A DNA stretch of 36,315 bases from Zhongshania aliphaticivorans (GTDB lineage: Bacteria; Pseudomonadota; Gammaproteobacteria; Pseudomonadales; Spongiibacteraceae): NCBI RefSeq assembly GCF_902705855.1, contig NZ_CACSIJ010000012.1:376357-412671 (forward strand). Reading direction: 5' to 3'. The position numbers were made by a program, and so were the translations under genes. This document shows, one piece after another, positions 1 through 36,315 of this stretch. Every line of letters starts with the position of its first letter. Position 1 is the first letter of the stretch. Under the pieces are notes generated by a model. It was given only the letters and a program-made list of their open reading frames with translations. It did no database searches and was not told where the DNA came from.

Positions 1-1
1 C

Positions 2-535
2 CGCCTAAATTACTTAGACCTGCCTGACAGCCACAACAAAGAAAGCGCGCCCAGCGTTATCGTCGAAAACGAATTGGGCACTAAATGGCAGGGCACTATT
101 GTGCGTACCGAAGGGGTTCTTGATGAGCGCAGCAGAGTGTTATTTGCGGTCGCCAAAGTAGATGACCCTTACGGTGTCGAAAGTGGCGCCAACGCGTTAA
201 TGATGGGGAGCTTTGTTAAAGCACAAATAAGCGGTAAGGAAATTGAAAATTTAATCGCCATTCCACGCTATATTTTACGTACTGGCAACAAAGTATGGGT
301 ACTAGATGATCAGCAGCGCATCCGCAATCGCGATGTAAAAATACTTCATACCGAAGGAAAACTGGTCTATGTGTATGAAGGTTTAAATGATGGCGACCGC
401 ATCTGCCTCTCTACCATTCCCAATGCCGTAGCTGGCACCAAGGTAAACGTTAACGCTACTACCAATACCAGCACATTAGTCAATGCCAACGCTGACCATA
501 TCGCAGACGCCAGCCCAGAGACAAACAAACTATGA
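2..535 (+). CDS. RND efflux periplasmic adaptor subunit (MFP/HlyD family), 3' part only
   Basis: The reading frame is open from the window edge, so this is the C-terminal part (about 177 residues) of a protein that starts upstream. The visible part has the beta-barrel and membrane-proximal regions of RND adaptors, including the stretch 'GSFVKAQI' followed by 'IAIPRYIL' and a final 'LNDGDRI' turn, all usual for MexA/AcrA relatives. It ends in an Ala/Asn/Thr-rich low-complexity tail. Such adaptors are anchored in the inner membrane and connect the pump to an outer-membrane channel. The stop codon overlaps the start of the pump gene by 4 bases (ATGA), so the two are translationally coupled. The substrate cannot be told from the sequence. 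Confidence 0.88.
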   Translation, partial: RLNYLDLPDSHNKESAPSVIVENELGTKWQGTIVRTEGVLDERSRVLFAVAKVDDPYGVESGANALMMGSFVKAQISGKEIENLIAIPRYILRTGNKVWVLDDQQRIRNRDVKILHTEGKLVYVYEGLNDGDRICLSTIPNAVAGTKVNVNATTNTSTLVNANADHIADASPETNKL

Positions 536-3500
536 GCTCGTTGCCAGAGTTTGATACCAACAAGGGTATTATCCCGTGGTTTGCTCGCAATTCAGTCGCT
601 GCCAATTTGTTAATGATCGTTATTATCGCCGTTGGACTTGGCACCGCGTTTAACATTCAGCGCACCATACAACCCGATTTTGAAATAAATATTGTACAAA
701 TTACCGTCCCCTACCCTGGCGCCACGCCGGACGAAGTAGAGCGCGGCGTTGTATTAAAAATTGAAGAAGCACTCAAAGATATCGAATCGATTGAGAGCTT
801 GGAATCAACTGCTAGCGAATCAATAGCCATACTGACGGCGGAAGTCTACGAAGGCTACGACACCCTAGCAGTGATGGACGAAATTAAAAGCGCCGTCGAC
901 GGCATTGTAAGTTTTCCTGAGCAAGCAGAACGCCCCATCATCAAACGGGTCGAATTTCAAAACCACGCTCTCAACGTACAACTCTACGGTGACATCGACG
1001 AACGCGGGCTAAAAGAACTCGCTGAACAAGTCAAACTAGAACTTACCCTCGACGAAAATATCGCCTTTGTGCAAATCAATGGCGCACGGGATTTTGAAAT
1101 CAGCATCGAGGTGTCAGAAAACACCTTGCTCCAATACGGGCTAACACTCTCCGAAGTCGCAGACGCTATTCGCCGCTCCTCGCTAGATCTACCAGGTGGA
1201 TCAATCAAAACCGCCAACGGCGACATATTGCTGCGCACCCGAGGCCAAGCACGTAGCCAGCATGAGTTTGAGCGAGTTGTACTCATTACTTACCCAGACG
1301 GCACCCGCCTCACCCTTGGCGATATCGCAACGATTAACGACGGCTTTGTCGAGCAAGACGGCTTTTCATTTTTTGACAGCCAAAACAGCATCGGCCTGCA
1401 AGTATTTGCCGTTGGCAATCAAGATCTAATCAAAGTTGCTACCGCGGCCAAGCAATATGTAGAGAAAAAACGTGGCAATCTTCCCGAGGGCGTAAACATC
1501 GCCACCTGGGCGGATATTACGTTTTATCTTGAAGGCCGCATGACGATGATGATGGAAAATCTCGGCATGGGTGCCCTGCTAGTATTTATTGTGCTGGGCA
1601 TGTTCCTCAATATAAAACTCGCCTTCTGGGTAATGGTCGGCCTGCCCATTTGCTTTCTTGGCGCCTTAGTTATGATGCCTTTTGCCGGCATTAGTCTAAA
1701 CATGCTGAGCCTTTTTGGATTTATTTTAGTCTTGGGTATTGTGGTTGATGACGCCATTATTATTGGTGAAAGCGCCTATGCCGAGGCAGAAAACAAAGGC
1801 CACTCCATTGATTCCGTAATCACTGGCGCGCTGCGGGTCGCCACCCCCGCCACCTTTGGCGTGCTCACCACCATTATGGCTTTTTCACCTACGCTATTTA
1901 CCGAAGGTGCATTCTCCCCCTTCCCAGAAGCAGTCGGCTGGGTGGTTATTTTGTGCTTAAGCTTCTCGCTAATAGAATCGAAGTGGATACTACCTGCACA
2001 CCTTGCCCACAGCACCCCGGGTACCACCGGCATCTGGCTAAAGATAGATAAAATTCCGCAGTTTTTTAACGGCAAACTCAATCATTTTGTCACTGAGTAT
2101 TATCGTCCTTTTATCCACAAAGCGATCGAAAATCGCTACCTAACCGGCTCAATCTTTAGTGCGATGTTAATCATCACAATTGGCTTAATCGCGGGCGGAA
2201 TTGTTCGCTTTGTGATGATCCCTGAAGTACCGTCGGACTTCATTAAAGCCAATCTTGAAATGATTGAAGGTACCCCCGAGGCCCAAACGCGACAGGCTTT
2301 TGAGTACATGGATAAGGCGCTAACAAAGGTAGACCTCGACTATCAGCGCGAGCACCTAAACTCGTCTAACAAACGTTTAATTAGTCATGTGCAAGCCTTT
2401 GCCACATCGGGAAGAACCGTCAGCTTTATGGTGGAGCTAACCAAAAATGAACTGCGTGATATTGACGGCAACGAAATTGCGCGGCGCTGGCGTGAGGAAA
2501 TAGGCGACATTCCTGGCTCTAAAATCTTGGCAATCAGCAGCGCTGACCAAACCTCTGGGCCAGCAATATCACTTAAACTTAGCAGTAGTTCAAACACCGA
2601 ACTCGATGCCGCTGCCAAAGAAATTGAAGAAGCCTTGAGTCATTACAAAGGCGTATTCGATATCCGCAACGGCGCCAGCGCAATTCAGGATGAAATTGTA
2701 TTAGACATAAAGCCCAGCGCTGAAGTGCTAGGTATTTCCTCCGCATCCCTAGGGCGTCAACTGAGAGATGCATTCTACGGCGCTGAAGCTCAACGTATTC
2801 AGCGGGGCAATGACGAAGTGAAAGTTATGGTGCGCTACCCAAGCGAAGCTCGCACTGCCATATCTGATTTGCAAAATATGTATATTCGCTCTGCAGACAG
2901 TGCTTATGTGCCTTTAAGCAGTGTTGCAAGCATGAGCATTGAACCGGGCTTTAGTGAACGCAAGCGAGTAGATGGCGAGCGCTCTGTCACGGTTACCGCC
3001 CAAGTAGACAAAACCTATACGGCCCCTGATAAAGTCACATCAACCATTATGAACACTTTGGTAAAAGACATTTTCCCTGAAAAGTATCCTTCGGTCATTG
3101 TGCAGCTCAGCGGCGAAAGTGAGGAAAGCCGCGTACTCATGAAAAGCCTCGCCATTGGTTTTGTGCTCGCCCTATTCGGCATATATGCGCTGCTCGCTAT
3201 TCCCCTGCGCTCCTACCTGCAACCCCTCATTATTATGGGTGTTATTCCCTTTGGCATCATCGGCGCGGTGGTAGGTCACATTGTGCTTAATATGTCCTTC
3301 AGCATGATGTCTTTTTTTGGGGTCATCGCGCTATCTGGTGTGGTTGTAAACGACAGCCTCATCATGGTTGATTTTATAAACTCAGCCATTGCCCGTGGCG
3401 ACCGCCTAATTGATGCTGTGGTAGATTCCGGCTGCCTGCGCTTCCGCGCTATTTTGCTCACCTCATTAACCACATTCTTTGGGCTGCTGCCAATGCTGCT

Positions 3501-3672
3501 AGAAAGCAGCCTGCAAGCCCAGTTCGTCATTCCGATGGCGGTATCGCTGGGATTCGGCATTATCTTCGCCACTGTCATTACTCTGATTCTTATTCCCTGC
3601 TTATACATCGTCTTAGATGACGTTAAAGCATTCTTCGGCTCATCTAAAGCGCTGGCAAACAGCAGCCACTAA
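532..3672 (+). CDS. RND efflux transporter permease subunit (AcrB/HAE1-like)
   Basis: A 1046-residue protein, the usual length for RND proton-driven pumps of the inner membrane. It shows the duplicated layout: a first TM near residue 25, a large periplasmic loop, a TM block around 335-490, a second TM near 545, a second periplasmic loop, and a TM block around 870-1035. TM4 carries the paired aspartates of the proton relay ('VVDDAIII'). In TM10 the position that is Lys940 in AcrB appears to be Asn ('VVNDSLIM'), which is seen in a subgroup of RND pumps distinct from classical AcrB. The start codon overlaps the adaptor stop. No outer-membrane channel gene follows. The next gene is on the other strand and its stop overlaps this one's end by 4 bases. 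Confidence 0.93.
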   Translation: MSSLPEFDTNKGIIPWFARNSVAANLLMIVIIAVGLGTAFNIQRTIQPDFEINIVQITVPYPGATPDEVERGVVLKIEEALKDIESIESLESTASESIAILTAEVYEGYDTLAVMDEIKSAVDGIVSFPEQAERPIIKRVEFQNHALNVQLYGDIDERGLKELAEQVKLELTLDENIAFVQINGARDFEISIEVSENTLLQYGLTLSEVADAIRRSSLDLPGGSIKTANGDILLRTRGQARSQHEFERVVLITYPDGTRLTLGDIATINDGFVEQDGFSFFDSQNSIGLQVFAVGNQDLIKVATAAKQYVEKKRGNLPEGVNIATWADITFYLEGRMTMMMENLGMGALLVFIVLGMFLNIKLAFWVMVGLPICFLGALVMMPFAGISLNMLSLFGFILVLGIVVDDAIIIGESAYAEAENKGHSIDSVITGALRVATPATFGVLTTIMAFSPTLFTEGAFSPFPEAVGWVVILCLSFSLIESKWILPAHLAHSTPGTTGIWLKIDKIPQFFNGKLNHFVTEYYRPFIHKAIENRYLTGSIFSAMLIITIGLIAGGIVRFVMIPEVPSDFIKANLEMIEGTPEAQTRQAFEYMDKALTKVDLDYQREHLNSSNKRLISHVQAFATSGRTVSFMVELTKNELRDIDGNEIARRWREEIGDIPGSKILAISSADQTSGPAISLKLSSSSNTELDAAAKEIEEALSHYKGVFDIRNGASAIQDEIVLDIKPSAEVLGISSASLGRQLRDAFYGAEAQRIQRGNDEVKVMVRYPSEARTAISDLQNMYIRSADSAYVPLSSVASMSIEPGFSERKRVDGERSVTVTAQVDKTYTAPDKVTSTIMNTLVKDIFPEKYPSVIVQLSGESEESRVLMKSLAIGFVLALFGIYALLAIPLRSYLQPLIIMGVIPFGIIGAVVGHIVLNMSFSMMSFFGVIALSGVVVNDSLIMVDFINSAIARGDRLIDAVVDSGCLRFRAILLTSLTTFFGLLPMLLESSLQAQFVIPMAVSLGFGIIFATVITLILIPCLYIVLDDVKAFFGSSKALANSSH

Positions 3673-4055
3673 AAGGGCCAAAACGCCCACAGCGCAACAA
3701 TGACTGAAAACGCCGCCGCAATTAATACTGCGGCAGCGGCCACATCCTTAGCCTTTGCGACCAGCTCGTGGGTCTCGGGCACCGCCGCATCGGCCAATGA
3801 CTCCAAGGCAGTGTTCACTGCCTCAGCCATCCACACCAGGCATATTGCCAGTATCACCATCATCCATTCTATCGATTCCAAACCGGTTAATAGACCGAGC
3901 GCTAGGACGGCAAGTGTGACTACCAAATGGATACGGGCGTTGTGCTGCTCGAATATCATGGTGATCAAACCGTCAAAGGCGTAACGAAAACTATCAAGAC
4001 GCGCCCGCAGCGAAAACCGCTGATTGCGGCGACGGCGTTCTGTTTTATGCTTCAT
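3669..4055 (-). CDS. dgkA: diacylglycerol kinase (prokaryotic, integral membrane)
   Basis: 128 residues, the typical size of prokaryotic DgkA. After a basic N-terminus come three predicted membrane helices. The family signature lies around residues 77-90 ('EAVNTALESLAD'), with the conserved Glu and Asn of the active site, followed by 'KAKDVAAAAV'. The enzyme phosphorylates diacylglycerol to phosphatidic acid in the inner membrane, recycling lipid released by glycan and osmoregulated glucan synthesis. Undecaprenol kinase is the alternative substrate in this family, but that form is mainly Gram-positive. It is divergent from glpE and convergent with the RND pump gene. Confidence 0.92.
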   Translation of the reverse strand: MKHKTERRRRNQRFSLRARLDSFRYAFDGLITMIFEQHNARIHLVVTLAVLALGLLTGLESIEWMMVILAICLVWMAEAVNTALESLADAAVPETHELVAKAKDVAAAAVLIAAAFSVIVALWAFWPF

Positions 4056-4097
4056 CGCGGTACCATAAGCCCTTTAGTCTGCACAGATAGGTATATC

Positions 4098-4418
4098 ATG
4101 CCTGAGTTTAAACATATCTCACCACAAGACGCCCACGCAATGATCGAAGCGGGATGTCAGCTAGCGGATATTCGCGACGAGCAATCCTACGCGATGGCAC
4201 ATATCCCCAAGGCCAATCACTTAGACAATCACAGCTTGCAGCAATTTATTGAACAAGCCGATCCTGATCAAGCACTTATTATTTATTGTTATCACGGCAA
4301 TAGCAGTCAAAGTGCTGCGCAATATTTTGTCGAGAAAGACTTTACCGAGGTCTACAGCATGGACGGCGGTTTTGAAATGTGGCGCCAGCTATACCCGCAA
4401 AATACAGTAGCTAGCTAA
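4098..4418 (+). CDS. glpE: thiosulfate sulfurtransferase GlpE (single-domain rhodanese)
   Basis: 106 residues, matching the single-domain rhodanese GlpE (108 in E. coli). The active-site loop is 'CYHGNSSQ' with the catalytic Cys at residue 64, and the N-terminal 'ADIRDEQSYAMAHIPKA' block is typical of rhodaneses. It transfers sulfur from thiosulfate to cyanide or other thiophilic acceptors such as thioredoxin in the cytosol. The frame is open further upstream, but the ATG at 4098 gives the family's normal N-terminus ('MPEFKHIS'). The extra upstream residues would lie inside the divergent dgkA. A MITE-like element sits about 60 bases after the stop. Confidence 0.92.
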   Translation: MPEFKHISPQDAHAMIEAGCQLADIRDEQSYAMAHIPKANHLDNHSLQQFIEQADPDQALIIYCYHGNSSQSAAQYFVEKDFTEVYSMDGGFEMWRQLYPQNTVAS

Positions 4419-4483
4419 ATTTTCAACAACAAAAGTGATTCTTTTCATCCACCTGCGGGAAGATAAAAACTATCACTCTATAA

Positions 4484-4646
4484 GAGACCTTTGCACGAGC
4501 CGGTAGTTTGTTTTCTGGCGAGGAAAAAACGCACGGAAAGAGGGCGTTTATATGCCATAAATGACCGATTGAGTACGTTTTTGCCAAAAGTAGGCGCTCT
4601 TAGGCGACGCTGCCAGAGGGCAAAATAACTATCGTGCAAAGGTCTC
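4484..4646. mobile_element. MITE-like element, 163 bp, with perfect 15-bp terminal inverted repeats
   Basis: The ends are GAGACCTTTGCACGA (4484-4498) and its exact reverse complement TCGTGCAAAGGTCTC (4632-4646). The inverted repeat continues imperfectly inwards: 'TAGTTTGTTTTCTGGCGAG' on the left resembles the reverse complement of the right arm. The element is flanked by the direct repeat TATAA at 4479-4483 and 4647-4651, which looks like a target-site duplication. It has no coding capacity, so it would need a transposase in trans. The GAGACCTTTGCA-type ends recall transposases of the IS5 group, but I cannot confirm the family. It lies between glpE and fur, where its long hairpin could also end transcription of either convergent gene. 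Confidence 0.8.
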
Positions 4647-4687
4647 TATAACTCATTCAGAACACAATTAATTGCCTAGGCTTTTCG

Positions 4688-5101
4688 TCAATGACTTTTT
4701 CTCACATACAACACCAGTGTGTGATCAACTAACTCAACATTATGCTGCTGCGCGATTTCCTGTTGGCGGCGTTCGATTATATGGTCCCTAAATTCAATAA
4801 TTTCACTAGAGTCCAAACACACTATATGATCGTGATGATCTTCGCTTGCCAACTCGAACACAGATCGCCCTTTAATTAAATGACGACGCACAATTAAACC
4901 TGCCGATTCGAACTGTGTCAGCACCCTGTACACCGTGGGCAAACCGATGCTTTCACCACGCTTTAGAAAATGGTGGTAAACATCCTCTGCGCTGACATGC
5001 TGATGTTGCAAACTCATGGCTTCTAAGAGCTTAAATATCTTTATTCTAGGCAAGGTGATCTTTAATCCGACCTTACGCAGCTCGAGATTTTCTGATGTCA
5101 T
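4688..5101 (-). CDS. fur: ferric uptake regulator Fur
   Basis: 137 residues. An N-terminal winged helix ('LGLKITLPRIKIF'-like start, then 'GLPTVYRVLTQFE' at 53-65) is followed by the dimerisation and metal-binding domain with the His cluster 'DHHDH' (88-92). It is an Fe(II)-dependent repressor of iron uptake genes. The second Cys of the usual CxxC is Ser here (C95-L-D-S), and there is no Cys-rich tail. The end 'LVLYVRKSH' closely resembles the Pseudomonas-type Fur, so the missing structural-zinc cysteines are a lineage trait and not decay. Its position just downstream of the fecI-fecR-receptor unit and the Fur boxes at 15449 and near 7906 fit this role. Confidence 0.92.
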   Translation of the reverse strand: MTSENLELRKVGLKITLPRIKIFKLLEAMSLQHQHVSAEDVYHHFLKRGESIGLPTVYRVLTQFESAGLIVRRHLIKGRSVFELASEDHHDHIVCLDSSEIIEFRDHIIERRQQEIAQQHNVELVDHTLVLYVRKSH

Positions 5102-5167
5102 ATATACGCCCTTGCCATAACAATGGTTGTACTTGGCGGTGAATAGGGAATCACATTAGAGGCTTTC

Positions 5168-5208
5168 ACTTGAGAAGCAGGGGCAGAAACTGCCCCTGCT
5201 TCTCAAGT
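5168..5208 (-). terminator. perfect 19-bp stem hairpin after the receptor gene
   Basis: ACTTGAGAAGCAGGGGCAG, loop AAA, then the exact reverse complement. It begins 5 bases after the receptor stop codon on the minus strand and precedes fur. No clear T-run follows on the minus strand, so it may act as a mRNA 3' stabiliser as well as a terminator. Confidence 0.7.
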
Positions 5209-5213
5209 ATTAG

Positions 5214-7815
5214 TTAGAACGTCACGTTTACGCTCAGCCAGAAGTTTCGCGATTTATCTTTATTGTTATAGTCATCGCTAAATTCCACTTCGCCATCAGC
5301 GTCTGCATCATAAATACCATCGCCGTTCACGTCGTTAAATCGCGTGGTGTAGCTGGTGAAATCCTGATCTAGCAAATTATTAATACGAGCATTTACGGTC
5401 ACAGATTCATTAATTTTAAATGCAGCACCTAGGTGAAATACTTCGTAGTCATCGTAATATAAATGTTCACCCAAAGTGCCCACGCCACGGTAGCGATCAG
5501 AGCGCGCTTCTAAGGTAAGAAAAACATTCATACGATCATTGTATTGCCAATCCAAGGTCGCATTGGCCATATTCTCAGCGGTATTAGTTAGAGGCTGGCC
5601 TTTATTAGCCCCGCTGGTTTGCTCGCTATCGGTGTAGGTATAGTTAGCACGCAGCACCAATGCAGGCGAAATATAATAGCGGCCAGCCTTGGATTTCAGC
5701 CTTATCAATATTAATGTTTTGCGCATAGCTGGTGTAATTCAATTGCTCATACGCACCTAGATTTGCACAAGGGCGCACGCCACCGGTCTGGGAGCAGGAC
5801 AAGTTTGTTTCACCACGGGTAATCTTGTCCTTAAACTCATTTTGAAAGAAGGTGATATTAAAATTATGACCACCTATTGGCGCCTCCCAATATGCAGCAA
5901 TCTCTGTGTTAATACTGGTTTCGGGTTTCAAGTCTGGGTTGCCCACAAAAGGACTCGTGCCCTGTCCACCGAAACCTGTAATACCGTCAAATAAATCAGT
6001 GGTTTTAGGCGTTTTATAGCCCGTGCTTACGCCGCCCTTTAGAGTCCAGCTGTCGTTCAATAAATACACGCTATACAGTCTTGGGCTGGTGTTACTACCA
6101 AATAGTTTATGATCGTCGTAGCGAATACCAGCGGTGACAGTGAGCGGGTCTATGAACGTCCAGTTATCTTCAACAAACAAAGAATACATAGTGAAATCTG
6201 ATACCACGCCGGCACCCGCGCCACCGCTTTCCATACCAAACACACCGTCGTCCAGCTCACCGTCAATATATTGGGTACCAACAACTAATAAATGATCACC
6301 GGCCATATCAGTAATGGGGATGTCTAATTTCGCATCGAAGGTATATTGGCGACTTTCCATTTCCCGCTTGGGCCGTGGTAAGAATTCCGCCGCCATAATG
6401 TCACGCCGCTCGCTTTCACTCAGACCGGCGTACGCGCCAGTGCCCTCAAAAATTTCCTTCTGTAAAAGGCGCTCGCTTGCCGTTAGTGGCAGTGTTCGGC
6501 CTTTATTAGCCGTTTCAATATAAGCAAGAGACACCGCGCTGCTACCAAAGCTCCAATCACCATCGTGACTTATTGACCATTGGTCGCGGGTAAATTCCTG
6601 ATCCTTTGCGTAACCAGCGCGAGGGCGACTAGAAAACAATTGATCGACACTGTCTACCGTTCCCAATGGGAAGCTGCCGTCTGCTGATGGCGTGTTATCG
6701 TAAACCTGCTCAGATACATCGTAATCAAACACCACCGATTGTTTGTCGTCTGGCGTCCAGCTCAATCTAAAGCCCAGGCTTTTATTGGTATTGTCTACCG
6801 TCTTGCCACCGCCGCCAAAGCCCAGCGAGCGAGTTTGTAAATTACCGGCGGGATCACGCACCGAAGCATATTCAGGATTAGATGCATCGCGGTCATACAC
6901 GCTGCCACGAACAGCAAGACCGAGGGTATTTGGAATTAGCGGCCCCTGCACATTAAAATCGAGGGTTGAATCTTCACCAAACTCATCACCTTCCTGAAAG
7001 CTTCGGCTAAAGCTAATAGCGCCACCCCAGGTGTCGGTGATTTTTTTAGTGATCACATTAATCACACCACCCAGCGCATCGGCGCCGTACAACGTTGAGG
7101 CTGGGCCACGAATAACCTCTACTCGCTCAATCGCGGCCAATGGCGGAATATGATTAAACTGATTACCACCAAAGTTATTGGGGTAAATATCGCCGTGGTT
7201 ATTCTGACGACGACCATCAATGAGGATCAGAGTGTAGTCTGCTCCCATCCCCCGCATGCTGATGGTGCCTTGCCCGGTTTTATCGCGTGTTTCGCCAATA
7301 TCGACCCCCTCAAGATCACGCACAACATCTAGCAATGTCGTATAAGGGCGAGACTCAATTTCTTCGCGGTTCACCACCGAAATACTGGCTGGTGCATCAG
7401 TAATTTTTTGTTCGAAGCCCGCGGCAGACACCACAACCTTCTTTAAAGTAATCAGTTCATTCTGAGGTGCCGCCTCAGCTTGCGGCGCTGACTGAATTAG
7501 AAAGCTGCCATTTGGCTGGGCCTCTGCCTCTAAACCAGTGCCAGCCAACAAAATCATGAGCGCTTGAGGAACAGTAAAGTCACCCTGCACCCCAAAACTA
7601 CTTTTACCACGGGTTAAACTCGCCGCAGCACTAAGGTGGATGCCCGCCTGCTGCGCGAAGTCAGTCAACGACTGCGACAAATCACCTTTAGGAACATTGT
7701 ACTGAGCCATAGCTTGGCTCTGTGGGCTAGGGGATTGAGCCGCAGCAAGAGGCGAGGCGACTAACGCTGAGGCAAAAACCAGCGGTATTGCGCTGCGGGC
7801 AAGGTCAAAGTTCAT
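5214..7815 (-). pseudogene. TonB-dependent siderophore receptor with N-terminal signalling domain (FecA/CirA-like), frameshifted
   Basis: The ATG at 7815 starts a protein with a signal peptide (to about residue 28), a STN/secretin-like signalling domain (about 38-110), a TonB box region and plug ('VEVIRGPASTLYGADALGGVINV'-type block near 235-255), then the beta-barrel. The barrel frame stops at 5644. The remaining barrel, ending in a proper outer-membrane C-terminus ('FWLSVNVTF'), continues in another frame to 5214. The break lies near 5681-5692, between 'DKAEIQG' and 'RYYISPALVL'. The STN domain and the fecR-fecI genes upstream mean the receptor signals ligand binding to the sigma factor. 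The ligand is likely a ferric siderophore, and the plug resembles catecholate receptors. A sequencing error is as likely as true inactivation, because no other damage is visible. Confidence 0.85.
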
Positions 7816-7905
7816 CAAACATGTGCTCCTATTTAGATGGCTTATATGGGTCTACTTCCTATCTACCGAACAAGCCAACCAAAAAGGGAACCAATTACGA
7901 AAAGT

Positions 7906-7918
7906 AATGATAATAATT
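7906..7918 (-). promoter_or_regulatory. possible Fur box between fecR and the receptor gene
   Basis: AATGATAATAATT matches the canonical Fur operator core AATGATAATCATT at 12 of 13 positions. It lies about 90-100 bases upstream of the receptor start, just past the fecR stop. The A/T-rich context makes chance matches possible. Confidence 0.4.
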
Positions 7919-7919
7919 T

Positions 7920-8912
7920 CTATTTATTTTTAGATCGAATATGAACCCACCAAGGAGTGGGCTTATCGATGCTGATATCCAAACTAGCAGCCAGCATTTC
8001 TAGCGCGACATCAGGCTCATCTAGCGGGAAAGAACCCATCACCCGCATTTGCGCCACCTCTGATTCAACATAAATATAACCAAATCGATAGCGCTCCAAC
8101 TGGCTTATCAAATCAACTAAAGGAATATCGTTGGCTAGCAAAACATGATTCACCCACGCCTGCCGCGCCGGATCAGCGCCGCGCAAGACACCCCACTTCC
8201 CTTTTGAGAATGCAATTTGCTCACCTGTCTCGATAATACGACTCAGCCCTTGACCAATATCTATCTCGACTCGCCCTTCAAAAACAGCTAGCACACTATG
8301 ACCACGTTCCTTTGCTACCGAGAAACGAGTACCCAATGCTCGCAAGCGGCCATGCGATGTTTCTACAATTAATGGGCGATTCGAATCCGCTGCAGTATCG
8401 ATAAATATATCGCCACTTAGTAAATGGATTAATCGCTGCTCAGTGGTGTAGTGCACATCCATATGACTGGAGGTATTCAACCACGCCTTGCTACCATCAC
8501 TTAAGGCGAGTTCTTTTATTTCGCCTTTGGCGCTAGCGTAGTCAGCAATTTGCAAATACGGCGACTCAGGCAGTGTGAGCCAAGCACCACTGCCGATGCC
8601 AACAAGCACCAACATGGTTTTCAATGTACGCCGCCTTGTTACGCGCCGCTCTTGCAAACTATGAAGTGTTTCACTGGCTGGGGCACGACTCCCTGTGTCG
8701 TCATTGCGTAATTGATCAAAGCGCTTTGCGACCGATTCAATGCGCGCCCATGCTTCGCCGTGAGCAGAACTAGCTGAAATCCAGCTCTGCCATTGCTGTT
8801 TAATATCCGAAGCAAGCGCCTCATCGGCAAGCGCAGCATACCAATCTGCAGCTTCCTTTAAGTGCTGCTTGCTGACTGCAGCCTGACAATGCCCCTTATC
8901 AACGTCATTCAT
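7920..8912 (-). CDS. fecR: FecR-family anti-sigma / sigma-regulator protein
   Basis: 330 residues with the FecR layout. The N-terminal cytoplasmic domain has the Trp-rich motif ('ADWYAALAD' ... 'WQSWISAS' ... 'AWARIE'). One TM helix lies near residues 97-115, followed by the FecR periplasmic domain ('LALSDGSKAWLN', 'LLSGDIFID', 'ALGTRFSV', 'VFEGRVEI'). The C-terminal region ('DIPLVDLISQLERY') contacts the receptor's signalling domain in known systems. It spans the inner membrane and passes the substrate-bound signal from the receptor to FecI. Its start overlaps the fecI stop by 4 bases. Confidence 0.92.
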   Translation of the reverse strand: MNDVDKGHCQAAVSKQHLKEAADWYAALADEALASDIKQQWQSWISASSAHGEAWARIESVAKRFDQLRNDDTGSRAPASETLHSLQERRVTRRRTLKTMLVLVGIGSGAWLTLPESPYLQIADYASAKGEIKELALSDGSKAWLNTSSHMDVHYTTEQRLIHLLSGDIFIDTAADSNRPLIVETSHGRLRALGTRFSVAKERGHSVLAVFEGRVEIDIGQGLSRIIETGEQIAFSKGKWGVLRGADPARQAWVNHVLLANDIPLVDLISQLERYRFGYIYVESEVAQMRVMGSFPLDEPDVALEMLAASLDISIDKPTPWWVHIRSKNK

Positions 8913-9442
8913 TTTATTAATTCGTCAGCCGAAGCAAGCTCGAAGACCGCGCATTCATACATAGCTCGAGCCATATACTTTTTTACCATACGCTCAGATA
9001 CGTCAAGACGTACCGCGATTTCCCTATACGTCAAACCATCGAGCTGAGAAAAAATAAATGCCTTCGCAACCTTTTGCGGTAAACAGCGCAGCATATGATT
9101 CACGTCAGACAGCGTTTCGAGAACAATCACCGTGTGCTCAGGAGACGGCGCAAACATCTCTGGCTTGGCGGCAATTGCGTCTAACCACGCCTGCTCAACC
9201 TCGCGCCGACGCCACAGGTCAATACATAATCCCTTGGCTACCGTCGTCAAATACGCCCGAGCCCCACCAGAGTTATCAAACTCCTTAGGACGAAGTAATA
9301 AACGTATGAAGGCATCCTGCGCCAAATCAGCAGCGTCTTCCGCACAGCCTAATCGCCGCTTCAATAAGGTAAACAGCCAACCATGATGATGGCTATATAA
9401 GGTATGAAGTTGCTCGCCGTGGGCGGAGCTAGGTGTGGTCAT
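8909..9442 (-). CDS. fecI: FecI-type ECF RNA polymerase sigma factor
   Basis: 177 residues from the ATG at 9442, which has a strong ribosome-binding site (GGAGGAGCG) directly before it. A GTG 21 bases further out would put that site inside the gene. Sigma region 2 is around 20-90 ('DAADLAQDAFIRLL' ... 'YLTTVAKGLCIDLWRRR') and region 4 around 120-165 ('LDGLTYREIAVRLDVSERMVKKYM'). ECF sigma factors of this group direct transcription of the linked outer-membrane receptor. Gene order fecI-fecR-receptor and the ATGA overlap with fecR are standard for iron-starvation sigma systems. Confidence 0.93.
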   Translation of the reverse strand: MTTPSSAHGEQLHTLYSHHHGWLFTLLKRRLGCAEDAADLAQDAFIRLLLRPKEFDNSGGARAYLTTVAKGLCIDLWRRREVEQAWLDAIAAKPEMFAPSPEHTVIVLETLSDVNHMLRCLPQKVAKAFIFSQLDGLTYREIAVRLDVSERMVKKYMARAMYECAVFELASADELIK

Positions 9443-9490
9443 CGCTCCTCCCTGTCTGAGCACATTAAGTTGGGCTTATTAAATTTCGCA

Positions 9491-9510
9491 AATAACAACG
9501 ATTCTCATTA
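9491..9510 (-). promoter_or_regulatory. possible Fur operator upstream of fecI
   Basis: The half-site GATTCTCATT (9500-9509) is a perfect arm of Fur operators of the form AATGAGAATGATTCTCATT. The other arm is poor. It sits about 50-60 bases before the fecI start codon, where iron control of such genes is expected. Confidence 0.45.
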
Positions 9511-9613
9511 TAGTTAGCAATCACACATATGTACAAGCACTGAATAAAACAGACGGCCCGCAGCAACATCAGCACAAGGAGGTAAATAAAAGAAGGGGCT
9601 TAATCCACGGCGC

Positions 9614-10012
9614 TTAAGACGCCTCGAGTATGCGTTTAAGCGTTTGTAAGTCCGTCTCAACGGCGGCTTTATCTGCGGCGTATTCTTGATCGGACATGGC
9701 CCCGCGCCGAAACAGGGTAAAGACCAACTCGCTGCCGTCACCATTACTCACAACCCGCATGGGGTTATTCACAACCGTGCCCGACTCAAGCTCAACATCG
9801 TGATCCATTACCCCAAAGGGGTTTTGCGCAGCGAAACGTATTGCCACTCGCCCAAAGGGCGCTTCAGCAACCCATACGTCGCCGTCTCGAGTAAGCTCAG
9901 TACTTGTTAATCCAGCGGCCCAGCGCGGTAAGTTCTCAGGATTAGATGCAAACTGGTAAACCTTGCTTGGACTACACGCGATATAAATACTGATATATTG
10001 CACATCAAGCAT
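9614..10012 (-). CDS. SRPBCC-fold (polyketide cyclase/START-like) protein
   Basis: 132 residues with the pattern of the SRPBCC superfamily: a first strand ('YISIYIACSPSKVYQFASNPENLPRWA'-type opening with Trp after Pro), alternating strands, and a long C-terminal helix ('DKAAVETDLQTLKRILE'). These small cytosolic proteins bind hydrophobic ligands in a deep cavity, and many have no known role. The start ATG at 10012 has the ribosome site AGGAAC. It follows sppA by 99 bases on the same strand and may be cotranscribed. I cannot assign a ligand. Confidence 0.75.
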   Translation of the reverse strand: MLDVQYISIYIACSPSKVYQFASNPENLPRWAAGLTSTELTRDGDVWVAEAPFGRVAIRFAAQNPFGVMDHDVELESGTVVNNPMRVVSNGDGSELVFTLFRRGAMSDQEYAADKAAVETDLQTLKRILEAS

Positions 10013-10111
10013 AAAACCGTTCCTAGCAAATTACAGATACACCAGACAGTAAAGCCAACCAGGCCGAGCTACGCGCGATAAGGCATAAGCTCGAGCCTGA
10101 TATAGGATTTA

Positions 10112-11932
10112 TCAGGGCGCCACGCACATCAGACAATATGCGTATACGCCGCGACTATCTTTAAGCGCTAACACATCCCGCCATGCCGGTAGCACGCTGT
10201 TTAATACTGACACCAATGGCGATGATGCACTCAGCGCAGTCTTCACAAAGCCAGACCCCAAGAGCATACGCATCAATTCTTCTTCTGGGCTAAGCGGTAA
10301 AGATAATAAGCGGGTATCTGCAGGGTCTAGCCCCACCAAACTCGCGGCAGAGTTAACGGCTTGCTGCAGACCACCCAACTTATCTACCAAGCCGAGCTGC
10401 TGGGCATCAACGCCACTCCAGACTCGCCCTTCGGCAATGGGCTCAACCTGCTCCACTAATTTATTTCTGCCATTAGCAACAATATTAATAAAGCGACGGT
10501 AGCCATATTCAACACCAGATTGAATTGCGCTGGCCAAAATAGGATCTAAGGGTAAATCTGGACGAAGCTTGCCCGCCACCGCGGTTGTACCTACGCCGTC
10601 TGTGCTAACGCCCAAATCCTGCAACATATTATCTACCGTCGGAAAGGCACCAAAAATACCAATTGAACCCGTTAAGGTTGCTGGGGTTGCCCACACTTCA
10701 TCGGCTCCCGCCGCAATCCAATATCCACCGGAGGCCGCCATGCTGCCCATCGACACCACCAAGGGCTTGCCGGCTTCTTGAAGTTTTTGCAATTCAGCGC
10801 GAATCACCTCTGAAGCAAAAGCGGAGCCACCGCCACTGTCGATTCGCAACACCACCGCTTTTATATCTTGGTCAAGACGGGCTTTACGGATCAGCCTCGC
10901 TAAACTATCACCACCGATGCTGCCCTCTGGTCGCTCACCATCAACGATATTACCGCTGGCAACAATAATCCCAACCGACTCTTTCACTTCGATTAACAAA
11001 CTGCGATTCAATGCGAGGTAATCTCGGAAATAACTTTGCTGAAAGCTACCTTCGTCATTTTCGCCAACGCGCTCAATTAACATTTCTCTCAGCACAGGGC
11101 GACTGACAATACCATCTACCAAGCCATAATCTAGGGCTGCTTGCGCAGCATCGCCACCCACCTCAGTCATAACGTGGTCAATACGGTTCACATACTCATC
11201 AAACTTGCCGATACTTATTCCGCGACGCTCAACGACGGTGTCACGGTACAAGCTCCACAATTGATTCAGCCATGCTCTGTTCGCCTCTTTAGCGGCATCG
11301 GACATATCATTGCGCAACAAAGGCTCTACTGCAGATTTAAAATTGCCGACTTTAAAAACGTGGAAACGAATTTTTAATTTATCTATCGCTTCGCGAAAAT
11401 AATTGCGAATAACCGCAAAGCCTTCTATGCCCACACCGCCCATATTGTGAACAAATATTTGGTCAGCAAAACTCGCTAACAAATACTGATCTTGGTTGTA
11501 GTGATTTGCCGTTGCGACAATTGTTTTGCCATTTTCGCGAAAGCCCTGAATAGCCTCAGATAATTCCAAGGTTTTGCTCATACCAATATGATCTAGGTCA
11601 TCTAGCTTTAAGAGTAGAACTTCGATACGTGAGTCGTCACTCGCCAAATTAACTGCTTCAATCAAATCCGCCAGCAGCGTTTCCTGTGGTAGACCTTGAG
11701 CACTGAGCTGAGTAAAGGCGTCTACTGCAGATAGCTGATCAACAACAACACCCTCTGGCGCAAGCACTAATACCGCACGATCTGGCACCGAGACTTCTTT
11801 CACCGAGCTGAAGATTGCCATGGCTATACCGCCAACAATCACCAGAAAAATAATATTTAAAGTCCAGCGTCTAGCTGCGTCGATAAAGCCGCCGAGCTTA
11901 GAAAAAAAACCGCGTTTTTTATTATCACTCAT
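10112..11932 (-). CDS. sppA: signal peptide peptidase SppA, 67 kDa type
   Basis: 606 residues, the long double-domain form found in Gram-negatives. An N-terminal membrane anchor lies at about 23-43, followed by two peptidase S49 domains. The catalytic Lys is in 'VGNFKSAVEP' (about residue 197) and the catalytic Ser in 'MGSMAASGGYW' (about 395), followed by 'LTGSIGIFG'. The C-terminus 'YAYCLMC' resembles the E. coli SppA tail. The enzyme digests cleaved signal peptides in the inner membrane, facing the periplasm. Its start overlaps the DUF2069 stop (ATGA), making it the last tightly coupled gene of the arsC-wrbA-DUF2069-sppA operon. Confidence 0.94.
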   Translation of the reverse strand: MSDNKKRGFFSKLGGFIDAARRWTLNIIFLVIVGGIAMAIFSSVKEVSVPDRAVLVLAPEGVVVDQLSAVDAFTQLSAQGLPQETLLADLIEAVNLASDDSRIEVLLLKLDDLDHIGMSKTLELSEAIQGFRENGKTIVATANHYNQDQYLLASFADQIFVHNMGGVGIEGFAVIRNYFREAIDKLKIRFHVFKVGNFKSAVEPLLRNDMSDAAKEANRAWLNQLWSLYRDTVVERRGISIGKFDEYVNRIDHVMTEVGGDAAQAALDYGLVDGIVSRPVLREMLIERVGENDEGSFQQSYFRDYLALNRSLLIEVKESVGIIVASGNIVDGERPEGSIGGDSLARLIRKARLDQDIKAVVLRIDSGGGSAFASEVIRAELQKLQEAGKPLVVSMGSMAASGGYWIAAGADEVWATPATLTGSIGIFGAFPTVDNMLQDLGVSTDGVGTTAVAGKLRPDLPLDPILASAIQSGVEYGYRRFINIVANGRNKLVEQVEPIAEGRVWSGVDAQQLGLVDKLGGLQQAVNSAASLVGLDPADTRLLSLPLSPEEELMRMLLGSGFVKTALSASSPLVSVLNSVLPAWRDVLALKDSRGVYAYCLMCVAP

Positions 11933-12321
11933 ACTGTTTCATTCCTCTGCGCTGTCACTTCACGCCATAATGCCGCCTGCCAGCGAATAAACACTGTGGC
12001 ACTGCAAAATAAGATAACGACCATTGCCAATTCAACATAGTTAAACCAAATTGCCAGCGACGATAATGCCTCTGTCACGGCCATAACGAAGTACAGCAAA
12101 CTTGCAAAACACATCCACGCAATCCCTCGCAGCTGTGATTTAAATACCGCGTGAGCAAACATTAACATGGGCACTACACGAATTATCCAGATGGTCATGC
12201 TGGGCTGACGCCCTTCTTGCACCCACACCCATGTACCTAAGGTCAAGGTCATTAAAAAGCCGATGTAGCTTAACTTCATCATCGTGGCTGCAAATGCGGT
12301 GCGTTTTTCTAATGAGTTCAT
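11929..12321 (-). CDS. DUF2069 family membrane protein
   Basis: 130 residues with four predicted TM helices (about 18-35, 42-60, 68-88 and 92-115). The size and the position next to wrbA and arsC match the DUF2069 family of gammaproteobacteria, whose function is unknown. The ATG at 12321 lies 7 bases after the wrbA stop and the gene overlaps sppA by 4 bases, so it is clearly inside one operon. Confidence 0.82.
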   Translation of the reverse strand: MNSLEKRTAFAATMMKLSYIGFLMTLTLGTWVWVQEGRQPSMTIWIIRVVPMLMFAHAVFKSQLRGIAWMCFASLLYFVMAVTEALSSLAIWFNYVELAMVVILFCSATVFIRWQAALWREVTAQRNETV

Positions 12322-12328
12322 ATGCTTC

Positions 12329-12934
<606 letters not shown>

Positions 12935-12942
12935 TCACACGA

Positions 12943-13299
12943 TTATTTAGAAAGTAAGGCCAGTACATTCTCGGGTGGGCGACCTAACACGGCTTGCTCG
13001 GCTTTTACCACGATCGGGCGCTCTATCAATTTAGGCTCAGCGATCATTGCCGCAATAAGCTGCGCCTCCGTCAGCGCCGTATCGGCCAAGCCTGCGTCTT
13101 TATATGCGGCCTCACCTTTGCGCAGCAGCTCGCGGGCGCCAATCCCAAGTTTGTTCAAAAGTTGTTTAAGCTGTGTGGGGCTTGGCGGGGTTTCAAGGTA
13201 CAAAACGATCTCTGGCTCAACACCATTGTCGGTCAAAAGTTGTAAGGTTTGTCTGGACTTTGAACAACGCGGATTGTGGTAAATGGTATACTCAGGCAT
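12943..13299 (-). CDS. ArsC-family reductase (YfgD-like)
   Basis: 118 residues of the thioredoxin-fold ArsC/Spx family. The single catalytic Cys is at residue 12 in 'HNPRCSKSR', and the family's late 'IERPIVV' motif is near 92-98. The arsenate-binding Arg pattern fits glutaredoxin-dependent arsenate reductases, but no arsenite exporter or ArsR is nearby. A housekeeping YfgD-like role is therefore more likely than arsenic resistance. It is the first gene of the leftward operon with wrbA and is divergent from the TlpA-like gene. Confidence 0.88.
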   Translation of the reverse strand: MPEYTIYHNPRCSKSRQTLQLLTDNGVEPEIVLYLETPPSPTQLKQLLNKLGIGARELLRKGEAAYKDAGLADTALTEAQLIAAMIAEPKLIERPIVVKAEQAVLGRPPENVLALLSK

Positions 13300-13389
13300 A
13301 TCACTCTCTGTCTAACACGGTTATTACACATTACTTTGCGAGCATTATACACGCCCGCTGCCGCGTCTGACCCGCAATTGAGCAATCGA

Positions 13390-13842
13390 ATGAATAGATC
13401 AATCCAGCGCTTTATTCTATGCCTATTTATAGCCAGCCTAGGCGCCTGCAGTAAACCCGATTTCGGCACCGTATCTGGCGATGGCGGTAATTTTTCGCAA
13501 GGAAAATGGCTACTAGTCAATTACTGGGCGACGTGGTGCGGCCCCTGCCGCGAAGAAATTCCGGCACTCAACACCTTCGCTACCAATCGCAGCGACGTAG
13601 AAATCTACGGTGTGAATTACGACAATTTAAACGGCCAAGCTCTGCATGACGCCATCGCAGAGATGGGAATCGAATTCGATTCGATGCTCGCCGATCCAGC
13701 ACCGCAATTAGGTATTCCACGCCCAAGAGTTCTGCCCACTACCCTGCTCATCGGTCCCGATGGCAGCGTAAAAGCAACCCTCACCGGCCCGCAAACAGCG
13801 GAAACCTTAAGCGCCGCCATCACTCAAGTGTCTGCGCCATAA
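13390..13842 (+). CDS. TlpA-like thioredoxin-fold lipoprotein
   Basis: 150 residues from the ATG at 13390. This start gives a short lipoprotein signal with lipobox 'LGAC' (Cys20), while longer upstream starts would spoil it. The thioredoxin active site is 'WATWCGPC' (Cys50, Cys53), and the cis-proline region is 'VLPTTLLIG'. It should be a membrane-anchored periplasmic thiol:disulfide reductase of the TlpA/ResA type. It has no ccm genes beside it. The divergent arsC gene leaves a 90-base shared promoter region. Confidence 0.87.
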   Translation: MNRSIQRFILCLFIASLGACSKPDFGTVSGDGGNFSQGKWLLVNYWATWCGPCREEIPALNTFATNRSDVEIYGVNYDNLNGQALHDAIAEMGIEFDSMLADPAPQLGIPRPRVLPTTLLIGPDGSVKATLTGPQTAETLSAAITQVSAP

Positions 13843-13878
13843 AAACCCGCTCACCTTTATACCCATCATTTCGTCATT

Positions 13879-13908
13879 GAACACCAGCTCCGCTGCGGAG
13901 CGGTGTTC
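13879..13908. terminator. hairpin between convergent genes
   Basis: GAACACCAGCTCC pairs with GGAGCGGTGTTC around a short loop with one bulge. It lies 36 bases after the TlpA-like stop and before the converging macrodomain gene. No T-run follows, so termination is only probable. Confidence 0.5.
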
Positions 13909-13995
13909 TGCGAGCCCGAAGCAAACCTTTAAAAACTAAATACTATTCTCTGAAATAGTTAAATGCGCCGACAGCAATTCATGAATGCACAGGCT

Positions 13996-14529
13996 TCAAT
14001 AGTGAGTCCAGCTCAGGTGATGGGAGGCCAGCGCTGCCTGCCAATGCCCTGCCATCTGGTCGCTAAATGCCACTAAAATAATTTTCTCAAGGGTGTTTTG
14101 GCTAGATTCTAAGCCATCTAATAGCGCGGCAATAGCAAGCTTCGTCGCGGCGTCGTTGGGGTAGCCGTACACGCCGCAGCTAATAGCAGGAAAAGCCAAA
14201 GTTTTAAGTTCATATTGGCAGGCAATTTCAAGGCTGCGCTTATAGCAAGATGCCAACAACGCGGCTTCGCCCTCAGCACCGCCGCGCCAAATTGGGCCAA
14301 CGGTGTGAATGACATATTGTGCCGGCAGTAAGTATCCCAGACTGATTTTGGCATCGCCGGTGTCGCAGCCGTTTAAGGTCCGGCAATAATTTAATAGCTC
14401 TGGCCCCGCAGCACGATGAATCGCGCCGTCTACGCCACCACCGCCAAGCAGAGTGGTATTCGCAGCATTCACAATGGCGTCCACTGGCAGAGTACAAATA
14501 TCGCCTTGGAAAAGACTAAAGCTCGTCAC
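13996..14529 (-). CDS. macrodomain protein (O-acetyl-ADP-ribose deacetylase type)
   Basis: 177 residues forming a single MacroD-type macrodomain: '[16 protein letters not shown]' (about 8-23), the Gly-rich '[12 protein letters not shown]' loop (28-39), and '[13 protein letters not shown]' near 120-132. Such enzymes hydrolyse O-acetyl-ADP-ribose and remove mono-ADP-ribose from proteins or RNA ends in the cytosol. The start is GTG at 14529, after the ribosome-site-like AGGTGAGC. No toxin partner (DarT-like) is adjacent, so this is the housekeeping YmdB-like class. Confidence 0.9.
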
Positions 14530-14590
14530 CGCTCACCTAAGTCGTTTGCATCATTTGACCAGTCAGTAGATATACACATCAAATAGCAAG

Positions 14591-14857
14591 CTAAACGCCA
14601 ATGCTGGCGAGCTTCACCATAATATCCTTCAAAATACCCGCAACTGTTGGATGCTCTAATTCAAAGCTGGAAACCAATTCGTCTAGCCGATCCTGTAAAT
14701 TGGTATCTTCAAGTACAAACTGAGGGCCAACGCCTAGTTCACGGTCGATATCATCGACCAAGGCGTGTAATTTCGCTCTATTTCCATCGTCAACGGTTAG
14801 CGCATCTATTTCGATCTGAAGCTGTTTTAATTGTTCATGCAAGTGTTTTGGATCCAT
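14591..14857 (-). CDS. DUF4404 family protein
   Basis: 88 residues, acidic, Leu-rich and likely helical, opening with 'MDPKHLHEQLKQLQ' and containing 'LHALVDDIDREL'. This matches the small DUF4404 family of gammaproteobacteria, which has no known function. The C-terminal half ('ELEHPTVAGILKDIMVKLASIGV') is the best-conserved part. It stands between the macrodomain and the Cys/His-rich gene on the same strand, with gaps of 61 and 76 bases. Confidence 0.72.
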   Translation of the reverse strand: MDPKHLHEQLKQLQIEIDALTVDDGNRAKLHALVDDIDRELGVGPQFVLEDTNLQDRLDELVSSFELEHPTVAGILKDIMVKLASIGV

Positions 14858-14933
14858 TGCTGCTCTCCACTATGTTCATCTTGAGCATAGCAAGTCTAGC
14901 CCAATACGCACAGCCGCAACTTCCAAACACACA

Positions 14934-15410
14934 TTAATGGTAGCTGTGTTTTAGCAATCGCATACTTTCTTGATAACAGGCTTGCAGCATCTCTTCTTCG
15001 CCAGCGGCCTCATAGTGTCGAGACAACATCTGCAGAGAAATCTCGACATTACGCTGCAGTGATAAACCGCGACCTTGCGGGCTGCGCAACACCTTCAACA
15101 AGTGATGATGCACCGCCAGTAGGCAGTGACGCTGCAAGCAGCGATCATGACAGCGCCCAAAACACTCTGCCAAAAAATGGCCCGACACCATATAACGATC
15201 GACATTACTAAGGGTAGGTAGTGCCTCGCTATTCAGGAGCATTTCGCTCAATTCAAAACTACAGCCCAAATATTTCAGTGCCGCCTGCCAATCGCGCTGT
15301 GCAAAGGCTTCGCGCCCCGCCTCCATCCATTCATCCCAGCGGTTCTCCGCCACAACCCTGCTACGCTTTAACTGCTGCCGATGGGTAGAACATAAAAACT
15401 GCATCGCCAT
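14934..15410 (-). CDS. hypothetical Cys/His-rich, TPR-like protein under a Fur box
   Basis: 158 residues from an ATG with an excellent ribosome site (GGAGGTCAAT). I do not recognise a named family. The region around 28-50 ('AGREAFAQRDWQAALKYL') looks like a TPR helix pair and the whole chain is predicted helical. A striking block at 78-103 holds Cys83, Cys87, Cys91 and Cys96 with His78, His88, His95 and His101-103, a pattern able to bind metal or a cluster. No signal peptide is visible, so it is likely cytosolic. A near-perfect Fur operator lies 39 bases before the start codon, so the gene should be turned on under iron limitation. An iron-storage, iron-sparing or iron-delivery role is inference only. 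Confidence 0.7.
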   Translation of the reverse strand: MAMQFLCSTHRQQLKRSRVVAENRWDEWMEAGREAFAQRDWQAALKYLGCSFELSEMLLNSEALPTLSNVDRYMVSGHFLAECFGRCHDRCLQRHCLLAVHHHLLKVLRSPQGRGLSLQRNVEISLQMLSRHYEAAGEEEMLQACYQESMRLLKHSYH

Positions 15411-15448
15411 ATTGACCTCCTCATCTATCTTTATGCTGGAGATATTAA

Positions 15449-15467
15449 ATGATAATCATTATCATTA
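15449..15467. promoter_or_regulatory. near-perfect Fur box
   Basis: AATGATAATCATTATCATT contains the full palindromic core GATAATCATTATC, essentially the canonical 19-bp Fur operator. It lies 39 bases upstream of the leftward Cys/His-rich gene and 146 bases upstream of the rightward SDR gene. The former is the likelier target. Confidence 0.88.
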
Positions 15468-15613
15468 AAAGACTTTATGTCTATAAATTCCTCCATCTGG
15501 GACGAACACCTAAAACGTCACCGCAAAGACCGATTTAGTCATTGACCGCGGCAGCACCCCTAGCGAGACTAAAAATCAAAATAACTACATGCCTTTACCG
15601 CTAGGACAAACCC

Positions 15614-16408
15614 ATGAATATTCAGCAATTATTTTTACTCAACGACGAAGTTGCAATAGTCAGTGGCGCTGGACGTGGCATTGGCCGTGCCATCGCCATC
15701 GCCTTTGCAGAAGCCGGCGCGTCGGTTATTTGCGCCGCCAGAACCCAAGCCGACATCGATGAAAGTGCGGCTCTCTGCAATGCCGCTCTGCGCGAACACC
15801 ACCCAAATAGTGCCGCAAATGCTATTGCCTTTGCCTGTGACGTCAGCGATGAAAACGCCCTTGAAACGCTAGTAAATAAAAGCATCGAAACCTTTGGCAA
15901 AATCAGCATATTGGTCAACAATGCCGGTGGCGCTTATCCCAATGATCCACTTAAGACCTCTGCCAAAACCTTTAATCGCGATTTTAATTTTAATGTCACC
16001 AGCGCCTTTAACCTTACCCGCCTCTGCCATCCATATTTAACTCAACACAAGGGCAAGGTAATCAATATTATTTCTGCCTCGTCGCGCTACTCACAGGCTG
16101 GATTCAGTAGCTACGGCACAGCAAAAGCCGCCCTTGAGCAGCTCACCAAATTGCTTGCGGCAGACTTCGCCCCCAGCATTCGCGTAAACGGCATTTCCCC
16201 CGGCACCATACTTACAGAGGCTTTAGGTCAGTATCTTAATGACGAGATTCAAGAAAAAATGACGGCACTCACCCCCATGAAAGCACTAGGGGAACCACAG
16301 GATATCGCCGCTGCAGCACTGTACTTAGCGTCACCTGCGGCACGCTGGGTGACCGGTAAAATCATCGAAGTTGACGGCGGCGCAGAATCGACAACGTGGC
16401 CTTTCTAA
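15614..16408 (+). CDS. short-chain dehydrogenase/reductase (classical SDR)
   Basis: 264 residues with all classical SDR features. The dinucleotide loop 'SGAGRGIG' is at 17-24, 'NNAGG' near 102, and the active-site Tyr167 and Lys171 are in 'SSYGTAK' after a Ser-rich strand ('IISASSRYS'). The C-terminus 'GKIIEVDGGAES' is typical. It is a cytosolic NAD(P)(H)-dependent oxidoreductase acting on a hydroxyl/keto group. The closest style is the FabG/hydroxysteroid dehydrogenase group, but the substrate is not readable. The ATG at 15614 follows AGGACAAACCC. It stands alone. Confidence 0.9.
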   Translation: MNIQQLFLLNDEVAIVSGAGRGIGRAIAIAFAEAGASVICAARTQADIDESAALCNAALREHHPNSAANAIAFACDVSDENALETLVNKSIETFGKISILVNNAGGAYPNDPLKTSAKTFNRDFNFNVTSAFNLTRLCHPYLTQHKGKVINIISASSRYSQAGFSSYGTAKAALEQLTKLLAADFAPSIRVNGISPGTILTEALGQYLNDEIQEKMTALTPMKALGEPQDIAAAALYLASPAARWVTGKIIEVDGGAESTTWPF

Positions 16409-16451
16409 TTATCTTCCACACGCCCCTGCTTACTATAACCTCGTCTGCCAC

Positions 16452-16470
16452 GCAGGCCATTTAGGCCTGC
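16452..16470 (+). terminator. GC-rich hairpin after the SDR gene
   Basis: GCAGGCC, loop ATTTA, GGCCTGC. It lies 43 bases past the SDR stop in the 180-base gap before mscS. There is no T-run, so its role as a terminator is only likely. Nothing else is evident in this gap. Confidence 0.45.
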
Positions 16471-16588
16471 TGCCATTGTGGTTGGCGCCTGCTCCGTGTT
16501 TATAATTGTCTCTGAATTCATCCGCTGATCGTCAAATTTCGTAGCAAACATCACATTCACCCCACACACGCCATCAGGGTAGATATTT

Positions 16589-17425
16589 ATGGACTCCAAA
16601 GCAGTACAAGAATTAATCGCACAATATGCCCCAGATGCTACCGCCATCGGACTCCGCGCAGCCACTGCGCTAACAATGTTATTGGTCGGCTACTGGGTCG
16701 CTAAATTTGCCTCTGGGCTTGTCCGTAAAGCCATGGCAAGACGCGCCATTGATGCCACCCTCACTAACTTTATTGTCAAACTGGTGTTCTGCATACTCTT
16801 CGCCTTAGTCGCTATACCAGCGCTAGGCCACGCTGGTATTCAAACCGCCTCCGTCATTGCTGCCTTGGGTGCCGCCGGTTTAGCCGTTGGTTTAGCACTG
16901 CAGGGGTCTTTAGCAAACTTTGCCGCAGGCGTACTACTGATTGCCTTTCGTCCCTGCCGCGTTGGCGACTGGGTTGATGCAGGCGGCTGCTCTGGCACAG
17001 TAGAAAGCATCAGTCTGTTTTCTACTATTTTGCTGACAGGCGATTACAAACGCATTGTTATTCCTAACTCACAAGTCATGTCAGATGCCATTACTAATTA
17101 CAGCGTGATGCCCCGCCGCCGCATTGATTTAATCGTTGGCATTTCTTATGACGCAGATATGCGTATTGCCAAAGACATTCTAAAAAAATTGGTTGATGCC
17201 GATGAGCGTATTCTTAAAGACCCTGCACCAACTATCGCAGTGTCGGAATTAGGTGACTCTTCCGTGAACTTAATTTGCCGCCCATGGGTCGCAACTGCAG
17301 ACTATTGGGCAACACGATGGAAGCTAACCGAAGACATTAAAAATGAATTTGACGCAGCCGGCGTAGGCATACCCTACCCACAAATGGATGTGCACTTTCA
17401 CAGAGAAGACACTGATCAGCAGTAA
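16589..17425 (+). CDS. mscS: small-conductance mechanosensitive channel, MscS family
   Basis: 278 residues, close to E. coli MscS (286). Two N-terminal TM helices (about 20-45 and 60-85) precede the pore helix with the Gly/Ala-rich packing motif ('GAAGLAVGLALQGSLANFAAGVLL', split across about 94-118). The beta domain follows ('FRPCRVGDWVDAGG', 'VIPNSQVMSDAITNYS') and then an alpha/beta C-terminal domain. It opens under membrane tension to release solutes during hypo-osmotic shock. The start at ATG 16589 gives the usual short N-terminus, with only a weak ribosome site (AGGGTAG). A perfect hairpin directly follows. Confidence 0.93.
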   Translation: MDSKAVQELIAQYAPDATAIGLRAATALTMLLVGYWVAKFASGLVRKAMARRAIDATLTNFIVKLVFCILFALVAIPALGHAGIQTASVIAALGAAGLAVGLALQGSLANFAAGVLLIAFRPCRVGDWVDAGGCSGTVESISLFSTILLTGDYKRIVIPNSQVMSDAITNYSVMPRRRIDLIVGISYDADMRIAKDILKKLVDADERILKDPAPTIAVSELGDSSVNLICRPWVATADYWATRWKLTEDIKNEFDAAGVGIPYPQMDVHFHREDTDQQ

Positions 17426-17430
17426 TCAAT

Positions 17431-17460
17431 TTGAGAGTGCACGATGCCGTGCACTCTCAA
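17431..17460 (+). terminator. perfect 13-bp hairpin between mscS and the DUF481 gene
   Basis: TTGAGAGTGCACG, loop ATGC, then CGTGCACTCTCAA. It starts 5 bases after the mscS stop. A weak T-rich stretch follows after 10 bases. It probably ends the mscS transcript, with a new promoter before the DUF481 gene. Confidence 0.65.
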
Positions 17461-17502
17461 CAAAAACCTAATTTTTATATTAATTTCCAAGTAAGGGACA
17501 CA

Positions 17503-18237
17503 ATGAATTATCTTAATAACACTCTGGTAGCTGTCGCTGCCACCGTGGCAGCCAACGGTGCATTTGCACAGGACGCAGCAAACAAGCTCTGGAAAGGTGA
17601 CATTGAATTCGGCTATTACCAACAAGAAGGTAATACCGAGGAGTCTAGCGTTATCGGCAAAGCAAATGCCAAACGCAGCAATGGCCAATGGACTTACGAC
17701 ATCGCAGCCGAAGCTCAAAATAGCGAAACTACCGGTGTAAGGTCTGCAGAACGCTATTTTATAAGCAATCGCCTCGCCTATGATTTCAGCGAGTTCAACT
17801 ATACCTTCGGCTATGCTTCTGGCGACAAAGATCGCTTTAGCGGCTTTGTCTATCAAGCCACCGTGGCTGGCGGTTACGGTCGACGCTTATTAAAAAATGA
17901 CCGATTCACTTGGGATGCAGAAGTCGGCCCCGGTGTTCGCGTCAGCGAATTTGAAACCGCCAGCGATGCCGGCGACGGTCAAATCACTGAAGCAATTCTG
18001 CGCATGTCGACCGACTTCGCATGGGCACTATCTGAAACTGCAACCTTCGAACAAAAACTGACCGTAGAGAACGGCGACGAAAACACCGTATCAAAGTCGA
18101 TTACGTCCCTGAAAACAAAGATTGTTGGCGGCCTAGGTTTAAAGATTAGCTACACCATGGAATACAATGAAATTGTGCCGAACGACACCGTGCATATGGA
18201 TCGAGAAACGGCGGTTACCGTGGTCTATAGTTTCTAA
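17503..18237 (+). CDS. DUF481 family outer-membrane protein (YdiY-like)
   Basis: 244 residues from the ATG at 17503, which follows AAGGGACAC and opens a signal peptide ending near 'GAFAQD' (about residue 22). The mature part is alternating beta strands, with 'WKGDIEFGYYQQEGNTEESS' at the start and a C-terminus ending in aromatic Phe ('VTVVYSF') as in outer-membrane barrels. This matches DUF481, the salt-induced outer-membrane protein family. Function is unknown. A link with osmotic stress would fit the mscS neighbour but is inference. Confidence 0.88.
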   Translation: MNYLNNTLVAVAATVAANGAFAQDAANKLWKGDIEFGYYQQEGNTEESSVIGKANAKRSNGQWTYDIAAEAQNSETTGVRSAERYFISNRLAYDFSEFNYTFGYASGDKDRFSGFVYQATVAGGYGRRLLKNDRFTWDAEVGPGVRVSEFETASDAGDGQITEAILRMSTDFAWALSETATFEQKLTVENGDENTVSKSITSLKTKIVGGLGLKISYTMEYNEIVPNDTVHMDRETAVTVVYSF

Positions 18238-18293
18238 ACCAATGCTCACCACTCAACAATGCCCATACCAAAGGCATTAAAAAGAGTAAAAAA

Positions 18294-18331
18294 GTGTAGA
18301 GGGCGTGCCAATACATGGCGCCCCTCTACAC
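18294..18331 (-). terminator. Rho-independent terminator of the leftward TonB-receptor operon
   Basis: GTGTAGAGGGCG pairs with CGCCCCTCTACAC with one bulge. On the minus strand the stem is followed at once by TTTTTTACTCTTTTT. It lies 50 bases beyond the stop of the last gene of the leftward operon and also faces the end of the DUF481 gene. Confidence 0.8.
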
Positions 18332-18380
18332 ATCTAATGCTAGCCGGCTATACAAGAATCACTCTTTCCCGCGCTCAACA

Positions 18381-18944
18381 TCAACTAGCATCACATGCTG
18401 CAAAATAACTAAATTTCTCTGAACTTAGCATCTCGTCCATTGACGGCAAGTCCCTCACATCTGGGTCGAGGTTATTAGCCTTAAACCACGTTCGCTCCCT
18501 CGTACACTGAATATGATTGTAATCAAGAACGCTATTGAGCATCACGACTTTAAACTCAGCGCTACCATCCTTATATGCGGCAGCAATCAGTTTATCAACG
18601 GCAGCACCTAGACTTTTAGTCAGGTCGTTAACCGTATTAACCGTAAGAGGAAGTATCTCTGGCAGCGAAGCTAGCAGTGCGCCTATTTGTGCTGCAGCGC
18701 CTTTACTTTCAGTACCACCCATCGTTAGCTGCTGGAGCCTAGTTGCCAGCGCGAGCATATTATCGAATGAGCCTTTCTCATACAAATAGGCAAAATCCCA
18801 TTGCTGATCAAGCATTTTTAGATGACCGAGCATCAGTGCAGCTTGCTCGGCGGCAAAACTATTGTCGGTAGGAATCGCCGGCATAATTACCGTTTCCAAT
18901 GCCTTGCTGAGATTATTAATTCTGTTTGAAATATCAGGCAACAT
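18381..18944 (-). CDS. hypothetical protein linked to APH-type kinase
   Basis: 187 residues that I do not recognise. It looks soluble and mostly helical, with no signal peptide. Visible stretches include 'RINNLSKALETVIMPAI' at the start and a late 'NHIQCTRERTWFKANNLDPDVRDLPSMDEML' region (split here for description only as Cys/Trp/Arg-rich then acidic). The ATG at 18944 has a strong ribosome site (GAGGAGTT) and lies inside the end of the kinase gene with an 11-base overlap. The two are therefore translationally coupled and probably act together. The late Cys, His and Arg residues could form a binding site, but no function can be given. Confidence 0.75.
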   Translation of the reverse strand: MLPDISNRINNLSKALETVIMPAIPTDNSFAAEQAALMLGHLKMLDQQWDFAYLYEKGSFDNMLALATRLQQLTMGGTESKGAAAQIGALLASLPEILPLTVNTVNDLTKSLGAAVDKLIAAAYKDGSAEFKVVMLNSVLDYNHIQCTRERTWFKANNLDPDVRDLPSMDEMLSSEKFSYFAACDAS

Positions 18945-20106
18945 TTGGCAACTCCTCTCTGATTAACATTTCAATCTGATCTAAGAATACTGCGCCAGCT
19001 GAGCCCAACCAGGTGATAAGCAAGTCTTGGTGATTGTTTGCGCGCTGGCCGGCAATAATGGCGCTGGATAAATTCATGATCGCGCACTTCCAAGCATTAA
19101 GTACTTCGTAGTAACGCAAAACATCGGGCTTAATTTCACGGCCAGACAGACGCTGATATTCCGAAATAAATTTTTCTCTTTCCATTAAACCACACACTAA
19201 AAACTTGCCTTGCGCATTCCATGTGCCAAAGAGCTTTTGCAGTATCCACGCGAGATCTTCATGAAAGTCGCCAAAGTGTGCTAACTCCCAATCGAGAATG
19301 GTGGTGATTTGACCAGAAGGCTCCTCGAACATGAAGTTGCCAACACGATAGTCGCAATGAACTAGGCAAGGCTCTTCACAAACAGGGGCGTTCTCGCGAA
19401 GCCAGTGCTGAGTTAAAGTGATCATTGGCACCGGCTCAACGCAGTCTTGCCGCCATGTTTGAGCCCATAAATTAACTTGGTATAGCGCTGCTTCTGTGCT
19501 GTTTCTTTTGGGAATAACGTAGTTTGGTAGCGAGGCACCGGTCCAGCCCTGCCAAGCGTGAAGCCTTACCAAAATATCCAAAAATTGTGGAGCAATAAGC
19601 TCTGCGTAATGACCGTAGCTAGAGCCTATGCCAGAAACACTCTGACTTTCTTGGCTCGTCGGCTTGGTTACGCCAGACACAAAACCAGTGATTAAACCGG
19701 GGCTACCCAGCAAGCCGCCTTCGGCGTCAACCGTTAAGATCTCTGGCACCGGAAAGCTGCCAGCTAGCGCCTGAAGTAGCTCGGCTTCTCGTAAGCGGCA
19801 GGTTTCTACAATACCCTCAAGGGGGTCCATACGTAGCACATAGCCTTGGGGGGCCGCGAGACCGCTGTGCTGTAGCTGGAAAAGAAACTGTTCTTTAGAC
19901 GCGCCACCAGTCATACGCTTAACACCGCTAATGGCGATCTCGCTCATGCCTTCGGCTTCAAATAACTGTTTTAAACTTTGCTCAATTTCCGCCGCCGTTT
20001 TAGGTTTGTAGGGGCCCAATTTACTGCGGCGCAGTTTACGCTCCAGAATATAGGCCATGCGCGGCTCAATGAGCGTATTACTAATTTCTGATATTTTCAT
20101 ATCCAT
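18934..20106 (-). CDS. APH-family phosphotransferase (ACAD10/11 kinase-domain-like)
   Basis: 390 residues with an aminoglycoside-phosphotransferase/choline-kinase fold. The N-lobe includes 'MTGGASKEQFLFQL' (about 65-78). The catalytic loop is 'HCDYRVGNFMF' (about 247-257), with the catalytic Asp and the Asn metal ligand. The metal-binding 'ILDWELAHFGD' is near 271. These kinases use ATP on a small hydroxylated molecule. In bacteria that degrade lipids and steroids, relatives stand next to acyl-CoA genes, and the eukaryotic homologue is part of ACAD10/11. Drug resistance is unlikely here because the neighbours are a TonB receptor and a lipocalin-like protein. Confidence 0.85.
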   Translation of the reverse strand: MDMKISEISNTLIEPRMAYILERKLRRSKLGPYKPKTAAEIEQSLKQLFEAEGMSEIAISGVKRMTGGASKEQFLFQLQHSGLAAPQGYVLRMDPLEGIVETCRLREAELLQALAGSFPVPEILTVDAEGGLLGSPGLITGFVSGVTKPTSQESQSVSGIGSSYGHYAELIAPQFLDILVRLHAWQGWTGASLPNYVIPKRNSTEAALYQVNLWAQTWRQDCVEPVPMITLTQHWLRENAPVCEEPCLVHCDYRVGNFMFEEPSGQITTILDWELAHFGDFHEDLAWILQKLFGTWNAQGKFLVCGLMEREKFISEYQRLSGREIKPDVLRYYEVLNAWKCAIMNLSSAIIAGQRANNHQDLLITWLGSAGAVFLDQIEMLIREELPNVA

Positions 20107-20149
20107 TATCTACCTGCCTGAGGTACTTAGACCTGATTTCACCGCTGTA

Positions 20150-21082
20150 TTAGTTGCCATTTCCCTGCCAAGGAAAGCTAAATCCACCCTCCCCCATACC
20201 ATAGCCTTTGGTGCCATCAGCCATGGTGTACTCCATCATCTGCTCAACAAACATGAAAGAGTCGTAGGGAAACTGCCAACGGAATAAGGGAACACCAGTA
20301 AATTCGTAGAGCTTGCCGCTTTCATCCCAAACCTTCCAATGCACGTGTTTGAAGCCGATATCGTCGTCTTCATAGGTAATGGTTTCTTCGACTTTCTCTA
20401 AGGTCAACCAGCGTTCACCGTCATGTAATATTTTTTGATAGCTGTCACCGTGGGTGGTAATTCCGTGTACTGCCACGCAGCTAATACCATTATCGAAAAT
20501 AGGCCAAGCGAGTCGATAATGAATCAAACCCGTCCAATTTCGTGGGCCAACACTCAGGTCACGAAAACCTTTATCGTTAATATGAATAGTTTCGCCAGTA
20601 CGAAGATGGATGTCGCCAACCACTCGACAAAATCCTTCGGGATGAACATAGGTTAGCTCCTTGGCAATGGCATCGTCCTCACCGCACTTACTAAGGGCAA
20701 TGCTGTCACCCATAGGGTGAATTAAATCCCACTCCAATTCTGCATTAAAATCATCAGCTTCTATTTTAACGATTGCGGTTTGTTGCGATTTCGTTGCACG
20801 CATAGTAATACCGGCGACGGTAATACCAGGATCTAAACGTTCTGCCGTATACGGCAGATTCATATTGATTCGAGTAAACAGGGGCTTGCCGTCTTTAAAA
20901 AATATGGCGAAGCAATTTATCTCACCAACATTTTCCAGAATACCGATACGAAAAAATCCGCCGGTTTTTTGTTCTCTGTCGTAAAAATTGAAATAGTAAC
21001 TTTGATTCCATTTGTAAATATCTGGGTTTGGAATATACCGTTCTATATTTTCGCTAAGATATTCTGTTGTGTAATCGGTCAT
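20150..21082 (-). CDS. hypothetical beta-rich protein, possibly AttH/CrtC-like two-domain lipocalin fold
   Basis: 310 residues with no signal peptide. It is rich in Trp, Tyr, Phe and short beta strands: 'YYFNFYDREQKTGGFFRIG' early, paired 'IHLRTGETIHINDKGFRD' centrally, and 'HWKVWDESGKLYEFTG' late. This pattern (short beta strands plus central 'GxxHxDxS'-like turns) resembles the AttH / hydroxyneurosporene-dehydratase lipocalin-like proteins, but I am not certain. Such proteins bind or convert hydrophobic molecules. The ATG at 21082 has the ribosome site GAGGAG. It lies between the receptor and the kinase, with gaps of 109 and 43 bases, in the same transcription unit. Confidence 0.65.
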   Translation of the reverse strand: MTDYTTEYLSENIERYIPNPDIYKWNQSYYFNFYDREQKTGGFFRIGILENVGEINCFAIFFKDGKPLFTRINMNLPYTAERLDPGITVAGITMRATKSQQTAIVKIEADDFNAELEWDLIHPMGDSIALSKCGEDDAIAKELTYVHPEGFCRVVGDIHLRTGETIHINDKGFRDLSVGPRNWTGLIHYRLAWPIFDNGISCVAVHGITTHGDSYQKILHDGERWLTLEKVEETITYEDDDIGFKHVHWKVWDESGKLYEFTGVPLFRWQFPYDSFMFVEQMMEYTMADGTKGYGMGEGGFSFPWQGNGN

Positions 21083-21191
21083 TATTCGTCTCCTCGCTAA
21101 GCGTATATAAGGAAGCCGTTAAAAAGGGCGGCACTCGAACTATTTGAGCACCGCCAGTGGGAGGCCTTCTGGGTCTAAACTTAAGTTGGTA

Positions 21192-23624
21192 TCAATATGA
21201 GTAACCGACCGTTAGTCCAATGGTTCTAGACCGACCGGTAAGACGAGCTGAGGTATCTGAAGAGGCTATGACGTTAGTCGTGTAGTACTCATCAAGGATA
21301 TTCTTGCCCCATAGCGTCACACGCCATGTGCCATCGTCAGAACGGTAGCCCATGCGCGCATTAACAACACTGTAAGCGTCCATCTCATTAAATTTATCTT
21401 TGATTGCTCTAGCGCCGCCCGCTTGTTGCGAAGATGTATAACTCAAGCGATTACCACCAAACGCGGCATCGGACTCCGACTGACCGTTGAGATTTACGCC
21501 AGCGTAAACTTCTGCGCCACCGCTGAGCGCCATCGTATACTCAGCATCGAGCATGTACGTTAGCTCTGGCGTAAACGGGATGGGATCTCCAGAGAAATCT
21601 TCTTCTCCCGTTGCCAACACCAAGGCACCACTGCCGTCTCTAATTGCTTCGCTTGTAAAGCTAACGCCTTTGTAATCCTTAACCTCTGACTGCAAATAGG
21701 TAAGCGCGGCCGTTAAGCGAAGACCTTCTGTTACCTGCGCGGTTATATCTGTCTCAAAACCGTAAATTTCAGTTTTTGGAACATTGTCCAGAGTGTCAAG
21801 GAAGCCAAAAATAGGGTCTAAGATTTTGGTTCTTAACTGCTTGTCTTTGTAGTCATAGTAAAAAGCAGCACCATTGAGCTGAACCCTATTGTCCATCAAA
21901 GAGCTTTTAACACCCACTTCGTAGGCCTGAACAGATTCCTGAGTTACCGGATCTAACTGAAAAAAGTTTGCTGCTGCGAGTGCGGGATAACTTCCGGACT
22001 TATAGCCCTTAGATATATTGACGTAAACCAATGTGTCGTCACTAAGACCATAATCTGCACCTAGGCGCCAAGAGACATTATCTTCGCTTAACCCATCGAC
22101 GTAAGGATCGCCAGGAACACCATTATCATTAAGCGTATAGCAGCCATTAATACCAATCGGCGTGAACGGTACCGTCCCCAGCGCATTACCAAGACTATTA
22201 AATAAAGTTGCAGTGTTTGCGCCGTCACCCGCGTCAATAGCGCCTGTCATATTTGGCGCCGCGTAGTTACAGCTATTCACCTTAATGCTTGAGTCTGTAT
22301 ATCGTGCACCGACCTTGAGCGTAAGCTGATCTGTTAGACTGTAATCAAGATTGCCGAACATCGCATACGTTGAAATGTCCTGCGCCAAGGAAATACCACT
22401 GGTATTTATATAGGCGTTTTGATCGGTGTAGTTGGTAGAGTCAATATACCTAAGGGTTTGATCTTCGGCGGTATTGCTTTCCTCGATATTGGCACCGACA
22501 ACCCACTTAGTGGTCGCATTAACCGAGGACAAACGAATTTCACTAATCCAAGTGTCAATTTCGCCATAGCTGTCCGCTAAATCGAATAAAACCAAGGGTA
22601 AGCCATCACCATCAGTATCCTGCGTTTGTTCAAATTCCTGATAGGTAGTCAACGCCGTTAGCGTCATCTCATCGCTAAGATCCCAGTCGCCACGTGCGAC
22701 CAGCTGATAAAAGTCTCGCGCAGAAGAAGGGGGCGTCTCGGCAGACCAATCAGCGGCTTCGGTATCTTCAGCACTAAATTTCTGCGCATTAATTGCCGCC
22801 AATGTACCCGGCGGATTACCTGTTGCGCCATCTACCGTGATCGCTGGGTTATACGCTATATATTGCTGCGCTTGCGGGTCACTATCATCCTGCCAAGCGT
22901 TTATATTAAACATATAGGCAGAACGGTCAGTGGGGTTAAATTCAACAATCAAGCGACCGGCAAAGTAATCCTGCGCACCATTCTTATCATTTCTAGAAGA
23001 ACTCTTTTGCCACTCGTCCGCCTGTAAAGATGTCATCGACAGTCTCGCGCCAACGGTATCGCTTAACGGCCCACTAACAAATCCATTGAGTTCTTTTCTA
23101 GCATAGTTACCTATTGAAACGTCACCGCCCGCCTCAAACTCTTGTCCGGGTTTGGCAGAGATAAAGTTTATAGCACCGCCAGTAGAGTTTTGCCCAAACA
23201 GAATTCCCTGCGGGCCTTTCAACACCTCCACACGCTCCAAATCATACGCAGCATGACTGGCCAGAACGGGAAACGGCATCGGCGCTTCATCTATATATAA
23301 ACTTGTCGCTGGGTATGCCCCCAAACTCTGCTCATTAAACCCAATGCCACGCAACGTAAAGATAGGCGTATTTGAGGTGCTGGACGAAAATACTAAGCCT
23401 GGCACCACCGACGAGATTTCTTCCAGTGAGCTGAGCTTTTGCTCAGACATTTGATCACCACTGACGGCAGAAATAGATAAACCAACATCATTGATGTTTT
23501 CGGCGCGCTTATTGGCCGTGACAATGACCTCTTCGAGCACCGGCGCAGCGTAACTACTTGCAGCAAACATTGCCGCACTGGCAATGCCTATGGCAATAGG
23601 ACGTTTAGTAAAATACTTATTCAT
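21192..23624 (-). CDS. TonB-dependent receptor (no signalling domain)
   Basis: 810 residues. A signal peptide ends near 'SSYAAP' (about 27), then comes a TonB box-like 'EEVIVTA' (31-37), the plug (about 45-155 with 'LERVEVLKGPQGILFGQNSTGGAINF', quoted in part), and a 22-strand barrel ending in 'TIGLTVGYSY'. It imports a substrate across the outer membrane with TonB energy. The family resembles receptors that sphingomonads and marine gammaproteobacteria use for organic substrates, not only siderophores. No STN domain is present. The downstream intracellular genes (lipocalin-like, kinase) suggest uptake of a hydrophobic organic compound. No Fur box is seen upstream. Confidence 0.93.
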   Translation of the reverse strand: MNKYFTKRPIAIGIASAAMFAASSYAAPVLEEVIVTANKRAENINDVGLSISAVSGDQMSEQKLSSLEEISSVVPGLVFSSSTSNTPIFTLRGIGFNEQSLGAYPATSLYIDEAPMPFPVLASHAAYDLERVEVLKGPQGILFGQNSTGGAINFISAKPGQEFEAGGDVSIGNYARKELNGFVSGPLSDTVGARLSMTSLQADEWQKSSSRNDKNGAQDYFAGRLIVEFNPTDRSAYMFNINAWQDDSDPQAQQYIAYNPAITVDGATGNPPGTLAAINAQKFSAEDTEAADWSAETPPSSARDFYQLVARGDWDLSDEMTLTALTTYQEFEQTQDTDGDGLPLVLFDLADSYGEIDTWISEIRLSSVNATTKWVVGANIEESNTAEDQTLRYIDSTNYTDQNAYINTSGISLAQDISTYAMFGNLDYSLTDQLTLKVGARYTDSSIKVNSCNYAAPNMTGAIDAGDGANTATLFNSLGNALGTVPFTPIGINGCYTLNDNGVPGDPYVDGLSEDNVSWRLGADYGLSDDTLVYVNISKGYKSGSYPALAAANFFQLDPVTQESVQAYEVGVKSSLMDNRVQLNGAAFYYDYKDKQLRTKILDPIFGFLDTLDNVPKTEIYGFETDITAQVTEGLRLTAALTYLQSEVKDYKGVSFTSEAIRDGSGALVLATGEEDFSGDPIPFTPELTYMLDAEYTMALSGGAEVYAGVNLNGQSESDAAFGGNRLSYTSSQQAGGARAIKDKFNEMDAYSVVNARMGYRSDDGTWRVTLWGKNILDEYYTTNVIASSDTSARLTGRSRTIGLTVGYSY

Positions 23625-23998
23625 GTACTACCCTCAGATTAATGCAGTTTGACCCTGTAGAAATCACACGAGATGCCCGTGTCGTACAGAACTGCTAAGA
23701 TTATTCGCTCGCGATGCATTAGAGTTATTTCGCCAAATATTAGGGTTTCAGACGCCATGGGCTTATATTGATTGGCAGACATTCACACTTATCAGGACTG
23801 TGTTCAAGGTAGCAATAGGCACAGAGAACGTATATAGACGGAAATCCGTCATATTTTTTCGAACGGATTAGGAGCAAAATAGTGGTCATTATCGGATCAA
23901 TCCGACAACCGTAATGACATTTTCAAATGTAGCCATAAGTACGTATTGACGCGTAATCTAAGGCGATTAACCTTAGGTAAATAAAAAGGTATTACGCA
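23625..23998. other. divergent intergenic region (374 bp)
   Basis: This gap separates the leftward TonB receptor from the rightward LuxR regulator and should hold both promoters. The half near the receptor shows no clear feature. The half near the regulator holds the dyads described in the separate entry. Confidence 0.7.
23837..23918. promoter_or_regulatory. cluster of CGGAT-type dyads, candidate operator
   Basis: Three related sites: GACGGAAATCCGTC (23837-23850, a near-perfect palindrome), a half-site CGGATT (23864-23869), and TCGGATCAATCCGA (23892-23905, palindrome). The last is nested in a wider dyad, GTCATTA at 23885-23891 and TAATGAC at 23912-23918. The repeated CGGA/TCCG core suggests a multi-site operator for a dimeric regulator, most simply the adjacent LuxR-type protein. 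Confidence 0.6.
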
Positions 23999-24778
23999 AT
24001 GAATAATAATAATTTTGAAATGAGTAACCACAGCCACGCTCAAAGAGTGCTCAATCGCTCAAAGGCCGATGGCATATCACTTTTTATTTTTGACAAGCGC
24101 CAGAATGACGACAAGGCGATTAGTTTTTTATACCAACGCCACACCAAAGTTGAAGCCATGGATGACTACCGGCTTCGCCTATATAAAGTCGACTCCTTTC
24201 TACAAAAAATGGCAGAGCCTCAGACTCTAGATGCCACCGCCGTGAAAGTAAAAATAAAGGAAAATGATATAAAGCATAATCTTCCCGCCAAATCAGACCC
24301 TAGCGATATATATTGGCGAGGGCTTGGCTATTACGGTTACCGACAAACAGCATGCATGATTCACCGGCTAAGCAAAAACCTACACTTAATCATTGGCATG
24401 CAGATGCTACAGGAACGAAAAAATCTTTGCGTAGAGCAATCCTTGTCTGCCATGGAGGACTGGATGTCCGATAGTAGCGACTATATATTAGAAAGCTCTA
24501 TCAATGCCTTACGTACAGAATGTATTACAGAATCGTCATTGCATAACATGGAAGACATCGCGCCGGATATAAGCCCACGGGAACAACAAGTGGTTTTTGA
24601 AATCGTGCAAGGCAAAAGTAACAAGCAAATTGCGAGCACCCTATCGCTATCCAACTACACGATAGAAAACCATCTTAGACGAATTTACCAGAAATTTGGC
24701 GTTAGAAGCCGAACAGAATTAATTGCGACATTAAACGGAGGACGAATAAAATCTCTATTGCACCCAGAGGATCAGTAA
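23999..24778 (+). CDS. LuxR-family transcriptional regulator
   Basis: 259 residues. The C-terminal LuxR helix-turn-helix is clear (about 195-250): 'SPREQQVVFEIVQGKSNKQIA' in part, then 'TIENHLRRIYQKFGVRSR'. The N-terminal 180 residues lack a clear receiver Asp pattern or the known autoinducer-binding Trp/Tyr/Asp set, so the sensory domain is unassigned. It is transcribed divergently from the TonB receptor operon, with repeated dyads between them, so regulation of that operon in response to its substrate is likely. The ATG at 23999 has the ribosome site AAAGG. Confidence 0.85.
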   Translation: MNNNNFEMSNHSHAQRVLNRSKADGISLFIFDKRQNDDKAISFLYQRHTKVEAMDDYRLRLYKVDSFLQKMAEPQTLDATAVKVKIKENDIKHNLPAKSDPSDIYWRGLGYYGYRQTACMIHRLSKNLHLIIGMQMLQERKNLCVEQSLSAMEDWMSDSSDYILESSINALRTECITESSLHNMEDIAPDISPREQQVVFEIVQGKSNKQIASTLSLSNYTIENHLRRIYQKFGVRSRTELIATLNGGRIKSLLHPEDQ

Positions 24779-24976
24779 TTTTTAAAAACCAGTATTAGCC
24801 AGCCTACACACTCATATCTAGCTGCTCGCAATGGCACAGAAAAATCCGGTCTGGTTACCCGCTATGGGTCTATTTTCAAGTGAAATCAGAATAGGCATGG
24901 CCATTAAAACCCCAGCTAACGTCGCCGTTAACGACGGCAATATAACCATGGCACCATTTATTCTGTTTTCTTAGAT

Positions 24977-25005
24977 CTGCGAGTAAGCCTATAAGACACT
25001 CGCAG
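24977..25005. terminator. hairpin between convergent genes
   Basis: CTGCGAGT and ACTCGCAG pair around a 13-base loop. It lies between the ends of the LuxR regulator and the cytidylyltransferase gene, 9 bases beyond the latter's stop. There is no T-run on either side. The rest of the 236-base gap shows no gene. Confidence 0.5.
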
Positions 25006-25014
25006 TAAATACCG

Positions 25015-25458
25015 CTAGGCAACCGCCATTTTTAAACTTCTTACATTATAAGTTTGAGCCACCACGTTTTTCTTTATTGTGGTTGATGAGGTGCGGGGAT
25101 TATAAAGCACTTGTTTGATCTGCTTACCGGCTGATTTCAAATACGACTCTACTGCGAGATTATGGGGTTTATTTCCCCAGTCTTCGCCAATCACGAAAAT
25201 ATCTGCATTCACCTCTTTGCAGCCCGACACATACTCAAGCTCATCGTAGAACCGCACAATATCCACGCAGCTCAATGCCCTAAGCATTTCCATCCTTTGT
25301 TCTAAAGGAATAACAGGTACGTTAGGTTTATATGAATTCACCACACGATCTGACGCAACACCAACAGCTAACACACCACCCAAGGATTTACAGTACTGCA
25401 GTAAAGCAAGATGTCCCACGTGTAACAAATCAAACGTTCCTACGGTATATACAATCAT
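25015..25458 (-). CDS. cytidylyltransferase-like protein (TagD/GCT family)
   Basis: 147 residues of the nucleotidyltransferase superfamily. The phosphate-binding 'GTFDLLHVGH' has HxGH at 13-16, and the C-terminal 'RTSSTTIKK' (122-130) corresponds to the RTxGxSTT signature of glycerol-3-phosphate cytidylyltransferases. 'VIGEDWGNK' near 95 is also usual. The reaction should be CTP plus a phosphorylated small alcohol giving CDP-alcohol and pyrophosphate in the cytosol. It follows the CDP-alcohol phosphotransferase gene by 69 bases on the same strand, so the two enzymes probably make and use the same CDP-alcohol. The last 15 residues run past the family's usual end. Confidence 0.88.
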   Translation of the reverse strand: MIVYTVGTFDLLHVGHLALLQYCKSLGGVLAVGVASDRVVNSYKPNVPVIPLEQRMEMLRALSCVDIVRFYDELEYVSGCKEVNADIFVIGEDWGNKPHNLAVESYLKSAGKQIKQVLYNPRTSSTTIKKNVVAQTYNVRSLKMAVA

Positions 25459-25527
25459 ATGTTATTTAATTCCTCATAAAATAAATATTAGCGCCGTTTT
25501 AACGGCAGTTTTTGCGAATCTACATAC

Positions 25528-26184
25528 TCACGACAAAATCTTCCAAGTGTAAATTGCCGTTATTCCTAGCGTGTAGCATGCAAGCAGAACAACATTTCTC
25601 GGATTACCAGAAAGCTTAGGGGTTTTAATTTCAGACACATTCAACGCAGCGAGTCCCAATGCGCTGGCATAAAGCACAACTGAGAATATTCCAATAGGCA
25701 GAATACTTTCTAAAAGAAATATCGAAACCAGAATAATATTGTTGTTATCTAGGGCCAGTCCTGTGTACTTCGACTCATCAGACAAGCCAAAAGTGCTGAA
25801 GTAGCTCAAACGTATTGCGCTGGCAGCAAGCACGATAAAGGCTACCGGCAGAAATATCGGATCAAAAACACCGAAGCTAAGCAGCAAAACCGCAGGCGTT
25901 ACACCATAGCTCACTATGTCGATAACTAGGTCGAGTTGACCACCGAAAATGCGGTCGCTCCCCGTGCGCCCCTTCATCCTTCGCGCCACCAAGCCATCGG
26001 CCCAATCAAACGCAACGGCCCATATCATGCCAATCATCGCAGCATAGAAAACGCCAAGAATGCTGAAATAAATTGCTAGAATCGTGCATGCCAAGCCGGC
26101 AAGAGAACACACATTAGGGAGATCTTTTACAAAAGAAATAATACTAGGCTGTACGTATTGAGGTTCTTCGTTATTGCTAATCAT
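25528..26184 (-). CDS. CDP-alcohol phosphatidyltransferase family membrane enzyme
   Basis: 218 residues with about six TM helices. The CDP-alcohol motif is present as D60-x2-D63-G64-x2-A67-R68-x12-G81-x3-D85-x3-D89. The usual spacing after AR is x8, so this protein has a 4-residue insertion in the cytidine-binding loop, next to 'GRTGSD'. All four acidic metal ligands are kept. It should transfer a phospho-alcohol from a CDP-alcohol to an acceptor hydroxyl, or a phosphatidyl group from CDP-diacylglycerol. The partner cytidylyltransferase favours the first reading. The ATG at 26184 follows AGGAACGCC. Confidence 0.87.
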   Translation of the reverse strand: MISNNEEPQYVQPSIISFVKDLPNVCSLAGLACTILAIYFSILGVFYAAMIGMIWAVAFDWADGLVARRMKGRTGSDRIFGGQLDLVIDIVSYGVTPAVLLLSFGVFDPIFLPVAFIVLAASAIRLSYFSTFGLSDESKYTGLALDNNNIILVSIFLLESILPIGIFSVVLYASALGLAALNVSEIKTPKLSGNPRNVVLLACYTLGITAIYTWKILS

Positions 26185-26568
26185 GGCGTTCCTAGAAATA
26201 AGTACAAACTAAGGAAGCACCTACATCACGCTAAAAAAAAACGCGCAGCATCTCGCTGCTAATAAAAACAGAGTTACGCCAAAAATCTGAGTTATTCGCA
26301 TAAAGATCGAAAAGCGAAAACAGCAGGTGCTATGAATCGACCCTATTCGCGTGTCAACAAACAGAATCGTAATATGGAGGATAAAGATGTGAGCCGTGTC
26401 GAATTAACACATGGGAACGGCAACTACCCACTATACGCTCTATTTAGACTGTCGCACAGGAGTTTAATAGTTTATTTATATGGCGACGCCAAATGGAATA
26501 GTTTTTTCAAAAAAATACAATTCTTCTGTAATCCCCAGGCCCCACAATAACTAAAGCCGACTACTCCC
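26185..26568. other. intergenic region with no supported gene (384 bp)
   Basis: This gap lies between the CDP-alcohol phosphotransferase start and the Crp/Fnr stop. It holds the minus-strand hairpin with T9 described separately. A possible 72-codon frame at 26332-26550 on the plus strand has no recognisable similarity and only a weak ribosome site, so I do not call it. Confidence 0.6.
26233..26259 (-). terminator. hairpin plus T9 on the minus strand
   Basis: GCAGC, loop GAGAT, GCTGC read on the minus strand (26259-26245), then GCG and nine T (26241-26233). It is 310 bases past the Crp/Fnr stop and 49 bases before the CDP-alcohol phosphotransferase start. It could end the upstream transcript or act as a leader attenuator. 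The stem is short. Confidence 0.5.
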
Positions 26569-27264
26569 TTACGCCTGCTCCAACTCACGCTGCAATGCCA
26601 CTTCATCCATAACGCGCAATTGCCCATAGGCAAGCTGGATAATCCCCTCTGACTCAAACCGCTTTAGCTCGCGACTGATGGCCTGCCGAGAAACCCCTAG
26701 CATTTTTGCTAAGTCTTCTTGGGGAAGATGCACATCAATCAACATACCGGGCTTATCATCGTTCACGCCATAGAAGGCCAACAACTCCAAAATACGCTGA
26801 GCCAAGCGCGCAGGTAAGGGGAATAACGCCACTCCTTCTACGTAACTCAAGGCCAAGCGCAATTTGCGACACAGCATGGGGATAAAATATTGATATAGCT
26901 CGGGCTTGGCTTTTAATAGGGCATCGAATCGTGTTCGGGGTAAAAATAATACCGCGCAGTCCCCCATGGCGAAAGCATCAAGACTGCGCGGCAAACCGTC
27001 TAGCAGCGACACTTCGCCGATCCAGTCACCGGGTTCAACCAGCATCACTAACAGCTCTTTGCCCTCGCGACTGCTATTACTAAGCCGAATACGACCTTGT
27101 ACCACACCAAACAAGCCGTCGCCATCATCACCCTGCGCATAAACACACTCGCCATCGGCAAGTTGTTTTACTACGCTCACGGCCATTAATTCTTCAACCA
27201 CGTCGGCAGGTAGACCTGACAACAGCGGGTTGGTGGCTAAGATTTCGCGCTTATCGATCACCAT
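26569..27264 (-). CDS. Crp/Fnr family transcriptional regulator
   Basis: 231 residues. The N-terminal cyclic-nucleotide-binding-like beta roll (about 20-130) includes 'GDDGDGLFGVVQGRIRL' and 'PGDWIGEVSLLDGLPRS', which keeps the GE...L..G.PRS shape of the cAMP pocket. A dimer helix follows, then the winged HTH (about 170-220) with 'LPQEDLAKMLGVSRQAISREL'. It lacks the N-terminal Cys cluster of true FNR. The ligand is unknown. It is divergent from the class II aldolase gene, with 148 bases between them. The start ATG at 27264 has CGGAAG upstream. Confidence 0.9.
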   Translation of the reverse strand: MVIDKREILATNPLLSGLPADVVEELMAVSVVKQLADGECVYAQGDDGDGLFGVVQGRIRLSNSSREGKELLVMLVEPGDWIGEVSLLDGLPRSLDAFAMGDCAVLFLPRTRFDALLKAKPELYQYFIPMLCRKLRLALSYVEGVALFPLPARLAQRILELLAFYGVNDDKPGMLIDVHLPQEDLAKMLGVSRQAISRELKRFESEGIIQLAYGQLRVMDEVALQRELEQA

Positions 27265-27412
27265 GTACTTCCGTATTACTAGACACTTTTAATTTTATTC
27301 GCGGCCATTCACGCCAACACTGTAACTTTATTGACAGTTTTTAAGCTACAGAGCGCCGACAATTAGACTATAGATTAAACTCAAATACGCAAAACAATAA
27401 GGATAACGTTCC

Positions 27413-28174
27413 ATGACGGCAATCACTTCACTTAAAGATCGTGTGTCTGCACAAGAGTGGCAGCTTCGCGTAGACCTCGCCGCGGCTTACCGGCTAGTCG
27501 CCTTATACGGCTGGGATGACTTGGTTTTTACCCATATTTCAGCGCGAGTGCCCGGCCCCGAGCATCATTTTCTGATCAACCCCTACGGGATGATGTTCGA
27601 GGAAATTACCGCCTCATCGTTAGTAAAAATCGACCTCAACGGCGAGAAGGTCGAAGATTCGCCCTACCCCGTCAATCCTGCTGGTTTCACCATTCACAGT
27701 GCGATCCACCAAGCGCGAGAAGACGCCCATTGTGTAATGCACACCCACTCGCTTAACGGCGTTGCGGTGTCGGCCCAACGGGATGGCGTATTGCCACTGT
27801 CTCAACAAGCCACACTGATACTGGCAAGCCTCGGCTACCACGATTACGAAGGCATTGCCTTGAACGAAGACGAAAAGCCCCGCTTGGTTGCCAATCTCGC
27901 GGACAACACCTTCTTGATGCTCCGCAATCACGGTTTGCTAACCGTCGGCAACAACCCTGCAGACGCGTTTTTGGCCATGTACATCTTTGAGGCCAGCTGT
28001 ATGATTCAGGTACGCGCACTGGCGGGCAACCGCGAATTAATTCCGATCAACCCCGCTATCGTTGAAGGTGTAAAAGAAGCGGCAAAAATTGTGACGCGCG
28101 GTATGTTCGGCGGCTTAGCCTGGCCGGGATTACTTCGTAAATTAGACCGCCAAAACCCCGGCTACGCAGAATAA
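27413..28174 (+). CDS. class II aldolase/adducin family protein
   Basis: 253 residues of the class II aldolase/adducin head fold: 'DDLVFTHISARVPG' (about 36-49), the Zn-binding 'MHTHSLNGVAVSA' near 109, and the third His in 'LRNHGLLTVG' near 170. Bacterial members cleave or epimerise sugar phosphates, but this subgroup, close in size to adducin heads, has no firm substrate. The gene is followed after 12 bases by a Mpo1-like gene, suggesting an operon. Confidence 0.9.
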   Translation: MTAITSLKDRVSAQEWQLRVDLAAAYRLVALYGWDDLVFTHISARVPGPEHHFLINPYGMMFEEITASSLVKIDLNGEKVEDSPYPVNPAGFTIHSAIHQAREDAHCVMHTHSLNGVAVSAQRDGVLPLSQQATLILASLGYHDYEGIALNEDEKPRLVANLADNTFLMLRNHGLLTVGNNPADAFLAMYIFEASCMIQVRALAGNRELIPINPAIVEGVKEAAKIVTRGMFGGLAWPGLLRKLDRQNPGYAE

Positions 28175-28186
28175 CAGGAGCACACT

Positions 28187-28510
28187 ATGTCCACGACAAA
28201 CAGCGAATTACAGCATTTCAATAGCTTTGCAGAGTTCTATCCTTTTTATTTAAATGAACACGTCAATAAAACCTGTCGCCGCCTGCATTTTGTTGGTAGC
28301 ACTCTGGTTTTGAGCCTGCTAGTTAGCACCGTAATAAGCCAAAACTGGGCCTTGCTTTGGCTGCTGCCGATCATTGGCTACGGCTTTGCGTGGGTGGGGC
28401 ACTTCTTTTTTGAACACAATAAGCCCGCCACCTTCAAACACCCGCTATATAGCTTTATCGGTGACTGGGTAATGGCAAAAGATATGCTGATTGGCCGAAT
28501 TCCTTTTTAA
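28187..28510 (+). CDS. DUF962 / Mpo1-like membrane protein
   Basis: 107 residues matching the Mpo1-like (DUF962, YGL010w) family. 'FYLNEHVNKTCRRLHFVGS' (about 21-39) holds the conserved N-terminal His residues, two TM helices lie near 38-75, and 'GHFFFEHNKPATFKHPLYS' (about 67-85) follows. The yeast member is a dioxygenase of 2-hydroxy fatty acid alpha-oxidation with Fe(II) bound by conserved His. The bacterial role is not established. It has a ribosome site (CAGGAG) and sits 12 bases after the aldolase gene. Confidence 0.88.
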   Translation: MSTTNSELQHFNSFAEFYPFYLNEHVNKTCRRLHFVGSTLVLSLLVSTVISQNWALLWLLPIIGYGFAWVGHFFFEHNKPATFKHPLYSFIGDWVMAKDMLIGRIPF

Positions 28511-28598
28511 GGGCTCCGGCCCTACCCTGACAAAACCCGACTTTGCGCTATGCTGTTACTGAACACCAAGCCCTAAATCTTCTATAACGAGGCGCAAA

Positions 28599-28844
28599 AT
28601 GGACATTATCCTACTAAGCAGTTTCCTTAAATGGTGCTGCATTCTTAATTTCAGCATCCTATTAGTCAGTACACTAGCCTTATCACTGCGGCCCGATTTT
28701 GTTTATCGCGTACACGGCCAAATTTTCCAACTCTCAAGAGAAGCATTCAACACCCAAATCTATCAATTTTTGGCGCTATATAAACTATTGGTTCTAGTGT
28801 TTAACCTCACTCCTTTTTTGGCATTATGGATTATCCAAATGTAA
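28599..28844 (+). CDS. small membrane protein, DUF6868-like
   Basis: 81 residues with two hydrophobic segments (about 7-27 and 58-79) and a central 'RVHGQIFQLSREAFN' (about 37-51). This resembles the small DUF6868 proteins, which have no known function. The ATG at 28599 has a fair ribosome site (CGAGGCG). It lies 88 bases after the Mpo1-like gene on the same strand. Confidence 0.72.
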   Translation: MDIILLSSFLKWCCILNFSILLVSTLALSLRPDFVYRVHGQIFQLSREAFNTQIYQFLALYKLLVLVFNLTPFLALWIIQM

Positions 28845-28914
28845 GATGATTTCCGCTCTGCCGCCGGACTGCGCTAGAATCACCTACCTTGTACTTACAT
28901 TATTTGGACCTCAA

Positions 28915-29322
28915 ATGAAAAAAGTTAGTCTTCTACTCATCAGTCTTGTTTTAGCGGCCTGCTCAGGAAAACCCAGTGACCGACAAATAGAGCAACTCGT
29001 TTCAGAAGCTATTCTTAGCGATGGTGGCGCTGAAACTTACAGCATCTCAGACTTTGAGAAAACCAATGGGCTGGCCAAAACCGAACAACTTTATATTGCT
29101 GATGTTCGCTACCAACTTACCTTTAAGAAGGGCTTTGAGGAGTTAAGCGATCAAGTCATTAACACCCCCAGCGACTCGCCGTTCGAGACCGTAGGTGCCG
29201 GCTTCAAACTCATGACTATGCGTATGCAGTTTGGCGACTTTAAAGCCGGCGACTCAATTACCAAAGAAGATCGAGTACAGCTAGTAAAAACAGAACAAGG
29301 CTGGCGTTTAGACGATTACTAA
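28915..29322 (+). CDS. hypothetical lipoprotein
   Basis: 135 residues from the ATG at 28915, which starts a classic lipoprotein signal ('MKKVSLLLISLVLAAC', lipid Cys16). The mature part is a small alpha/beta domain with 'IEQLVSEAILSDGG' early and a C-terminal 'VQLVKTEQGWRLDDY' like the end of many NTF2-like or DUF4878-like lipoproteins. I cannot name the family. The frame is open upstream to 28846, but only this start gives an export signal. A hairpin follows 22 bases after the stop. Confidence 0.75.
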   Translation: MKKVSLLLISLVLAACSGKPSDRQIEQLVSEAILSDGGAETYSISDFEKTNGLAKTEQLYIADVRYQLTFKKGFEELSDQVINTPSDSPFETVGAGFKLMTMRMQFGDFKAGDSITKEDRVQLVKTEQGWRLDDY

Positions 29323-29343
29323 ACGCGGGAATGACCACCACTG

Positions 29344-29373
29344 CGTAGTGCGAGCATTTATGCTGGCACTACG
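29344..29373. terminator. hairpin between convergent lipoprotein and cupredoxin genes
   Basis: CGTAGTGC-g-AGCA, loop TTTA, TGCT-g-GCACTACG. A 12-bp stem interrupted by one mismatch, with no T-run. It is placed between two converging transcription units, 21 bases after the lipoprotein stop. Confidence 0.6.
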
Positions 29374-29429
29374 ACTAGGGATGCGAATAAATACACGCCA
29401 CCACAAAAGATCGAGATAGCATTTAATTA

Positions 29430-30176
29430 CTACATAACAATAACTTTACCAGTCATCTTCTCGCCGTGAATAGCGCATATATAGGTATATTCGCCCGGCT
29501 TATCAAAGGTGTGAGTAAAGGTAGAATCGTGCTTAAGCCTTGGGCTACGGACGCTCCCCATCAAAATAATATGATTAGAACCATCATAGTTAGTCCATGT
29601 CACCGTGGTACCAGCTTTCACTGTCAGTACTGCAGGTGAAAATCGCATAAAATCGACAATCGAAACCGTATTCTCGGCCTGCTTGCCTGATGCAGCGGCA
29701 CTACCAATCACCTTAATAGGCGACCCCACCTTTTTAATACCGGCAGATTCAACACGTTTTACTGGCACCGGTGCCGATTGCTGCGTTGGCACTGAGGGAC
29801 CATGCAATGCGATGCCCGCACTCGCCGCCGCAGAGCTTGCGGAGCCTGCAACAGTAATAACACCTTTCATTGATGGGTGAAGACCGCACTGATATTTGTG
29901 AACACCGGGTGCAGAAAACTCTTGGCTGTAATCAGCCCCTTTAGCAAGACGAGGACTTTCTTTACCGTCAATTAAAATGGTGTGACTAGCGCCATCTAAG
30001 TTTTCCCAAACTACACTTTGACCCGGCTGAACGTCCACTGATTCAGGGCCAAACTTATAATTCTTAATTTCAACCTTTACACTTTCAGAAGCCGCCAGCA
30101 CATCTGATGATATTGCAGCCCCTAAAAACATGGTTAAAGCAGCAAGTAGGGTATAAAGACAATAATATTTCTTCAC
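29430..30176 (-). CDS. two-domain cupredoxin (amicyanin/plastocyanin-like), exported
   Basis: 248 residues from the GTG at 30176, which has the ribosome site GAAGGAG. An upstream TTG would add six residues lying within a duplicated ribosome site. A signal peptide ends near 'VLAAS' (about 28). Domain 1 (about 32-115) has copper ligands His65, Cys97, His100 and Met103, with the Cys-x2-His-x2-Met spacing of amicyanin. An Ala/Ser/Pro/Val-rich linker follows. Domain 2 (about 165-248) has His202, Cys234, His237 and Met241, with Cys-x2-His-x3-Met. Both type 1 sites look intact, so it may carry two electrons or pass one along. It is the last gene of a leftward operon with PepSY, FMN-binding, globin and DUF3034 genes. 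Confidence 0.9.
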   Translation of the reverse strand: MKKYYCLYTLLAALTMFLGAAISSDVLAASESVKVEIKNYKFGPESVDVQPGQSVVWENLDGASHTILIDGKESPRLAKGADYSQEFSAPGVHKYQCGLHPSMKGVITVAGSASSAAASAGIALHGPSVPTQQSAPVPVKRVESAGIKKVGSPIKVIGSAAASGKQAENTVSIVDFMRFSPAVLTVKAGTTVTWTNYDGSNHIILMGSVRSPRLKHDSTFTHTFDKPGEYTYICAIHGEKMTGKVIVM

Positions 30177-30224
30177 AGTAAAACTCCTTCGCAATAATAT
30201 TTCTTCACAGTAAAACTCCTTCGC
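30161..30224 (-). repeat. 32-bp perfect tandem duplication of the cupredoxin ribosome site and start
   Basis: The unit at 30161-30192 is repeated exactly at 30193-30224. Each copy holds GAAGGAG and a GTG start followed by the first five codons. The upstream copy (GTG at 30208) reads an 11-codon peptide, MKKYYCEGVLL, whose stop TGA overlaps the real GTG start in the pattern GTGA. Confidence 0.93.
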
Positions 30225-30254
30225 AATGCTCTTTTAACACCTTAAAAAAGCATT
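30225..30254 (-). terminator. intra-operon hairpin before the cupredoxin gene
   Basis: AATGCT-c-TTTTAA, loop CACC, TTAAAA-a-AGCATT: a 13-bp stem with a single mismatch. It lies 15 bases past the PepSY stop and just before the duplicated ribosome sites. It could be a partial terminator or a processing/stability element that sets cupredoxin level apart from the rest of the operon. Confidence 0.5.
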
Positions 30255-30269
30255 ACGATAAACGAGAAA

Positions 30270-31163
30270 TTATTTTTTCTGACGTGAATTCCGCATACGG
30301 TTAGTACGCCACGTCATCCAAACCCCAGATATCGATAGCAAAACCGCAGCAACACCTACCAAATTAATAAGAGTGGAGCCGAAGGATCCAAACAAACGCC
30401 CGCTGTGCAAGTCGATTAATACCTGCTCCAAAGCAACCGTTGGGTGCGCATAGGGCTCAACATCTGCCTTTGCGCCTTCTGATAAGGTTTCTAATGCCGA
30501 CCACCTTACTTGATCAGGCTTGTCGAACTCATTCCACGTGAGCCCGTCTTCGGTTATATAGGTATTCTCACCTTGCAATGCGAGATAAGACTCGCCACCC
30601 TGCTCGTATAAGCCTAAATTACGAATATGGCCTACCGGCAACATGAAGCCACTTTGCTCTTCAATTACCACCCCTTCGGTAGACAGCAGGGTCAATTTGT
30701 CATTAGTGGCAACATAGAGTGTTTCACCAAGACCGTTCTTTACATCCACAAACCCCAAGGGCGAAGGTATATGCTGTTCCAATGCAATATCATCTAAAAC
30801 GGTATTTTCTGTGGTAGTGACCAGCCAATGCTCGCCCGAGCGATAACCGTTCTCGGGGACCTCAGCGTGAAGCCCATATAAAGACATTAACGCTACCGAA
30901 TTAACTCGAATCGCATCCAGACCCATGCTGACACTTTGATTTAACAAAACACCACTAAATCCAAGCCAGCCCATAAAAATAAATGCAAACAATCCTATAC
31001 GCTGATGCCATTTCCGCAACAGCATCGACACATTCATTTTGGGTTTACCTGCCGACGGTTTAAGGGTATTAACAACCGCCTTACGCTTCACTGTGGAACC
31101 AACAGGCGTCGCGGTCTCAGGCCCACGTACATCAGCCGCACGGAGCGCATTTTGATCACGCAT
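30270..31163 (-). CDS. PepSY-associated TM domain protein
   Basis: 297 residues. After a basic, disordered N-terminus of about 48 residues comes 'LLRKWHQRIGLFAFIFMGWL', the hallmark opening of PepSY-associated TM proteins. A first TM lies about 55-77, a periplasmic region follows with 'LDDIALEQHIPSPLGF', then 'IDLHSGRLFG' (about 250-259) and a last TM (about 263-286). The His residues in the two TM edges ('KWHQR', 'DLHSG') are the kind that can bind haem or help pass electrons across the membrane, as in FMN-linked PepSY reductases. It has a strong ribosome site (AGGAGGTACT) and is 21 bases after the FMN-binding gene. Confidence 0.87.
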   Translation of the reverse strand: MRDQNALRAADVRGPETATPVGSTVKRKAVVNTLKPSAGKPKMNVSMLLRKWHQRIGLFAFIFMGWLGFSGVLLNQSVSMGLDAIRVNSVALMSLYGLHAEVPENGYRSGEHWLVTTTENTVLDDIALEQHIPSPLGFVDVKNGLGETLYVATNDKLTLLSTEGVVIEEQSGFMLPVGHIRNLGLYEQGGESYLALQGENTYITEDGLTWNEFDKPDQVRWSALETLSEGAKADVEPYAHPTVALEQVLIDLHSGRLFGSFGSTLINLVGVAAVLLSISGVWMTWRTNRMRNSRQKK

Positions 31164-31184
31164 AGTACCTCCTAGAAACTAATT

Positions 31185-31784
31185 TCATTTATTGCGCAAT
31201 GAATCCAGGGTGATCGCAGTACGCGCCATCCGTTTCATCATATTCACAGACAAGGTCGCGCCCGTGATATTATCTACCGGCTTATCTAAGCCATTTCCTG
31301 CTGCTTTCGAGCCATTAATTTGATTTAAAAACGATGGCTCCGCAACCTGCTCCCCTCGAGACTCTCGATAAACCAAAACTTTAGCTGAATCAACGACACC
31401 ATTATTGATAACAAAACCACTTGTGGTTGGTACATAGCCTTCTTTACCAATGTCATCAAATATCCATACCGTTCTTTCACCGTCTTCCCAATAGCGCACT
31501 CGCTGCTGTGGAAAGGACCGATTAAATACTGCTGCTATTTCACGCTGATCATTACTGTCAAGAATCAGCATCTTTGGTGCCGGAACATTGTTTTTAAATA
31601 CCTCCGCTAAAAACACCTCCGGGGTCTGGAAGGTTTTATAAATTTCAAATGCCTTTACTGTTGCAGCGCTAAACAAACACAAACCTAAAACAGCAAATAG
31701 CGCAATGAACTTGGATTTTGGGGCTGGTACTGCGGCATCTAAAACAGATGCCGCCCCGCCCGCTTTGTCAAATTGATAAAGCAT
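31185..31784 (-). CDS. exported FMN-binding domain protein (covalent flavin site)
   Basis: 199 residues. An N-terminal TM/signal anchor lies near 28-46, followed by a periplasmic domain. The C-terminal FMN-binding domain has the flavinylation motif 'DNITGATLS' (Thr174-Gly-Ala-Thr177), matching the [S/T]GA[S/T] site of NqrC/RnfG, where ApbE attaches FMN through Thr. A preceding 'GYVPTTSGFVINNGVVDSAKVL' (described in parts) is also family-like. No apbE gene is in the window, so a flavin transferase must come from elsewhere. It stands between globin and PepSY genes with gaps of 17 and 21 bases. Confidence 0.88.
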   Translation of the reverse strand: MLYQFDKAGGAASVLDAAVPAPKSKFIALFAVLGLCLFSAATVKAFEIYKTFQTPEVFLAEVFKNNVPAPKMLILDSNDQREIAAVFNRSFPQQRVRYWEDGERTVWIFDDIGKEGYVPTTSGFVINNGVVDSAKVLVYRESRGEQVAEPSFLNQINGSKAAGNGLDKPVDNITGATLSVNMMKRMARTAITLDSLRNK

Positions 31785-31801
31785 GCGTACTCCAAAATAT
31801 A

Positions 31802-32263
31802 TTAACGAGTTACAATCGCGTGTTTATAAGGAGCCAATCCTGCTATGAGCTGATTACACGCTTCATAAGTCAATTGAATCCGCTCACAGGAATTATAAGC
31901 AGCTTCAACTACCGCATTAAATTGAGTCAGAGTAATACCCAAATCTGCATGCGCCGCCGCCATACTCGCCCCCTGATACTCGACATCACCGCCAAGTACC
32001 AACTGAACCAACTGCGTATTTAAATATATCTGCCTCTCGATATTACCGAACTCACGAAACACGTGGTTAATACGATTGTCTAGCATAATGTAATAGAAAA
32101 GACCCTCGACCCAGTTCCGCACCCCCTCAGGACCACCAAACTGTTCAACCGCATCACTGTCGATTGGAGGATAGGTCCCCGTTTTACCCGTCTGGGAAAA
32201 ACTCGGTGACGCAGCCACACACAACATAAAAGTTATCGCAATAGTACGAAATAGTTGTTTCAT
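31802..32263 (-). CDS. exported group I truncated haemoglobin
   Basis: 153 residues. A signal peptide ends near 'SFSQ' (about 24). The globin domain follows as a 2-on-2 fold: 'FGGPEGVRNWVEGLFYYIMLD' (42-62, quoted in part), Phe/Tyr56-58 near position B10, 'QLVLGG' (87-92), and the proximal haem ligand His105 (F8) in 'AAAHADLGIT', matching the 'HxGxGIT' block of group I trHbs. Group I members bind O2 and NO and some act as NO dioxygenases with an electron donor. A Sec signal is unusual for this family, since most are cytosolic. Operon partners are flavin and PepSY proteins that could reduce it. The ribosome site is AGGAGA. Confidence 0.88.
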   Translation of the reverse strand: MKQLFRTIAITFMLCVAASPSFSQTGKTGTYPPIDSDAVEQFGGPEGVRNWVEGLFYYIMLDNRINHVFREFGNIERQIYLNTQLVQLVLGGDVEYQGASMAAAHADLGITLTQFNAVVEAAYNSCERIQLTYEACNQLIAGLAPYKHAIVTR

Positions 32264-32302
32264 AATTCTCTCCTGATATTCAAAAAGTATTTTTACTCAA
32301 CA

Positions 32303-33352
32303 TTAGAAGCTGGCTTGCAACGACAAATAAAAACCATGCTGGTCAGGAGTAAGCGTAATATTACCTAACATCGCATATGCCATGGTGATAGAGAGGTTTT
32401 TATTTGGAAAAAAGGCGACGAAAGCATCATACCAATCACTTTCATTCTGAGTTAGTGTTCCCGCCACGTTAGAAAGCCCCAAAGTTTCTAAAGTAGGTTG
32501 CAAGGATGTTAAATCTAAACCTGCAATTTCAACGCTTTGCCCATTTAGATTGTCACCATGCTTTGCCCACTCCACACCGATAACGGTATCTTTGCGAAGT
32601 AAATATGCCAAAGATATTTCTGGGCGAATTTCTTTATCACTGCCATCTGGACCACCAAAACCGACCAAACCAGTTTGGTTAGCAGCAGTGTATCTAGCAG
32701 TTATATTGATAAGCGTATTAATTGGGAAGAATATTTTTGTCGCTGATATGTATGCCTCCCAATCCTTCGTTTTGTCTGCTCCAAGGGTTGTCAACAATTC
32801 ATCATTCTTGTTGGTCTTATAAAACGCACCAACTGCGACCTGGGGAATAAAATTATCAGAATCGTAAATCGCCTCACCAAACACACGAACTTTTGCGCCA
32901 ATTACTTCCATATCAATTGTGGTATTAAAGGGCTCTATACCGGTACTAATAGGTAGGCCAGCCACAGAGTCAGTTAATCCACCCACCGTGTCAAAAACAA
33001 GACCTAATGTATCAAATGTCGAACCCGTTGTTAGTGAACTAGATGTGTAAGACAGCTCAAATCTATCCCAAAAACCAACCGCCGCACCCACAGAGTGCAA
33101 GGTATAGTTCGCCAACGGCGCGTAAGTATAGTGAAGATCTCCGTTAATCCCCTCTTTAGTTGCGTAGCCGGTAATTGTTGCCCAAGGTGTAATACCGCCA
33201 CCACCAGCACCATCGATCATGCTAACACCGCCGGTAGCCAACACCTTACCTGAGTCAAATAAGTCTCCATGAGATATACTACTCGCGAGCATTGCTACGA
33301 ATAACGCCGCACCTTTACTCAAAGGAAACTTGTTTCTTTTTGCTTCTTCCAT
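32303..33352 (-). CDS. DUF3034 family outer-membrane protein
   Basis: 349 residues from the ATG at 33352 (ribosome site TAGGAGC). A start 30 bases further out would disrupt the signal peptide (about 12-30 in the chosen frame, ending near 'ISHGD'). 'LATGGVSMIDGAGGGGITPWA' (about 37-57, in part) and 'TYAPLANYTLHSVGAAVG' are characteristic of DUF3034. The rest is beta-rich with a C-terminal 'GFYLSLQASF', so it is likely an outer-membrane barrel. Its function is unknown. It is first in the operon before globin, FMN-binding, PepSY and cupredoxin genes, which suggests a channel or anchor for that redox system. Confidence 0.85.
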   Translation of the reverse strand: MEEAKRNKFPLSKGAALFVAMLASSISHGDLFDSGKVLATGGVSMIDGAGGGGITPWATITGYATKEGINGDLHYTYAPLANYTLHSVGAAVGFWDRFELSYTSSSLTTGSTFDTLGLVFDTVGGLTDSVAGLPISTGIEPFNTTIDMEVIGAKVRVFGEAIYDSDNFIPQVAVGAFYKTNKNDELLTTLGADKTKDWEAYISATKIFFPINTLINITARYTAANQTGLVGFGGPDGSDKEIRPEISLAYLLRKDTVIGVEWAKHGDNLNGQSVEIAGLDLTSLQPTLETLGLSNVAGTLTQNESDWYDAFVAFFPNKNLSITMAYAMLGNITLTPDQHGFYLSLQASF

Positions 33353-34175
33353 TTTGATGCTCCTAATCAATAGACAAACCACAATGCATAAATAAATGCC
33401 CCGCGTTCTCGCGAACCTTCTCTGTTCTTAAATTGCCAATCGCAAAGTTGTTTAAACTTAAAAAACTCAAGCAACCTATCTAGCAACTCAAAACACGAAA
33501 TCCGTCTTTTTAAGGGTGCATTACACAACTAGCAACGGGTGTGCCATATATGAAAATCTGAACAAAGAGAGTTATGCAGAAAATATCGAGGCGCGCATAA
33601 TGTGCATAAACAAACACCGACACACGACAAAAATGCGCGATTTATGGGCGAAAAATGGAGGGGTATGTCAATTTAGTTACATAATGGAACCAGTAAATCT
33701 GCAATATGAATAAATACAGTGCACAAAAAATAATTTATCCCGCCACCGCAAAAATCATCAATTTTATAGCTGCACACTTATGTAGCCACATCATTCAATA
33801 CAATAATAAGTAGATTCGCACCAAGACAGAGCAAGCCATGAAGACTAGCAATAAACAAAATTCCATCGGCGACTAAAAGGTTAGATAATAAATAATATTG
33901 GTCACTTACAAAGCCAACATCGCCGCCAATTAATACCCACCTATCAATTACCGGCACATCCTGTAAAAAAATTACCAACATGGTGCCAAATTAATACAAT
34001 AGCACCACAACAAATCGCTTGATTACGCACAGCTTTTAACCACACGCACAATAGCAATGCATAAGATGCGATTACTGCAATAGAATTACTTACATTTGAT
34101 CTTAAATATGACAAATTTTATTTATTTTTATGAAATTTATTACTTATTAGACATATTAAAAACAATATTCTTGCT
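33353..34175. other. A/T-rich intergenic region without supported genes (about 820 bp)
   Basis: This region lies between the divergent DUF3034 operon and the sigma-54 unit. Frames at 33516-33713 (+) and 33778-33981 (-) have no family signs and no good ribosome sites. It may hold the promoter of the redox operon near 33353-33500, upstream activator sites for the sigma-54 promoter nearer 34030-34150, or a small RNA. I see no clear operator or terminator. Confidence 0.6.
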
Positions 34176-34191
34176 TGGCACCCTAATTGCA
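34176..34191 (+). promoter_or_regulatory. sigma-54 (RpoN) promoter
   Basis: TGGCACCCTAATTGCA agrees with the -24/-12 consensus TGGCAC-N5-TTGCA, with GG at 34177-34178 and GC at 34189-34190 exactly 10 bases apart. It lies about 60 bases upstream of the start codon at 34251, leaving room for a short leader. No other site in the window fits this well. Confidence 0.85.
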
Positions 34192-34250
34192 GACTTTTGA
34201 AAACAATAAGTTCATTAACACATTTAACCCTTAATCATCCTGGAGTCAAA

Positions 34251-34694
34251 ATGAAACCATTAAATGCATTATTACTCAGCACTGCACTCACAGTGGCAAG
34301 TCACGCACACTCTCAAGCCGATTTAGCCAGCCTACCTGCCGGCTTGCTCGGAGGTATACTTCCGGGAGTACTTGACCTAACCAATCAAGCACTCCCGTTA
34401 GTAAATGGTCTTCTAAGTAACGATCTCGTTGGCGGCTTGGTGGGCGATTTGGTTCTTCCCCTTACCAGCAACCTATTAGATCCAGTATTAGGGGGCACGT
34501 TGCTAGGCCTTGATTCATCACTACCCCTTGTGAATGGACTTATAAGTAACGATCTCGTTAACGGCTTAGTAGGTAGCGTAGTTTTCCCTCTTACCAGCGG
34601 CTTGCTCGACCCTGTTTTGAACGGTGTATTGCCTATCGTTAATACTGCTGTAATTCCTCTAGTCGGCGGAGTGGTCTCTGGAGGCGTTCTCTAG
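34251..34694 (+). CDS. secreted Leu/Val/Gly-rich repeat protein
   Basis: 147 residues from the ATG at 34251, which follows TGGAGTCAAA. A signal peptide ends near 'SHAHSQA' (about 23). The mature protein is almost free of charge (a few Asp, no Lys or Arg) and rich in Leu, Val, Gly and Pro. It contains two near-identical 35-residue repeats (48-82 and 91-125), opening 'LPLVNGL' and closing 'LLDPVL', plus partial copies before and after ('LPAGLLGGILPGVLD', 'LPIVNTAVIPLV'). I recognise no family. Such composition suits a self-assembling, interfacial or outer-surface protein. It has its own sigma-54 promoter and terminator, so it is a single-gene unit and probably well expressed. Confidence 0.82.
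   Translation: MKPLNALLLSTALTVASHAHSQADLASLPAGLLGGILPGVLDLTNQALPLVNGLLSNDLVGGLVGDLVLPLTSNLLDPVLGGTLLGLDSSLPLVNGLISNDLVNGLVGSVVFPLTSGLLDPVLNGVLPIVNTAVIPLVGGVVSGGVL
34392..34625 (+). repeat. two 105-bp diverged coding repeats, period 129 bp
   Basis: 34392-34496 and 34521-34625 encode the two 35-residue repeats. The proteins differ at about 7 positions, but the DNA differs at many third positions. The duplication is therefore old and the repeat is kept by selection at the protein level. Confidence 0.85.
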
Positions 34695-34709
34695 TATTTT
34701 TTGCGCATT

Positions 34710-34773
34710 GCGGAGTTAGCTATCAGCTGTTGTTTCCCCCCTGAAAAGCAACAAGTTAACTCCGCCTTTTTTA
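34710..34773 (+). terminator. strong Rho-independent terminator
   Basis: GCGGAGTTAGCT (34710-34721) pairs with AGTTAACTCCGC (34754-34765) with one G-U pair. An inner stem TGTTG/CAACA adds to it, and CTTTTTT follows. It ends the repeat-protein transcript and shields the converging AgmX-like gene. Confidence 0.88.
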
Positions 34774-34810
34774 ATTTATAATTACAAAAAACTAAAATAC
34801 CTATAAAGTC

Positions 34811-35788
34811 CTAAGGCACATAGCTGATAGGGTAATTACCATAAACAAATACCGGCACCGCCTTACTATCAAACTTCATCTGCTTAACGCGTTGAACCAG
34901 CTTATTCTTTAACTCGGGATTAAAAAAGCTAGACGACACAATAGTACAATCACTCACACTGCCATCCGGCTGAATCGTTAAGGCCACCACCACCGTCCCC
35001 GCGCCAATCGTTGAGTCACTTCTCGCCGCGCGATTAAATATGGCATAAAAAGCACTTTTGCTGCGATCAAAGGCTAATTGAATCTCCTCTAAACTACGAG
35101 TCTTCTGCCCGCCGCCGCTGCCACCTTCTGCCACCGCGACCTTTGGTTTACCCGAAGACACAGCCACTTTTTGAGTACTATGTTTACTTAAGGCAAGCTT
35201 ATTCGCATCATCGCTAATATTCTCACCATCAATAGCACCTACTTCACTGCCCCGCGTATTGGCACTCATCAAATTAGACGAAGGTGACGCCACATCATCT
35301 ACAACACTACCTCGATCCCGCAGCGCCTTTACAGACGCTAGAGATCGCGTGTCGGTGTCTCGCAATATTGCCAGCTGCTCACTAAAGGCCATTACACCAC
35401 TGCTCGCGGCGACCTTTTTTGCCGCTGCGGTATCTCGCTGCACATTTTTTGGCGATGACGCCGGTGGCTCAATGGCTTTTACCGGCTCTGGAATTATTTG
35501 CTTAGGCACCTCAACAGCCTTGATAGGCTCGGGCTTGGTATCTGGAATGTCTGGCGATTTGGCTTTCGGCTTTTCTAATACCGCCGGAGGCAGTATCTCT
35601 AGGTAATATTCCTCCTCGATTTCCTTTAATTCCTCTAGGGGTTCTATCACCCAAAAAGGTAAAACAATAAAAAAGAATAGCGTTATGGCTAGGACATTGG
35701 CCAATATTTGGCGGAATCGCCTATCGGCATCCTGATGAATTCCCCAATTGTCGAATCCCAGCTGTGTATTATTAAAGCCAACATTCAT
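34811..35788 (-). CDS. TonB-like energy transducer with AgmX/PglI C-terminal domain
   Basis: 325 residues. One TM helix (about 27-46) lies near the N-terminus. It is followed by an acidic then Pro/Lys/Glu-rich stretch (about 50-112) such as TonB uses to span the periplasm, a Ser/Ala-rich linker, and a C-terminal domain (about 228-325) with 'SAFYAIFNRAARSD', 'VVALTIQPDGSVSDCTIV' and 'VQRVKQMKF', as in AgmX/PglI C-terminal domains related to TonB. Its start overlaps the ExbD stop (ATGA), and its ribosome site AAGGAG lies inside exbD. It probably couples inner-membrane proton flow to an outer-membrane or periplasmic process. The partner is not visible. Confidence 0.87.
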   Translation of the reverse strand: MNVGFNNTQLGFDNWGIHQDADRRFRQILANVLAITLFFFIVLPFWVIEPLEELKEIEEEYYLEILPPAVLEKPKAKSPDIPDTKPEPIKAVEVPKQIIPEPVKAIEPPASSPKNVQRDTAAAKKVAASSGVMAFSEQLAILRDTDTRSLASVKALRDRGSVVDDVASPSSNLMSANTRGSEVGAIDGENISDDANKLALSKHSTQKVAVSSGKPKVAVAEGGSGGGQKTRSLEEIQLAFDRSKSAFYAIFNRAARSDSTIGAGTVVVALTIQPDGSVSDCTIVSSSFFNPELKNKLVQRVKQMKFDSKAVPVFVYGNYPISYVP

Positions 35789-36294
35789 AGACTAGCTCCT
35801 TGCTCTAGCGCCCTAACCGCTAATGACACTTTGCCATACTTTGCATCTACGCAGGTCGCCAATACTTTCTTTAGCAGTTCATACGGTGTTTTATAGTCTG
35901 CAACAATATTGACATCGAGTATTTCAGGCTCACCGTCAATTAGCGGCTTTTCATCATCTTTCTGCCTGCTACTCAATACCTGCGCCAAACTTTGCAAAGT
36001 TCGCTCATTTACAAGCAGCGCCTCATCCACACTCATAACCACATGATCATCTACCAATATACTGTGATCACTTATGGCTACAGCGACCGTCCGTTTAGCC
36101 TTATCTTTAGATACTGAATCAGGCAGCTTTAGGTTCTGATACTCGGGAATAACCTCTACGACCAAGGCATTAACAAGTAAATAAAATACTAATATGGCAA
36201 ATATATCGATCAAGGAAACGACATTAATACTGACCTGTCTTTTCGACTGCTTAATTTTGCGAATAATGCGTCTTTCGCTTGCTGAATAACTCAC
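35785..36294 (-). CDS. ExbD/TolR-family biopolymer transport protein
   Basis: 169 residues from a GTG at 36294. A basic N-terminus is followed by one TM helix (about 25-47) with the conserved proton-carrying Asp in 'SLIDIFAILVFYLLV' and then a periplasmic domain. It is longer than typical ExbD (about 140) because of an insertion with 'SRQKDDEKPLIDGEPE'. It forms the stator of a proton channel with an ExbB/TolQ protein, whose gene should lie upstream beyond the window. It overlaps both neighbours by 4 bases, so it is in a tightly coupled operon. Confidence 0.9.
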   Translation of the reverse strand: MSYSASERRIIRKIKQSKRQVSINVVSLIDIFAILVFYLLVNALVVEVIPEYQNLKLPDSVSKDKAKRTVAVAISDHSILVDDHVVMSVDEALLVNERTLQSLAQVLSSRQKDDEKPLIDGEPEILDVNIVADYKTPYELLKKVLATCVDAKYGKVSLAVRALEQGASL

Positions 36295-36315
36295 TTAGCA
36301 CCCACCTCAGCATCA
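36291..36315 (-). CDS. C-terminal end of the upstream gene (partial, probably ExbD or ExbB/TolQ)
   Basis: One frame is open from the window edge and ends at TGA 36293-36291, overlapping the GTG start of the exbD gene (GTGA). It encodes the last residues 'DAEVGAK'. Gene order in related operons predicts a second ExbD or the TolQ/ExbB channel subunit, but seven residues cannot decide. Confidence 0.55.

Follow-up and report, generated by a model that had tools for sequence, protein, structure and literature searches.

An exported globin, FMN-binding and PepSY operon of Zhongshania aliphaticivorans as a possible envelope haem-flavin module of nitrate assimilation

Five minus-strand genes in the window (the whole 36,315-nt stretch analysed, positions 376,357 to 412,671 of contig NZ_CACSIJ010000012.1, assembly GCF_902705855.1) encode a DUF3034 barrel, a truncated globin, an FMN_bind protein, a PepSY_TM protein and a two-domain cupredoxin. 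We give about an even chance to the reading that the operon as a whole is an envelope haem-flavin module of the nitrate-assimilation regulon, which would keep the globin ferrous to turn over a nitrogen oxide. This reading is proposed because the operon has sigma-54 sites like those of nirB and the NarK-type gene, because members of the family carry leader structures, and because nas genes and nirB lie nearby. Gene set, gene order, conserved sites, sigma-54 motif, leader structures and nas neighbours were established directly in this analysis. The features of the window are:

29430..30179, minus strand: exported two-domain cupredoxin (two stretches each for PF13473 and PF00127)
30160..30223, minus strand: 32-nt direct duplication in which the cupredoxin gene's ribosome-binding site and GTG start are repeated
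30270..31163, minus strand: PepSY_TM membrane protein (PF03929, 47.9 against a cut-off of 28.8)
31185..31784, minus strand: FMN_bind protein with a single hydrophobic segment at the N-terminus (PF04205, 26.7 bits against a cut-off of 22)
31802..32263, minus strand: exported group I-like truncated globin (phmmer against solved structures, AF2 model)
32303..33352, minus strand: DUF3034 protein, predicted outer-membrane beta barrel (PF11231, E 9.8e-83; N-terminal signal by eye)
33531..33546, minus strand: sigma-54 -24/-12 type site TGGCACACCCGTTGCT, upstream of DUF3034
34176..34191, plus strand: second sigma-54 type site TGGCACCCTAATTGCA, before the divergent gene
34251..34694, plus strand: small exported protein of repetitive sequence (start chosen by inspection; ORF from 34197)
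34811..35788, minus strand: TonB/AgmX C-terminal domain protein, part of a TPR-ExbB-ExbD-ExbD-TonB cluster
35785..36294, minus strand: ExbD/TolR-like protein of the same cluster

The original prediction of five closely spaced leftward genes of these families holds for genes, families, strand and spacing. The gaps are 39 nt between DUF3034 and globin, 17 nt between globin and FMN_bind, 21 nt between FMN_bind and PepSY, and 75–90 nt between PepSY and cupredoxin, depending on the choice of cupredoxin start. The order DUF3034-globin-FMN-PepSY is kept in all 18 distinct genomes with an FMN-type DUF3034 (L120, L123 and L125 were treated as the same as G009, G016 and G002 and counted once), namely 12 Zhongshania and six others, mostly Nevskiales, which rules out a chance neighbourhood of these four genes. 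The co-occurrence proposed for the set is thus borne out for four genes; the set itself is rare, with the window's own genome as the sole carrier of an FMN-type DUF3034 among 369 genomes sampled across the class, and the cupredoxin is a looser member. This last gene, predicted as part of the operon and present in the window, follows the operon in 10 of the 12 Zhongshania, and in the non-Zhongshania genomes an OmpA-cupredoxin fusion lies within the locus. Its likely start by inspection, the GTG at 30179, falls inside the 32-nt duplication, and its product scores below the NCBIfam equivalog cut-offs for amicyanin (71 versus 110.2 bits), plastocyanin (61.1 versus 87.85) and pseudoazurin (29.5 versus 109.85). 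Export of the proteins was judged by eye from family N-termini; a simple hydropathy scan picked out the FMN protein and the cupredoxin by their N-termini, and at its threshold did not flag those of the DUF3034 protein and the globin.

The flavin branch retains its predicted covalent site. The window FMN_bind protein carries an intact DNITGATLS, and the motif [ST]GAT[LVY]S is found in all 18 FMN-type genomes (16 by pattern, two by reading), in agreement with the claim of a TGAT flavinylation site beside a PepSY gene in a tight cluster. His53 and His253 of the PepSY protein, invariant in 16 sequences, are candidate haem ligands. The PepSY profile has a single hit among solved chains, to 7abw, over some 40 residues in its C-terminal part; the FMN profile matched none of the solved structures. 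The suggested link to apbE appears in five of the six non-Zhongshania loci, where the gene lies downstream of PepSY either as the next gene (three loci) or with one small ORF between (two), and fails in the sixth; the window's own genome has two ApbE genes. In the excerpts of PMC8238504 at hand, a PepSY-like flavinylated system is a PF03929 or PF16357 protein clustered with an FMN-binding or ApbE gene, and the window has a PF03929 protein clustered with an FMN-binding gene. The systems described there likewise combine FMN-binding, PepSY_TM and ApbE in one cluster (here ApbE in 5/6 Nevskiales-like loci), but they occur with DUF2271/DUF4198, VIT1 or TonB receptors and iron, and the available main text yielded none of the terms globin, hemoglobin, cupredoxin and DUF3034. 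In the literature text accessible to searching, truncated hemoglobin and PepSY were found together just as separate rows of one regulon table.

The globin was predicted to be a group I truncated haemoglobin with a signal peptide, and the sequence comparisons and model support a group I-like fold with a conserved proximal histidine, its export being judged by eye. It scores under the Pfam PF01152 cut-off (15.2 versus 21 bits), and a scan of its own genome with this profile did not list it. By phmmer against solved structures it matches group I truncated haemoglobins (E 8.9e-8), and its AF2 model (pLDDT 79) aligns with 24 PDB chains at E ≤ 0.001, with rmsd of 1.1–1.9; the top matches are HbN and Tetrahymena trHb, with TM-scores by target length of 0.79–0.93. 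The window globin has in common with both of these the 2/2 globin fold, the proximal His and the CD1 Phe, and differs from them in being exported and in having Phe at B10, Asn at E11 and a Cys pair of its own. The residues are His105 (proximal), Phe56 (B10), Gln78 (E7), Asn82 (E11) and Cys126/Cys136. The proximal His is present in all 50 rows of an alignment of exported globins (the window globin and 49 of the 74 globin ORFs from DUF3034 loci) and in 18/18 FMN-type genomes (16 by pattern, two by reading), and Phe B10, Gln E7 and Asn E11 recur in all ten aligned FMN-type globins. The same PF01152 scan found just a different trHb of cytosolic type, which lies beside an NsrR-like gene.

The DUF3034 protein has a beta-rich AF2 model (pLDDT 76), for which Foldseek returned the FapF, NanC, KdgM and OmpG barrels at TM-scores by query length of about 0.4. 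An exported globin lies beside DUF3034 in 71 of 80 DUF3034 loci (the DUF3034 gene was scored in all 80, L159 and L193 included), and FMN_bind and PepSY occur in just nine. Because the pairing of DUF3034 with an exported globin extends well beyond the operon and mostly lacks these genes, we regard the flavin part as an added partner. Cupredoxin was scored in 42 of the 80 loci and GGDEF-EAL ORFs in 33; the single GGDEF-EAL protein that was domain-scanned is a dCache-HAMP-GGDEF-EAL protein. The DUF3034-globin-cupredoxin-GGDEF/EAL cassette of the other families thus resembles the window operon in that DUF3034 adjoins an exported globin, often with a cupredoxin near, and differs in having GGDEF-EAL in place of FMN_bind/PepSY, a different Cys pair in its globins, and a sigma-54 site at 0/97 ORFs. 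This last count, with nas-type neighbours in only 2/94 loci, rules out nas regulation of the whole DUF3034 family. In a quick tree the sister of the FMN-type clade is unsure, its long branch meeting those of L167 and one more. In the accessible literature text, a mention of DUF3034 stood inside a retron figure legend.

The control sites set the FMN-type loci apart, and the strongest clue, absent from the original prediction, is the sigma-54 site. Sites fitting TGGC[AC][CT]-N5-TTGC[ATG] occur twice in the window against 0.17 expected, and one lies upstream of DUF3034 in 18/18 operon genomes. Within a 750-nt frame the pattern was found at 15/15 FMN-type and 0/97 other DUF3034 ORFs (random control 1.4%), and within a narrower frame at 14/15 and 0/97 (control 0.6%); these counts cover all 112 ORFs, whereas a first count, which skipped 50 of the 112 that had no text anchor, gave 14/14 and 1/48. 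Sites of the same kind precede nirB and the NarK-type gene in the window's own genome and, in related loci, nirB/NarK, NasT-like, OmpA-cupredoxin, repetitive-protein and Alginate_exp-type porin genes. NtrC-like dyads upstream did not exceed the chance control, and a sigma-70 scan found seven sites versus 10.8 in shuffles. A leader terminator (fold below -25 kcal/mol) is present in all six Nevskiales-like loci, and an A1/G4 hexaloop hairpin lies at most 110 nt before it in four and 151 nt before it in L127; in a random control, a hexaloop fell within 110 nt of a terminator in 1.4% of 250-nt stretches. A hexaloop hairpin before a terminator is the layout of an ANTAR target as described in the portion of PMC3369931 at hand. 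Leaders of nas operons under NasS-NasT control combine A1/G4 hexaloop hairpins with a terminator that overlaps them. The sixth locus, L126, has the terminator, no hexaloop before it and no nas gene. An Rfam gathering scan of these six loci gave no match. Neither T-run terminator nor hexaloop was found in the four Zhongshania leaders tested, the window included, where a general scan gave one weak terminator-like hairpin at 33415-33400, among nine found versus 5.3 in shuffles.

The gene neighbourhood points the same way. At least one of NirB, NarK-type, PP2C-kinase, NasS-like and NasT-like genes accompanies 8/15 FMN-type versus 2/94 other DUF3034 loci, a count in which some queries were drawn from the same loci and so match themselves; such neighbours also occur in 4/20 FMN loci without DUF3034. 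Five of the six non-Zhongshania genomes have nas genes near the operon, nirB lies within 15 kb of it in 9 of the 12 Zhongshania carriers, and in two Zhongshania it is adjoined by nirB, NarK-type and kinase genes. These sites and neighbours suggest a role for the operon during growth on nitrate as nitrogen source, perhaps in handling NO or similar compounds beyond the cytoplasm. Each of the 18 Zhongshania genomes encodes NirB and has an ANTAR match (15 over the cut-off), and the operon is found in 12; it is therefore not needed for nitrate assimilation.

Haem and flavin occupancy, the direction of electron flow, NO as the substrate, and the roles of DUF3034 and the cupredoxin are what we infer. 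Sigma-54 with a presumed nitrogen activator would start transcription upstream of DUF3034, and in Nevskiales-like members the leader terminator would gate the operon, with a NasT-like ANTAR protein as its probable reader in the presence of nitrate or nitrite. The PepSY protein may draw electrons from the membrane or cytosol and pass them to the covalent FMN of a periplasmic FMN_bind protein, and the flavin would hold the exported globin ferrous. The chemistry would then probably run from PepSY through FMN to the globin haem, for NO or another nitrogen oxide: the globin would turn over a small nitrogen oxide outside the cytoplasm, most likely NO, so that NO arising from nitrate or nitrite use could be cleared or fed back into the nitrate pool. 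The cupredoxin may be a side carrier or copper-dependent partner, and DUF3034 the predicted outer-membrane barrel.

A close parallel in arrangement is narK-bjgb-flp-nasC of Bradyrhizobium, for which the excerpts of PMC4724949 at hand describe a haemoglobin and a flavin reductase encoded with nitrate assimilation genes under NasT control. There, the single-domain haemoglobin Bjgb, of Hmp/Vgb type, and the NAD(P)H-fed flavoprotein Flp are both cytosolic, whereas here the globin is a truncated one and globin, flavin and electron entry are all predicted in the envelope. A cable-bacteria truncated haemoglobin, likened by description only, is likewise said to be periplasmic, and likely O2-reducing, without a named flavin/PepSY operon in the available part of PMC12093952. 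If the envelope module is real, haemoglobin-based nitrogen-oxide handling, known from the cytosol, moves to the envelope, and PepSY-FMN modules, whose ties are chiefly with iron in the excerpts of PMC8238504, could, this suggests, be recruited for nitrate assimilation. With its nitrogen-regulon signature, the operon has a function open to direct experiment. We know of no established route that keeps an exported globin reduced; in the window operon the globin is encoded together with parts of a flavinylation-type electron path.

The substrate is the point at which readings diverge. In group I globins a Tyr at B10 helps O2 to bind and NO to be dioxygenated, and the HbN-type NO dioxygenase site combines it with Gln at E7/E11. 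The FMN-type globins lack this distal site, and since all ten aligned have Phe at B10, NO dioxygenation is weakened; of the NO dioxygenase first offered as one possible output, the nitrogen-oxide direction is backed by regulation and neighbours, and the canonical dioxygenase site is missing. In the window's own genome no NirK exceeded the cut-off, hence no clear periplasmic NO source is seen, and the cytosolic-type trHb beside the NsrR-like gene could already clear NO. Reductive salvage would also fit the nitrate-regulon context, the dedicated reductant branch (FMN, PepSY, and ApbE in 5/6) and a distal pocket with few residues to stabilise O2. In this reading the flavin-reduced ferrous globin does not oxidise NO but reduces periplasmic nitrite or hydroxylamine, either to supply assimilation or to protect it. 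Plant and cyanobacterial haemoglobins do reduce hydroxylamine and nitrite. However, NO formed from nitrite would be harmful and cytosolic NirB is already present, and we consider this reading unlikely.

That B10 is not Tyr in any of the 50 aligned exported globins also bears on a sensing role, in which the globin would be an NO, CO or O2 sensor whose redox state the flavin merely sets, perhaps likewise in the wider cassette with its frequent DUF3034-globin pairs and GGDEF-EAL genes. The displayed neighbours of the nine FMN-type loci include no GGDEF-EAL gene, and the operon has no other output protein, making sensing quite unlikely here. The 7abw match would suit a ferric or siderophore reductase module of the FoxB/PepSY kind, with globin and cupredoxin as metal- or haem-handling parts, as would the presence of PepSY in 17 of 20 FMN regions without DUF3034, where six domain-scanned ORFs adjoining FMN genes are porins, and the link of PepSY clusters to iron uptake in the excerpts of PMC8238504. 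Yet none of the operon's five genes encodes a siderophore receptor, and promoter type and neighbours are of the nitrate-assimilation kind; we judge this module very unlikely.

The preferred haem-flavin module has a broader variant, which we regard as rather improbable. In it, PepSY, FMN, exported globin, OmpA-anchored or two-domain cupredoxin, DUF3034 barrel, ExbBD-TonB-TPR machine and repetitive exported protein would form a sigma-54/nas-linked island that builds an envelope-spanning haem-flavin-copper conduit, converting some nitrogen compound at the outer membrane or beyond it during growth on nitrate, a new extracytoplasmic nitrogen-assimilation machine. A gene similar in composition to that of the repetitive protein is present in L121, its product matching by phmmer only itself among all ORFs, the window's included. 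The TPR-ExbB-ExbD-ExbD-TonB cluster sits between the operon and nasA-nirB in the window's own genome.

The five leftward genes of the original prediction (window 33352–29430, minus strand) were borne out, with open frames and short gaps between them. The first gene product contains a DUF3034 domain (Pfam, E = 9.8e-83) and is modelled by AF2 as a beta barrel, with weak likeness to any single solved barrel; the FMN_bind and PepSY_TM matches both exceed the Pfam cut-offs, and the last product has two cupredoxin domains (Pfam). Read by eye, the N-termini of the DUF3034 protein and the globin are those of predicted exported proteins; a hydropathy scan flagged neither. The globin has only a sub-threshold match in Pfam. 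We assign it to the truncated haemoglobins because phmmer matches it to group I members (E = 8.9e-8), its AF2 model (pLDDT 79) shows the helix set of a 2/2 globin fold, with HbN and a Tetrahymena globin as the nearest solved structures, and the proximal His is invariant in the alignment. A 32-nt duplication (window 30160–30223) doubles the RBS of the cupredoxin gene together with its likely GTG start; by eye, the first copy runs into a stop. On contig 14, the source genome also has a cytosolic-type truncated haemoglobin gene (fetched locus L053, 4429–5349), divergent from an NsrR-like Rrf2 gene (132 versus the cut-off of 182 bits).

The operon is real, coherent and rare, and is a variation on already known kinds of system. 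The globin query matched 57 of 145 relatives; the 12 matches of at least 75% identity all belong to Zhongshania, the source genome included, and in each the globin adjoins DUF3034, FMN_bind and PepSY genes. In other genera, DUF3034 is the usual neighbour of the exported globin, frequently joined by a single-domain cupredoxin and a protein of about 780 residues (dCache_3-HAMP-GGDEF-EAL in the one member domain-scanned). A DUF3034 alignment scan of the species-genome collection confirmed at least 568 relatives in the stretches examined; among the best 80 kept, 71 loci contain globin ORFs, 42 a cupredoxin, 33 a GGDEF-EAL protein and nine both FMN_bind and PepSY (hereafter FMN-type). Three of these nine are Zhongshania; the six others (Stenotrophobium, a Nevskia MAG, Panacagrimonas, Solimonas, a Salinisphaerales MAG and a Gammaproteobacteria MAG) we take to be Nevskiales-like. 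In a quick tree, the branch that sets the FMN-type DUF3034s (15 of 112 rows) apart from the rest has an SH-aLRT of 100, with a long-branch warning on the sister of this clade. Of 369 genomes sampled evenly over the class, the source genome alone matched an FMN-type globin profile at E 1e-20, so the FMN-type is rare.

The predicted co-occurrence held for four genes, the DUF3034-globin-FMN-PepSY order being kept in 18 of 18 distinct genomes, but not throughout for the fifth, the cupredoxin being next in 10 of 12 Zhongshania; all six non-Zhongshania loci have an OmpA-cupredoxin relative within the locus (domains read in the L128 copy). As to co-occurrence with apbE, a check proposed in the original prediction, ApbE lies downstream of PepSY in five of the six: the two genes are adjacent in L121, L122 and L124, and a single small ORF separates them in L126 (an EF-hand protein) and L128. 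The source genome has two ApbE genes elsewhere. Within the order, 67 of 293 genomes have relatives of the FMN protein; 20 fetched regions of such relatives contained PepSY in 17 and DUF3034 or globin in none, and six scanned neighbouring ORFs were porins of the Porin_O_P/Porin_4 kind.

Regulation provides the main new finding. A sigma-54 –24/–12 site lies upstream of DUF3034 in all 18 FMN-type genomes. The same pattern in a 750-nt frame was present at 15/15 FMN-type versus 0/97 other DUF3034 ORFs (random stretches, 1.4%), in a narrower frame at 14/15 versus 0/97 (random, 0.6%), and with an earlier anchor at 14/14 versus 1/48. The strict pattern occurs twice in the window against 0.17 expected, ahead of DUF3034 and of a divergent gene for a small exported repetitive protein (34251–34694, plus strand). 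In related loci, the repetitive protein and an Alginate_exp-type porin each have a site, as do the OmpA-cupredoxin in L124 and L126 and, in the Zhongshania genome G004, a 685-aa gene that precedes a TPR gene. Sites of the same type precede nirB and NarK-type genes in the source genome, and the NasT-like gene in L121, L122 and L127.

This nitrogen link goes beyond the original prediction and is testable. NasT-like (ANTAR), NasS-like (NMT1_2), NarK-type, NirB or PP2C-kinase genes lie inside 8/15 FMN-type loci, 2/94 other DUF3034 loci and 4/20 FMN loci without DUF3034, some query sequences coming from the very loci counted. Such a gene is present in five of the six Nevskiales-like loci: L121, L122, L124 and L127 carry a NasT-like one, and L128 NarK-type and NirB genes. 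An NsrR-like Rrf2 gene (114 versus the cut-off of 182 bits) lies near the L121 operon. Within Zhongshania, nirB is at most 15 kb away in 9 of 12 operon-bearing genomes, and G004 and G015 share the run nirB, NarK-type, kinase, DUF3034, globin, FMN, PepSY; the NasS- and NasT-like genes of the source genome are on another contig. Three observations count against the link: NirB and ANTAR matches occur in all 18 Zhongshania, yet six lack the operon; no NirK exceeds the cut-off in the source genome; and a search for NtrC dyads gave none above chance. A TonB-ExbD-ExbD-ExbB-TPR cluster (window 34811–36294 and fetched locus L213, 241–5630) lies between the operon and nasA-nirB; its TPR genes have relatives in L121, L124 and L126.

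All six Nevskiales-like leaders contain an intrinsic terminator, preceded by an A1/G4 hexaloop hairpin within 110 nt in L121, L122, L124 and L128 (1.4% of random 250-nt stretches have a hexaloop that close to a terminator) and at 151 nt in L127; none precedes it in L126. These leaders resemble the ANTAR target architecture described in passages of PMC3369931. In four Zhongshania leaders, the window's among them, neither element was found; for the window's leader, a general scan gave a single weak hairpin resembling a terminator.

PepSY-like proteins are held, in passages of PMC8238504 and PMC10979944, to carry haem and hand electrons to extracytosolic flavins. The invariant His of the PepSY protein (16 sequences) and the flavin site fit such haem-to-flavin passage; the flavin would reduce the globin. 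The nas context and the Bjgb-Flp precedent (passages of PMC4724949) make NO the favoured candidate ligand. The Phe at B10 argues against an HbN-like, O2-dependent NO dioxygenase; the globin may instead reduce nitrite or hydroxylamine, or may serve sensing. A literature search on PepSY, globin, FMN-binding, DUF3034, cupredoxin, GGDEF, ApbE and nitrate assimilation, judged by titles and passages, found no paper describing the operon and one on a periplasmic truncated hemoglobin, which concerns cable bacteria. The main text of the flavinylation survey (PMC8238504) contains none of the terms globin, hemoglobin, cupredoxin or DUF3034.

Several further arrangements were observed. DUF3034 beside an exported globin occurs widely across the Alpha-, Beta- and Gammaproteobacteria (fetched loci L032–L067 and L129–L199); these globins have their own Cys pair, are lipoprotein-like in several families, and are often accompanied by a cupredoxin and a GGDEF-EAL protein, possibly a periplasmic haem input to c-di-GMP signalling. 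An FMN_bind gene is paired with a LolB-MPAB/Lcp (rubber-oxygenase-type) fusion in L103, in L105, L107 and L109 (relatives of the L103 fusion) and in L211, possibly a second haem-flavin pair beside nitrate genes. A nitrate-type ABC transporter lies tail to tail with the L103 pair; L105 and L107 also have NasS-like genes, and a NarK-like MFS gene (301 versus the cut-off of 311.7 bits) is close by in L211. Elsewhere in the window, a TonB-receptor-like reading frame (5214–7818, minus strand) appears, by eye, split into two overlapping ORFs, and adjoins a FecI/FecR-like pair (7920–9463, by eye).
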